In this document: positions 1 through 64,000 of the stretch, in pieces
Position numbering within the stretch: position 1 is the first letter of the stretch
Layout of the letters: the number at the start of each line of letters is the position of its first letter
DNA from: Acanthosoma haemorrhoidale
Lineage: Eukaryota; Arthropoda; Insecta; Hemiptera; Acanthosomatidae
Direction: 5' to 3'
Assembly (NCBI GenBank): GCA_930367205.1
Contig: OV884011.1
Location: forward strand, 41,863,754 to 41,927,753
DNA length: 64,000 nt
Position numbers and translations under genes: made by a program
Notes under the pieces: generated by a model
What the model was told of the DNA's origin: nothing
What the model saw: only the letters and a program-made list of their open reading frames with translations
Database searches by the model: none

Positions 1-85
1 TCCAGGGTTCAATCAAGTCCCTGTTCAGTCGGTAGAGCATCAGACTTTTAATCTGAGGGTCCAGGGTTAAGTCCCTGTTCGGGCG
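1..85 (+). pseudogene. Chimeric broken tRNA-Lys at array edge
   Basis: Bases 1-26 are a T arm with a 4-nt TCAA duplication in the loop. They are fused directly to the D loop of a second tRNA (AGTCGGTAGAG from 27), which runs to 85. The acceptor 5' strand and D-stem 5' strand of the second tRNA are missing, and its T loop has lost one base (GGTTAAGTCC). This looks like a recombination junction between two tRNA copies that removed an entire spacer. It starts at the window edge, so its upstream part is not visible. Confidence 0.85.
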
Positions 86-864
86 ATTATTTTTTGTTGT
101 AGTATAGGAAATAGTCTAATAGAATAATAAATTAATTAGAATATTTAATTTAATTATTAATGTTCTTTATTATTAATTGGTACCATTTAGCACTATTTTT
201 AAAATTACTATTTCTAACAAAAACTTATTTAATATAAAATATGTTCTTACAGTTAGTGTTTAGGGGAAAATTTGGAAAATTGCGTGGCATAAATAATATG
301 CTTATCGTGACAGGGTCTAAAAGGCAGAAGAAGAATTTCCGCTGGTTCAAATTCGCAAGGTTCGCTGGTGTCAGTGATAGCTTGGGCGAGACCACGGCTT
401 GGACATGGTGTCTTCATCAAAAAATTGTTTAATCTCTATGTCTTGATCTAACTCTTGATCCGCGTTTAAAACTATAATCGACATCCTTTGCTCATCACAG
501 CATCTACTTATTCCTCGTATTTACATACGTTTTTTAGTTATATATAATTTATATTTTTTATGCAAGTATCTGCATATGAATCTACTTATCAACACACCGC
601 TTTTCGCCCATATTATAATGTGAATAATCGGTAACCGCAAAAATTCAGTCCTATTCAAACCGTAACCTCTAGGAATTGTTTTACTTTCTTTATTCCTAAT
701 ATCCTCACACAGTAATAATATTTGTTGCTGTTAACATTTTTAATAAGTTATTTTTATTACAAATACTCATCATATATTTTACCATACGTTATAAAACCTT
801 GTTCTTGGAGAGCGAATACATCTCAAAGAGTAGTAGTAGTAATCGTGAAGGTCATTAACCAATA

Positions 865-937
865 GCCCGGATATCTCAGTCGGTAGAGCATCAGACTTTT
901 AATCTGAGGGTCCAGGGTTCAAGTCCCTGTTCGGGCG
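865..937 (+). tRNA. tRNA-Lys(TTT), D-stem variant
   Basis: Cloverleaf of 73 nt with anticodon TTT at positions 34-36. Position 10 is T instead of G (GGATATCTC), which breaks the first D-stem pair and weakens the A box. A T6 terminator follows the gene. Confidence 0.85.
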
Positions 938-1716
938 ATTATTTTTTGTTGCAGTATAGAAAATAATTTACCAGAATAATAAATTAATTAGAATATTTAA
1001 TTTAATTATTATTGTTCTTTATTATTAATTGGTATCATTTAGCACTATTTTTAAAATTACTATTTCTAACAAAAACTTATTTAATATAAAATATGTTCTT
1101 ACAGTTAGTGTTTAGGGGAAAATTTGGAAAATTGCGTGGCATAAATAATATGCTTATCGTGACAGGGTCTAAAAGGCAGAAGAAGAATTTCCGCTGGTTC
1201 AAATTCGCAAGGTTCGCTGGTGTCAGTGATAGCTTGGGCGAGACCACGGCTTGGACATGGTGTCTTCATCAAAAAATTGTTTAATCTCTATGTCTTGATC
1301 TCACTCTTGATCCGCGTTTAAAACTATAATCGACATCCTTTGCTCATCACAGCATCTACTTATTCCTCGTATTTACATACGTTTTTTAGTTATATATAAT
1401 TTATATTTTTTATGCAAGTATCTGCATATGAATCTACTTATCAACACACCGCTTTTCGCCCATATTATAATGTGAATAATCGGTAACTGCAAAAATTCAG
1501 TCCTATTCAAACCGTAACCGAAAGGAATTGTTTTACTTCCGTTATTCCTAATATCCTCACACATTAATAATATTTGTTGCTGTTAACATTATTAACAAGT
1601 TATTTTTATTACAAATACTCATCATATATTTTACCATACGTTATAAAACCTTGTTCTTGGAGAGCGAATACATCTCAAAGAGTAGTAGTAGTAATCGTAA
1701 AGGTCATTAACCAATA

Positions 1717-1789
1717 GCCCGGATAGCTCAGTCGGTAGAGCATCAGACTTTTAATCTGAGAGTCCAGGGTTCAAGTCCCTGTTCGGGCG
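1717..1789 (+). tRNA. tRNA-Lys(TTT), variable-loop variant
   Basis: Full cloverleaf. Its only difference from the array consensus is G to A in the variable region (TGAGAGTCC), so it is probably functional. Confidence 0.93.
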
Positions 1790-2568
1790 ATTATTTTTTG
1801 TTGTAGTATAGGAAATAGTCTAACAGAATAATAAATTAATTAGAATATTTAATTTAATTATTATGCTTCTTTATTATTAATTGGTATCATTTAGCACTAT
1901 TTTTCAAATTACTATTTCTACAAAAAAATTTTTTAATATAAAAGATGTTCTTACAGTTAGTGTTTAGGGGAAAATTTGGAAAATTGCTTGGCATAAATAA
2001 TATGCTTATCGTGACAGGTTCTAAAAGGCAGAAGAAGAATTTCCGCTGGTTCAAATTCGCAAGGTTCGCTGGTGTCAGTGATAGCTTGGGCGAGACCACG
2101 GCTTGGACATGGTGTCCTCATCAAAAAATTGTTTAATCTCTATGTCTTGATCTCACTCTTGATCCGCGTTTAAAACTATAATCGACATCCTTTGCTCATC
2201 ACTGAATCTACTTATTCCTCGTTTTTACATACGTTTTTTAGTTACATATAATTTATATTTTTTATGCAAGTATCTGCATATGAATCTACTTATCAACACA
2301 CCGCTTTTCGCCCATATTATAATGTGAATAATCGGTAACTGCAAAAATTCAGTCCTATTCAAACCGTAACCTCTAGGAATTGTTTTACTTTCTTTATTCC
2401 TAATATCCTCACACAGTAATAATATTTGTTGCTGTTAACATTTTTAACAAGTTATTTTTATTACAAATACTCATCATATATTTTACCATACGTTATAAAA
2501 CCTTGTTCTTGGAGAGCGAATACATCCGAAAGAGTAGTAGTAGTAATCGTGAAGGTCATTAACTAATA

Positions 2569-2641
2569 GCCCGGATAGCTCAGTCGGTAGAGCATCAGAC
2601 TTTTAATCTGAGGGTCCAGGGTTCAAGTCCCTGTTCGGGCG
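2569..2641 (+). tRNA. tRNA-Lys(TTT)
   Basis: Consensus copy. The acceptor stem GCCCGGA pairs with TTCGGGC, the anticodon loop is CTTTTAA, and the B box is GGTTCAAGTCC. A T6 Pol III terminator lies at 2646-2651. The discriminator base is G and CCA is not encoded. Confidence 0.97.
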
Positions 2642-3420
2642 ATTATTTTTTGTTGTAGTATAGGAAATAGTCTAACAGAATAATAAATTAATTAGAATAT
2701 TTAATTTAATTATTATGCTTCTTTATTATTAATTGGTATCATTTAGCACTATTTTTCAAATTACTATTTCTACAAAAAAAATTTTTAATATAAAAGATGT
2801 TCTTACAGTTAGTGTTTAGGGGAAAATTTGGAAAATTGCTTGGCATAAATAATATGCTTATCGTGACAGGTTCTAAAAGGCAGAAGAAGAATTTCCGCTG
2901 GTTCAAATTCGCAAGGTTCGCTGGTGTCAGTGATAGCTTGGGCGAGACCACGGCTTGGACATGGTGTCCTCATCAAAAAATTGTTTAATCTCTATGTCTT
3001 GATCTCACTCTTGATCCGCGTTTAAAACTATAATCGACATCCTTTGCTCATCACAGCATCTACTTATTCCTCGTATTTACATACGTTTTTTAGTTATATA
3101 TAATTTATATTTTTTATGCAAGTATCTGCATATGAATCTACTTATCATCACACCGCTTTTCGCCCATATTATAATGCGAATATTCGGTAACTGCAAAAAT
3201 TCTGTCCTATTCCAACCGTAACCTCTAGGAATTGTTTTACTTTCTTTATTCCTAATATCCTCACACAGTAATAATATTTGTTGCTGTTAACATTTTTAAC
3301 AAGTTATTTTTATTACAAATACTCATCATATATTTTACCATACGTTATAAAACCTTGTTCTTGGAGAGCGAATACATCTCAAAGAGTAGTAGTAGTAATC
3401 GTGAAGGTTATTAACTAATA

Positions 3421-3493
3421 GCCCGGATAGCTCAGTCGGTAGAGCATCAGACTTTTAATCTGAGGGTCCAGGGTTCAAGTCCCTGTTCGGGCG
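3421..3493 (+). tRNA. tRNA-Lys(TTT)
   Basis: Identical to the 2569 copy over 73 nt, with the T6 terminator directly downstream. Confidence 0.97.
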
Positions 3494-4272
3494 ATTATTT
3501 TTTGTTGTAGTATAGGAAATAGTCTAACAGAATAATAAATTAATTAGAATATTTAATTTAATTATTATGCTTCTTTATTATTAATTGGTATCATTTAGCA
3601 CTATTTTTCAAATTACTATTTCTACAAAAAAATTTTTTAATATAAAAGATGTTCTTACAGTTAGTGTTTAGGGGAAAATTTGGAAAATTGCTTGGCATAA
3701 ATAATATGCTTATCGTGACAGGTTCTAAAAGGCAGAAGAAGAATTTCCGCTGGTTCAAATTCGCAAGGTTCGCTGGTGTCAGTGATAGCTTGGGCGAGAC
3801 CACGGCTTGGACATGGTGTCCTCATCAAAAAATTGTTTAATCTCTATGTCTTGATCTCACTCTTGATCCGCGTTTAAAACTATAATCGACATCCTTTGCT
3901 CATCACAGCATCTACTTATTCCTCGTATTTACATACGTTTTTTAGTTATATATAATTTATATTTTTTATGCAAGTATCTGCATATGAATCTACTTATCAT
4001 CACACCGCTTTTCGCCCATATTATAATGCGAATATTCGGTAACTGCAAAAATTCTGTCCTATTCCAACCGTAACCTCTAGGAATTGTTTTACTTTCTTTA
4101 TTCCTAATATCCTCACACAGTAATAATATTTGTTGCTGTTAACATTTTTAACAAGTTATTTTTATTACAAATACTCATCATATATTTTACCATACGTTAT
4201 AAAACCTTGTTCTTGGAGAGCGAATACATCTCAAAGAGTAGTAGTAGTAATCGTGAAGGTTATTAACTAATA

Positions 4273-4345
4273 GCCCGGATAGCTCAGTCGGTAGAGCATC
4301 AGACTTTTAATCTGAGGGTCCAGGGTTCAAGTCCCTGTTCGGGCG
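4273..4345 (+). tRNA. tRNA-Lys(TTT)
   Basis: Consensus 73-nt gene. Its terminator run is T5 rather than T6, which makes this unit 851 bp. Confidence 0.97.
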
Positions 4346-5123
4346 ATTATTTTTGTTGTAGTATAGGAAATAGTCTAACAGAATAATAAATTAATTAGAA
4401 TATTTAATTTAATTATTATGCTTCTTTATTATTAATTGGTATCATTTAGCACTATTTTTCAAATTACTATTTCTACAAAAAAATTTTTTAATATAAAAGA
4501 TGTTCTTACAGTTAGTGTTTAGGGGAAAATTTGGAAAATTGCTTGGCATAAATAATATGCTTATCGTGACAGGTTCTAAAAGGCAGAAGAAGAATTTCCG
4601 CTGGTTCAAATTCGCAAGGTTCGCTGGTGTCAGTGATAGCTTGGGCGAGACCACGGCTTGGACATGGTGTCCTCATCAAAAAATTGTTTAATCTCTATGT
4701 CTTGATCTCACTCTTGATCCGCGTTTAAAACTATAATCGACATCCTTTGCTCATCACAGCATCTACTTATTCCTCGTATTTACATACGTTTTTTAGTTAT
4801 ATATAATTTATATTTTTTATGCAAGTATCTGCATATGAATCTACTTATCATCACACCGCTTTTCGCCCATATTATAATGCGAATATTCGGTAACTGCAAA
4901 AATTCTGTCCTATTCCAACCGTAACCTCTAGGAATTGTTTTACTTTCTTTATTCCTAATATCCTCACACAGTAATAATATTTGTTGCTGTTAACATTTTT
5001 AACAAGTTATTTTTATTACAAATACTCATCATATATTTTACCATACGTTATAAAACCTTGTTCTTGGAGAGCGAATACATCTCAAAGAGTAGTAGTAGTA
5101 ATCGTGAAGGTTATTAACTAATA

Positions 5124-5196
5124 GCCCGGATAGCTCAGTCGGTAGAGCATCAGACTTTTAATCTGAGGGTCCAGGGTTCAAGTCCCTGTTCGGGCG
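5124..5196 (+). tRNA. tRNA-Lys(TTT)
   Basis: Consensus copy with a T6 terminator. Confidence 0.97.
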
Positions 5197-5975
5197 ATTA
5201 TTTTTTGTTGTAGTATAGGAAATAGTCTAACAGAATAATAAATTAATTAGAATATTTAATTTAATTATTATGTTTCTTTATTATTAATTGGTATCATTTA
5301 GCACTATTTTTCAAATTACTATTTCTACAAAAAAATTTTTTAATATAAAAGATGTTCTTACAGTTAGTGTTTAGGGGAAAATTTGGAAAATTGCTTGGCA
5401 TAAATAATATGCTTATCGTGACAGGTTCTAAAAGGCAGAAGAAGAATTTCCGCTGGTTCAAATTCGCAAGGTTCGCTGGTGTCAGTGATAGCTTGGGCGA
5501 GACCACGGCTTGGACATGGTGTCCTCATCAAAAAATTGTTTAATCTCTATGTCTTGATCTCACTCTTGATCCGCGTTTAAAACTATAATCGACATCCTTT
5601 GCTCATCACAGCATCTACTTATTCCTCGTATTTACATACGTTTTTTAGTTATATATAATTTATATTTTTTATGCAAGTATCTGCATATGAATCTACTTAT
5701 CATCACACCGCTTTTCGCCCATATTATAATGCGAATATTCGGTAACTGCAAAAATTCTGTCCTATTCCAACCGTAACCTCTAGGAATTGTTTTACTTTCT
5801 TTATTCCTAATATCCTCACACAGTAATAATATTTGTTGCTGTTAACATTTTTAATAAGTTATTTTTATTACAAATACTCATCATATATTTTACCATACGT
5901 TATAAAACCTTGTTCTTGGAGAGCGAATACATCTCAAAGAGTAGTAGTAGTAATCGTGAAGGTTATTAACTAATA

Positions 5976-6048
5976 GCCCGGATAGCTCAGTCGGTAGAGC
6001 ATCAGACTTTTAATCTGAGGGTCCAGGGTTCAAGTCCCTGTTCGGGCG
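5976..6048 (+). tRNA. tRNA-Lys(TTT)
   Basis: Consensus copy with a T6 terminator. Confidence 0.97.
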
Positions 6049-6827
6049 ATTATTTTTTGTTGTAGTATAGGAAATAGTCTAACAGAATAATAAATTAATT
6101 AGAATATTTAATTTAATTATTATGCTTCTTTATTATTAATTGGTATCATTTAGCACTATTTTTCAAATTACTATTTCTACAAAAAAATTTTTTAATATAA
6201 AAGATGTTCTTACAGTTAGTGTTTAGGGGAAAATTTGGAAAATTGCTTGGCATAAATAATATGCTTATCGTGACAGGTTCTAAAAGGCAGAAGAAGAATT
6301 TCCGCTGGTTCAAATTCGCAAGGTTCGCTGGTGTCAGTGATAGCTTGGGCGAGACCACGGCTTGGACATGGTGTCCTCATCAAAAAATTGTTTAATCTCT
6401 ATGTCTTGATCTCACTCTTGATCCGCGTTTAAAACTATAATCGACATCCTTTGCTCATCACAGCATCTACTTATTCCTCGTATTTACATACGTTTTTTAG
6501 TTATATATAATTTATATTTTTTATGCAAGTATCTGCATATGAATCTACTTATCATCACACCGCTTTTCGCCCATATTATAATGCGAATATTCGGTAACTG
6601 CAAAAATTCTGTCCTATTCCAACCGTAACCTCTAGGAATTGTTTTACTTTCTTTATTCCTAATATCCTCACACAGTAATAATATTTGTTGCTGTTAACAT
6701 TTTTAACAAGTTATTTTTATTACAAATACTCATCATATATTTTACCATACGTTATAAAACCTTGTTCTTGGAGAGCGAATACATCTCAAAGAGTAGTAGT
6801 AGTAATCGTGAAGGTCATTAACTAATA

Positions 6828-6900
6828 GCCCGGATAGCTCAGTCGGTAGAGCATCAGACTTTTAATCTGAGGGTCCAGGGTTCAAGTCCCTGTTCGGGCG
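6828..6900 (+). tRNA. tRNA-Lys(TTT)
   Basis: Consensus copy. The 5' flank reads GGTCATTAACTAATA, the same context in which the Polinton-like element inserted elsewhere. Confidence 0.97.
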
Positions 6901-7679
6901 ATTATTTTTTGTTGTAGTATAGGAAATAGTCTAACAGAATAATAAATTAATTAGAATATTTAATTTAATTATTATGCTTCTTTATTATTAATTGGTATCA
7001 TTTAGCACTATTTTTCAAATTACTATTTCTACAAAAAAATTTTTTAATATAAAAGATGTTCTTACAGTTAGTGTTTAGGGGAAAATTTGGAAAATTGCTT
7101 GGCATAAATAATATGCTTATCGTGACAGGTTCTAAAAGGCAGAAGAAGAATTTCCGCTGGTTCAAATTCGCAAGGTTCGCTGGTGTCAGTGATAGCTTGG
7201 GCGAGACCACGGCTTGGACATGGTGTCCTCATCAAAAAATTGTTTAATCTCTATGTCTTGATCTCACTCTTGATCCGCGTTTAAAACTATAATCGACATC
7301 CTTTGCTCATCACAGCATCTACTTATTCCTCGTATTTACATACGTTTTTTAGTTATATATAATTTATATTTTTTATGCAAGTATCTGCATATGAATCTAC
7401 TTATCAACACACCGCTTTTCGCCCATATTATAATGCGAATATTCGGTAACTGCAAAAATTCTGTCCTATTCCAACCGTAACCTCTAGGAATTGTTTTACT
7501 TTCTTTATTCCTAATATCCTCACACAGTAATAATATTTGTTGCTGTTAACATTTTTAACAAGTTATTTTTATTACAAATACTCATCATATATTTTACCAT
7601 ACGTTATAAAACCTTGTTCTTGGAGAGCGAATACATCTCAAAGAGTAGTAGTAGTAATCGTGAAGGTCATTAACTAATA

Positions 7680-7752
7680 GCCCGGATAGCTCAGTCGGTA
7701 GAGCATCAGACTTTTAATCTGAGGGTCCAGGGTTCAAGTCCCTGTTCGGGCG
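7680..7752 (+). tRNA. tRNA-Lys(TTT)
   Basis: Consensus copy with the GGTCATTAAC 5' flank and T6 terminator. Confidence 0.97.
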
Positions 7753-8531
7753 ATTATTTTTTGTTGTAGTATAGGAAATAGTCTAACAGAATAATAAATT
7801 AATTAGAATATTTAATTTAATTATTATGCTTCTTTATTATTAATTGGTATCATTTAGCACTATTTTTCAAATTACTATTTCTACAAAAAAATTTTTTAAT
7901 ATAAAAGATGTTCTTACAGTTAGTGTTTAGGGGAAAATTTGGAAAATTGCTTGGCATAAATAATATGCTTATCGTGACAGGTTCTAAAAGGCAGAAGAAG
8001 AATTTCCGCTGGTTCAAATTCGCAAGGTTCGCTGGTGTCAGTGATAGCTTGGGCGAGACCACGGCTTGGACATGGTGTCCTCATCAAAAAATTGTTTAAT
8101 CTCTATGTCTTGATCTCACTCTTGATCCGCGTTTAAAACTATAATCGACATCCTTTGCTCATCACAGCATCTACTTATTCCTCGTATTTACATACGTTTT
8201 TTAGTTATATATAATTTATATTTTTTATGCAAGTATCTGCATATGAATCTACTTATCATCACACCGCTTTTCGCCCATATTATAATGCGAATATTCGGTA
8301 ACTGCAAAAATTCTGTCCTATTCCAACCGTAACCTCTAGGAATTGTTTTACTTTCTTTATTCCTAATATCCTCACACAGTAATAATATTTGTTGCTGTTA
8401 ACATTTTTAACAAGTTATTTTTATTACAAATACTCATCATATATTTTACCATACGTTATAAAACCTTGTTCTTGGAGAGCGAATACATCTCAAAGAGTAG
8501 TAGTAGTAATCGTGAAGGTTATTAACTAATA

Positions 8532-8604
8532 GCCCGGATAGCTCAGTCGGTAGAGCATCAGACTTTTAATCTGAGGGTCCAGGGTTCAAGTCCCTGTTCG
8601 GGCG
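8532..8604 (+). tRNA. tRNA-Lys(TTT)
   Basis: Consensus copy. The 5' flank has GGTTATTAAC instead of GGTCATTAAC. Confidence 0.97.
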
Positions 8605-9383
8605 ATTATTTTTTGTTGTAGTATAGGAAATAGTCTAACAGAATAATAAATTAATTAGAATATTTAATTTAATTATTATGCTTCTTTATTATTAATTGGT
8701 ATCATTTAGCACTATTTTTCAAATTACTATTTCTACAAAAAAATTTTTTAATATAAAAGATGTTCTTACAGTTAGTGTTTAGGGGAAAATTTGGAAAATT
8801 GCTTGGCATAAATAATATGCTTATCGTGACAGGTTCTAAAAGGCAGAAGAAGAATTTCCGCTGGTTCAAATTCGCAAGGTTCGCTGGTGTCAGTGATAGC
8901 TTGGGCGAGACCACGGCTTGGACATGGTGTCCTCATCAAAAAATTGTTTAATCTCTATGTCTTGATCTCACTCTTGATCCGCGTTTAAAACTATAATCGA
9001 CATCCTTTGCTCATCACAGCATCTACTTATTCCTCGTATTTACATACGTTTTTTAGTTATATATAATTTATATTTTTTATGCAAGTATCTGCATATGAAT
9101 CTACTTATCATCACACCGCTTTTCGCCCATATTATAATGCGAATATTCGGTAACTGCAAAAATTCTGTCCTATTCCAACCGTAACCTCTAGGAATTGTTT
9201 TACTTTCTTTATTCCTAATATCCTCACACAGTAATAATATTTGTTGCTGTTAACATTTTTAACAAGTTATTTTTATTACAAATACTCATCATATATTTTA
9301 CCATACGTTATAAAACCTTGTTCTTGGAGAGCGAATACATCTCAAAGAGTAGTAGTAGTAATCGTGAAGGTCATTAACTAATA

Positions 9384-9456
9384 GCCCGGATAGCTCAGTC
9401 GGTAGAGCATCAGACTTTTAATCTGAGGGTCCAGGGTTCAAGTCCCTGTTCGGGCG
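9384..9456 (+). tRNA. tRNA-Lys(TTT)
   Basis: Consensus copy with the GGTCATTAAC 5' flank. Confidence 0.97.
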
Positions 9457-10235
9457 ATTATTTTTTGTTGTAGTATAGGAAATAGTCTAACAGAATAATA
9501 AATTAATTAGAATATTTAATTTAATTATTATGCTTCTTTATTATTAATTGGTATCATTTAGCACTATTTTTCAAATTACTATTTCTACAAAAAAATTTTT
9601 TAATATAAAAGATGTTCTTACAGTTAGTGTTTAGGGGAAAATTTGGAAAATTGCTTGGCATAAATAATATGCTTATCGTGACAGGTTCTAAAAGGCAGAA
9701 GAAGAATTTCCGCTGGTTCAAATTCGCAAGGTTCGCTGGTGTCAGTGATAGCTTGGGCGAGACCACGGCTTGGACATGGTGTCCTCATCAAAAAATTGTT
9801 TAATCTCTATGTCTTGATCTCACTCTTGATCCGCGTTTAAAACTATAATCGACATCCTTTGCTCATCACAGCATCTACTTATTCCTCGTATTTACATACG
9901 TTTTTTAGTTATATATAATTTATATTTTTTATGCAAGTATCTGCATATGAATCTACTTATCATCACACCGCTTTTCGCCCATATTATAATGCGAATATTC
10001 GGTAACTGCAAAAATTCTGTCCTATTCCAACCGTAACCTCTAGGAATTGTTTTACTTTCTTTATTCCTAATATCCTCACACAGTAATAATATTTGTTGCT
10101 GTTAACATTTTTAACAAGTTATTTTTATTACAAATACTCATCATATATTTTACCATACGTTATAAAACCTTGTTCTTGGAGAGCGAATACATCTCAAAGA
10201 GTAGTAGTAGTAATCGTGAAGGTTATTAACTAATA

Positions 10236-10308
10236 GCCCGGATAGCTCAGTCGGTAGAGCATCAGACTTTTAATCTGAGGGTCCAGGGTTCAAGTCCCTG
10301 TTCGGGCG
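10236..10308 (+). tRNA. tRNA-Lys(TTT)
   Basis: Consensus copy with the GGTTATTAAC 5' flank. Confidence 0.97.
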
Positions 10309-11087
10309 ATTATTTTTTGTTGTAGTATAGGAAATAGTCTAACAGAATAATAAATTAATTAGAATATTTAATTTAATTATTATGCTTCTTTATTATTAAT
10401 TGGTATCATTTAGCACTATTTTTCAAATTACTATTTCTACAAAAAAATTTTTTAATATAAAAGATGTTCTTACAGTTAGTGTTTAGGGGAAAATTTGGAA
10501 AATTGCTTGGCATAAATAATATGCTTATCGTGACAGGTTCTAAAAGGCAGAAGAAGAATTTCCGCTGGTTCAAATTCGCAAGGTTCGCTGGTGTCAGTGA
10601 TAGCTTGGGCGAGACCACGGCTTGGACATGGTGTCCTCATCAAAAAATTGTTTAATCTCTATGTCTTGATCTCACTCTTGATCCGCGTTTAAAACTATAA
10701 TCGACATCCTTTGCTCATCACAGCATCTACTTATTCCTCGTATTTACATACGTTTTTTAGTTATATATAATTTATATTTTTTATGCAAGTATCTGCATAT
10801 GAATCTACTTATCATCACACCGCTTTTCGCCCATATTATAATGCGAATATTCGGTAACTGCAAAAATTCTGTCCTATTCCAACCGTAACCTCTAGGAATT
10901 GTTTTACTTTCTTTATTCCTAATATCCTCACACAGTAATAATATTTGTTGCTGTTAACATTTTTAACAAGTTATTTTTATTACAAATACTCATCATATAT
11001 TTTACCATACGTTATAAAACCTTGTTCTTGGAGAGCGAATACATCTCAAAGAGTAGTAGTAGTAATCGTGAAGGTTATTAACTAATA

Positions 11088-11160
11088 GCCCGGATAGCTC
11101 AGTCGGTAGAGCATCAGACTTTTAATCTGAGGGTCCAGGGTTCAAGTCCCTGTTCGGGCG
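11088..11160 (+). tRNA. tRNA-Lys(TTT)
   Basis: Consensus copy with the GGTTATTAAC 5' flank. Confidence 0.97.
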
Positions 11161-11939
11161 ATTATTTTTTGTTGTAGTATAGGAAATAGTCTAACAGAAT
11201 AATAAATTAATTAGAATATTTAATTTAATTATTATGCTTCTTTATTATTAATTGGTATCATTTAGCACTATTTTTCAAATTACTATTTCTACAAAAAAAT
11301 TTTTTAATATAAAAGATGTTCTTACAGTTAGTGTTTAGGGGAAAATTTGGAAAATTGCTTGGCATAAATAATATGCTTATCGTGACAGGTTCTAAAAGGC
11401 AGAAGAAGAATTTCCGCTGGTTCAAATTCGCAAGGTTCGCTGGTGTCAGTGATAGCTTGGGCGAGACCACGGCTTGGACATGGTGTCTTCATCAAAAAAT
11501 TGTTTAATCTCTATGTCTTGATCTCACTCTTGATCCGCGTTTAAAACTATAATCGACATCCTTTGCTCATCACAGCATCTACTTATTCCTCGTATTTACA
11601 TACGTTTTTTAGTTATATATAATTTATATTTTTTATGCAAGTATCTGCATATGAATCTACTTATCATCACACCGCTTTTCGCCCATATTATAATGCGAAT
11701 ATTCGGTAACTGCAAAAATTCTGTCCTATTCCAACCGTAACCTCTAGGAATTGTTTTACTTTCTTTATTCCTAATATCCTCACACAGTAATAATATTTGT
11801 TGCTGTTAACATTTTTAACAAGTTATTTTTATTACAAATACTCATCATATATTTTACCATACGTTATAAAACCTTGTTCTTGGAGAGCGAATACATCTCA
11901 AAGAGTAGTAGTAGTAATCGTGAAGGTCATTAACTAATA

Positions 11940-12012
11940 GCCCGGATAGCTCAGTCGGTAGAGCATCAGACTTTTAATCTGAGGGTCCAGGGTTCAAGTC
12001 CCTGTTCGGGCG
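11940..12012 (+). tRNA. tRNA-Lys(TTT)
   Basis: Last consensus copy before the inserted element. The next tRNA in register would begin near 12792 and is now displaced to 20854. Confidence 0.97.
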
Positions 12013-12780
12013 ATTATTTTTTGTTGTAGTATAGGAAATAGTCTAACAGAATAATAAATTAATTAGAATATTTAATTTAATTATTATGCTTCTTTATTAT
12101 TAATTGGTATCATTTAGCACTATTTTTCAAATTACTATTTCTACAAAAAAATTTTTTAATATAAAAGATGTTCTTACAGTTAGTGTTTAGGGGAAAATTT
12201 GGAAAATTGCTTGGCATAAATAATATGCTTATCGTGACAGGTTCTAAAAGGCAGAAGAAGAATTTCCGCTGGTTCAAATTCGCAAGGTTCGCTGGTGTCA
12301 GTGATAGCTTGGGCGAGACCATGGCTTGGACATGGTGTCCTCATCAAAAAATTGTTTAATCTCTATGTCTTGATCTCACTCTTGATCCGCGTTTAAAACT
12401 ATAATCGACATCCTTTGCTCATCACAGCATCTACTTATTCCTCGTATTTACATACGTTTTTTAGTTATATATAATTTATATTTTTTATGCAAGTATCTGC
12501 ATATGAATCTACTTATCATCACACCGCTTTTCGCCCATATTATAATGCGAATATTCGGTAACTGCAAAAATTCGGTCCTATTCCAACCGTAACCTCTAGG
12601 AATTGTTTTACTTTCTTTATTCCTAATATCCTCACACAGTAATAATATTTGTTGCTGTTAACATTTTTAACAAGTTATTTTTATTACAAATACTCATCAT
12701 ATATTTTACCATACGTTATAAAACCTTGTTCTTGGAGAGCGAATACATCCGAATGAGTAGTAGTAGTAATCGTGAAGGTC

Positions 12781-12786
12781 ATTAAC
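12781..12786. repeat. Target-site duplication, left copy (ATTAAC)
   Basis: ATTAAC here is repeated at 20843-20848. Uninterrupted array units have a single ATTAAC at this point, so it was duplicated on insertion. Six base pairs is the known Polinton/Maverick duplication length. Confidence 0.95.
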
Positions 12787-13470
12787 AGTAGATGGGTTTT
12801 GGGCGTTCTGGCGCACCGATATGGACCAATCAGAGAGCTCCATTTGGCCCCGCCCCTTTACCCCCACCCTACCCTAACCAGCCAATGACAGGGCTTGACG
12901 GCCATTTTGACCACGCCCCCTTACCCCCACCCCGCCCTTAACCATCGCTAACCACCCCTAACCATCGCTAACCACCCCTAACCATCCCTAACCACCCCCT
13001 TTTATCCGCCATTTTGTCTTCTAATTCCCAATCTGCTCACCAGATAGCTCTGCATATAACCTTACATCTTTATAACCATAACTTTCATCCGCCATTTTGT
13101 TCCCCCACCTCCTTACATAACCGCCATCCCTGAACATCCTTTAATTCCCAATCTCCTCACCAGATAGCGCCTTATATCATAACCTTATCTATACATAACC
13201 ACACTTGATGAACTAAATGACCGCTAGAGTGCGCCACCTTTATAACCTTCTTCATATATAACCTCATAATAATAATAACAAACAATATGGCCGCTCTATT
13301 TATATCCTTACTAGTTTATAACCATATCGGAAACTAAATGTAAACAAAAATATTATTTGTAAACAATAACAAACCCTCTCCTCACCCCCTTTTATCCGCC
13401 ATTTTGTCTTCTAATTCCCAATCTCCTCACCAGATAGCGCCTTACATCATAACCTTACCTATATATAACC
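12787..13470 (+). repeat. Left terminal inverted repeat
   Basis: 684 bp, matching the reverse complement of 19920-20842 apart from scattered differences and one extra 239-bp unit on the right. The outer part is GC-rich and contains alternating 10-mers (CCATCGCTAA / CCACCCCTAA) at about 12943-12995. CCGCCATTTTG occurs at 13006, 13089 and 13396, a match to the YY1/Pho recognition core. The inner part is AT-rich. Confidence 0.93.
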
Positions 13471-13488
13471 ACACTTGAGGGTTCAGTT
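13460..13488 (+). promoter_or_regulatory. Possible core promoter of first element gene
   Basis: TATATATAA at 13460-13468 and initiator TCAGTT at 13483-13488 precede the ATG at 13497. The spacing of about 25 bp is shorter than for the other genes of the element, so this assignment is weaker. Confidence 0.45.
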
Positions 13489-13496
13489 TATCAACG

Positions 13497-13996
13497 ATGA
13501 TGGTTCAGTACACAACAGAGTTAGCATTAGTAACTGTCTATCCACTCAATTATTTATTAAAAAAGTTTATAAAAGTGGGGCTCCGTGCTGGAGTACCAAT
13601 GGTAGCTCTAGTCGACAAGAAATCTACAATCTACCTAGACAAAGAACAATGGGATGAATTGAGAGCCAGGTCTTCAAACATCTTGGATCATTTCAAGAAG
13701 AAAAAAAGATAAAAACTGATGCTGCGAGCGTCACAGAAGAAAATGATTCGATTCGATTAAAAAATATTGACATCTCACTAACAAAAAGAGGTAAAGTAAG
13801 ATGCTTGAAAATTGAACATGCTTATCCATGGACACTATTGTTGAATGAAAACATCACACCATATATAAAGTTAATATCACCAAATATTATTTTGAAAAAA
13901 TGCGAATGTATTAAATTGTGTGAACTGTTTGATTATGTTTCAAAATCATTGACTTTTTTGTACAATGTTATTGAAAAATTTGAGTACAACCAATAA
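13497..13996 (+). pseudogene. Hypothetical small element gene, apparently frameshifted
   Basis: A 71-codon frame begins at the ATG at 13497 and ends at 13712 in a Lys-rich tail over an A7 run at 13701-13707. A second frame, offset by one base, is open from 13658 to the stop at 13996 and contains the run KIEHAYPWTL. Taken together they look like one protein of about 170 residues broken by an indel in the A run. The site does not fit a canonical -1 slippery heptamer, so a mutation is more likely than programmed shifting. An AATAAA signal overlaps the terminal stop. I recognise no domain. The alternative is two separate small proteins. Confidence 0.5.
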
Positions 13997-14237
13997 AAAA
14001 TTTTTTTTACAACAAATTGTTTTATTTTTAAAATCACATTTTTTTTGTTCTATTTATTAATTTAAGGTTTAAAAAAAACACAAAAAAAAAACACATGTAT
14101 TTCAACATTTTTATTTCTAAATTATACATAGAAAACTAAGATGGGTGCTTACACAGAAAAAAAAATTATACTAATATTAAAAGTTTTTTTATTTTTTCCC
14201 TTTCATTCATCAGAGGTAAAATTGGTCTATAAGTAAG
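13997..14237. other. AT-rich gap between element genes
   Basis: Contains long A and T runs and the polyadenylation signal of the upstream frame. No open frame or other structure was found. Confidence 0.6.
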
Positions 14238-14275
14238 TATATAAAGAGGAAGCGATGAAGCTATTCTGGTCAGTA
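14238..14275 (+). promoter_or_regulatory. Core promoter of ATPase gene (TATA + Inr)
   Basis: TATATAAAG at 14238 and initiator TCAGTA at 14270-14275. The predicted start of transcription is at 14272, downstream of the first in-frame ATG (14255). The ATG at 14282 is therefore the likely start codon. Confidence 0.75.
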
Positions 14276-14281
14276 TTCAAC

Positions 14282-15029
14282 ATGCGTCTGGTGAAGCAAC
14301 ACGACACTTTACGCATTGTCAGTCTCGACAATTACGGCTCCCCAGAGGAAAAACCATCGAGGCACGGTTCTCTATTGCCCGATTCTATCAGATGTCTCGT
14401 ATGCGGACCATCTAATTGCGGGAAAACGAATCTCATGTTGAGTTTGATTTACGATCTTAAAGGTTTAAGGTTCGAGAATATATATTTATTCGCTAAATCA
14501 TTGCATCAGCCAAAGTATAGGCAATTGGGGCGAGTACTTGAGCCTTTAGAGAACATTGCATCAGCCAAAGTATAGGCAATTGGGGCGAGTACTTGAGCCT
14601 TTAGAGAACATTGGATTTTTTCAATATGACAATAACGCAAATGTACCACCTCCAAAGGAAGCTCGACCTGATTCGATATTTATTTTCGATGACATAGCTT
14701 GCGATAAACTAGACAACGTACGAGCATATTTTTGTATGGGAAGACATAATGGCGTGGACATTTTCTATTTGAGTCAAAGTTATACGAGAGTTCCAAAACA
14801 TTTAATCAGAGAAAATGCAAATCTCCTCATTCTCTTCCGACAAGATGAACTAAATATGAGAAGGATCTATGATGATCACATCAACTCGGATATGGATTTG
14901 AAAACTTTCAGAAATATATGTCATTGGTGTTGGAAAGATGATAAATATGCATTTATCGTATTGGACAAAGAGAGAGAGATAAAAAACGGGAGATATCGAA
15001 AAGGATTCGATACATATATAATACCTTAA
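14282..15029 (+). pseudogene. FtsK/HerA-type genome-packaging ATPase, broken by a 55-bp tandem duplication
   Basis: In Polintons and related viruses this family drives DNA into the capsid. The first frame (to 14575) carries a Walker A motif, GPSNCGKTN, about 42 residues from the 14282 start. The second frame (from about 14558 to 15029) carries a Walker B-like FIFDD and a later SQSYTRVPKHL segment typical of the A32-like group. The 55 bp at 14503-14557 are repeated exactly at 14558-14612. Since 55 is not a multiple of three, the frame shifts and stops. Without the duplication the protein would be of ordinary size for the family (about 230 residues). The start at 14282 is chosen because the promoter puts transcription start after the 14255 ATG. 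Confidence 0.85.
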
Positions 15030-15050
15030 ATGGTCACCTCAGGCTCAGTC
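15015..15050 (+). promoter_or_regulatory. Core promoter of DUF8207-type gene
   Basis: TATATAAT at 15015-15022 and initiator TCAGTC at 15045-15050, giving a 15-nt leader before the ATG at 15062. The TATA box overlaps the last codons of the ATPase frame. Confidence 0.75.
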
Positions 15051-15061
15051 TAATAGTAGAC

Positions 15062-16141
15062 ATGGAGCAGTCAACATCTTCTGAGGCGGTCACTCGTGAA
15101 ATTATCCGAGCGAGGGAAGCGATTCAACAAAAGTGCAACTTGTTGAAGAGAAATAGAGAAGAGATTGATGAGTACTTGAAAGAAAAATATAAACCTATTA
15201 TCAGGACCCTGAATAGCTTAAACTTTCAAACAGCCTTAACTACGGATCAGGATCAAGACAATTTTTCATCTCAGCGTGTGAAGAAGGAGAAAAAATCATG
15301 CAATATCGCCCTCCCAACTTATTTTGATATTCCGGCTAAGGGAGTCATGTCGACGACTAATTCCCTAGAAACGCCTCGAATGAAATTATTTGTGTCAGAG
15401 AACGATGGAGCCGGACCTGCGGAAGAGAGATTGTATGAACATAGTCCTCAAGTGGGGGTTACGGGAGATGAATTATATGAATATAGTCCTCAAGCGGAGG
15501 ATATCCCCCCGATTGCTACAACACCAAAATATGAAAATAAAGAGGTCATAGAGCCAAAATCTTCTTTGCAGATGATGAGAGAGGAGGCACAAACTCCAGA
15601 AGGGGGCGAAACAGTTAGATACAAGTTAAAAGAAGTTGGTACAATCGCATCTAAATACGTTAAAAAACTTATTAACAACGATATAAAAGATAAGAACACC
15701 ACCTATGGCGTAGTCTATGATGGTGAGAGATTCACCGTTGGAGATGCAGTGGTTTCGATTAAGAAAGATGTTATTTACGTTGGACACAATGCATATAATG
15801 GTACATGTGGTCTTTATGAGTTGTTATTTATGAGCGATCCAAATCTCGAACTAGCAGAAAAGAATGACTATGATATATACAAGAGGATATTGAATGAGAC
15901 AAATGCTCATCGGAAGAATTATAGCCCCACTTCTGCAATACATCGTAATAAATTCAATAGGAAATATAATAAAGTTATTTCGAAACTATTTCAACCGAAA
16001 AAAGGGGGTGAAGTTGTTCATGATCCTAATTTCTTAGTGAACAGGATGAGAGAGTTGATTGATTCGCCTGACGGTGCTCAAAAACGTCTTGAGATTCGTC
16101 GTGTAGAGAAACGACTCAGAGTAGGAGGTATTATAGCTTAA
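15062..16141 (+). CDS. DUF8207-type conserved element protein
   Basis: 359 residues, intact. A charged, probably coiled N-terminal region (residues 1-50) is followed by a low-complexity middle with a short internal repeat (LYEHSPQ / LYEYSPQ, about 124-144). The DUF8207-like domain covers roughly 210-310, with TTYGVVYDGERF, the GTCGLYELLF block and TNAHRKNYSP. The C-terminal part, DPNFLVNRMRELIDS, also resembles the tail seen in this family. Such proteins accompany integrase-bearing insect virus-like elements. Their function is unknown, and a minor virion or DNA-associated role is only a guess. The gene lies between the ATPase and the integrase with its own promoter. Confidence 0.8.
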   Translation: MEQSTSSEAVTREIIRAREAIQQKCNLLKRNREEIDEYLKEKYKPIIRTLNSLNFQTALTTDQDQDNFSSQRVKKEKKSCNIALPTYFDIPAKGVMSTTNSLETPRMKLFVSENDGAGPAEERLYEHSPQVGVTGDELYEYSPQAEDIPPIATTPKYENKEVIEPKSSLQMMREEAQTPEGGETVRYKLKEVGTIASKYVKKLINNDIKDKNTTYGVVYDGERFTVGDAVVSIKKDVIYVGHNAYNGTCGLYELLFMSDPNLELAEKNDYDIYKRILNETNAHRKNYSPTSAIHRNKFNRKYNKVISKLFQPKKGGEVVHDPNFLVNRMRELIDSPDGAQKRLEIRRVEKRLRVGGIIA

Positions 16142-16166
16142 AATTGAAAATCACTTCCACATCCAA

Positions 16167-16202
16167 TATTTAAAGACGGAATCGTTCCAAACACCATCAT
16201 TT
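16167..16202 (+). promoter_or_regulatory. Core promoter of integrase gene
   Basis: TATTTAAAG at 16167-16175 and initiator TCATTT at 16197-16202, with 32 bp from TATA start to the initiator A. The leader to the ATG at 16248 is 49 nt. Confidence 0.7.
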
Positions 16203-16247
16203 CGTCCTGAGACGTCGACTAGACAACAAGAAACATATCATATTATT

Positions 16248-17187
16248 ATGACGGCTCTCAAAGAGCAGATTGTACGAGAGTTGCACAAACCAGTCAGAAG
16301 GACATTCAAACGCAGATCCGTTCTACTCAAGGGGATTGATGATTTATGGCAGGCAGATTTAGTAGAAATGATTCCGTACTCGCGATTGAATAATGGCTAC
16401 AAATACGTACTCACAGTTATCGACTGCTTCTCTAAATACGCTTGGGCGGTACCAGTCAAAAATAAAACAGCGCTTGAAGTCAAGCTGGCATTTGAAAAAA
16501 TCTTGACAAAGAGGAAACCTCGAAATATTCAGACAGACAACGGCAAAGAGTTCTACAATAAGGAGTTTAAAAAATTGATGAAAGACAATAATGAGATCAA
16601 TCATTACTCTACATATAGCAATATGAAAGCTTCCATAGTGGAAAGATTCAATCGAACATTAAAATCTGAGATGTGGAAAAAGTTTAGTATGCAAGGTGAC
16701 TATAAATGGCTTCACATTTTAAATCCACTTCTCAATGAATACAACAAAAGAAAACATAGTACGATCAAAATGGCACCGAACTCAGTGAAAGGGAAAAAAA
16801 ATTGAAAAGCAGCTATTAAATCAAGTGTACGGCTCAAAAGATCACAAACTCATTGGAAATTTACCCAAATATAAAGTCGGAGACCGAGTCAGAATATCAA
16901 AATTCAAAGCTCAGTTTGCTAAAGGCTATCAACCGTCTTGGACAACGGAAATTTTCACTATTGCTCGAGTCAAAAAGACTGTACCCGTAACATATCATTT
17001 GAAGGATGATCGAGGTGAAACTATCGCTGGAGGTTTCTATCAAGAAGAGCTACAACTAGTCAAATACCCCAACTGCTATCTTGTTGAGAAAATCATAAAA
17101 AAGAAAGGTGATAAAGTTCTTGTCAAGTGGTTAGGTTTTGATAATTCACACAACAGCTGGGAAAATACTGACAACATCGATATATAA
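16248..17187 (+). pseudogene. Retroviral-type integrase with C-terminal chromodomain, one-base frameshift
   Basis: The RNase H-fold integrase core is open from 16248 to 16805. The catalytic triad is visible as D37 (WQADLVEM), D97 (QTDNGKEF) and E132 (IVERFNR), with D97 and E132 35 positions apart. An A8 run at 16794-16801 carries one extra base relative to the continuing frame, which stays open to 17187 and encodes an SH3-like linker (VGDRVRISKFK) and a chromodomain (YLVEKII ... VLVKWLGFDNSHNSWE). Family knowledge: the enzyme inserts linear element DNA with 6-bp staggering, and the chromodomain may guide it to chromatin. The usual N-terminal zinc-binding region is absent or very short. Confidence 0.88.
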
Positions 17188-17215
17188 GACGTGTCATCGT
17201 CAAATGTAATCATTC
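17181..17215 (+). promoter_or_regulatory. Core promoter of protease gene
   Basis: TATATAAG at 17181-17188, overlapping the integrase stop region, and initiator TCATTC at 17210-17215. The ATG follows at 17220, giving an 8-nt leader. Confidence 0.72.
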
Positions 17216-17219
17216 CGTC

Positions 17220-17705
17220 ATGAAACGTTCACCAGTCAACAACAAGAAAAGCAAAAAGAAACTGCGCATTATCATCACACCACAACGAATCGGAGGAGGA
17301 GGCTGTCCGAGTAAATTGAGTGAGGAAGCCAAACAATTTCAACGAATCATACCAAGAACTAGATTGAGCACTTTAGATTTACAACTATTGGCAAAAGTGT
17401 TTCAAGTCAAAACATTTAGAGGAGTTTTTATGTGTGACGAATTTCCCACTAAGGCTTGGAAAAACGAACGTGCAATTTTCAATTTGGATAAGAACAGTGG
17501 AAAAGGTACACATTGGGTGTCCTATAAGAAAATTGGGCATTCGGCTCACTTCTTCGATAGCAGTGGAGCTGACCCTCCATCCGAATTTATACGTTATATG
17601 AAAAATTGTCGAATCTCTACAAACAAGATACAATATCAAAAGATTGGCACGAATAATTGCGGTCAACTCTGCCTCCTATATTTACTGGATTTCATAACAT
17701 CCTAA
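17220..17705 (+). CDS. Adenain-like cysteine protease (Ulp1/C48-C5 fold)
   Basis: 161 residues, intact. Catalytic residues are visible in order: H98 in GTHWVSY, D113 in HFFDSSG, and C147 in TNNCGQLCLLYL. The segment FRGVFMCDEFP ... AWKNERAIFNLD before the histidine is typical of the Polinton/adintovirus protease. Family role: cleavage of capsid-associated precursors during virion maturation. The basic N terminus and the glycine run (IGGGGCP, about 24-30) are unusual, and the latter could be a self-processing site, which is inference. It precedes the capsid-type gene, consistent with a morphogenesis module. Confidence 0.88.
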   Translation: MKRSPVNNKKSKKKLRIIITPQRIGGGGCPSKLSEEAKQFQRIIPRTRLSTLDLQLLAKVFQVKTFRGVFMCDEFPTKAWKNERAIFNLDKNSGKGTHWVSYKKIGHSAHFFDSSGADPPSEFIRYMKNCRISTNKIQYQKIGTNNCGQLCLLYLLDFITS

Positions 17706-17726
17706 GTTAGAAGAGCAATAGGAGCC

Positions 17727-17888
17727 ATGGGTTTGGACTTTCGAAAGGTATATAAAGGTACAGCGAAGGAGAAAACCCTCATTCCGGTGAAGACCGTAGG
17801 AGAGAGTACACCGTTAAGTGAGAGTAATCGACGTTTTCTTCAATCACTTGGATATTTTGTTCTATCATCAACATGGAAGAAATACTAA
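17727..17888 (+). CDS. Small open frame upstream of capsid-type gene
   Basis: 53 codons from the ATG at 17727, ending at 17888 and overlapping the start of the next gene (17873). The C-terminal half, LSESNRRFLQSLGYF, resembles small proteins that precede capsid genes in related insect elements as I remember them; this is a weak match. The TATA box and initiator of the capsid-type gene lie inside it, so it could be made only from transcripts starting upstream. It may be a genuine small protein or an artefact. Confidence 0.4.
   Translation: MGLDFRKVYKGTAKEKTLIPVKTVGESTPLSESNRRFLQSLGYFVLSSTWKKY
17749..17784 (+). promoter_or_regulatory. Core promoter of capsid-type gene
   Basis: TATATAAAG at 17749-17757 and initiator TCATTC at 17779-17784, 32 bp apart. 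The leader is 92 nt with no ATG before 17873. Confidence 0.75.
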
Positions 17889-19123
17889 ATTTGGAAGGAA
17901 GTCCAACGTTTCGAAATTCAATCGAATGCATAGAACTTCACTCTCATCATCCGTATACTTCGTCAAAACTTTCATCTGGTGATGAGATACGCATCAGCTT
18001 GCAACATCAAGACTTGTACACGTTGCCAAGCCGTAGTCTGCTCTACATCGAAGGGAAGTTTGTCCGACAAGATGGAATCACGATCCCAAGAATGTCAAAG
18101 ATGACAAACAACGCAATCGCCTTCCTCTTTGACGAGATTCGATACGAGTTGAGTGGAGTTGAAGTTGACCGTGTAAAAACCCCAGGAATCACGTCTACTT
18201 TAAAAAATCTCATTTCATTGAGAAGTGGACAGTCAAACTCTTTGAAATATCAAGGATGGTGTTATCCAGACGATGAGCTTCATAACTTTACATCAGACGA
18301 AGGAGAGTTCAATGCGGTTGTTCCATTAGCTGCCTTGCTTGGCATCTTCGAAGACTACTCGAAAATCGTACTAAATGTAAAGCAAGAATTGATTCTTATC
18401 AGAAGCCGACAGGACACGAACAGTTTCAAAACTAGTGTACCAGCCGAAGGGCAAGAGATGCTCGAAGCGTGTAAGATTGAGTTACTCAAGCTCTGTTGGA
18501 AAGTACCGTACGTAACGGTAGACGAACGTCAGAGACTTGCTCTTATGCGTCATCTAAAATCTGAAAAAACGTTTTCTATTCCTTTTCGTAGTTGGGAACT
18601 CTTCGACTATCCACTCTTGTCCTCGAGCAAAAGGCAAATCTGGTCGGTCAAAACATCTAATCAATTGGAAAAACCGCGTTATATCATTTTAGCATTTCAA
18701 ACTAATAGAAAAAATAACCCCCTCACGGATTCTAGTCAATTCGATCACTGCGATTTAACAAACGTTAAACTCTACCTGAATTGTAAATCTTATCCTTATG
18801 ACGATATGAACTTGGATTTTTCATCAAATCGATACGCTCTACTCTATCACATGTACGCGGCGTTTCAACAGTCTTACTACAGTGAAGATTCAAAATATAT
18901 TAATCCTCCTTCGTCTTGGGAAAATTTCAAAAATAAAGCGCCTTTGATTGTGATCGACTGCTCGAAACAAACCGAATCTATAAAAAGTGGACCAGTAGAC
19001 GTCAGACTCGAGTTTGAATCGAAAAATAATTTTTCGGGCCTTACAGCAGCCTACTGTCTCATCATACATGATAGAGTAATTGAATACAATCCGTTAACGG
19101 GTATAGTTCGCCGAATGGTATAA
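17873..19123 (+). CDS. Double-jelly-roll major capsid-type protein
   Basis: 416 residues, intact. The N-terminal segment with SSGDEIRISLQ and LPSRSLLYIEGKF, then FLFDEIRYELSGVEVDR, ELILIRSRQD, FRSWELFDYPLL, KLYLNCKSYPYDDMNLDF and the C-terminal AYCLIIHDRVIEYNP match a protein family common in insect virus-like elements, which I recall as DJR-like. Its place after the protease and ATPase supports the capsid role. It has no resemblance in the visible motifs to the nematode/vertebrate Polinton capsid group, so it may represent another capsid lineage. No signal peptide or membrane segment is seen. A structure prediction would be decisive. Confidence 0.75.
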   Translation: MEEILNLEGSPTFRNSIECIELHSHHPYTSSKLSSGDEIRISLQHQDLYTLPSRSLLYIEGKFVRQDGITIPRMSKMTNNAIAFLFDEIRYELSGVEVDRVKTPGITSTLKNLISLRSGQSNSLKYQGWCYPDDELHNFTSDEGEFNAVVPLAALLGIFEDYSKIVLNVKQELILIRSRQDTNSFKTSVPAEGQEMLEACKIELLKLCWKVPYVTVDERQRLALMRHLKSEKTFSIPFRSWELFDYPLLSSSKRQIWSVKTSNQLEKPRYIILAFQTNRKNNPLTDSSQFDHCDLTNVKLYLNCKSYPYDDMNLDFSSNRYALLYHMYAAFQQSYYSEDSKYINPPSSWENFKNKAPLIVIDCSKQTESIKSGPVDVRLEFESKNNFSGLTAAYCLIIHDRVIEYNPLTGIVRRMV

Positions 19124-19155
19124 ATAAGACATTGACATACGCTAGGGAGTCAGTT
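19119..19155 (+). promoter_or_regulatory. Core promoter of last element gene
   Basis: TATAAATA at 19119-19126 overlaps the capsid-gene stop; the initiator is TCAGTT at 19150-19155. Transcription would begin at 19152, after the ATG at 19132, so the ATG at 19162 is preferred. Confidence 0.75.
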
Positions 19156-19161
19156 GTCAAG

Positions 19162-19668
19162 ATGACCTCCTGCGTGGCGGATCTCCAATGTTTCGTGAAC
19201 CATGATTTTGATTTTATTGTCAAAGAACTTGCAATTTTCGACATTGACTCTTTATGCTTATGTCATTGGCTTTTCAAACCACCGCCACCCAAAAATTCAA
19301 TTAAATTAAACTCAAACGCTAGACGTACCAATAAATGGTTATTCTCTCATTATCACGGTATCAATTGGAACGTGGGAGATGTGGAATACAACATGTTGAA
19401 CTCAATCCTTCGTCAAACTCTTGACAAATATTCTGAGGTCTACGTCAAAGGAAGGAAGAAAATGCTATTTCTTCAACGTTTCACTCAAACTAGAGTAATT
19501 GATCTTGAAGATGACGGCTGTCCAAGAATTGAGAGTTTACAACCGCCTTTGACTGTACGCATGTTGGGAGGCACTCATTGCTTAGTGCATAATGACAATC
19601 CGAAAATGTGTACCCTTTATCGGGTTCATTCTTTAGCCAGTTGGCTACGAGAGACTTTTTCTTTGTAA
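19162..19668 (+). CDS. Conserved insect element protein of unknown function
   Basis: 168 residues from the preferred start at 19162 (the frame is open from 19132). The pattern ADLQCF ... IVKELAIFD, HWLFKPP, NKWLFSHYHGINW, VYVKGRKKMLFL and VIDLEDDGCPRIESL recurs in many insect genomic proteins linked to mobile elements. The spaced acidic residues in strand-like contexts (ADLQ, FDID, VIDLEDD) suggest a possible RNase H-like or DEDD exonuclease fold, but this is inference without structural support. It is the last gene of the element and has its own promoter. A polyadenylation signal follows near 19745. Confidence 0.6.
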   Translation: MTSCVADLQCFVNHDFDFIVKELAIFDIDSLCLCHWLFKPPPPKNSIKLNSNARRTNKWLFSHYHGINWNVGDVEYNMLNSILRQTLDKYSEVYVKGRKKMLFLQRFTQTRVIDLEDDGCPRIESLQPPLTVRMLGGTHCLVHNDNPKMCTLYRVHSLASWLRETFSL

Positions 19669-19919
19669 ACAATTTATTTTGAATTTATTTTATGTAATTA
19701 AATTTTTTTAAATTATATGTAATAACATATGTTATAAAGCTTGACAATAAAATTTTTTTTTTAAAATATATTAAATCTGTTTTGTTCTTTTCCCTATTTT
19801 CAACTAAAAATTTAAAATCAATTGATGCAACATGCCTTTTACAGGCATGAATTTATATTAAGATAATCTTACACTAACTTGTTTTAACAAGTCTTTCTAC
19901 GTGTATAAATGGAAAAAAA
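19669..19919. other. AT-rich 3' flank of last element gene
   Basis: Contains AATAAA near 19745, T and A runs, and a short inverted TTTTACAGGCATG-like motif near 19835-19850. No frame was found. Confidence 0.5.
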
Positions 19920-20842
19920 GGTTATATATAGGTAAGGTTATGATATAAGGCGCTATCTGGTGAGGAGATTGGGAATTAGAAGACAAAATAGCGGATAAAA
20001 GGGGGTGAGGAGAGGGTTTGTTATTGTTTACAAATAATATTTTTGTTTACATTTAGTTTCCGATATGGTTATAAACTAGTAAGGATATAAATAGAGCGGC
20101 CATATTGTTTGTTATTATTATTATGAGGTTATATACGAAGAAGGTTATAAAGGTGGCGCACTCTAGCGGTCATTTAGTTCATCAAGTGTGGTTATATATA
20201 GATAAGGTTATGATATAAGGCGCTATCTGGTGAGGAGATTGGGAATTAGAAGACAAAATGGCGGATAAAAGAATAATATTTTTGTTTACATTTAGTTTCC
20301 GATATGGTTATAAACTAGTAAGGATATAAATAGAGCGGCCATATTGTTTGTTATTATTATTATGAGGTTATATATGAAGAAGGTTATAAAGGTGGCGCAC
20401 TCTAGCGGTCATTTAGTTCATCAAGTGTGGTTATGTATAGATAAGGTTATGATATAAGGCGCTATCTGGTGAGGAGATTGGGAATTAAAGGATGTTCAGG
20501 GATGGCGGTTATGTAAGGAGGTGGGGGAACAAAATGGCGGATGAAAGTTATGGTTATAATGATGTAAGGTTATATGCAGAGCTATCTGGTGAGCAGATTG
20601 GGAATTAGAAGACAAAATGGCGGATAAAAGGGGGTGGTTAGGGATGGTTAGGGGTGGTTAGCGATGGTTAGGGGTGGTTAGCGATGGTTAAGGGCGGGGT
20701 GGGGGTAAGGGGGCGTGGTCAAAATGGCCGTCAAGCCCTGTCATTGGCTGGTTAGGGTAGGGTGGGGGTAAAGGGGCGGGGCCAAATGGAGCTCTCTGAT
20801 TGGTCCATATCGGTGCGCCAGAACGCCCAAAACCCATCTACT
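19920..20842 (-). repeat. Right terminal inverted repeat
   Basis: 923 bp, inverted match to 12787-13470. Units start at 19921, 20191 and 20430 with GTTAT(A/G)TATAG. The 239-bp unit 20191-20429 is an extra copy relative to the left repeat and lacks 31 bp of its neighbour. 684 plus 239 equals 923, so this single duplication explains the length difference. Confidence 0.93.
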
Positions 20843-20848
20843 ATTAAC
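20843..20848. repeat. Target-site duplication, right copy (ATTAAC)
   Basis: Second copy of the 6-bp duplication. The tRNA-Lys gene begins 11 bp to the right of the insertion junction. Confidence 0.95.
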
Positions 20849-20853
20849 CAATA

Positions 20854-20926
20854 GCCCGGATAGCTCAGTCGGTAGAGCATCAGACTTTTAATCTGAGGGT
20901 CCAGGGTTCAAGTCCCTGTTCGGGCG
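20854..20926 (+). tRNA. tRNA-Lys(TTT), displaced by the Polinton-like insertion
   Basis: Consensus gene with T6 terminator. Its native 5' flank beyond 11 bp has been replaced by the element's inverted repeat. Confidence 0.96.
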
Positions 20927-21098
20927 ATTATTTTTTGTTGTAGTATAGAAAATAATTTACCAGAATAATAAATTAATTAGAATATTTAATTTAATTATTA
21001 TGCTTCTTTATTATTTATTGGTATCATTTAGCACTATTTTTCAAATTACTATTTCTACAAAAAAATTTTTTAATATAAAAGATGTTCTTACAGTTAGT

Positions 21099-21822
21099 GT
21101 TTAGGGGAAAATTTGGAAAATTGCTTGGCATAAATAATATGCTTATCTTGACAGGGTCTAAAAGGCAGAAGAAGAATTTCCGCTGGTTCAAATTCGCAAG
21201 GTTCGCTGGTGTCAGTGATAGCTTGGGCGAGACCACGGCTTGGACATGGTGTCCTCATCAAAAAATTGTTTAATCTCTATGTCTTGATCTCTATCTTGAT
21301 CCGCGTTTAAAACTATAATCGACATCCTTTGCTCATCACAGCATCTACTTATTCCTCGTATTTACATACGTTTTTTAGTTATATATAATTTATATTTTTT
21401 ATGGAAGTATCTGCATATGAATCTACTTATCATCACACCGCTTTTCGCCCATATTATAATGTTTAGGGGAAAATTTGGAAAATTGCTTGGCATAAATAAT
21501 ATGCTTATCGTGACAGGTTCTAAAAGGCAGAAGAAGAATTTCCGCTGGTTCAAATTCGCAAGGTTCGCTGGTGTCAGTGATAGCTTGGGCGAGACCACGG
21601 CTTGGACATGGTGTCCTCATCAAAAAATTGTTTAATCTCTATGTCTTGATCTCACTCTTGATCCGCGTTTAAAACTATAATCGACATCCTTTGCTCATCA
21701 CAGCATCTACTTATTCCTCGTATTTACATACGTTTTTTAGTTATATATAATTTATATTTTTTAGTCAAGTATCTGCATATGAATCTACTTATCATCACAC
21801 CGCTTTTCGCCCATATTATAAT
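21099..21822 (+). repeat. 362-bp tandem duplication inside one spacer
   Basis: 21099-21460 is repeated at 21461-21822, joining ATTATAAT to GTTTAGGGG. This stretches the tRNA-to-tRNA distance here to 1,214 bp instead of 852. Confidence 0.92.
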
Positions 21823-22067
21823 GCGAATATTCGGTAACTGCAAAAATTCTGTCCTATTCCAACCGTAACCTCTAGGAATTGTTTTACTTTCTTTATTCCT
21901 AATATCCTCACACAGTAATAATATTTGTTGCTGTTAACATTTTTAACAAGTTATTTTTATTACAAATACTCAACATATATTTTACCATACGTTATAAAAC
22001 CTTGTTCTTGGAGAGCGAATACATCTCAAAGAGTAGTAGTAGTAATCGTGAAGGTTATTAACTAATA

Positions 22068-22141
22068 GCCCGGATAGCTCAGTCGGTAGAGCATCAGACT
22101 TTTAATCTGAGGGTCCAGGGTTCAAGTACCCTGTTCGGGCG
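22068..22141 (+). pseudogene. tRNA-Lys(TTT) with one-base insertion in T arm
   Basis: 74 nt. An extra A (TTCAAGTACCCTG) after the T loop offsets the T stem and is expected to impair folding. The B box core GGTTCAAGT is intact, so it may still be transcribed. Confidence 0.8.
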
Positions 22142-22921
22142 ATTATTTTTTGTTGTAGTATAGGAAATAGTCTAACAGAATAATAAATTAATTAGAATAT
22201 TTAATTTAATTATTAATGTTCTTTATTATTAATTGGTACCATTTAGCACTATTTTTAAAATTACTATTTCTAAAAAAAACTTATTTATTATTAAATATGT
22301 TCTTACAGTTGGTATTTAGGGGAAAAATTTGGAAAATTGCGTGGCATAAATAATATGCTTATCGTGACAGGGTCTAAAAGGCAGAAGAAGAATTCCCGCT
22401 GGTTCAAATTCGCAAGGTTCGCTGGTGTCAGTGATAGCTTGGGCGAGACCACGGCTTGGACATGGTGTCCTCATCAAAAAATTGTTTAATCTCTATGTCT
22501 TGATCTCACTCTTGATCCGCGTTTAAAACTATAATCGACATCCTTTGCTCATCACAGCATCTACTTATTCCTCGTTTTTACACACGTTTTTTAGTTATAT
22601 ATAATTTATATTTTTTATGCAAGTATCTGCATATGAATCTACTTATCAACACACCGCTTTTCGCCCATATTATAATGTGAATAATCGGTAACTGCAAAAA
22701 TTCAGTCCTATTCAAACTGTAACCTCTAGGAATTGTTTTACTTTCGTTATTCCTAATATCCTCACACATTAATAATATTTGTTGCTGTTAACATTTTTAA
22801 CAAGTTATTTTTATTACAAATACTCATCATATATTTTACCATACGTTATAAAACCTTGTTCTTGGAGAGCGAATACATCTCAAAGAGTAGTAGTAGTAAT
22901 CGTGAAGGTCATTAACTAATA

Positions 22922-22993
22922 GCCCGGATAGCTCAGTCGGTAGAGCATCAGACTTTTAATCTGAGGGTCCAGGGTTAAGTCCCTGTTCGGGCG
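22922..22993 (+). pseudogene. tRNA-Lys(TTT) with T-loop deletion
   Basis: 72 nt. The T loop reads TTAAGT instead of TTCAAGT, removing the invariant C56 position and damaging the B box. Confidence 0.85.
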
Positions 22994-23773
22994 ATTATTT
23001 TTTGTTGTAGTATAGGAAATAGTCTAACAGAATAATAAATTAATTAGAATATTTAATTTAATTATTAATGTTCTTTATTATTAATTGGTACCATTTAGCA
23101 CTATTTTTAAAATTACTATTTCTAAAAAAAACTTATTTATTATTAAATATGTTCTTACAGTTGGTATTTAGGGGAAAAATTTGGAAAATTGCGTGGCATA
23201 AATAATATGCTTATCGTGACAGGGTCTAAAAGGTAGAAGAAGAATTCCCGCTGGTTCAAATTCGCAAGGTTCGCTGGTGTCAGTGATAGCTTGGGCGAGA
23301 CCACGGCTTGGACATGGTGTCCTCATCAAAAAATTGTTTAATCTCTATGTCTTGATCTCACTCTTGATCCGCGTTTAAAACTATAATCGACATCCTTTGC
23401 TCATCACAGCATCTACTTATTCCTCGTTTTTACACACGTTTTTTAGTTATATATAATTTATATTTTTTATGCAAGTATCTGCATATGAATCTACTTATCA
23501 ACACACCGCTTTTCGCCCATATTATAATGTGAATAATCGGTAACTGCAAAAATTCAGTCCTATTCAAACCGTAACCTCTAGGAATTGTTTTACTTTCGTT
23601 ATTCCTAATATCCTCACACATTAATAATATTTGTTGCTGTTAACATTTTTAACAAGTTATTTTTATTACAAATACTCATCATATATTTTACCATACGTTA
23701 TAAAACCTTGTTCTTGGAGAGCGAATACATCTCAAAGAGTAGTAGTAGTAATCGTGAAGGTCATTAACTAATA

Positions 23774-23845
23774 GCCCGGATAGCTCAGTCGGTAGAGCAT
23801 CAGACTTTTAATCTGAGGGTCCAGGGTTAAGTCCCTGTTCGGGCG
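23774..23845 (+). pseudogene. tRNA-Lys(TTT) with T-loop deletion
   Basis: Same one-base T-loop deletion as the 22922 copy. It is followed by a type B spacer. Confidence 0.85.
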
Positions 23846-24624
23846 ATTATTTTTTGTTGTAGTATAGGAAATAGTCTAACAGAATAATAAATTAATTAGA
23901 ATATTTAATTTAATTATTAATGTTCTTTATTATTAATTGGTATCATTTAGCACTATTTTTAAAATTACTATTTCTAACAAGAACTTATTTAATATAAAAT
24001 ATGTTCTTACAGTTAGTGTTTAGGGGAAAATTTGGAAAATTGCTTGGCATAAATAATATGCTTATCGTGACAGGTTCTAAAAGGCAGAAAAAGAATTCCC
24101 GCTGCTTAAAATTCGCAAGGTTCGCTGGTGTCAGTGATAGCTTGGGCGAGACCACGGCTTGGACATGGTGTCCTCATCAAAAAATTGTTTAATCTCTATG
24201 TCTTGATCTCACTCTTGATCCGCGTTTAAAACTATAATCGACATCCTTTGCTCATCACAGCATCTACTTATTCCTCGTATTTACATACGTTTTTTAGTTA
24301 TATATAATTTATATTTTTTATGCAAGTATCTGCATATGAATCTACTTATCATCACACCGCTTTTCGCCCATATTATAATGCGAATATTCGGTAACTGCAA
24401 AAATTCTGTCCTATTCCAACCGTAACCTCTAGGAATTGTTTTACTTTCTTTATTCCTAATATCCTCACACAGTAATAATATTTGTTGCTGTTAACATTTT
24501 TAACAAGTTATTTTTATTACAAATACTCAACATATATTTTACCATACGTTATAAAACCTTGTTCTTGGAGAGCGAATACATCTCAAAGAGTAGTAGTAGT
24601 AATCGTGAAGGTTATTAACTAATA

Positions 24625-24697
24625 GCCCGGATAGCTCAGTCGGTAGAGCATCAGACTTTTAATCTGAGGGTCCAGGGTTCAAGTCCCTGTTCGGGCG
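24625..24697 (+). tRNA. tRNA-Lys(TTT)
   Basis: Consensus 73-nt gene flanked on both sides by copies with T-loop deletions. Confidence 0.96.
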
Positions 24698-25477
24698 ATT
24701 ATTTTTTGTTGTAGTATAGGAAATAGTCTAACAGAATAATAAATTAATTAGAATATTTAATTTAATTATTAATGTTCTTTATTATTAATTGGTACCATTT
24801 AGCACTATTTTTAAAATTACTATTTCTAAAAAAAACTTATTTATTATTAAATATGTTCTTACAGTTGGTATTTAGGGGAAAAATTTGGAAAATTGCGTGG
24901 CATAAATAATATGCTTATCGTGACAGGGTCTAAAAGGCAGAAGAAGAATTCCCGCTGGTTCAAATTCGCAAGGTTCGCTGGTGTCAGTGATAGCTTGGGC
25001 GAGACCACGGCTTGGACATGGTGTCCTCATCAAAAAATTGTTTAATCTCTATGTCTTGATCTCACTCTTGATCCGCGTTTAAAACTATAATCGACATCCT
25101 TTGCTCATCACAGCATCTACTTATTCCTCGTTTTTACACACGTTTTTTAGTTATATATAATTTATATTTTTTATGCAAGTATCTGCATATGAATCTACTT
25201 ATCAACACACCGCTTTTCGCCCATATTATAATGTGAATAATCGGTAACTGCAAAAATTCAGTCCTATTCAAACCGTAACCTCTAGGAATTGTTTTACTTT
25301 CGTTATTCCTAATATCCTCACACATTAATAATATTTGTTGCTGTTAACATTTTTAACAAGTTATTTTTATTACAAATACTCATCATATATTTTACCATAC
25401 GTTATAAAACCTTGTTCTTGGAGAGCGAATACATCTCAAAGAGTAGTAGTAGTAATCGTGAAGGTCATTAACTAATA

Positions 25478-25549
25478 GCCCGGATAGCTCAGTCGGTAGA
25501 GCATCAGACTTTTAATCTGAGGGTCCAGGGTTAAGTCCCTGTTCGGGCG
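25478..25549 (+). pseudogene. tRNA-Lys(TTT) with T-loop deletion
   Basis: 72 nt, TTAAGT T loop. Confidence 0.85.
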
Positions 25550-26328
25550 ATTATTTTTTGTTGTAGTATAGGAAATAGTCTAACAGAATAATAAATTAAT
25601 TAGAATATTTAATTTAATTATTAATGTTCTTTATTATTAATTGGTATCATTTAGCACTATTTTTAAAATTACTATTTCTAACAAGAACTTATTTAATATA
25701 AAATATGTTCTTACAGTTAGTGTTTAGGGGAAAATTTGGAAAATTGCTTGGCATAAATAATATGCTTATCGTGACAGGTTCTAAAAGGCAGAAAAAGAAT
25801 TCCCGCTGCTTAAAATTCGCAAGGTTCGCTGGTGTCAGTGATAGCTTGGGCGAGACCACGGCTTGGACATGGTGTCCTCATCAAAAAATTGTTTAATCTC
25901 TATGTCTTGATCTCACTCTTGATCCGCGTTTAAAACTATAATCGACATCCTTTGCTCATCACAGCATCTACTTATTCCTCGTATTTACATACGTTTTTTA
26001 GTTATATATAATTTATATTTTTTATGCAAGTATCTGCATATGAATCTACTTATCATCACACCGCTTTTCGCCCATATTATAATGCGAATATTCGGTAACT
26101 GCAAAAATTCTGTCCTATTCCAACCGTAACCTCTAGGAATTGTTTTACTTTCTTTATTCCTAATATCCTCACACAGTAATAATATTTGTTGCTGTTAACA
26201 TTTTTAACAAGTTATTTTTATTACAAATACTCAACATATATTTTACCATACGTTATAAAACCTTGTTCTTGGAGAGCGAATACATCTCAAAGAGTAGTAG
26301 TAGTAATCGTGAAGGTCATTAACTAATA

Positions 26329-26400
26329 GCCCGGATAGCTCAGTCGGTAGAGCATCAGACTTTTAATCTGAGGGTCCAGGGTTAAGTCCCTGTTCGGGCG
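26329..26400 (+). pseudogene. tRNA-Lys(TTT) with T-loop deletion
   Basis: 72 nt, TTAAGT T loop. It is the last near-complete tRNA of the array. Confidence 0.85.
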
Positions 26401-27042
26401 ATTATTTTTTGTTGTAGTATAGGAAATAGTCTAACAGAATAATAAATTAATTAGAATATTTAATTTAATTATTAATGTTCTTTATTATTAATTGGTATCA
26501 TTTAGCACTATTTTTAAAATTACTATTTCTAACAAGAACTTATTTAATATAAAATATGTTCTTACAGTTAGTGTTTAGGGGAAAATTTGGAAAATTGCTT
26601 GGCATAAATAATATGCTTACCGTGACAGGGTCTAAAAGGCAGAAAAAGAATTCCCGCTGCTTAAAATTCGCAAGGTTCGCTGGTGTCAGTGATAGCTTGG
26701 GCGAGACCACGGCTTGGACATGGTGTCCTCATCAAAAAATTGTTTAATCTCTATGTCTTGATCTCACTCTTGATCCACGTTTAAAACTATAATCGACATC
26801 CTTTGCTCATCACTGCATCTACTTATTCCTCATTTTTACATAAGTTTTTAGTTATATATAATTTATATTTTTTATGCAAGTATCTGCATATGAATCTACT
26901 TATCATCACACCGCTTTTCGCCCATATTATAATGCGAATATTCGGTAACTGCAAAAATTCTGTCCTATTCCAACCGTAACCTCTAGGAATTGTTTTACTT
27001 TCTTTATTCCTAATATCCTATCACAGTAATAATATATATTGC

Positions 27043-27678
27043 TTTAGACTCCGAGGAGGATTATAAGGATCAGTGGTGCAGTGTAATGACTGTGCTATGG
27101 ATTAGGGTGGTCGGGTAGATTACTACCGAATTTCATGAAGTTGGATGGGATAAATCTTAGAATGTAGGGTTATAGGGTATTTTAAGATCACTATGAAGGG
27201 GTTTGTTATTGACGTAATAACGGGCATTTACTATTGTTCTCAGGAGTTTTGATTGAAAGGATTGGATACGGTTGATGTTCGACTTTTTTGCTGTCCCCCA
27301 TAGCTCTATTCCGTATGCCCAGATTGGGTTAAGTATAACTGTGCAGATTAGTGGTTTATTTTCTATTGAGCGATGGGATGTCCTTTGAAATAGCCTGTAC
27401 ATTTGTCCGAACAGTCTATTTAGTTCTTATCTTCTTAGCCTCGTGTGAAGGCTCCATGTCAGCTTTTTGTCGACGTGGAAGCCTAAATACCGTACTATCT
27501 CGGATACAGGAAGTGAAATGGAGTTTAGAAAAAGCTAGTGGACAGGACTTGCGGTGGAGGATCAAGGTAATGTGGGAACATTTGCTTCATTGACTTTGAT
27601 TCGCAATTTGTTGCACCAATACAGGATCTCATCAAGGTGTTTTTGAAGGTTATGGAATGCTGTATCGGGGTCGTATAT
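27043..27678 (-). pseudogene. Jockey-type LINE reverse transcriptase fragment
   Basis: Minus-strand frames read, in order, FHNLQKHLDEILYWCNKLR (about 27590-27650), VRYLGFHVDKKLTWSLHTRL (about 27420-27500) and then NPIWAYGIELWGTA with FQSKLLRTIVNARYYVNN (27157-27402). This is the C-terminal half of a jockey-clade RT ORF2. Frames change between segments and the 3' end after 27157 is full of stops. The fragment replaces about 25 bp of the last array unit. It is a dead 5'-truncated copy. Confidence 0.82.
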
Positions 27679-27801
27679 GTTTATTACAAAAAATAATCTT
27701 AAGTTTTACTTTATGTTACCAAACTGTTTTTTTGGTGTGCGAACACACCTGAAAGTGTAGTAGTAATAATCGTTAAGGTCAGTCAACCTTAAGCCCGGGT
27801 A
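27679..27801 (+). repeat. Decayed right edge of tRNA array
   Basis: Degenerate match to the end of the spacer (GTAGTAGTAATAATCG, GTTAAGGTCA) and then the first 8-9 nt of a tRNA (GCCCGGGTA, 27793-27801), after which homology stops. Confidence 0.8.
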
Positions 27802-28224
27802 AATATTAACGTTTCCTAACTAGAAATAGTAACTTCTCTACGAAGTACCTGCAAAAAATATATCAAAACTTTTAGTAACATGGGAATGCATAGGAAGAAC
27901 CTGACATCCTTTTCTTTTTATATGACTTAAGTGACTTCCTATTCAAGTGCGAAGCATGAAGTCTGGTTGGTCTAGGCTTCGCTAGGCTTGTATAAATCTA
28001 TAATTCGTCTGATACTAACGTACAGTACCCTTAAAGCAACTTCACTCGTAGAACTGACATAAAAAATTAACTTTTATAAACTATATAGATGAGATTATTA
28101 ATAATTTTCCGTACTACACAAGAATCAATAAGATGCATGAAGAATTAAATTTATTATCCATACAGCAGTTTATAATCTCGCAAACTGAAACTTTTTCTTG
28201 ACAACGGTATTTATTTCATAATTC
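27802..28224. other. Unassigned intergenic sequence
   Basis: AT-rich. I see no gene, tRNA or clear mobile-element homology here. Confidence 0.6.
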
Positions 28225-28234
28225 CTTTGATTCA

Positions 28235-28754
28235 GTGACCCCATCTACCGTTGGTAGACTCTCACTACCTTCCTGACTCCATCCCGCCTTTCTAGGCATT
28301 CCACACCCCATATCCTTCTCATACATCCTTCAAATAGGGGTCTCCCCTTAGTGAAAGGCACTTTCCAGCCAAAAATAATTTTCCTTATTTTTCCCACATT
28401 CCTATTTTTATAAGTTTGAGAGCTTAGAAAAAAAAAAAAAAAAAAAAAGACCCCATCTACCTGTGTAAGCAGAGTTGACCTTCCGGCCGAGAGGCTAACT
28501 CATTTCAGGCCCCTGCCGGGGCGGGCGCCAGGCCGACTACACACCACTTCCTAGGTGCCCCTAGGCTCAATCCTTGGTAGACTCTCACTACCTTCCTGAT
28601 TCCATCCGCCTTTTTAGGCATTCCACACCCTATATCCTTCGGTCAAATGGGGGACTCCCCTTAGTGAAAGGCACTCATCAGCCCTAAATAATTTTTCCCA
28701 CATCCTATTTTTTGTGAGTTTGAGAGCTAAGGGAAAAAAAAAAAAAAAAAAAAA
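28235..28754 (+). mobile_element. Two LINE 3' tails in tandem, each with poly(A)
   Basis: Two related segments (28235-28448 and 28449-28754) both contain GGTAGACTCTCACTACCTTCC, ATTCCACACCC(T)ATATCC and AGTGAAAGGCACT, and end in GAGAGCT(T)A(A) followed by about 18-20 A. The pair is flanked by CTTTGATTCA at 28225-28234 and 28755-28764. The minus-strand LINE at 54350-55429 ends with the same GAGAGCTAAG-polyA signature, so these are non-coding 3' ends of that family. Confidence 0.75.
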
Positions 28755-28764
28755 CTTTGATTCA

Positions 28765-29257
28765 AGATTTTATCAAGAGGAGGATTTTTCATTCAAAAAG
28801 GAGGATTCAAATTTTTTGACTCACTCCGACACAGCCACAACCCACTATTCTCCGACCTTCAACCACCACCAATGCCCGTCAGATGGAAGCACTGCTGGAC
28901 TGCCGAAGCCTGGAGACAAATGGACGTGATCGAACCCTAGCTCCCTGACGGAGACTGAAGATCTACACCCAGCCGAGAGATCGAGGCCGATCTCCCGGCC
29001 GACTCAACCGAAGCTACAACAAGACCCCATCTACCTGTTTAAGCAGGGTCGACCTTCCGGCCGAGAGGCCGACTTATTTCAGGCCCCTGCCGGGGTGGGC
29101 TAGGCTTGACCTGGCCGACTACAAACCATTGCCTAGGTACCCCTAGGCTCCACCCTCGGTAGACTCTCACTACCTTTCGATTCCACCCGCCTCCTTTAGG
29201 CATTCCACATCCTATATCCTTCTCATCTATCTATCTATATCAAAAAAAACAAAAAAA
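28765..29257 (+). mobile_element. Internally deleted LINE or SINE-like copy of the same family
   Basis: A GC-rich leader (28765-29025, rich in CCGAC/CGGCCGA) joins the shared 3' segment (CCCCATCTACC ... GGTAGACTCTCACTACC ... CATATCCTTCTC) and ends in an A-rich tail. CTTTGATT flanks it again at 28755-28762 and 29258-29265. The leader may be the family's 5' UTR, so the copy would be a deletion derivative mobilised in trans; this is inference. Confidence 0.6.
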
Positions 29258-29265
29258 CTTTGATT

Positions 29266-30152
29266 AAATCTAATTACTCAAAACGAAGATTCAAACATCC
29301 ATAAGAAACAAACCATACTCTTTTACAATAGTCCAATAATTCAAACTTCATTAGTTTTCTTAATCAGTTAAATTGTCTTTAGGTTTCTCATTATTTATTT
29401 AATTTGATGGGTTTTGTCAAATTTTCCCAACACTCAAAGTTTCTATTAAATCTTCTAAGAATGTGGCATTGAAAGGTGTATTGATTGTAAGTCACCATAT
29501 AATTGTATTTAAACTATTTATAAAAAATTAACAAAGTTTTAAACTTCCATAAAAATAGACCGTTTGTGCTAGAAATATGAAAATTGGCATGAAAGGTACA
29601 TTTCGTATCTAAATTGTTTGAAAAATAAAAAATGAATGGCTATTTATTGATTAATTATTTTATTACAGCTGTTCGCTAATAAATCGTATCATAGGAAGGC
29701 CTGCCTAGTGGCCATATGAATGTTGTTAATGGTACTTATTCAGTTATTATACACAATACAAATAATATATACGTTTAACATTTGCAACTAAACCGTTTTC
29801 ACCGGACTGTCTGTTTTGCTTAAAACGATGCATTAGAGGGTTTCTTATCGAATTTTCAATAGATTAAGGCAAATAAAATTAAATTTGAAAACAATATTTG
29901 TTAGTTTAATAGTGAAAAATACCTCGTCTAATAGCAATAATTATAATTAAAAACCCGACTATTAAGAATGAGATGAAAGCAGAGATCTTGTATTAAAAAA
30001 CTAGGTTAAAAGGTATTGTGAAGCTCATGGAGATTGCCAGACGACAAAATTAATTATTTCTATGAATATTAGCCGTTAAATAATTTACAATATCATATTT
30101 CTGCTATACTACTTTATGTGTATTATAGTAAAAAACCGGTTACCTTCTTATA
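29266..30152. other. Unassigned AT-rich intergenic sequence
   Basis: No convincing coding or repeat signal seen up to the solitary tRNA gene. Confidence 0.6.
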
Positions 30153-30225
30153 GCCTGGATAGCTCAGTCGGTAGAGCATCAGACTTTTAATCTGAGGGTC
30201 TAGGGTTCAAGTCCCTATTCGGGCG
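30153..30225 (+). tRNA. Solitary tRNA-Lys(TTT)
   Basis: 73 nt, with the same D arm and anticodon arm as the array genes. Three differences were found. Position 4 is T, making a T-G pair in the acceptor stem. The outer T-stem pair is changed on both sides from C-G to T-A (TAGGG ... CCCTA), a compensatory change showing selection on the fold. The flanks are unrelated to the array spacer. A T5 terminator lies near 30232. Confidence 0.95.
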
Positions 30226-31343
30226 AAATATTTTTATTAATAATATTTAAAAAAAATTGCAAGTAAAATATAAACCGTCACATGTTTTCTACTTATATAA
30301 AAATAGATTGATTAAACTTAATTACATTTATATTTACAATGAATGAGCAGACCAACTTGTGTGATGGACAAGTATTATTTTTTGTTTGTTAAGATTTCTA
30401 GTCGCACCAGCTGCGTTGGTTATTCGCAACGACCCTTGTATTTATAAATTGTTGATGATTTTGATCGATTATAGATTGTGTAAGCACATCCACACAAAAA
30501 AACAACATTTGTCTATAATCTTGAGTGTGGAGATTATATTGGAGATTTCAACGTCCCAATTAAAAATATGCCATTTGTGTTTTATTTTTTACTAGCTGTA
30601 ATCACAAAAAAACATTTTTATCGTGTTCGCAACTTTAACTTCAGCAGTGTTTTTATTATAGAGACAGAATAACTTAATAATGGTATGATGCTAAAAATAA
30701 AAGCAATCTTGTGAAAATAATGACGGATCATTAATTAATTACTTAGAAATGAAAAAAAAGTAATAATTTCTTGTCATACTGGTTATGTTATTAGGTTTAT
30801 AGTAAGATAATTCACAGAAATACTTTCTGGTTGGGAAATGGTTGCGGGCTAGCGCTACCTATGGTCATACAGCGCAACTAATTACTGACTGATGTCTCCA
30901 ACTATTCAATAATATTTGTCCTAAAACGCAGTCTGGTTATTTTTCTTGACTAAATGCACTGTAATATTTCTTATTTCAATTTTTTGCTAAATTTAGGAGT
31001 ATAAACAACAACTTGTTAAGGGATTTAATTTGTTAACCATTTAAGGAACACTAAACATAGAATATCAACTTATACTAAACTTTTAGAAGCTGATTTTATT
31101 TTATTTAATAACTATTAATAGAAATGATAGGATTAAAAATGGAAACTCGGGGTAAGCAAACACTCAGGAAAAGATCTGTTAGATTAAGAAACAGTTTTAG
31201 TCAACAAATAAAAAAAGTACTCTTTCAGGTTAAATTTTCAAATGAGAATTTTATATTTATATAAGTTTTTTTTTTTATTAGTCATATTGGTTCTTATCCA
31301 CTATAGGACCTTCTTATGGCATGGGCCTTTCTGATATGATATA
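30226..31343. other. Unassigned AT-rich intergenic sequence
   Basis: Only short random frames. No recognised element was found. Confidence 0.6.
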
Positions 31344-31460
31344 CACAGGTGGTCTGAAAAGTTTCCGACCTCAACATGAAGATGAAAATAAATAAAAGCT
31401 AGTGAAATAAAAGCCAAAATAAAAGCTTTGTTAGGTTGGAAACTTTTCAGACCACCCTCG
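31344..31460. mobile_element. Mariner/Tc1-type MITE, copy 1
   Basis: 117 bp with imperfect terminal inverted repeats (CACAGGTGGTCTGAAAAG outside, CTTTTCAGACCACCCTCG at the other end), flanked by TA on both sides. It lacks coding capacity. Compared with copy 2 it carries an extra 27 bp of AAATAAAAG-rich internal sequence. Confidence 0.85.
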
Positions 31461-31462
31461 TA

Positions 31463-32524
31463 AGTAATTCGTATCTAAATAGTCCATGAATAGTTCTATC
31501 AAGTGGGTAGAAAGGGAGTTACACATTAAAGATTATTATTGAATATTTCATATTATTTGATATGTTTCATATTTAATATTTAATGATAGTGTACGTTTAA
31601 AAAACAAGACTATCAATATTATGTTTATTGTCATTTTATATATCTCATTGTATTTTATACATCTATGAATTTTATCAACTCCATCTGTAAGAAGAGAAAT
31701 TGTCAAATATAAATAAAGGATTATTATTATTATTATATGATAGTCGTATCCATCCTCTAGGGATTGATGGGCATGCTATTTTGTTGGCTGCTTAGTGCGT
31801 TAGTGCGGCCATATTTATTTTTTTGAATTTTTGAAAAGCTTTTTTGTCAATGAAATTTATTTTAAACTTGTAATTGAATTAAAATGAAATGGTGACTCAG
31901 TTTAAATAAAGATTCATAGTCTTTTACCACACATATTTAAGGTTGCAACAATGTCCTTAGTTGGAGTTTGATGACGTTATGAATTTATCTTTTGATTAAC
32001 ATCTGCATCTAGCACAAATGGTAATGCTGTGTGTATTTATTACTTTTATAATATAACATAATATGTATGATACTGTATATTATCTGTCAATTGTCGTTTA
32101 AATATGAAAGCTACTCTGAATAAAACAATAAAATATTAATAATTGATAACTTTAATTATTCTGTGTGGCAACTGATTCTGGTTGTAATGCATTATTGAAT
32201 TGATAATATAATAATAAAACAAATCAATGACTAGACTTATTAGACATAGTGGGCATGTTCTAACCAGTACTGTGATTTGAAGGGTGAACTATTCCATAGA
32301 GAGCAATTAACTTCTATTTATAAAAATGAAATAAATAAATTTTTCATCCAGAACATAATCTTCATACCCTGAAGCTGTTAGGCAAACCACTGCACCAAAT
32401 GAGAGCCCACTCTTATGCTTCGTTTCAAATAAAATCTCTTAAAACAGTTGTTTTTCTTGATAAATATAAATTACTACTTGAGCAACATGTATAACATGGA
32501 AGTAATAGTCACATAGTTTTCACA
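31463..32524. other. Unassigned AT-rich intergenic sequence
   Basis: A TTATTATTATTA microsatellite lies near 31721-31736. Otherwise nothing was recognised. Confidence 0.55.
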
Positions 32525-32526
32525 TA

Positions 32527-32616
32527 CACAGGTGGTCTGAAAAGTTTCCGACCTCAACATGAAGATGAAAATAAATAAAAGCTTTGTTAGGTCGGAAACT
32601 TTTCAGACCACCCTCG
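32527..32616. mobile_element. Mariner/Tc1-type MITE, copy 2
   Basis: 90 bp with the same termini as copy 1 and TA on each side. The two arms can form a near-perfect hairpin (GGTCTGAAAAGTTTCCGACC against its complement). Confidence 0.87.
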
Positions 32617-33124
32617 TATGTGGGAAAAATGTCACATATTGATGCAGGCGGCGACAGCTAGTTAAAATCACAAATTGAAAACCTCCATATAGTCTTTGAA
32701 TTTAATCGATTACGTTGAATATTTTCAAATAAAATTGTGTGCTTACTCATTTAGGAAGTTTGAGGTTGTATCTCTTAAAAAGCGTCCTCTGGTATTACAG
32801 ATGGAGAGTAGAAAGACTAAGGTGTTGATTAGACTCCGGCTGATGATTCTGTTTCCTCATTCCTCATTCCTCACTTCCTCTCACTAATTTGCCCTCTGTT
32901 CTCAAATTTCATTGGCGGTTCTTTCTCCCTCAATGTGGTAGGGTTGATAGTTGAATAGTTAAGTTGGTTGCTGCTGCCAGCTCTATATCTTCCATCATTC
33001 TATCAACTTCCAGACACTAGGGACAGCTATTTGTGCCTTATCATTACAATAACTAATAGAATTCTATGGCCTCTGCATGATCGATATATTTAGAACTGAC
33101 TGGTAAGTTCTTCACTACATCAAT

Positions 33125-33345
33125 GTTATGTATTTCAGGTTGTTTTCAGCGACCTCCATGAGGAGTTTTGGCATGTCTACCACACCTGCTGACAAAATCA
33201 CATCTTTCTTAGCTAAAACTTGTCCATATCTGACGAATTTCACACCTCTGACTTCTCCACCTTTAATTATTATCTTAGTCACCGTGGACTCAAGAATGAC
33301 ATTAAGCTCTTTCCTACCTCTCAAGTATCCTCAGGTACTACTAAT
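33125..33345 (-). pseudogene. GMC oxidoreductase gene fragment
   Basis: The minus strand encodes VILESTVTKIIIKGGEVRGV and AKKDVILSAGVVDMPKLLM, clearly related to residues around the middle of the GMC gene at 49253-53847. Just upstream the frame has a stop (TGA) where the intact gene encodes the residues before the RGKK motif, and homology ends after KLLM without the SGIG motif that normally follows. It is a partial, dead paralogue or retained exon piece. Confidence 0.8.
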
Positions 33346-33505
33346 ACTAAGGGTATTATAAGAATACTAGGGTACAAGTATCCTCGAACTTACTAATTAA
33401 TTCACACAACGAACTTACCAAGAGAAGAAGTTCTGAAATTCGAGACTGTAAAGGAGGTTAATAGAGGAAAAAGTTTGAGTAAGAAAGATAGATAGAGAAA
33501 GGGAT

Positions 33506-33742
33506 GTGTCCGCGCTTTGGAAAACGGATTCGACCGCTATCAAAATGGCTAAAATCTTGTTTCAGGACAAAACAATACATGCAGGATTCACTTTTAAATT
33601 GGCCAACTTTTCATTTTTACCTGCTGCGATTACCAAACTGGAAGAAAGAAAATCACTCCTTGTGGAATCAACTAATGTAATTCAAGATACCCGTATTCAA
33701 TTTTCTCCTCTCAACATATTTGGAAGCTTGAAAGATTATTGA
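33506..33742 (+). pseudogene. hAT-like transposase-derived fragment
   Basis: 78 codons. The text LWKTDSTAIKMAKILFQDK, FKLANFSFLPAAITKLEERK and LVESTNVIQD resembles the C-terminal part of a dispersed insect protein family related to hAT transposases with a CGGBP1-like region, from memory. There is no N-terminal continuation and the frame ends at 33742. Assignment to hAT is tentative. Confidence 0.45.
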
Positions 33743-35350
33743 AGCAATTGTTGCCATGCTAAAGGGAGAACCACCCGAGCCCATACACAATAGATAATTG
33801 TGATGATTAAACACATTCGTAGCATATTTACAACAGACACCTTATCAATATAAGTGTTCTGATTTTATCACATATTAAAGTAGCAAAAATAAATTCAAAG
33901 ATATTACAGAAAGTAAGGTTTTCAAAGGCACTGTCCAGTGGTCAACATTTAAAGGATGAAATGAAGTATTATTGATCAAAAAATATGAAGTAGTTTTTGT
34001 CAAAATCATTTAATAACTATTTAAGAAATTGAAGCAGAAACTCTGGACCTCAATTGGACATCTCTTGATAATATTCCTTTAATTCATACTTAATTATTCT
34101 TACTTAATTATCCTTCAATTTATACTTACTTTTTTTTATTGTAAATTAAATAAGAAAACAATTTAGCTGGTAATTGATGTAAAAAAATTTTATTTGGTAA
34201 AAAAAATGGTAAAATGGTAAGGCGACTGGTCTTTAGTTTTTACACCTATTATCTATTGTTTTTAAAGATTCATTGTTTAATTATCAACTTTGATATTTTT
34301 TGTTATAACTTATTTTGTATGTTATTAATTTTATTTATTTATTATTCTATTATTTTTCTGTATAGTATTTATTTAGTCTTAAATTGTATTACATTTAAAA
34401 TAGTTAAGGATAATTTTCAAGTAATATGCACATGTTGTATGTATATGACTAATTAATTACTAATTTAGAGTTTTATTTATGTGCTAAAAGAATAATAAAT
34501 AATAGTTTGTCAAGTACTCTAATTTTTACATGTTTGTTTACCTCATGTTTGAAAAGCCTTATCATGTTTGAATGTTTGCTCCAGTAATACTTGTTGATGG
34601 ACTATCAAGGGACTGGTTGGGGATTATAGTGTTCAATAAGGGTAAGATGCTGAAAATTTCTAAATTACTGTTTTATTAAACATTGTTAAAGTGTTTGAAA
34701 TACTTTCCAAAACGATAACCATTAGTATTTATGAGATACTCTTGTATTTAATTTTTTTAAAACTTTTATCTGGAAAATTTGTAATATTTATTTCAAATAA
34801 CCTTTGTCCAAAAAACAAAAAGGATTTCTAAAACATTCAAACTTATAATATTTTTTTTGTTAACTGTTGTTTCTAATTTACGTAGAAAAAAGTTTTATTA
34901 AAACAAATTTCAACACCTGAAATATGGATTGCCATGAATGATAAAAGAAACGGCCCTTAAATATACATGAAGTAGAAATATAAAAAAAATATTTACATTT
35001 TCAATATTAGTTCGAGTGGTCTGAGCAATAAATTCACATAAAAGTATACTGTCATAAACTTCTTAATACTTTAATTTTATTGATTATTAATTGTAATTAT
35101 GTTTCATGTAAAATATCAATTCCCAATATCTTACCAGTCATAAAACATTAAAGTAAAAATTGTATGGAAAAAACTTTTCAGTTGTTTTGGGTCTTAATGG
35201 TTTTTTAAAGGTTTTTGTGAGACTGCTTTTTACTTTTCAATAAAATTTATGATTATTTATTATTTTAGTGTTATTAATTTACTATAATGAGTCTTGTTTC
35301 ATACTATTTCCTTTTATTAATTTTAATGTGAAATTTTCATTTAGTTACAG
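33743..35350. other. AT-rich sequence upstream of the piggyBac-derived gene
   Basis: A hydrophobic 80-codon frame at 34214-34456 is poly-T/A driven and not supported as a gene. A donor-like AGG/GTAAGA near 34641 could end a 5' untranslated exon, but this is unsupported. Confidence 0.4.
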
Positions 35351-35364
35351 TCCCTAAAGTGAAA

Positions 35365-38300
35365 ATGGGTGGCAAAAAAAAAAAACTGGATGTCGCCAAA
35401 GGTGATTCAACAACCGATGGTAACATTTTAAATTTATATTACTTACTAATACAAATAAGCCATATTTTTGGCTTAGCATAATGTCTGCCTGTTAAGGGCA
35501 TTTGAGAAAACAGAATTGCATCAACAAATATAGTGTCTTCTGGAAATCCTTTTATATGTCCACACTTACGGATCAATTAACTGTTTATAGTTATATATAA
35601 CTGTTATAGTGTATTCCACATTATATGTTTATAATTAATTCCATAAAATATGTTTAGTTTTTCTAGGAGTTTACCTCTTGAGAGGAGGCATTTAATTTTT
35701 AATGTAAACAAAGTCAAGAAGTTGAACATATTGACAGATACATTGTCCGATGCTTTTTTAATCCAATTTTCTTATTAACTAGAGAATACGAGGATTGGTG
35801 GCCTCCCATTTTTTAAATTATTTTAAAGATTTTATTTTTTAAGTTTTCTTACATTATATATATTGAAGTTGGAATAGGCATATCTTTAGGTTTCAATGAC
35901 AATTACAGTGTTACCCGTGCTAGGGGGATATTTCATTTTATTTTCTAAGCCATCTCAGTCACAGGACATCGTTAAGGCATGAAATGAATTGGGACCTCAA
36001 TGTATAAATTATAAGTAATGCAAGGAATTTGTGTTGGAGAACCAGTACTATTTCAAGTAATTCTTGCAAAGGGACTGTTTTGATTATAAATTGAGAAACA
36101 ATTGGAAAACTCAAGATTTACCTTTAATGGATGTATTATTTTTTTTATTTTATTTTAGATTAAAACTTTTTTTCAGGACTTAGACCACACTGTAGCAGGC
36201 AAGTCATTGATAACCCGATCAATTCTGCAATTGACCTGACCATGAGGTATATCATTTTATTAAACTATTTAATATGATATTGACACTGAGTCCATCTAGA
36301 TTATAAAATTAATTTTAAAGACCCTATTTGCAATAATATTTAATTTAATCATTAAAGTATAATGAGCAGGTGAAATTTGGATGTTTAATACAAATTTTTT
36401 AAGTTTTCATCATCAACAGCTGTTCATTCAATGTTTTTCCCAGCACCTCATTCTCATGCATGCAGCTCATTGAAGCCGGTGTGCTTACAATCCTTTGCAT
36501 GCTTATAATACCTAGGATGTTGTACAGTGCCAGTACTTTTTGTACTTTACCTTGACATATGTCAGTCCAAGGACTGACCTAAAAATTCTCCTGGGATTCT
36601 TAGAAAGAAAAGTTCTTCTTTCTTTGATATGGTCCAGCTCTCAGAAGCAGATATCAATATTTTTTTTTTTACCTGGCCTGTTAAAGAGCTCTTGTTGCAT
36701 TTAGGCTAACCTAAATAGTAAACCGCAATCTCCTCAGCAAAAGCGATCACAGTAGCTTTCTTGTAATTCCACATTAATTAACATTCCACATCGTAGGATG
36801 TTTAGGATGATCAATTCAACCTCCCTGTACTTATATAGTCAGGAATCATCCCCACTCCGTTCCCTTAGAAAAATTGGATGTTAGGCCTTTTCAAGTGGTG
36901 AATTTTACATTACACCTGTCAGACTAATTGACAATTGTTTTAGGTTAAAGTAGGAAACTTCGTCATGTACACCCTATACACTATGTACACTACCCGCTCT
37001 GGCTCTGAAGGGTCACTTATTTTTATCACCATCAGGTATTGGCTAGATGGTTTTTTATGGTCTTGCGACAAGTCTATGTCGACTCTAAACAACCTGTGCA
37101 TCTGAGGAAGGCCTAACTTATTGTAAGTCCAGGTATTAACTGTTGTTTGTTCATTGTAACATGGGAAGAAGTGATAGCTTCTTGGTTATTTTTTTTTGTT
37201 TTTATCCCATGCCCACTTTTGTTGATAATAGCACAAAATTAGTTTTTAACTTTTAATATTGACGAATAGAAGGCTTGTTCCATCGTATATATTTATATAT
37301 CTTATTTAAAAAAAGAAATGACACTTGGAGTGGATATTTAAATGAATGAAATCAATTGAAAATCATTTAAAGAAACATAACAAAGAATGCTATATTATAT
37401 TTAATGAGAAAAACAAATTATGATAACAAATGAACAATTTATATTCATCTATGCTGATATGTTGACAAAATAGCTATGAAAGTGAAATATATTGAACATT
37501 TTAATTAACATGAAACAATTCAACATTCAAGCAGAATGAAGAATAATTTACTTTAAAACAAACTCTATGAAGTTTGTGAATTAATTAAAAAACGATTCTA
37601 AAACAACTTAAAATGATTCATACAAATTACAGCCATAAAATTTTTATTAGCCAAGTTGAGGGTTATGCCCTTTCTAGCTATCACAGTGGCCCATGTATCA
37701 ATAGCATACTGCAATTGTGCATATTGTGTATGGTATCATTAAAACTTTTAATTGTGGGATACTGCACTCTTAACTAACTTTTTTCTTATCTTTTTATAAT
37801 TTTTGTTATTTTGAACTATGTCTTTGTGCATAGTAAATATCACAATGTGCATAGTATCCCTCTGGAACAATATTTATTATATATTGATACAATAATGCGA
37901 TGTTTTGGACTGGTTCAGACCATCATCAAGCAATATATGTCTTCCTGTTTCCAATTAAATAGTAAATAATAAAAACTGAAAAGATCATTAAATAATTTTT
38001 CTGTACATAAAAATTTTTTTTTTGGAATGGCTTTATCCTAGAGATGTTCAGAGATAAGACTGACTGATGAATACAAACTTTCCAAAAAAAAAAAAAATTA
38101 TATACAGGCAATTATGTATTGATCTTTTAAATTTTTATTATTTATTATTTAATTTGGAACAACACAACATGGATTGCTTGGTGATGGAATGAATGAAACA
38201 GAGACGTTGCATTAATGTATAAATATATAATACCAATTAATAAAGAAGGATAGTGTGCACATTGTGAAATTTATTATAGAGAGTTGATATGTTAAGTAGC

Positions 38301-40149
38301 AAGGACTCAGTGTCATTAAAATGACTAGGCCTCAAAAAAGAAAAAAAATATGCATACATATTCTTTTAATTTATTTATTGGATTATTTTTACTAATAGAA
38401 AAATGAACATATTCTTCTATATTTTTTTTTACTTTTCATGGTATGCTGAATGTGCTAGATGCTCTTTTATGTTATTACAGAGCAAAGGCTGCAGGGATTC
38501 GTACATCTAAAAAGATTGCTGCTGTTAATGCGGCACAAAAAAATGATAGCTCTTCAGATGACAATTTGTATATAGATGAACGTTCTGAGTCAGAGAGGAA
38601 ACAAATCAATTTTCAAGAAGCACAACCTTTTTCACGTCCTGCGATCCGTTTTTCTAGGGTTAGAAAACTCATCAAGGGCCCATCAGAAAATACCCCTCTC
38701 GACTATTTTTTACTAGTGTTCAGTGATCACATTTTCAATTCAATAGTGGAAAAGATCAATTCAAATATAAAGAGGCCTCCTGAGTGTAGCTCGAGTACTG
38801 CTGGGAAGATTAGATATTGTGAAAAAGTCTCCAGAGGGGAATTTGAGGTTTTCCTAAGCCTGTTATATTTAATGGGTTTTGACAAACTACCATCCATTGA
38901 GGATTATTGGAATCAGGTCAACATTTTTAATAACTATATGTCATATCATCGTTTCATACAAATTTTCAACTGTATCGATTTCAGTGAGGTAATAACGGGC
39001 CCAATAATAACTGATAGCAACAATTGCGAAGAATTGTCTAGAGTCCAGCCACTGATGAATATGTTCACGGAACGAATGAATGAGGTTTACATTCCCGGAA
39101 AAGAGCTTATGATTGAAAAGCCATTGACAATTGTTGACACTGTTAAAAATGAAGGAGTAAAGATTTATGCTCTAGCAGAGCCTACTGGGCTGGTCTTAAA
39201 AACACTTATCTATGGGATCAATGATAAAAAGTTACATAGTAAAGATCATGAATTGAACGTTGTTCGTAAATTAATGGAGAGGTATCTTTTTTTTGGGCAC
39301 AGCTTGTATTTAAGCGATTTATACGGTTCTATAGAATTAGCTTCAGAGTTGATTCGTCATAATATTAATACTACAGCTAAAATCAGGCACAACAGAATGC
39401 CTAATCCACCAGATTTTCTGAATAGAACTTTGTGCAGTGAAGAAGATTTGGCTCAGCAATTTACAGATGATGGAGTATGTGTTATCAAGTGGTGTGATAA
39501 TCAAAAGAATGCTGTTGTTATGCTTTCTACAGAATACTCAGGTGTGCTAACAAACACTAAACTTGATGATAAGCTAAGTACTATGCCTCATATGTTGGGC
39601 TGGTATAAACTATATATGTATTCATACAGAGCTGCTAGTTTCATGGATTACTATCCTCTAGAAAAGAATGATATTAGGTGGAACTTGAAGGTGGTAATCA
39701 ATATATTTTACTCAATCTTATACAATAGTCATATACTATACTATCTATTTTCAGGAAAATATATACAATTAATGAAATTTCAATTAACAATTATTAAAGC
39801 TTTAATATCTAAAAATGTAAAATCTGGTCAGCATCACTCTACATTTCACCAACAGAGACCACTGAAACCACTTAATAACCCAGAGAGACCCAAGCAACAA
39901 AGTGACGAACAGAGAGTAGAGCAACTGAAATCTCACCAACAAAGTCCTTTGAAAACAATATTTAATTCAAATCCTATTCATGTGCCTGGAATAAAAAAAA
40001 TTGGCTGTAAAATAAGAGAACCCTGTAAAATTTGCTTTAGGAGGGGGATCTTAGTAGATGTTCAAACATATTGTACCAATTGTGATAGTCAGCCTGTGTT
40101 ATGCATTCCTAACTGTTTTGAACAATTTCATCGTCACCTTGCCCGTTAG
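35365..40149 (+). CDS. PiggyBac transposase-derived protein, three coding exons
   Basis: Exons are 35365-35419 (exon opening at 35351 after TTACAG), 36177-36246 (TTTTTTTCAG acceptor, GTATAT donor) and 38481-40149 (TTATTACAG acceptor). Intron phases 1 and 2 match across both joins, and the total is 597 codons plus stop. Exon 1 starts MGGKKKKLDVAKG, a possible nuclear signal. The DDE_Tnp_1_7 (piggyBac) domain spans about residues 100-470. Of the three catalytic aspartates, the first position is E275 (ALAEPTG); the others appear as D321 (LYLSDLYGS) and D381 (IKWCDNQK). A C-terminal Cys/His cross-brace finger occupies about 550-595. Introns plus the altered catalytic site suggest a domesticated host protein, though an old decayed transposon with a fortuitous open frame is possible. 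No piggyBac ends (TTAA with CCC) were noticed. Confidence 0.75.
36440..36830 (-). pseudogene. Eroded LINE reverse transcriptase fragment in intron 2
   Basis: On the minus strand, KATVIAFAEEIAVY near 36730-36775 resembles the RT catalytic (F/Y)ADD motif with both acidic residues changed. It is followed by SESWTISKKEEL and RRIFRSVLG near 36585-36655, as in the tail of non-LTR RT proteins. Stops and frame changes are frequent. Confidence 0.4.
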
Positions 40150-43100
40150 CAGTATCAATTTGAATTTGACTGTCAGATTTTTTTTGTGTCTGATTGATGT
40201 CTGATTATTTATCTTTTTATATATTTTACAAAATCTATTATTCTGCCTAGCTTAGGAAGTAGAAATTATTTTATTATGCTTATTGAGGTAATACAATTGT
40301 ATTATAAGGTTTTTATTAAAAAAAAAATTGTATGTATTTATTCCATTTATTATGCATGTTAATATTGATGTACTTATAAAAATTTTGAATTTATCTGATA
40401 AAAGAAAAATATGTATGATTTTTATTCAGGCCACATAACTACATTTTATGGAAACAAAGAATACTAACATTATCACAGACCATTTTTTTTTTATAATTGA
40501 AGTAATTAGATCAAAGATCAGAAGCCTTGCTATTTGTGTTTTTTAAACTTCTAACAACTAAAATTTGTTTATAAAATAAAACCTAGACTATTTGTATCTC
40601 CACAGATTTATCTAATCAAATAACTCAACTTCTGCCTGTCCACAGTTTCTTATTTCTAAAAATTAGTGCGTTGGATGGCTTTAACCATCATCCTCAGGCA
40701 CTTAGAAGAAATGCTACCTCCTCGGACACCACCCTGCGACTTGCACTGTCTGTTTCTGTCACAGGGTGGTAGCTGGGAAGGTAAAATTTATGTCGTGTAG
40801 TGTCTATATTTATGAAATAAAACTAATACAAGTTTTGCCACTGTAGATTAAATAATCATTTTTAGCCTTATTACGTACGTTGCTCGAGTGGCATTCATAT
40901 TTTGGATGAGGTTGGCACGCTCCAAACTTTAACTTCATCAAGCAACATCAGGTCCAATAGCAAAGAATATTGCTATTTACACTAATTACTAGTGTAATCA
41001 TAAAATAATGGTCTGTGATATCATTTCTTTTTGTCTGTTTTCCATAAACAAATATTATGTGACCTAAAAAAAATAAGAAATACAATTTAAATATAAAACT
41101 GAATGGTGTGGATGCTTTTATTAAATTACTCATACATAATTCATAGAAATCATAATAATTATTCATAATATGTAGTAGTAGTAGTATATAGTACATCATT
41201 ATTTACATAAATAAAAGCATGCACGTCATTTCATTTTATATTTAAATTTTCTTAATTATTTTATTAAAGTGATGCGCTAATTTTGTCCAAGGGTTTAGTT
41301 TATCCGAGGATCACTTTCCTTTCTATTTGACCAAAGATTAAGCAACATATGTTTAAAAAAAATATTAGCCCGTTAAAATTTAAAAAAACAAATTTTTAAG
41401 GAAGAAAACTTTTTCTTCATTATTTTTTTCAATTATATTTTGTAATTTATTACTCCTCCACGATTCTGGTAGAAGGTAGACCAACTTGAGAGGGCTTGCA
41501 ATCGTGGACACACCAGCTCTTTATTTCTTATAAATCCTGTACTGTGTACTAATAGACATGGGTTCTTTCCTCTTCCTACTACATTCTTTTCTCATACAAT
41601 ATCTCGATATTTGTAAGGGTAGCAGTATACCAAATACTGAGGTCCCTAGCAGAGCTGGAGCTCTATGGAATGCCCGGTGAACTAGGAAAATGAGATGAAA
41701 CAATTGAAGAATTTCGGTATCGGAGATACCTGACCAAAAGGTACAATTATTATTACTGCTCATAACCCAAATATAAAACTAGAGATCACAAACGAACTTC
41801 ATTACATGATGGCTACTCTCGCTGTTCAGGCAGGAGAAGATAACGTTTCTTAAAAAATGTTGTAATGATGTTTACATGTATTCATTTATAAATTGAATTG
41901 AAATGAAATGTTATTGATTAAATGAATGAGGACAATTCTTGAAATAAAAATTTGTATACGTCAAACAAAAATAAATTTATTAAATAAGTTGAAGCTCAAT
42001 ATCCCAGAAGGGGTTGTACCTTCCGATATAAAAAAATACCATACATTTAAACATTACTTAATTTTTAATTGTCTTTTATGAACCTAAAATATTACCACAA
42101 TATTTATTTTATTTTTATTGGATTTAGCAAATACCAATCCTTTGCTTTTCCGCAACCAGACACTAACATAAATTACTTTTTCAAACCAAATTATTTTGAC
42201 ATGTATTCTACTGTTTTTTAATTTTATACATTTTTAATTTGAATTAAAATGAAATTTGGAAATAAAATAAATAAGAAATAATATAAATCTGACAAAATTA
42301 ATTTATTTACTAAGTTGAAGCTTAATATCTCAGGAGGAATCCTACCTTCCAAATGGAAAATTGAATATAAAATAAATTATTTAAGTTGGATGTGTTGTTT
42401 ATTAAATACCACTTATATTCATTGGCAGTGGCTTGTGTGACTTCTTGTAGGTTATTTCTTTGATATCTTGGCTGAATCTATTAAATGCCACTCAATAACT
42501 GATGGTTTATTATTCTAATATTTGCTTATTTATTAATAATATTTTAATTATAAATTTTTTTCTATAATTTAAAAAGAAAACTTTATATTTTATAACTTAT
42601 ACGTTATATCAGGGTTCTGTTAATAATTATATAGGAAACTTCTGGCAAAAGGAATATTGGTTTTATTTATAACACATTGAATAACTAAAATTGATATACA
42701 AAAATAAAATATACGTACGTAATAAAGAATACTATTAAAACTAACATTAAAATGGTACCTTGTAAATTATTCGTAACTGTATACTAATACTGGCCAGTGC
42801 TTCTTGTGGATAATCTTCGTGTGGTTCGCGGATCAGCATGCTTGTTCTACTCTGTGGCACGTGGTTCTATTACGTCTCATGGCCGGATGCAAGTCTGGGG
42901 ACGCTTCTCTCTGATGCCCAACAGCCTTGGCGTGGGTCGCTACCTGGACCTGGTCTCTACCTGCTCTGTCCTCTGATGAACGAAAAGAATCTGCTTGGGC
43001 TATTTGTTGACCTTTTTATATTATATCCCGCTGCCTTCTTGACTTTCAACTGGTTATTTAATGCCAGTTGTTTCGGATATTTATTACTTTGCTTAATTTA

Positions 43101-45265
43101 GAAGTTTATATAATAAATGTTTATATTAAATATATTATTTTTATGTCAATTATTAATAATTAATATGACGACAGTAAAAACGTTCATACTTTCAAAAATG
43201 AATCACGGATCGTTATTACGTCACTCAATGCTCACTAATTTCGAGTTTATTTAAACAAACACTATTAAAAATCATCATTTTAAAATATCACAACAATATA
43301 TATTGACCATCACAATCTTTCAGATACCAACTGACTGTATCTATATTCACACGACTGATCAGCTATATCTCTATACTTCGAGTGATGATTACTGTGTACA
43401 TACATCGACTGTAACTCTCTATTACTAAACTTTTTTGAAACCATTAGCTTGAATAATTTATAACCCAGAGCATCATCTATCCTCATGGCCTCCTCTATCT
43501 TTCGATGTTATATACTACAATGAAACATTATGTATTTAAACATTACTTATTTATTAAATATTTCAATGTCTGTAACAAAAATGCTTACAGAAATCCAAAG
43601 CTTTAGAGAAATATAAATAAATATTGGTATAATTTACATGAAAGATTTTTTTTATCTCAAGTTATTGGATACCCCTCTATTCCTATAAAGTGACAGAAGC
43701 TAAAACTTTTGAAGCAGAGAATAAGTTCATGCAACCCAAATAAATAATGATGATTTTCCTTTCAGGCTAGTGTAAATACTAAAATTTAATTTGTAGCAAA
43801 TACATAGAATGTGCTTGTTATATTAGAAGTAATATTTTTTAATGATGTGTTTTGTTTATAACTTAGGTTTTAAATAACACCAATGTTTGTTTCTCTTTAA
43901 AAGCTTTTCTTTAATTGGGAAGCACTTTCGACAGCCAAGTCAGTCATACTCAGGCTAAAAAAGTTATAAAACGAGCAAAAGATTAAAGCATCAACATGTA
44001 AAATTTTTGAAATATATAACAGGTGTTAATTTAAAAGATTAAATTGCAGGGCAATTGCAATATCATATGCGTAAACATTTAAAAAAATTATTACATATAC
44101 CAAAGTTATACAAGATTGACACTACGGAAGGGTGGCATTATCTAATTTTATATCCAACTCAATTTTTTTCCTTTTGTCCATTGGCACCAACAAAGGGCAT
44201 TCACAGGTAGGTAGAGGTTTTGAAATAAGTGTCTCCCTCTAGTTCTCTCAGTCTCTATCTGGTAGATACAACTTCATTTCCTTTCCGCGCTCATATTAGC
44301 CGATCAGGCTCATCTTCAGCCAGAGTTGGAGCCATCCTTTGATCAGCTTTCAGTCAAAATTCCGCATCGAAGACTCATGCAACATTGGAGTAATTAGTAT
44401 TTGTTGAGCTCTATATATTAATGTACTCTGCAGTCAACTATTGTATTTTTAATTTCACTAACATTTATTTTATATATTAATAAATAATTGGACTATAAAC
44501 AGTTGTATGGCTTAGTTTTAACAGGCAACCCTTCAGGTATATTATTAATTATTTAAAATTAAAAAAAAAACAGGCTACAATATATAAATATATTTATTGT
44601 AATGATTTTTTTTAATTAGCAAATTACATTTATTTATTAGAATTAGATTGATTGTAAGAAATAAGTGTTCTGTTGAGTTAATTTGACAAGAGTTACTATT
44701 CCAGACCTTGCCACCAAGACCCAGGTGTGAAAGGTACCTACTAGGGTTTTATTTCCGATCACCAGAACAAAATTTTGTGACCTGCGCTGGTCAATCTTCC
44801 ATGGAACTTTTTTGCTCGTTTTGCTCGCTTCTATCCTTTTGATTTTCTGGGGATTCTACCCTATTTAAAAATATGATGGGAGGATATAATGGCTATCAAG
44901 CAAATGGTTTCCCCCTTAAATTGCTGAGCCCGAATCTACTTTTAATCCATTCAATTTCAATTTCGAAATCATTTTTATATTTTGTAATTACATACTAAAT
45001 AATAATTGAAGTTGAAGGAAGTAGCAAACACACAATATAATTGTAAATTTCCAGAAATTTTGGGTTGGGGTGGGTTGCCACAAAGATCAGCATTTAGGAG
45101 CTGTCATTGAGTTAAGTCCATTCCAGCAGTCGGTGAGTTAAGTTAGTCAGCGGCCATGAGGTCGGGTATTGAAGAGAGGCCAAATGTGAGATCAGAAGAT
45201 AGATGCCAGGAAAAAAGGAATCCACCCACCAACCAACGTTGAAGAATATTTTTGCCATTCTTGTT
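40150..45265. other. Long intergenic stretch without recognised genes
   Basis: AT-rich with many short random frames. A GC-richer patch at 42838-43000 has an open frame on each strand but no recognised motif. A diverged direct repeat is noted separately. Confidence 0.5.
41868..42365 (+). repeat. Diverged direct repeat, about 165 bp x 2
   Basis: 41868-42035 and 42198-42365 share CATGTATTC, TGAATTGAAATGAAAT / TGAATTAAAATGAAAT, ATTTATTAAATAAGTTGAAGC / ATTTATTTACTAAGTTGAAGC, and AATATC(C/T)CAG with CTACCTTCC-like ends. Probably a local duplication or two copies of an old repeat. Confidence 0.5.
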
Positions 45266-45267
45266 GT

Positions 45268-46537
45268 ATTTTTAACTAAAGCGTCTTCCTATAGAGACTT
45301 CCGAACTTTGACAGTTGATAGCGGCAATCTTAATGAAGTTGCATCTGTCAAATTGGCTGTCATTTATTTAGTCTGTTTTGCAAAATCACCATGGACAGAT
45401 ATAGCGTTCAACAACACGTGAAAATGATAAAATTGTTTTATCAATATGGGTGTTCTGTTCGGGCAGCGTTCCGCGCACTTCGCCCATTTTACGGTCGCCA
45501 TAACCGTCCTACCGAGAGGACTATTGGCTAGTGTGGTGGATAAATTTGAGTCCTCTGGTTCAGTAAACAATCAACCTACACCCGTACGTCGACGAAACCC
45601 AAGATCTGCCGAAAACATCGCCGCTGTCCGTGAGAGTGTGCAGGAGAATCCGAGGCAGTCGATTTCGCGTCGCTCACAAGAACCCAGTCTTTCGCAGACC
45701 ACAACTTGGTGAATTTTTCGTCGTGAATTTGGCCTGCAAATATTATGGTACAAAATTCAACTGACCCAGGAGCTGAAGGTAAATGACCATAGACAATGAC
45801 GTGTGTTCGCTGAATGGGCCCTGGAGCAGTTGAAAACTGACCTTAATTTTCATCGAAACATCCATCATCTTCAGCGATGAGGCTCATTTCTGGATGAATG
45901 GGTACGTCAACAAACAAAATTGTCGAATTTGGGGCGATACCAATCCACATGAGATCCAAGAGTGTCCAATGAATCCCGAAAAAGTCACTGTTTGGTGTGG
46001 ATTTCTTTGTGAACGACGTTGGCCAGGCGAGCGCTATAGGTCGATGATTACTAACTTCTTTTGGCCTGGATGACACCAACGACATATTGTTTCAACAGTA
46101 CGGCGCTACTTGCCACACAGCTCATGTCAAATTGGACATTCTGCACGAGCGATTTGAGGGCATGGTTATCTCACGTGGAGGTGATGTGAACTGGCCACCG
46201 GGATCGTGCGATTTGACCCTGTTAGACTTTTTCTTGTGCGGTTTTCTTAAGTCGCAGGTCGATGCGAATAAGCCACAAATCACAGCGGTCCTCAAAGCCA
46301 ACATAACCCATTTCATCGGTCAAATTCAGCCTGATTTATGCGCCAGAGTCATGGAAAATTGGACATTTCGGATGCGTGCCACCCAGCGAAGCCGCGGTGG
46401 ACATTTGCACAATGTTATATTCCATACATAATGGCATCGATAGGCCTTTCAAACGAATAAAAAATTTCGATGATATCTGACACACATTTTGTTTTATTTA
46501 AATTTAAAGATAGAAAGCGCTTTAACCCACCCTATGT
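45268..46537 (+). mobile_element. Decayed mariner-family transposon
   Basis: The right inverted repeat (46508-46537, AGATAGAAAGCGCTTTAACCC...) has an eroded left counterpart at about 45270-45295 (AACTAAAGCGTCTTCCTAT). It surrounds one transposase pseudogene. The outermost left end is missing, so target duplications cannot be read. Confidence 0.7.
45391..46431 (+). pseudogene. Mariner-like transposase, multiply broken
   Basis: The reading begins MDRYSVQQHVKMIKLFYQYG at 45391, an N-terminal helix-turn-helix region. Stops and frameshifts occur from about 45530 (TAG) and at 45709 (TGA). Later parts include ENIAAVRESVQENPR, IIFSDEAHFWMNGYVNKQNC (first catalytic D, near 45876), FQQYGATCHTAHV (second catalytic D replaced by Y) and SCDLTLLDFFLCGFLKSQV (third D kept), ending at 46431. 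This order and length (about 345 residues) match the common insect mariner family with QQDGATCH and PPRSCDLTPLD motifs. Both the frame and the active site are lost. Confidence 0.88.
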
Positions 46538-46545
46538 ATAAAACT

Positions 46546-47121
46546 TGAATCATTTATGTAAATATTAAATATTTAAAATAGTTGCATTATGCACTAGGGC
46601 CTTATTGAAACCTGAGATAGTATTAATTTAAAACATTATAAATAAACTATCATTCTTAATATTTTTATGAATGTCCTTTTACTGTTAATAATAAGAAAGT
46701 ATAAAAAATAGTTTATTTTTATTAATTATTTTACAGCGCAATCGTTACGATTGTACGCTTACAATATATCCCCTATTCTAAAAATGAATTCAAGACTTTA
46801 TCATCTTTATTTTTAATTTTAGTAATTAAATGATAATAAAGAAAAAGTATTTTTTTCTCCTAAGGTTTTAAATACACTATAGAACTTTCTAACACAATAA
46901 AAAGAACTCTGCATATGAGGCGCTTGGTCTGCTTAGGTGTTGGCTAAGCGAGGTGAATGTTACTTAGTGCTGTTAAGTCAGCGCCCATTTAAGTCTCTAG
47001 CTCCTGGTTCTTTAATTACGTGGTTTTAGTGCTGCGTAAGTGTTAGTTCATCACTGGCTTCATTGCCTGCAGCTCATATAAAATGATATCATGAATCAGA
47101 ACATTAAAATTGCGTTGCTTC
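46546..47121. other. Unassigned AT-rich intergenic sequence
   Basis: No supported feature between the mariner and the transposase-like fragment. Confidence 0.55.
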
Positions 47122-47424
47122 CTAGCAAATCAATAAACCTTCGCTCATTAATAAGAAGGTTAAATGGGTGGTTCGAAGGTGCTCAAACTGGCCATCTTGC
47201 ATTAAACAATCAAGACCTATTGGAATATCCCGGTTTTGTTCTCTACAGATCCTGTCACGTACAATGGCCTGGATCTTTCCAAATGTTTCCTTAAGCGTAA
47301 AGCTTCGAAACAGGGTCCCATTACATTGGTTGAATACACAGAAGCTCCTTTCCCAGTGTATTCTCAATTCACAACGTGCGTCGGTATTGCCAGTTTCTCT
47401 GAACGTTGAAGTATATAAATGCAA
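47122..47424 (-). pseudogene. Possible transposase remnant with FEHL-type C terminus
   Basis: An open minus-strand frame of 100 codons begins with a TFRETGNTDA segment and ends with QDGQFEHLRTTHL. These resemble, respectively, the N-terminal helix-turn-helix region and the GGHFEHLL C-terminal tail of an IS630/Tc1-related insect transposase family. The catalytic middle is absent, which would imply an internal deletion. The similarity is weak. Confidence 0.35.
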
Positions 47425-49252
47425 TACTCTTCATTTACGAGAATGGTTTGTTAAAGTGAGTGGCAGGCTTCATATGTCCGCCATTCCTCGCTCTCGGAAG
47501 TATCCGAAATCCGCTTTTGTCTTTCCGTTTCTAGGCCTAGTCCACTTTTCCTTTTATTCGTCAATCGGTTCATAATCCGTTATATATTTTTTTCTTTTGC
47601 TGTCATTTTATTTCTATTGTGCATTATTAAAGTAATAACTGCGGTCATATAGCTTATTGCTCATATCATAATTATAAGGATTTAATGTCGTTGTATTATA
47701 AAAGGATAAATTTTAACTGTAAGAAGTTCCATATTATATATCGATTGTTCTCATTCATTACGAACTTTGTGTCTGTTAACTGTTAGCTTGTAAGACCTCC
47801 TTAAAATGCAACTCTGCTGCATTGATGATTAAAAGGAGCCCACTTTTGCCCTTGTATTTGAGATATATTTTAGTTTCTAATACATATACAGGGGTTTAGC
47901 AAAAAAAATGCGATCAGTCACTGAGGGATGACACATATCGAACGACTGCTGAGGTTACAACCGGTTGTTTTAACGTGCATTTGGGAGCACAACCCTCCTC
48001 TAAGAACTTTTAGTTTCGCTTTCAAGACTGTTTTGTATATATTTTCTGTATTTATAATGTATGTTTTAATGTGGCACAGTGTATTTTTTGTGTATTATAA
48101 TTTATAACCTGGTGATTTTTCTTTCATCCTCTATAGCTCTCAAATACTCTTATTCGATAATGGAATGGAAATTATGCTAGAACTAGAAATGGGGAATAAG
48201 AAAAAAACGAGAATAGAGTGGAAGGAAAAATACAGAATTCCGCATTTGAGGGGCCACTATTGCTTGGGCGATCTATCTGTACCTATGTCATTTTTCTATT
48301 AGACAGAACAATATTTGATACTTTATGTCGTTGAATAAACGATGACATTTCAATCGAATTGTATCAATTATAAATATAAATGTATATATGTACTACATTT
48401 CAAATAATCATATCAGCTGAGGATTACATCTGAAATCCATAAAATGTACCGCTGGTTACATGCTTCAACGAATTGTAGATTTTATAAAGTTATTTGACTG
48501 TGGTTCAAGAGCAACTTTCGAATATATTTTTTTATGCACCGGACCTTTCATCTTTCAGGTTTAAATGAACAGATATATTTTGGTCATCTCCAAAGTTGAA
48601 TTCATTCACAAGTTACGTCTATAAAATGAAGATACTGTGAGACCTATCTAGCAAACAAAGAATTTAAAACTATACATCCATACCTAGTAACCTTGAGCAT
48701 TTTTTAACCTCCATCTCATTATTACTCACAATCACATTATTACACATTCACCCACTTTGGTTTCTAGCAACATTTGAGAAAACGTCAAATTTATTGGCAC
48801 TGCTGAAATTACCCTCGACTACTGGAAAACAAGACTACAGTGGTGTGTTAATGCAAATGGGGAGTATATAAGTGGAACAAACATTACATCTGTAATACCA
48901 ATAAATAAAGGTGAGCTTTGTTCTGTCTCGTGATTTAATAGACACATCTAGTATGTACTAAGTACTATACCTGATTGGATTTGGTATATTAATCGAATAG
49001 GAAGATTTAGATTAGACAAAAATGGTTATGGAAGTATTCCTGACATCTCCCTAACTTCAGCAATGCTTAGATATTAAGAGGTATTGATAAATATTTTAAA
49101 GAGGTTTGTAGTCACACTTTATAAATTCACATTAGTTAACATAAATAAATACAGCTTTGTAAGTTGATTAGGTAGAAATACATATATTGAAAACAATAAA
49201 AATTATAATATATTCCATTTCAGATGTTCATCCATTGCAACTATCGTCATCA
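47425..49252. other. Intergenic sequence downstream of the GMC gene
   Basis: AT-rich. Nothing could be assigned. Confidence 0.5.
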
Positions 49253-52200
49253 TCATTGGTAGTCTTTCTTGATCAAATCAGCTCCTTTTTCGGCCACGGT
49301 GACAACTGCTGCATAGGTGTTCGCCCTTGGGATCTTAGGCATAACTGATGCGTCGATTACCCTCAGTTTTTTCACTCCTTTCACCGCAAGAGACTTTGAA
49401 CATACTACGGTACTCTTTTCATTAATGGGTCCCATCTTGGCCGTTCCAACAGGATGTGCTCCTAAAATGGAGTACTGCCTCACAGCACATCGTGCGTACT
49501 GCCGCCCAGATAATCCAGTGCAGTTCGGCTGAGTGAGGTTTGTATAAAGCTTAGGGGAGTATTTAGACATGGTTTCGGTTTCCATAAACTGCATAAGCCT
49601 TAACACGCCGTCTTCTAAAGCTATCCTGTCTGTGTCATTGCTGAACAGTTTGGGATCGATTAACGGTGGATCTCTGTAATCGTTACTTCTTAATTTCAAA
49701 TTTCCAACGCTCAATGGGTCGACGTTGAGCAAAATAATCCTTATGATGTGTCTTTCTCCATCTGCATCTGTTGTACTTCTCCCACTGCTGCAGTAAGTCG
49801 TCTCTACGGAAGGAGGTTTGTTTGTGTCGCGATTGTTAAAGAACGACGCTGATTCACAACCTAATGGTGCCATGCTCAACGGTCCTTTCCTATCCCTGGC
49901 ATATGCAACGATGCTTTCATTGGTCTTCCAGACACTCGGAGTTGAGGTAGGAGCATCGTTCAGCTCATAGAATAGATATAAGCCTCCGTGATCTACATAC
50001 ATGCAACCTACAGGCAGATCTTTCACAACTTTAATGTTGAGCCTTTCCAGGTCCTTTCGGGGACCAATCCCAGACAACATCAGAAGTTTTGGCGTGTCCA
50101 CGGTACCTGCTGACAAAATAACGTCTTTCTTTGCAGAAACAGTGTAAGTATTGTTATTTCTGATATACTCTACACCCTTGGCTGCTCCATTTTCAATTAT
50201 TATCTTAGTCACCGTGGATTCAAGAATGACATGGAGGTTTTTCTTACCTCTCACCGGGTACAGGTATGCTCTTGAAGTGCTCTCACGCAGCACTCCATCT
50301 ATTGTGACTTGTTGGTAATCTATTACAGATTGATTTCTACCATTCAAATCACCGAAACGCCAACCTGTTTCTTCTCCTGCTCTGATATATTCTTCCCTCA
50401 TTGGAGTAATAAATCTTGGATATTGTACATTCATTGGCCCTCTGGTTCCATGGTATAGAGAGTTAGCTAGCCTAGGTTCCGTATTATTCTCTGCTTTTAT
50501 GAAATAGGGCAATAGATCGTTGTAACTCCAACCTATGTTTCCAAGACGTTCCCATTCGTCGTAGTCTGCTTTATTTCCTCGTACGTATTGGAGTGCATTT
50601 ATGGTACTTGTGCCACCTATTACTTTTCCTCTGTTTATTCCACATATTCCACCCAGACCTGAAATATAAATACTGAATCATTACACACGTATAATAGTTT
50701 GGGTTGCTTACTCTAACCATTAGTAAACTTTGGTGTGTGTAGCGACCGCTAACTACATAAGATAAATCACCCTATACTCTATTGTATATACTTTATATAG
50801 TAAATTGGTTATAATATGTTGTAAATTAATTTAAACAAATTGAAATAACATAAGCAAACCATAAGCCATACCAGCGTAAATATTGTAAACAATAAAAGAC
50901 GCAGCTGCAAAAAACTAGTCAGAGGCTCTTGAAGGGAGAGACAGGTAGTGGCTAGGGGGTTGGGTGGGTCCTGGTCTAAAACAGTCAAGCGTCACCGCAA
51001 CCCTGCGGTTCGGTTGGTCAAAATAAAACCCTAGATATTTGGTTACTGGGGGCTATATATAGGCCCTAATTTTGGCCGGTAAATCATTCTAGCTACGGCT
51101 CTCTGACTGGTACCTGCAGCTGCCCTAATGTTTCAAGATTTGGCCTTCTCATTTATGAAAACTTCTACGTCTATCTCCTAACCTCGCTATGTTTTAGTCC
51201 GGCCTCGTCAGACCCCACACTTTCCTAGTGGGATTATCTGCCTTCGTCTCGGTAAAACTAGCACCTCATTGAGAGAGATCTCTCCCTCGTGGACAAGACC
51301 ACATAAACTACCTACAATACCTACCCTATAATTCCATCAAATATGGAGTCAGATAGTAAGACCGTCATGAAACGATTGTCCAGGTCATAGCCTAATCAAT
51401 CCTCACTTCGTCACCAGGGCTAGGGTAACAAGGCACCCCCCTCGTAACGACCCGACAGGGTGGTATTTGGTTAATGGATAATCTGGCTTGTAGGAGCCAA
51501 CCTCTTTGCTTTGGATTCAAGGAACTCTTTTTATTTAATCAACTTTCCACTGAAATAATGGTCCTAGAAACTTTGAAACTCATATTACTTTGTTTGAGAT
51601 TAGCTTTTTTAATATATTTTTGGTGTTTAATATACCGTAAATATAATCTATAAGTTGTATATTATGTTTGCAAATAATGAGATCAAATGAGATTGCATAA
51701 ACGTTCTTGTGCTCAGCGAAATAGTGAGATTTTGTTTCTTAAAGCGCAAATGTAAAATAACAAAAAGGGACAATAACTAAAACTTTTAATAAATTACTCT
51801 ATTGTAGTCAGTTTATAATAATATTGGATTTATGTAGGTATGTGGTGATGTAATGAACGAACAGCATAATATTGTAAAAAAAACGAAACATAACTGAACA
51901 GAGGTGAATGACATTTGTTAACAATAGGAACCAGAAACATAAGTTAAAATATAGGAATTATCATGAGAGAAAAACGGGTGTGAAATGTTGCAAGGATATA
52001 TTAAAATTGGGAATGAATAAAATATTTAAAAATAATGAACTGTTAGATTGAAGGAACATAAGGAACAGGTAAAATCCGGATTTAAGACTGAGATATGATA
52101 AGATGGATATGGAAATAGGGAGTGGAGTTCCAAAGGTTCACGGCTTGGATAAGAAAATATTGGTCGAAAGAGGCGAGATACAGAGATCCATTGTGGGAAG

Positions 52201-53847
52201 GAAAATGGAGGTCGGTTGGGTGGGATCTAGTATTACTAATTTGGATTGGAGGTTTTCTAATCATGAATGGTACTGAAGAGGAGGGATCCAAAGAAGTATG
52301 GGTGACGGGCAGAAGAGTACATCCAACCCAATCGGTGCAACGCGAAACGTTTGTAATGACAGGAACGATTAGGCAGTGCTTATTAACTTTATTCAATGGA
52401 AGAACTTTCTTTAGCTATTCCGATTCAGGATGAAGGAAAAGTTGAATTTTGTAGAGAGACATTATAAATACGAAGCATATGGCTAGAATTTTAGAAAAAC
52501 ATTTATACTTATTATAGATCTCAGGAATTTTAATAAATGTCTTCCGGGGCTGTTGATGTCATTCTTTATTTCATGAAAGAGGAAATGAGGTTGGAAGGAG
52601 ATACATGAGACCAAAATCTACGGAGGAGGACCCATTTGGTGCGAGAGTCCGGTGCTGAATAATTGGGATTGGGCCAGACGGATTTTGGTTATAAACATAG
52701 ATTCATCTTCATAAGCCTTCTTCTCACTGCTTTCTGACGCCTCATGAAGTTTTCTCTCCAAGACCAACCTAGGAGCTGGGGGGGGGGGGTGCTTTGATAG
52801 TTTTGAGAGGAGCAAGCTTGTTAAGGATTGTGAAGAGGTTAGCCGTAAGGAAGTCAACCATAGGATCAAAAGAGGAAAATGAGCTCCCATAATGCATCCA
52901 AAATATAAGATCTCCTATTTCATCAGGCTATATGGTCTCGACAATTAAATTTTTGAGGATCTGAGAGAAGGAAGTCGGCCATCGAGATTACTTGTTGTTG
53001 ATGTTGAATTGTGAAGGAAACAAATGTTTAGATCGCCAGATAATGTCATATAATTAAAGAGAGAAATAAGGTTTTAAGGGGTTGATTCAACTCAGGAGCA
53101 AAGAGAACGTGGCGAGGGCGAACGATAACTAAGAGGAGAGATCCGTTTGTGGTGGTTGAAGATTTCAGTGGGAAAGTATTCCATGTGAGGGCTCTGGGAG
53201 GGAGGAAAATATTAGTGGAATTGGAATTGAGAAGTAAGATATTTTGATGATTGCAACTCGTAATTAGATGAAATAGACTGGACCACTTTATTGGAAACCA
53301 TAGATTCTTTGCAACATTGTAATTAAAGTATTCTACCTGATTATGGGCTCTTCTTCAAGAAACGGGAATTATTTTGTACTTTTAGGGATGATTAATCAGA
53401 ACTTGCAAAACCTCAAGAATGGAATAATCATGACTTACTTAAACAGCCTCTTTCTTGTGGGACTGAAGTATAGTTGTAGTCTATCTCCGTGTTGAGAATG
53501 AACTCCCCAAGGAAGGGAGTATCAGATATGTAGTCATCATTCCTTCCAGCTTCAATCATCAGGACTTTCCAGTTGGGATTCTCGGTGAGTCTTCTTGCCA
53601 GCACACAGCCTAGATAACACATGCTACTTCCAGTAACTAAACAACAGTATACTGCAACATCACATAAGAATAACCAACAACACTCCTTACCTGCAGTTCC
53701 ACCACCGACGATTACAAAGTCGTACGCTTCGGCTACTTTAGACTGCGGTATGTTAGGACTCCTCAAATCGGGGTCCAGCTGTTGTGGGAAATATAACTGA
53801 ATGGCACTTAGAAAGGCCGTGAAGAACTCAGGAGTGCTCAGTATCAT
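49253..53847 (-). CDS. GMC oxidoreductase (glucose dehydrogenase-like), three visible coding exons
   Basis: Minus-strand exons are 53691-53847, 53439-53609 and 49253-50658. The introns are 53610-53690 (81 bp, GTAAGG...TAG) and 50659-53438 (GTAAGT...TTTCAG). Both joins keep phase 1, for 577 residues in total. The N-terminal FAD-binding Rossmann motif YDFVIVGGGTAG straddles intron 1, followed by VLMIEAG and then RGKVIGGTSTINALQYVRGN. Later come SAKKDVILSAGTVDTPKLL, the SGIG motif, and the C-terminal active-site region GAHPVGTAKMG with RVIDASVMP. Family role: FAD-dependent oxidation of an alcohol or sugar, often extracellular in insects. No signal peptide is visible at 53847, and insect members usually have about 40 more N-terminal residues, so an upstream exon is probably missing. 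The exact substrate is unknown. Confidence 0.88.
50731..51465 (+). repeat. Solo LTR-like repeat, copy 1 (in GMC intron 2)
   Basis: Starts near TTTGGTGTGTGTAGCGACCGC and ends near AACGACCCGACAG. It contains a TATA-like GGCTATATATAGGCCC at about 51050, ATGGAGTCAGATA near 51342 and GTCACCAGGGCTAG near 51411. The same landmarks in the same order occur at 56151-56876. TG...CA-type ends and an internal promoter suggest a solo LTR; no target duplication was identified, so the exact ends are uncertain. Confidence 0.6.
52082..53250 (-). pseudogene. CR1/L2-like LINE remnant, internally deleted
   Basis: Reading the minus strand from 53250 down, the segment at about 52620-52890 gives DPMVDFLTANLFTILNKLAPLKTI followed by a basic proline-rich stretch, like the end of a LINE endonuclease domain. 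At 52082-52396 the frame ends with YFLIQAVNLWNSTPYF, like the extreme C terminus of ORF2 (RLWNSLP motif). The RT domain between them is missing. It lies inside intron 2 of the GMC gene in the same orientation. Confidence 0.5.
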
Positions 53848-54339
53848 TTTAAATCAGAAACGGAAACGCTCTCCAGGAAACCCTCCGGTAATGAATCGAC
53901 TTCTAAAGCCTACTAATGTTTATAAACCTATTTTATCTCCCTATTTTATGACAGCTATTGCTACTATCTCTCCATTCAACAGCCAGTAGTGCTCTGATAG
54001 TGTCATTGTAAATTGTCTTTAGACCTGATATTATATGCCCGTCAAATGCTATCTATCCGACTGAACCGCTAATTATATGTTGTATACATTAATGATGTCA
54101 TTATGCTAATAGAGACATATTCAGATTGCTAAACATAATATTTTGATGATTATAGAAAATACTTCTTTCAAGCCAATTCATAGGGCTTTCATTTAGTGAA
54201 GTTGTTAGCGCAACTTTCTCAGGTTCTGGATTTAAATCCTTATTTAATTTCCATAAATATCAGGCTCCTGATAGTGTGGCCCTTCTTTTCATATGGACAC
54301 GTTAATATTAAGTAATAGAGTAAATACTGTGGAGCTTTA
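53848..54339. other. Sequence upstream of visible GMC exon 1
   Basis: Expected to hold or precede the missing first exon. I see an in-frame stop (TGA) just before the 53847 ATG and a possible acceptor within the exon (ACTGAG/CACTCC), but no partner exon with matching phase. Confidence 0.4.
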
Positions 54340-55439
54340 GGTTTTCTTTCTTTTTTTTTTTTTCTTAGCTCTCTAACTATAAGATTAAGGATGAGGGAAA
54401 AATAAAGGAATATTTGGGTTGAGCGGGTCCTTGTACTAGGAGTACCTGCTTGTAGGTGGTGTGAGAGAATTAAGGAGTGTGGGAAGCCTCGGTAGAGGTT
54501 GATAGTTGCGGTACAGTGGTGAGAGTCTACTGGTGGCTGGGCCTAGAGTCCCTCTAGGCATGTAGTGCGGTCTTATTTAGTTGGATAGCAGTGATGAGTT
54601 AGAGGCTTGTTGTTGGTGGGCCAAGCGCCGTGATGTCCACCATTTGGTCTGCTTTACCAGATCTTGAGAGTTGCCATCTTACCGGTAGCGGTGGGGGTGT
54701 CATGTCTCGGAACAGAGGGTTTTGGGTATGTTTCATCGAGTCAAAGAACTTGATGTTTCTTCTTTTGATGGCTTTGGTGATGGTGGGGACCTCGAACTTT
54801 TCGTGGATGTCGGCTGCCTTCATATCAGGAAAAGGGGTATGCCATAGTGCCGTGCGCAGGACTTTGTTCTGGAAGCTCTGGAGTCGAGTTATTGTGCTAG
54901 TGTGTAGGAATCGGAAGAGTGGTGTCCCAAACAGTAGAGCTGGCCTCAGGACACTCTTATATATTAACAGTTTCAGCCGAAGGGATATAGCCGGGCTTGT
55001 GATGAGATGATGGAGATAGTAGTAAGTCCTACGTACTCTTCTTTTCAACTTCTTCTGCAGGTGTGTGTAGAACGTCATGTGTCTGCCTAGGATGATGCCT
55101 AGGTAGCATATGCTGTTGGAAAGTTTGCATTCAGTCCTGTTTATGGTGAAGCTGGGTGGACGCTTCCGTTTTCCATGCTGGAAGGAGAAGACGATCCCTT
55201 GAGTTTTGGCCGGGTTCACCTGAATGTGGACAGCTCGTAGCCTGTCGGTGATTAACTGACTGGCGCCCTCTGCAGCCTTTAGAGCTTTCGCTGGGTTGAG
55301 GCTGGTGCTGTAGACCCCTATATCGTCCGCATATTCCGCTACCTCACAATGGGAGTATGATGCTCCTACTATGTGCGCGGTGGAGATGTTAAAGCGTAGG
55401 GGTCCCAGCACCTACCCTTGGGGAACTCCGGTTTTCTTT
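54340..55439 (-). mobile_element. 5'-truncated jockey-like LINE with 10-bp target duplication
   Basis: GGTTTTCTTT at 54340-54349 and again at 55430-55439 flanks a minus-strand element that ends in poly(A) (T run at 54350-54363) and begins abruptly within the RT domain. The 3' UTR (54364-54598) ends in GAGAGCTAAG like the tails at 28235-28754. Confidence 0.85.
54599..55435 (-). pseudogene. LINE reverse transcriptase C-terminal part
   Basis: 270 open codons from 55411 to 54599 include the catalytic motif AEYADDIGVYS, HIQVNPAKTQGIVFSF, CYLGIILGRHMTFYTHL, VLRPALLFGTPLF and LQSFQNKVLRTALWHTPF. Just upstream the usual GVPQGSVLGP motif reads GVPQG-stop-VLGP (TAG in place of a serine codon). The copy is truncated six residues before that motif and cannot be active. 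The jockey-like superfamily is the best fit. Confidence 0.87.
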
Positions 55440-55669
55440 AGTTTAATCCAATGAACTTTTTATGTTCCATACTAATAGCAGGAATGTAATAAATTTTATA
55501 CTTTTTACATTATTATGATCGATTATGCAAAATATTCTTTAGTTGTGTAATATAGATAATGAAAAATCATTATTATCCATGGTCATGCAACTTTATTGCC
55601 GATGATAAGGAAAAGCAAATCCCTGTAATACATGGTTTGGTATCAAAACAGTCAATAAACACTTAGTTT
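55440..55669. other. Spacer between LINE and copia 3' LTR
   Basis: No feature recognised. Confidence 0.5.
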
Positions 55670-55859
55670 GCAATATTGATGCAGGTTATGAAAAGCTAAC
55701 GCAGTGAAAGTAAAACACATTTATTAATAATCAGAGAGAGAGTGAGAACAATAAACAACATGTCTACAGACGGATTAGGCTAGAGCTAACAGTATCGATA
55801 TAACCAAAGAACTAAAAATAACATAGAAGGCATTACATTATAATATTACATAAACATCA
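55670..55859 (-). repeat. Copia 3' LTR
   Basis: About 190 bp, aligned with 58378-58578. It starts TGATGTTTATG on the minus strand immediately after the purine tract. Confidence 0.65.
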
Positions 55860-56150
55860 CTTCCCCTTAATCCAGAGTCTGAACGAAAATAATCAAGAGC
55901 TAAGGTTCATTTATATCTTCAACACAATAATTATATGTTTTTCCCAAAATTCCTCTAAGGGAAACCAACTCCTTGGGCGCGTGGGGTCATAGCCATGCTA
56001 TACTACTAAGGGGAACACAATTCTGCTTAATTTGTAACAGCCACTTTCAACCAATAATATTACCTTTAGGTGGCTGTAGCAGGCGGGCTTCTAATTTTCA
56101 GGTTCATCCTCCCCGACACGCCTCCCTGCTCAGAAGTGTAAGGGACGGTC

Positions 56151-56876
56151 CTTTGGTGTTTGTAGCGAGCGCCAAACATATATGTAAATCACCCTATACT
56201 CTGGTGCAAATAATGTATTATAATATTATGTAAATCTTTGTAAGCTTCTTGTAATAAAAACCAGGGTCCACGCGGCAGTTGTAGCAAGGCAGGTAAACAG
56301 AGGGGCACCGTCATAAAACGGTACCTGACTAGCCAGGTAGACATAGGGGCACCTATAGGCGGTCAAATAACCCAAGTGAGTGAGACCCTAGCAGCCATAA
56401 AAAACACACCCTTTTACCCCAACGGTCATAAAACTAAAAGGAAATGGCCACCTGTGTATCGTAAAACATACCCCTGTCAGCCGACTCCACCTTTCACTAG
56501 GTAGGGGATATGGTATTTAAGACCAGGAGATTAAGGACTGAGCCCACTCTCTCTCTGCCGCACCTATGAGTCGTCACCCTGTCTCGCAGTAATGCAGACC
56601 TCCTGTCGCCTCGCGCCTGCTGCCCTGCCGCGCCCCGTTCTAACTCTGATCAAATCTTATTCTTTATGAACCTCTGAACCTCATCCTGAACACAGTGTAT
56701 TGTCGGGACACATCCCTATCAATAAATGGAGTCAGATATTAACGCCTACATGGAACATGGTCCATGTTATTAACTACAACAATCCGCACTTGTCACCAGG
56801 GCTAGAGTGATCAGGCACTCCCCCTAGTGACGCCCCCGACAATTGTTGACCTCCGACAATTGTTGACTACCCGACA
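56151..56876 (+). repeat. Solo LTR-like repeat, copy 2 (nested in copia remnant)
   Basis: Begins CTTTGGTGTTTGTAGCGAGCGCC. It contains a TATA-like GGTATTTAAGACC near 56511, AATAAATGGAGTCAGATA near 56721 and GTCACCAGGGCTAGAGTGATCAGGCACT near 56795, and ends in CCCCGACA with a short tandem expansion of CCGACAATTGTTGA. Same orientation and landmark order as 50731-51465. Confidence 0.65.
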
Positions 56877-57760
56877 GTGTTTAATACCAAAATTCAGAAA
56901 CTTGTCGATCCGTAGCTTCTTAATTTTCAAGTCAGTTTCATTTTCGACAAGAGCCTTCAATTCCTTAAATTTTTGCTTTGTATTTGATTATATATCCGTA
57001 GGTCGTCCAAGTGAAGGCATCCGTGAATATCAAAAGGTATCTGGTACCACCCCATGTTGGCTCATTCATTGGGCCACAGATGTCAGAATACACAAGTTCT
57101 AATTTAGTAGCTCTGGTCCCTTTCCTCTTCCTGGCTGGCAACTTTGTTTGTTTACCTCGGATACAAGTTTCGCACTTCTCAAAATCCTCAGAAATAATAC
57201 AAATCCGAAGCTGGTTATTTTAACTCCTTCGTGTTTTTGAGATTAAGATGGCCTAGTTTTCTGTAGCATAATAGTTAGCAAACTGCAGGCTGCGAAACAG
57301 CTGAAAGACAATAGTTCGATATCTCCATTACAAAAACACCCATGGCAAGTTTGCCACCGGCTGAACACTCCTCCTGCCTGCCAAACCTTGCAACAGTTGT
57401 TATGGATGACGGCAATATAATCTATTTTGGTCTGATTTGATACAGACAAAAAATTGACTGTAAGACTTGGAACATGAAGCCCACCACTGATTGTTGCTCT
57501 GTCACCATCGGCATTTTCACACCAATATTCCCTTTGTCATCGCACTTTAATAGATTCTCATTAGTGACGTTTACTGTTGCTTAAAAATCCGGATCGTATT
57601 GAGAAAATTTCTTGACATCACAACTTGGCATAAGGGAAGTTGCTCCTTAGTCTCCCCCAGTTGTTAACACTATTATCAGTCGATTCTGCGTTACCACCTT
57701 GCCACCTGATTTCAAATCCGGACAATTATGATTAAAATGTCACACTTACCTTGCCCTTTT
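56877..57760 (-). pseudogene. Copia gag-pol fragments
   Basis: On the minus strand from the right, QYLEKGQGKC is a degraded zinc-knuckle region and NENLLKCDDKGNIGVKMPMV is from the protease area. These are followed by LLCYRKLGHLNLKNTKEL (gag-pre-integrase), CEKCETCIRGKQTKLP (zinc-binding CxxC) and LVYSDICGPMNEPTWGG with YLLIFTDAFTW (integrase with its first aspartates). KKLRIDKFLNFGIKH lies where the second catalytic D would be, now degraded. There are several frameshifts and stops. The copy is dead. Confidence 0.82.
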
Positions 57761-58377
57761 TCTAAGTATTGTCTTGAAGTTCCACCCATAATTTTTTCCT
57801 TCCTTTGTATTCATATTTGTCCCACTGAAAAAATCATGGAATACCTTTGTTGTCCTCTGCTCATAGATGCTGAGCAGTGTCCCACATCTCTCTGCTGGTC
57901 GCACACATATTTAACAACTGCCAGATAGAAGAAATCATATTATTGGCTATAATTTTTTGAGTTCCGAATTATATTTTCTCTATGGTTTGAAACTTGCAGT
58001 TATACTAGGAAACGACCTTGGCATCAGCACAAGCAGCTGGTTTGTTGGGATATGCAAGTTTACCCTCCATGGCTGTCGTCAATCCGCTACTCTTCAGAAG
58101 AATAGTGATTTGAAACTTCTAGTCGGTCTAATTAAACTGACCCTCCATATTTGTCAATGGCCGTCTTCATAATCTCCATGATAATGGTGACGGACGCTGA
58201 AAGAACAATCACACTTGACTCACAATCGGTCTGGCGCGTACTAACTCCAAATTACTTGTCCGATTCAGAAAAATGATTTTATCACTTCGTGTTTCTAGGC
58301 CCATAAACTGTAGGTTATAAAAAGGCCACACAGATTTATTTTATTATGAATTATATTTATTATGCGTTAACATAGAA

Positions 58378-58578
58378 TATTGACGCATGTCATAAAAAGA
58401 TAACGCACTAAATGTAAACCACATTTATTCATAATCAGAAAGAGTACACAGCAGCTACACATATGCAGCAGGCAACATGGCTACCGACATACTAGACTCA
58501 GGGCTAACAGTATTGATATAACCAAAAACTAAAAAATAACATTGAAGACACTGGATTATTATATTTCAGAAACAACAA
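58378..58578 (-). repeat. Copia 5' LTR
   Basis: About 200 bp. It starts TGTTGTTTCTG on the minus strand at 58578 and matches 55670-55859 over most of its length with roughly one difference in six to eight bases. Confidence 0.62.
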
Positions 58579-59813
58579 TTGTTCTAAGCATTGTTTTTTG
58601 TAAGAATATGATAGAATAGCTAGTGTTTTATGCTTTAAAACAAAAAAATTTCTAATTTTAAGATTTGAATTTTTTTAATTAGTTAAGTTAATTTTAATAA
58701 GATAATTAGTTATATAATTAGGTTTCTTAATATCAACATCATTAATAATATCTTAGTTTAATAACTCCTCCTTGAATGAATCAATAAAAATCACTGATGA
58801 AGAGGGTCCAAAAATATAATTGACATTGATCTAAATAAACAAAAACAATTGATCAGCTATTTTCAGCTACATTTTAATTTACTGATTGTAAACTAGCTCC
58901 TTATTTTCATTAGATTCTATGTATTAAGATTAATATAAAAAATAATTGATTTAAGATATGCTATTGATTGATACTTTACTTGTGAGTTTGTCATCATGGC
59001 TACAGTTGTTTTAACTAAACATTATATAGACAATCTGCCATTAATAGGATTCTTTTGAATTTTTGTAATTAAAATCCAAACTTTTGGTGCATATTAATAA
59101 TCATGACGTCAAGGACTTTAATTTAATTTAATGATTAAATGATCCACACAGGATTTTATTTTTTATCATTATTGCGGAATTAAATACTAGTAACGCATAA
59201 TATCACACCTCTAAGTAAAATATGAGACGAGCTTAAGCTGCAAGCAAGATTTTAAGACAGTTTTAATTATTTTGTAGTTATAAACTACAAAACCACCACT
59301 ATATAAGACATTAGTGTTTTTTACGTGGATGCGCGCTAAGTGGAATTAATTGTAAGTATTAATTAATAAGTGCAATTAGCTATAACTACTGCTTTAATTC
59401 CTCCCATCTTCAAGTTTAAGTTCACAACTGAACCTCTTTTACCGATCTAGAATTAGTGTAAAAATAATAGCCTATCTGTTAACAAACAGTCTAAGGAACA
59501 TTCCTGAGTTTAACTCGACAGTGGTTCCTGTGTTTAACTAGAACTGAGTTCATTTGTTAGTCAGGATAAGAAATTAATTCTACCTGTGGTGTAAAATCTA
59601 AGTAATTTAATTTACTATTAAGATAATATAAAGAGAATTAAGAGTATTTAGTATAGTAAAAAAAAAAAAAAAAAAAGTAAAATCTTTTTCAAACCCACTA
59701 TAATATTGATTTATCTCATAACTAATCTCATAAACATCACTTTTACTTTCTACGCTAGATGCAAGAATAAATAAATTCCTAGGCGAACCCACCTTTGAGA
59801 AACCTCCTCCCAT
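58579..59813. other. Unassigned AT-rich intergenic sequence
   Basis: An A19-like run at 59659-59677 is not attached to a recognisable retroposon. No genes were recognised. Confidence 0.5.
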
Positions 59814-60551
59814 GCTAGGTTGAACTTGGACTTCAACTGATCGGAGATAGCACTATTCTTAAGCACCCCAAAAACACTAATTGCGGTAGTTTTTCAATTA
59901 TTTTTACATATTACCTTTGAGAAAGCAGCATAAATTTTCCTGTGTTAAAAACATGGTAATCCAGTCCTCAGTACTTAATATCACTGTCCTTGTGACTGAT
60001 CTTAATAGAGAATGTAAGTTTCAATAGAAATTACAATAGCTTAAACAGCCAAATGTCTAAAACTGTTTCACCCTCTCATTTACCTGTTAAGATGGTCGCA
60101 TCAATTATACTATCCACGATGTTCATTACAAGCAACCATGCTCCGCAGTAAAAGGATTGGTGATCCCACTTTAAGTCAAAGACGATCGAAACATTTCTAG
60201 ATGAATCTACAGAGCTCTTTCCATTTCTATAACCATCCAGGTTCTGCCGAAAGCGAGTTATAATCGTTTCCGCATTCTTCTAAAATCTTCTACGGAGTTC
60301 TATTCGTTTCCAAAAATTTCTTCAAGGATCTAATCGACACAACTTGGACTTGAATGCCGTCGGAACTGTCATAAATCTGCGAAGGCAACGAAAAATAAGG
60401 CTTTGGCAGTCATGACGGTAATTTTTGAGATTTTATTTGTCACCTCCCTCCAAGCTAGGTTGAACTTGGACTTCAACTGATCGGAGATGGCACTATTCTT
60501 AAGCACCCCAAAAACACTAATTGAGGTAGTTTTTCGATTATTTTTACATAT
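59814..60551 (-). repeat. 98-bp direct repeat, possibly a duplicated exon
   Basis: 59814-59911 and 60454-60551 differ at only a few positions and lie 640 bp apart. On the minus strand both copies are open, encode VFGVLKNSAISDQLKSKFNLAW, follow a CAATTAG acceptor-like site and are followed by GGAGGT. This could be a tandem-duplicated exon of an unrecognised gene or simply a duplicated non-coding segment. Confidence 0.5.
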
Positions 60552-61450
60552 CAAACCCTTATACCCAATATTAGAGGAGATAGTTCAGTATTTTCTCCAG
60601 ATTGTATGGTGAATGTTTCTAAAAAATGTTTGTAAATTGCTCCACACATATTACTTAGAAAGTAACGATCTTTGGTTAATCTGATACCCTACTTTTTATC
60701 ACCAAGTTACTAATTAATTAATATCCTCCAATAAACCTTTAAGGAGTCAAAAATATTTGTCATGTCACTAAGCCATCAAATGAAACCTTCAAATAATGTT
60801 GTTTTTGTATCGATTATTATTGTTTCTTTATTAAGGGTAGGCCACGAAAAAGTTCATCATAATCCATTAGCTCGTTTGACGAAGTTTGTCAAAAAGGAGT
60901 CTGATTTACGTTTCCATTTAAATGAATATTTATTAGCAATCGTATATAATCAGGGTAGTGTCAATTTAATAATTTATGGTTGGTAATAAATAGTGACTGG
61001 CCTGGACTTAAAACCAAAATTAGTAACTATAATTTTTGTTCAACATTTGTTACATCTAAAGTTCAGTATAATCGTCTTATTATTTAATACACACAAGAAA
61101 AAATCAGCAATCGGGTGATATAAATAAATGGGATCATGAGTATATCAGAAGATAAAACATGAGTGCAATGCAAATAAATATTTATTAATATCCTTCAGGT
61201 AATATAAATTATAATAAATAAATATTAATAACTATCGATTAAGTAAAATAACAATAATAAATAAATATTGATAGTCATCCAAAAAGTGATGTCAGTAATA
61301 ATAAATATATATTTATAATTATCCAATATGTAACATAAATAATAATAAACACGTATTTATTAATATATATTATGTAATATAAATTATAAAAAGAAGTAGG
61401 TAGTATGTACAAAGTAAATATTCAGTCTGACTCAAAAGAACTCCCCCTCT
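60552..61450. other. Unassigned AT-rich sequence
   Basis: Repeated TAATAAATAT(T/A)(T/A)AT(T/A)-like motifs (61170-61380) give a loosely periodic tract. No gene was seen. Confidence 0.45.
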
Positions 61451-63144
61451 TCAGCACACCACTACGGAGCCTCTCTTCTTGCTGCCAACCAAAAACAACA
61501 ACATTAATTAATCTAATTAAGTAACATTAAATAATATTTCTCAATTTTTTTAAGCTACGGAATAAAATAAATTTAAATAATTACAATCTTCACGTACCCA
61601 GTTATAGGATCAACACAAAATACAAGTTTACAGTTAAGGTGCATGGGACAACAGAATCCTGGTTGGCACACCTTCATTCCTGGTCTAACGAACGAGAGTC
61701 CCAACCGGTCGACTAGGCCTGCAAAATCAAAACATTTATTGCCAAACTAATTTTATGAGAGACCATTCATTACAAAACATAGAAGTGGTTGTCAATTAAC
61801 TGGCCAGAACTGAAAATTGTTTGCATAATTTAGATATTATAACACTAGTGTACCTTTTATTATGTTGAAAAGACAGAACTTTAAATCTTAAAGAGGTGCA
61901 AAATAAACATTTGGTCTACACGAAGTGAACGTGTGAACTCTTTTAAATATACAATCGTGGATAGAATCAAAAAATCCAAATAATCCATCTTTCTAGCAAG
62001 TTAGAGAACCAAATGAGCCCTAAAAATCATACACCAATCGTATCATAAAACAAACAAATTGTGGTTCTATAAGACTCATTGCTTCAGAGCAAGTGCTTTC
62101 GTCTGTTCTACGAAGTCATCTTCAGGCTTAATCAATAAATACTAAAAAAATTAGGTTTGAGACAAATTTTATTAAAGGGGTGATAAAAATACTTCTTTTT
62201 GACGGTTACTTTAAAAGTTCTAATTTTTCTCTTAAGTTTGATTCACATGCCAGAAAAAATGTGTTAGATCTCATTAAAAAAAACAAAACAATGTGGTATG
62301 AAGTGCAACTTTTTATTTTTTTGGCTCTACCTCCAACAAGGGCTGCGAAAAAAGTTTTTAACACGTTATTCATGACAGGTTGACGACATCATAAATTAAT
62401 CAAGAAAGACTTTGGGAATTTTATTATTATATCCTACTCGATATGGCAAAAAACATTCAGTATTGATACACTTACATTAATATAATTACAATAACTAAGG
62501 CAACCTTTAATAATTTGTTTCTTGATATACGTAATTCCTAATTAGAACTTCCAAGTAAAATTTCATAGCTTTAGGCTAAAGTAGAGAGAATAGAGAGGAA
62601 CTATTACAAAACTTTTTGTTATTATTAGCTGTCAAGTTACACCTAATTATATTTTATGCGGTTGGAATCAGATGAAATATAGCATGTCTATAATCAAATG
62701 GGGGGCTTACAAACAACAGATAGTACAGACATGAATCTGATTTAAAACAATCAAAACTTTAATAAAAAAATATATATAGAAGGAGCTAATGTGCCACCTC
62801 GTTTATTTATGAACCAAGTCAGTATATCACTTTTTGTTTTGTAGATCGAGTTTATCGTACTTATCCAGACCAGAGCAGGCAGAACAAATTGTCGAATCAT
62901 CTGATCTTGTAGTCAATGCACAGGTGCAACGGTTTCTGCGTTCCCATGCCACATGCATTTCCGGTTCCTTGCCCCCCCTAGACTAAATAATAATAAGGAA
63001 TCCGATCTTACCATCTGTGACCATCGTTCGATCTGTGACTATATCACTGGGCGTTCGGGTGTTGTTGACTTCAACAGACTTTGCTCCTGTATGTACGATA
63101 CAACAGGCTGTGATGAAAACTGCAGCGCACAACTTGAAACCCAT
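61451..63144 (-). CDS. Small secreted cysteine-rich protein, three exons
   Basis: Minus-strand exons are 63012-63144 (donor GTAAGATC), 61598-61718 (acceptor TTTTGCAG, donor GTACGTG) and 61451-61481 (acceptor GGTTGGCAG, stop TGA at 61451). Phases 1 and 2 match at both joins, giving 94 residues. Residues 1-20 (MGFKLCAAVFITACCIVHTG) are a typical signal peptide. The mature part has a polar linker and then six cysteines near the C terminus in the pattern C-x4-C-C-x5-C-x4-C-x14-C. I do not recognise the family. The frame also permits an ATG at 63180, but the 63144 start puts the hydrophobic core right after a short n-region. Function is unknown; extracellular is the only supportable statement. Confidence 0.62.
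61719..63011. other. First intron of the secreted-protein gene
   Basis: 1,293 bp, AT-rich. Contains short frames such as 62180-62383 with no recognised motif. Confidence 0.5.
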
Positions 63145-63180
63145 TTTCGAGCGAATAACTCTGTCATGTATCTTTGACAA

Positions 63181-64000
63181 GTGGTAAGGTCCTGCAAAGC
63201 TTCCTACATCTTATAGACACTTCCCGACGGGATTATCCCCGCCATGTCTGCAGAGATTACACCCATAAGTGTCTTGCAAACAGGTGCACGGGGACGGCCA
63301 TATCAACTCGCTGAGAAAAACAACTTATTAATCTTGAGTTGTGGGATCAGTCTAAGCTGGGATTCACGTGTATCGGTTTGGCTCGGCGACGTCACGTAAA
63401 CTATGCTGAATGTTTGTAATGCGACTTAAAAGTGACAGAAAGCACAGATGTGTAACCTTCTTTTACAATCCATTTGTTAAGAATGCAAGATTCCAAAAAA
63501 CGTTGTTCAAACACAATAAAGTCTTATGTTCGTTCTCCCGTCCTTCTTTTGGTCCTTTGATCTTTTCACAATAAGTTTACTGTATCCTTAAATACTGCCC
63601 TACTCAATCAGGTCTATGTAACAGAGCCTCCAGTATTATAGCAGGTATGCTTTCTCTTGCCTGCTTATAAATTGATAAAACACACTAATGCTCTTTAATG
63701 AAGTTTTACTGTGTTTACTGCCAGGAAAGCATAGTCAGTTTTTTTTTTAAACCAGTGCTGATGTTGGAAAGTGCAATTTATACATTGATGCTAATCCACA
63801 AAATATTCATTTTTATCGTGTTGGAAGGTTTATTAAAAATCTACAGTTAGTCTAATTTTTAATTCATCGGTATCTATCTCAGGTGTCCAACACCTAAAAA
63901 TCAATTCAGAAAAAACATTATGTGCTTGTTACGCACTTATGTTACGCAGTTACTCCGATCGTTTCGTCATGCAACGGCAGTATGGAGGAAATGAAAGAGG
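63181..64000. other. Upstream region of the secreted-protein gene
   Basis: GC is locally higher at 63210-63310. I found no clear TATA-initiator pair or upstream coding exon. Confidence 0.4.

What the first reader, a model, noticed from the sequence alone, without database searches (positions are those of the whole stretch)
12787..20842. Compact 8-kb Polinton-like element without DNA polymerase B
The element has Polinton hallmarks (6-bp target duplication, AG start, long inverted repeats, integrase with chromodomain, packaging ATPase, adenain-like protease, double-jelly-roll-type capsid), yet is about half the normal size and has no room for the protein-primed polymerase. The ends are complete, so the polymerase is not lost by truncation of a terminus. 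It may be a distinct short lineage of virus-like transposons relying on another source for replication.
Basis: partly seen in the sequence, partly recalled or inferred. Interest (0 to 1): 0.8.

Follow-up and report, generated by a model that had tools for sequence, protein, structure and literature searches.

The report
Capsid half of a split Polinton
An 8-kb virus-like transposon in an insect genome carries its own shell, packaging, protease and integrase genes but no DNA polymerase, and separate polymerase-bearing elements with almost identical ends sit elsewhere in the same genome, as if one virus-like genome had been split in two.

Summary
The element is 12787-20842 (8,056 bp): 571-nt inverted repeats (570/571 identical), AG...CT ends, ATTAAC duplication, inserted in one unit of a tRNA-Lys array whose other units keep the empty site. 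It encodes a double-jelly-roll capsid, integrase, chromodomain, protease, ATPase (broken here) and four other ORFs; PolB cannot fit. In the 866-Mb host assembly it is a multi-copy family: five ordinary complete copies, this one included, measure 7.7-9.5 kb. In the capped searches 0 of 33 such capsid matches have a listed PolB within 20 kb; reading found PolB pieces beside two loci, one outside the element, one a recombinant. So it is not a one-off deletion. New: two elements of 10.0 and 11.6 kb with nearly the same repeats (98.8-98.9% over 571 nt) enclose 1271-1273-aa PolB frames. No integrase is listed in them, and only a capsid remnant was seen (one partly read, one only searched). A second repeat type pairs likewise. 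I read this as a two-component Polinton/adintovirus-like system: a capsid-integrase component and a polymerase component sharing ends. Cooperation is inferred; satellites of resident full-length adintoviruses are the main rival.

The parts
12781..12786 (.). left copy of the 6-bp target-site duplication ATTAAC
   Evidence: sequence; empty site in neighbouring array units
12787..13357 (+). left terminal inverted repeat (571 nt), starts AGTAGATGGG
13497..13993 (+). 5' ORF of unknown function, broken in this copy (two frames); one 172-aa frame in three other copies
14255..15026 (+). A32-like packaging ATPase, broken in this copy by the 55-bp duplication; a single 245-aa frame in five other copies
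14499..14608 (+). exact 55-bp tandem duplication, absent from the six other copies that keep this stretch
15062..16141 (+). 359-aa DUF8207-type protein; PF26634 is precomputed for its relatives (the name DUF8207 is recalled)
16137..16802 (+). retroviral-type integrase core (rve)
16789..17187 (+). integrase C-terminus with chromodomain, out of frame with the core here; one 349-aa frame in two other copies
17220..17705 (+). 161-aa adenain/S273R-like cysteine protease
17718..17885 (+). small ORF, about 53-60 aa, found in 8 of 8 other copies examined (split over two frames in one)
17873..19123 (+). 416-aa double-jelly-roll major capsid protein (adintovirus hexon family)
19159..19668 (+). 169-aa protein of unknown function; its relatives in a full-length PolB element and in a PolB component end in a BIR or weak BIR domain
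20272..20842 (-). right terminal inverted repeat; an inner 239-nt unit is duplicated beside it
20843..20848 (.). right copy of the target-site duplication ATTAAC

Best explanation
The 8-kb element is the capsid-integrase component of a two-component Polinton/adintovirus-like system. It supplies capsid, protease, packaging ATPase and integrase. A second element with the same terminal repeats supplies the protein-primed PolB. In a cell expressing both, PolB copies any linear molecule with these ends, the integrase inserts it with a 6-bp duplication, and the capsid genes could package either component. Shown: the PolB-less multi-copy lineage, the shared ends, the separate PolB elements with their own target duplications, a recombinant between the two, and an integrated inverted dimer. 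Inferred: that PolB acts on these ends in trans, that the integrase inserts the PolB element, and any packaging or transmission.
For: (1) 0 of 33 capsid matches of this type (83-100% identical) have a listed PolB domain within 20 kb, against 26 of 67 matches of other capsid types. (2) Five ordinary complete copies, this one included, measure 7,730-9,538 bp, each with its own 6-bp duplication. (3) Two elements, C4:64846208-64856230 (10,023 bp, TSD GATTTA) and C3:42174771-42186399 (11,629 bp, TSD TGTATA), enclose PolB frames of 1273 and 1271 aa behind repeats 98.8-98.9% identical to the window's over 571 nt, 349 of 350 in the outer part. The window's repeat is only 78-93% identical to those of the five other capsid copies that align along it. 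(4) The second repeat type pairs the same way: C4:35894119-35904622 (10,504 bp, TSD AGTGTA) encloses a 1269-aa PolB frame behind repeats 97% identical to a capsid copy's over 447 nt. (5) The C4:64.85-Mb element keeps remnants of the capsid element's 5' ORF and 169-aa ORF near its ends; no integrase, ATPase, protease or DUF8207 piece matched in the parts read. Outside repeats and the PolB frame only about 420 and 350 nt stayed unread, too little for an integrase gene. (6) L048 is a recombinant: the capsid-component fragment 16602-19246 lies between N- and C-terminal parts of such a PolB (N-terminal part matched by eye). (7) An inverted dimer of the right half (9,609 bp, arms 99.75%, no mismatches, 11 gap columns) is flanked by TSD GGTATA, as expected if a fold-back linear replication product was integrated.
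Against: No functional or expression data. Full-length resident adintovirus-like elements encode PolB and integrase and could serve both components. The PolB list missed pieces: reading found decayed PolB pieces 1.2 kb outside the C20 copy and inside the C2:141.06-Mb recombinant, which belongs to the 33. Only 91 of 287 PolB, 100 of 487 capsid and 150 of 6,138 integrase candidates were scored, so absences are bounded. Gene content was read, in part, for one PolB element only. Capsid genes of the young copies show no sign of purifying selection: 0-3 synonymous and 0-14 nonsynonymous differences per pair among seven sequences. No penton-like gene was recognised in the capsid component. Repeat pairs 4.0-7.4 kb apart without any listed capsid or PolB match suggest that molecules with these ends are mobilised whatever they carry. 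Two further capsid copies share 97-99% identity with the window's inner repeat over 185-281 nt only, so repeat types mix.
Confidence: 0.56

Rival explanations
1. Satellite model: both the capsid element and the PolB element with these ends are non-autonomous relatives that are replicated or integrated in trans by the full-length adintovirus-like elements of the same genome.
For: Elements with other capsids and PolB are common (26 of 67 other capsid matches lie within 20 kb of a listed PolB). One, C4:30289009-30302314, is complete with TSD GTTAAA and starts AGTAGTACAG, sharing AGTAG with the window element and AGTAGT with two capsid copies. Short repeat pairs without listed genes exist.
Against: That element's ends gave no BLAST match to these repeats and agree by eye only in the first 5-6 nt, whereas the PolB elements' ends match over 571 nt. 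The capsid element keeps all frames, integrase and ATPase included, open in 2 of 8 other copies.
Confidence: 0.26
2. Defective pair: an undetected or recently lost full-length parent with these ends gave rise to both short forms by internal deletion and recombination.
For: Recombinants and remnants exist; the capsid genes of the copies are young and not visibly constrained.
Against: No intact copy with both A-type capsid and PolB was seen among the matches scored or the loci read. The C4 PolB element holds the remnant of a different capsid gene (50% identical to the A type), so the pair are not simple complementary deletions of one parent. Gene orientations in the resident full-length element differ from those in the capsid element. 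Frames stay open in both components.
Confidence: 0.13
3. The PolB-less element relies on host DNA polymerases, and the PolB elements are incidental.
For: Nothing excludes host replication of the integrated form.
Against: Near-identical ends on PolB elements in two repeat types, and the inverted dimer with a target duplication, which looks like strand-displacement fold-back from a terminus.
Confidence: 0.05

Closest known systems
Insect adintoviruses / Polintons (Eupolintoviridae; e.g. Megastigmus wasp adintovirus, Drosophila-associated adintoviruses 1-3)
   Same: Capsid family (49% to the named Megastigmus hexon), integrase with chromodomain, Ulp1/adenain-type protease, packaging ATPase, inverted repeats, 6-bp duplication, AG...CT ends.
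   Different: 7.7-9.5 kb instead of 13.3-14.6 kb (PMC8363768, passages), no PolB, no recognised penton; polymerase on separate elements with the same ends.
Resident full-length element C4:30289009-30302314 (13,306 bp)
   Same: Homologous integrase core (60%), protease (45%), DUF8207 (29%), 169-aa ORF family (30%), 5' ORF; capsid 50%.
   Different: Carries PolB (1225 aa), a 235-aa ORF that I take for a penton, a weak Adeno_PX match and two BIR-domain proteins; mixed gene orientations; no ATPase match in the parts read; repeats unrelated beyond the first nucleotides.
Bidnaviruses and the Acheta segmented densovirus (split-genome linear DNA viruses of insects)
   Same: Split genomes: some bidnaviruses have up to twelve segments (PMC11071296, passage); the densovirus is bipartite (PMC10267136, title and start of abstract in a search listing).
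   Different: ssDNA and parvovirus-type capsids; here dsDNA Polinton genes integrated as separate elements.
Polinton-like viruses and other adenovirus-like genomes that lack PolB
   Same: DJR capsid with PolB absent; PMC11071296 (passage) mentions genomes with adenovirus-class virion proteins that lack recognisable PolB and integrase.
   Different: PLVs mostly encode another replication protein and lack this integrase (PMC11071308, passage); here the integrase is kept, no other replication protein was recognised, and a matched PolB element exists.

Membership tests
Polinton/Maverick | 6-bp target-site duplication, AG...CT ends, long inverted repeats | tested here: met
Polinton/Maverick | retroviral-type integrase | tested here: met
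   rve E=1.9e-14; one frame with the chromodomain in two other copies
[quoted passage not shown]
   no room and no match in the element; 0 of 33 capsid matches within 20 kb of a listed PolB, with PolB pieces read outside one copy and in one recombinant
Polinton/Maverick | packaging ATPase and Ulp1/adenain-like protease | tested here: met
   ATPase over the Pox_A32 cut-off in a sister copy (24.9 against 22.8 bits); protease E=0.0075 to S273R
Polinton/Maverick | double-jelly-roll major capsid protein | tested here: met
Polinton/Maverick | minor (penton) capsid protein | tested here: inconclusive
   the full-length element's 235-aa candidate has no tblastn match here, but it has no Pfam match either and its identity as a penton is recalled; the 169-aa ORF model was too poor to judge
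Adintovirus (definition in PMC11071296, passages) | hexon recognisable by BLASTp | tested here: met
   49% over the full length to the named Megastigmus wasp adintovirus hexon
Adintovirus (definition in PMC11071296, passages) | PolB with N-terminal OTU-like domain | tested here: not met
   no PolB in the element; PolB present on separate elements; the OTU-like domain was not tested
Two-component (bipartite) genome | shared terminal sequences on components with different gene sets | tested here: met
   98.8-98.9% over 571 nt, and a second repeat type at 97% over 447 nt
Two-component (bipartite) genome | components have complementary essential genes and none has all | tested here: inconclusive
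   capsid side read in 8 other copies; PolB side read in part for one element and only searched, with capped lists, for the others
Two-component (bipartite) genome | both components replicated, packaged and transmitted together | not testable with these tools
   needs expression, particle or transmission data

The most novel reading that the evidence does not exclude
A truly bipartite eukaryotic dsDNA virus-like element: a Polinton/adintovirus whose capsid-integrase genes and whose polymerase gene travel as separate integrating molecules that share evolving terminal repeats, with repeats exchanged between components so that each repeat type keeps a matched pair. The polymerase component looks assembled from the ends of the capsid component plus a PolB block of a different adintovirus.
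Probability: 0.47. Interest if true: 0.9.

Novelty: new variant of a known kind. Interest (0 to 1): 0.8.

Why it matters
Polintons are held to be self-synthesising because each carries its own polymerase. A lineage that puts the polymerase on a second element with the same ends would be a split-genome Polinton, a natural model for how multipartite genomes arise from complementing defective forms, and a clear case of virus-like transposons cooperating inside one chromosome set. It also gives testable pairs (ends plus polymerase) for protein-primed replication, and warns that short 'non-autonomous' Polintons in annotations may be genome components.

Tried and rejected
tRNA targeting: the window insertion lies 11 nt upstream of a tRNA-Lys, as Ty3-type elements do (PMC5911963, passages), but ARAGORN found no tRNA in any of 17 stretches around ten other capsid-family insertions or fragments, and a cryptophyte PLV study found none within 1 kb of its insertions (PMC12220804, passage). 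Dropped.

One-off internal deletion: rejected by the multi-copy short family. Pseudogene only: three genes are broken in this copy, but two of eight other copies examined have all frames open.

Selection test on capsid copies: inconclusive because the copies are too young. Structure of the 169-aa protein: mean pLDDT 36, unused. PDB sequence searches for the capsid: no match. Viral-contig scans: five, no relatives. Bacterial-genome scan: one distant capsid relative, probably a mis-binned contig; the ORF downstream of it looks like a PolB N-terminus by eye only, Pfam saw just a Rho_N domain there, and it gave no significant match in the window. Genome searches for the 169-aa protein and with a piece of the component PolB did not complete.

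Literature: nine searches (at most 20 papers listed each, one with none) showed no title or abstract start on a split Polinton. I saw passages of eight papers, no whole text. The adintovirus founding paper (PMC8502044) is not held.
Full report

Copies in the host genome. The assembly holds 866 Mb. The nearest named capsids are from Rhodnius prolixus (69%) and Cimex (57%), so the host is probably a heteropteran bug (inference). Of the 100 capsid matches scored (487 candidates), I classed 33 rows as this type (83-100% identical; several rows are two pieces of one copy) and 67 as others (43-50%). Of the 59 PolB domain places (91 of 287 candidates scored), none lies within 20 kb of the 33, and 26 of the 67 others have one within 20 kb. 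This list is not complete: direct reading found decayed PolB pieces 1.2 kb outside the C20 copy, beyond its duplication, and inside L048, a recombinant. I fetched the surroundings of ten further loci. Four ordinary complete copies have their own 6-bp duplications: C6 7,756 bp TATATT, C1 9,538 bp CAAATG, C4 8,410 bp CCCACC, C20 7,730 bp TATTTT. A fifth insertion, seen on two small contigs (C10, C52), shows CCAATC at one end on each and carries an insert inside the capsid gene. One copy (C4:16.27 Mb) is left-truncated, and one locus (C6:118.8 Mb) is a partial, rearranged copy. All eight gene frames are open in two of the eight other copies examined. All six copies that keep that stretch of the ATPase gene lack the 55-bp duplication. 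The copies' capsid genes are too similar to test selection: 0-3 synonymous and 0-14 nonsynonymous differences per pair.

Two oddities inform the mechanism. C2:42901106-42910714 is an inverted dimer of the right half: arms 99.75% identical over 4,396 columns (no mismatches, 11 gap columns), both ends complete, TSD GGTATA. A fold-back product of strand-displacement replication from one terminus, integrated as a unit, would look like this; an inversion after insertion would not be expected to leave a target duplication at both outer ends. L048 (C2:141.06 Mb) reads left repeat, PolB N-terminal part, capsid-component fragment 16602-19246, PolB C-terminal part; the PolB parts resemble, by eye, the frames of the C4:64.85-Mb PolB element, and no second repeat was seen in the stretch read.

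The polymerase elements. Searching the genome with the outer 350 nt of the window's repeat (40 of 325 candidates scored) found, besides the window, two complete pairs: C4:64846208-64856230 and C3:42174771-42186399, with duplications GATTTA and TGTATA. Each encloses a PolB domain in a frame of 1273 or 1271 aa. Over 571 nt the window's repeat is 98.8-98.9% identical to theirs (349 of 350 in the outer part), against 93% and 78-81% for five other capsid copies; two more capsid copies match only over 185-281 inner nt, at 97-99%. The parts read of the C4 element contain remnants of the capsid component's 5' ORF (43 aa, 98%) and 169-aa ORF (80 aa, 89%) near the ends, a 214-aa relative of the 169-aa ORF with a BIR match just under the cut-off, the C-terminal 94 aa of a different capsid gene (50%), the PolB ends and a 99-aa ORF, and no integrase, ATPase, protease or DUF8207 match. 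Apart from repeat and PolB frame, only about 420 and 350 nt of it were not read. The integrase search lists none in either element (150 of 6,138 candidates scored), and the capsid search none.

A second repeat type behaves alike. With the repeat of the C1 capsid copy (40 of 266 candidates scored) the genome gives C4:35894119-35904622 (10,504 bp, TSD AGTGTA) with a 1269-aa PolB frame and 97% repeats, a repeat end (91%) 6.6 kb from the PolB at C6:122.38 Mb, and a complete 10,415-bp pair at C6:108837887-108848301 (TSD AAAGTA) of unread content whose first 34 nt equal those of the C10 capsid copy. Six repeat pairs 4.0-7.4 kb apart hold no capsid or PolB match in the lists and are probably non-autonomous.

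Interpretation. The capsid component has what a Polinton needs except PolB and, perhaps, a penton; the polymerase component has PolB and, as far as read, nothing for integration or a shell. Both move, both have clear duplications, and their ends match in two repeat types while differing between types. The simplest mechanism is a split genome: PolB made from one element copies both, and the integrase made from the other inserts both. Termini AGTAG(T/A) resemble the short terminal reiterations used for jumping back in protein-primed replication (recalled, untested). The polymerase component appears to have been made by putting a PolB block of another adintovirus between the ends of a capsid component, because it keeps remnants of both. 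I rate this at 0.56. The satellite model, in which resident 13.3-kb adintovirus-like elements (one complete example: PolB 1225 aa, integrase, TSD GTTAAA) serve both, is the chief rival at 0.26.

Comparison with print. Insect adintoviruses of 13.3-14.6 kb carry PolB (PMC8363768, passages). PMC11071296 (passages) defines adintoviruses by PolB plus hexon, with a chromodomain integrase, and mentions genomes with adenovirus-class virion proteins that lack PolB and integrase. PMC11071308 (passages) describes replacement of PolB by other replication proteins. My searches listed nothing on a Polinton split into two elements with common ends. Because a defining feature (PolB in the element) was tested and not met, I do not file it as a Polinton or adintovirus in the strict sense; it would work like one when paired.

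Noticed in passing
window 23-26400: Tandem array of units about 852 bp long, each with a tRNA-Lys(TTT) gene; the element sits 11 nt upstream of one of them. A further copy without the array flank lies at 30153.
   Followed up: partly
window 21098-21823: A 362-bp tandem duplication between two tRNA genes of the array.
   Followed up: no
window 38443-40149: 568-aa piggyBac-type transposase frame (DDE_Tnp_1_7, E=6.4e-42).
   Followed up: no
G000 C8:1063315-1190338: At least 33 copies of the element's repeat end, all in one orientation over 127 kb: a satellite-like array derived from the terminal repeat.
   Followed up: no
G000 C1:11738129-11738683: Integrase core matching this family's at 100%, in a 367-aa frame, without a listed capsid or PolB match nearby: possibly another component or a deletion form.
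   Followed up: no
G000 C9, C10, C12, C26, C52, C53, C64, C65, C8: Small contigs repeat a capsid copy split in the middle of the capsid gene (an insert of about 1.8 kb in C10 and C52); the two read share the same flanking hexamer.
   Followed up: partly
G000, capsid groups at about 49-50% identity (e.g. C29:48841, C63:495720, C19:116479): Other capsid groups also have no listed PolB within 20 kb; they may be further PolB-less lineages, truncated copies, or effects of the capped list.
   Followed up: no
L001 (Balneolales MAG contig) 246-1556: A distant relative of this capsid (29%) in a bacterial bin, probably a mis-binned eukaryotic virus contig.
   Followed up: partly
G000 C4:30289009-30302314: The resident full-length element carries two BIR-domain (inhibitor of apoptosis) proteins, one fused to the relative of the 169-aa ORF, and a T7-tail-fibre-like 146-aa protein; no match to the capsid element's ATPase was found in the parts read.
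   Followed up: no
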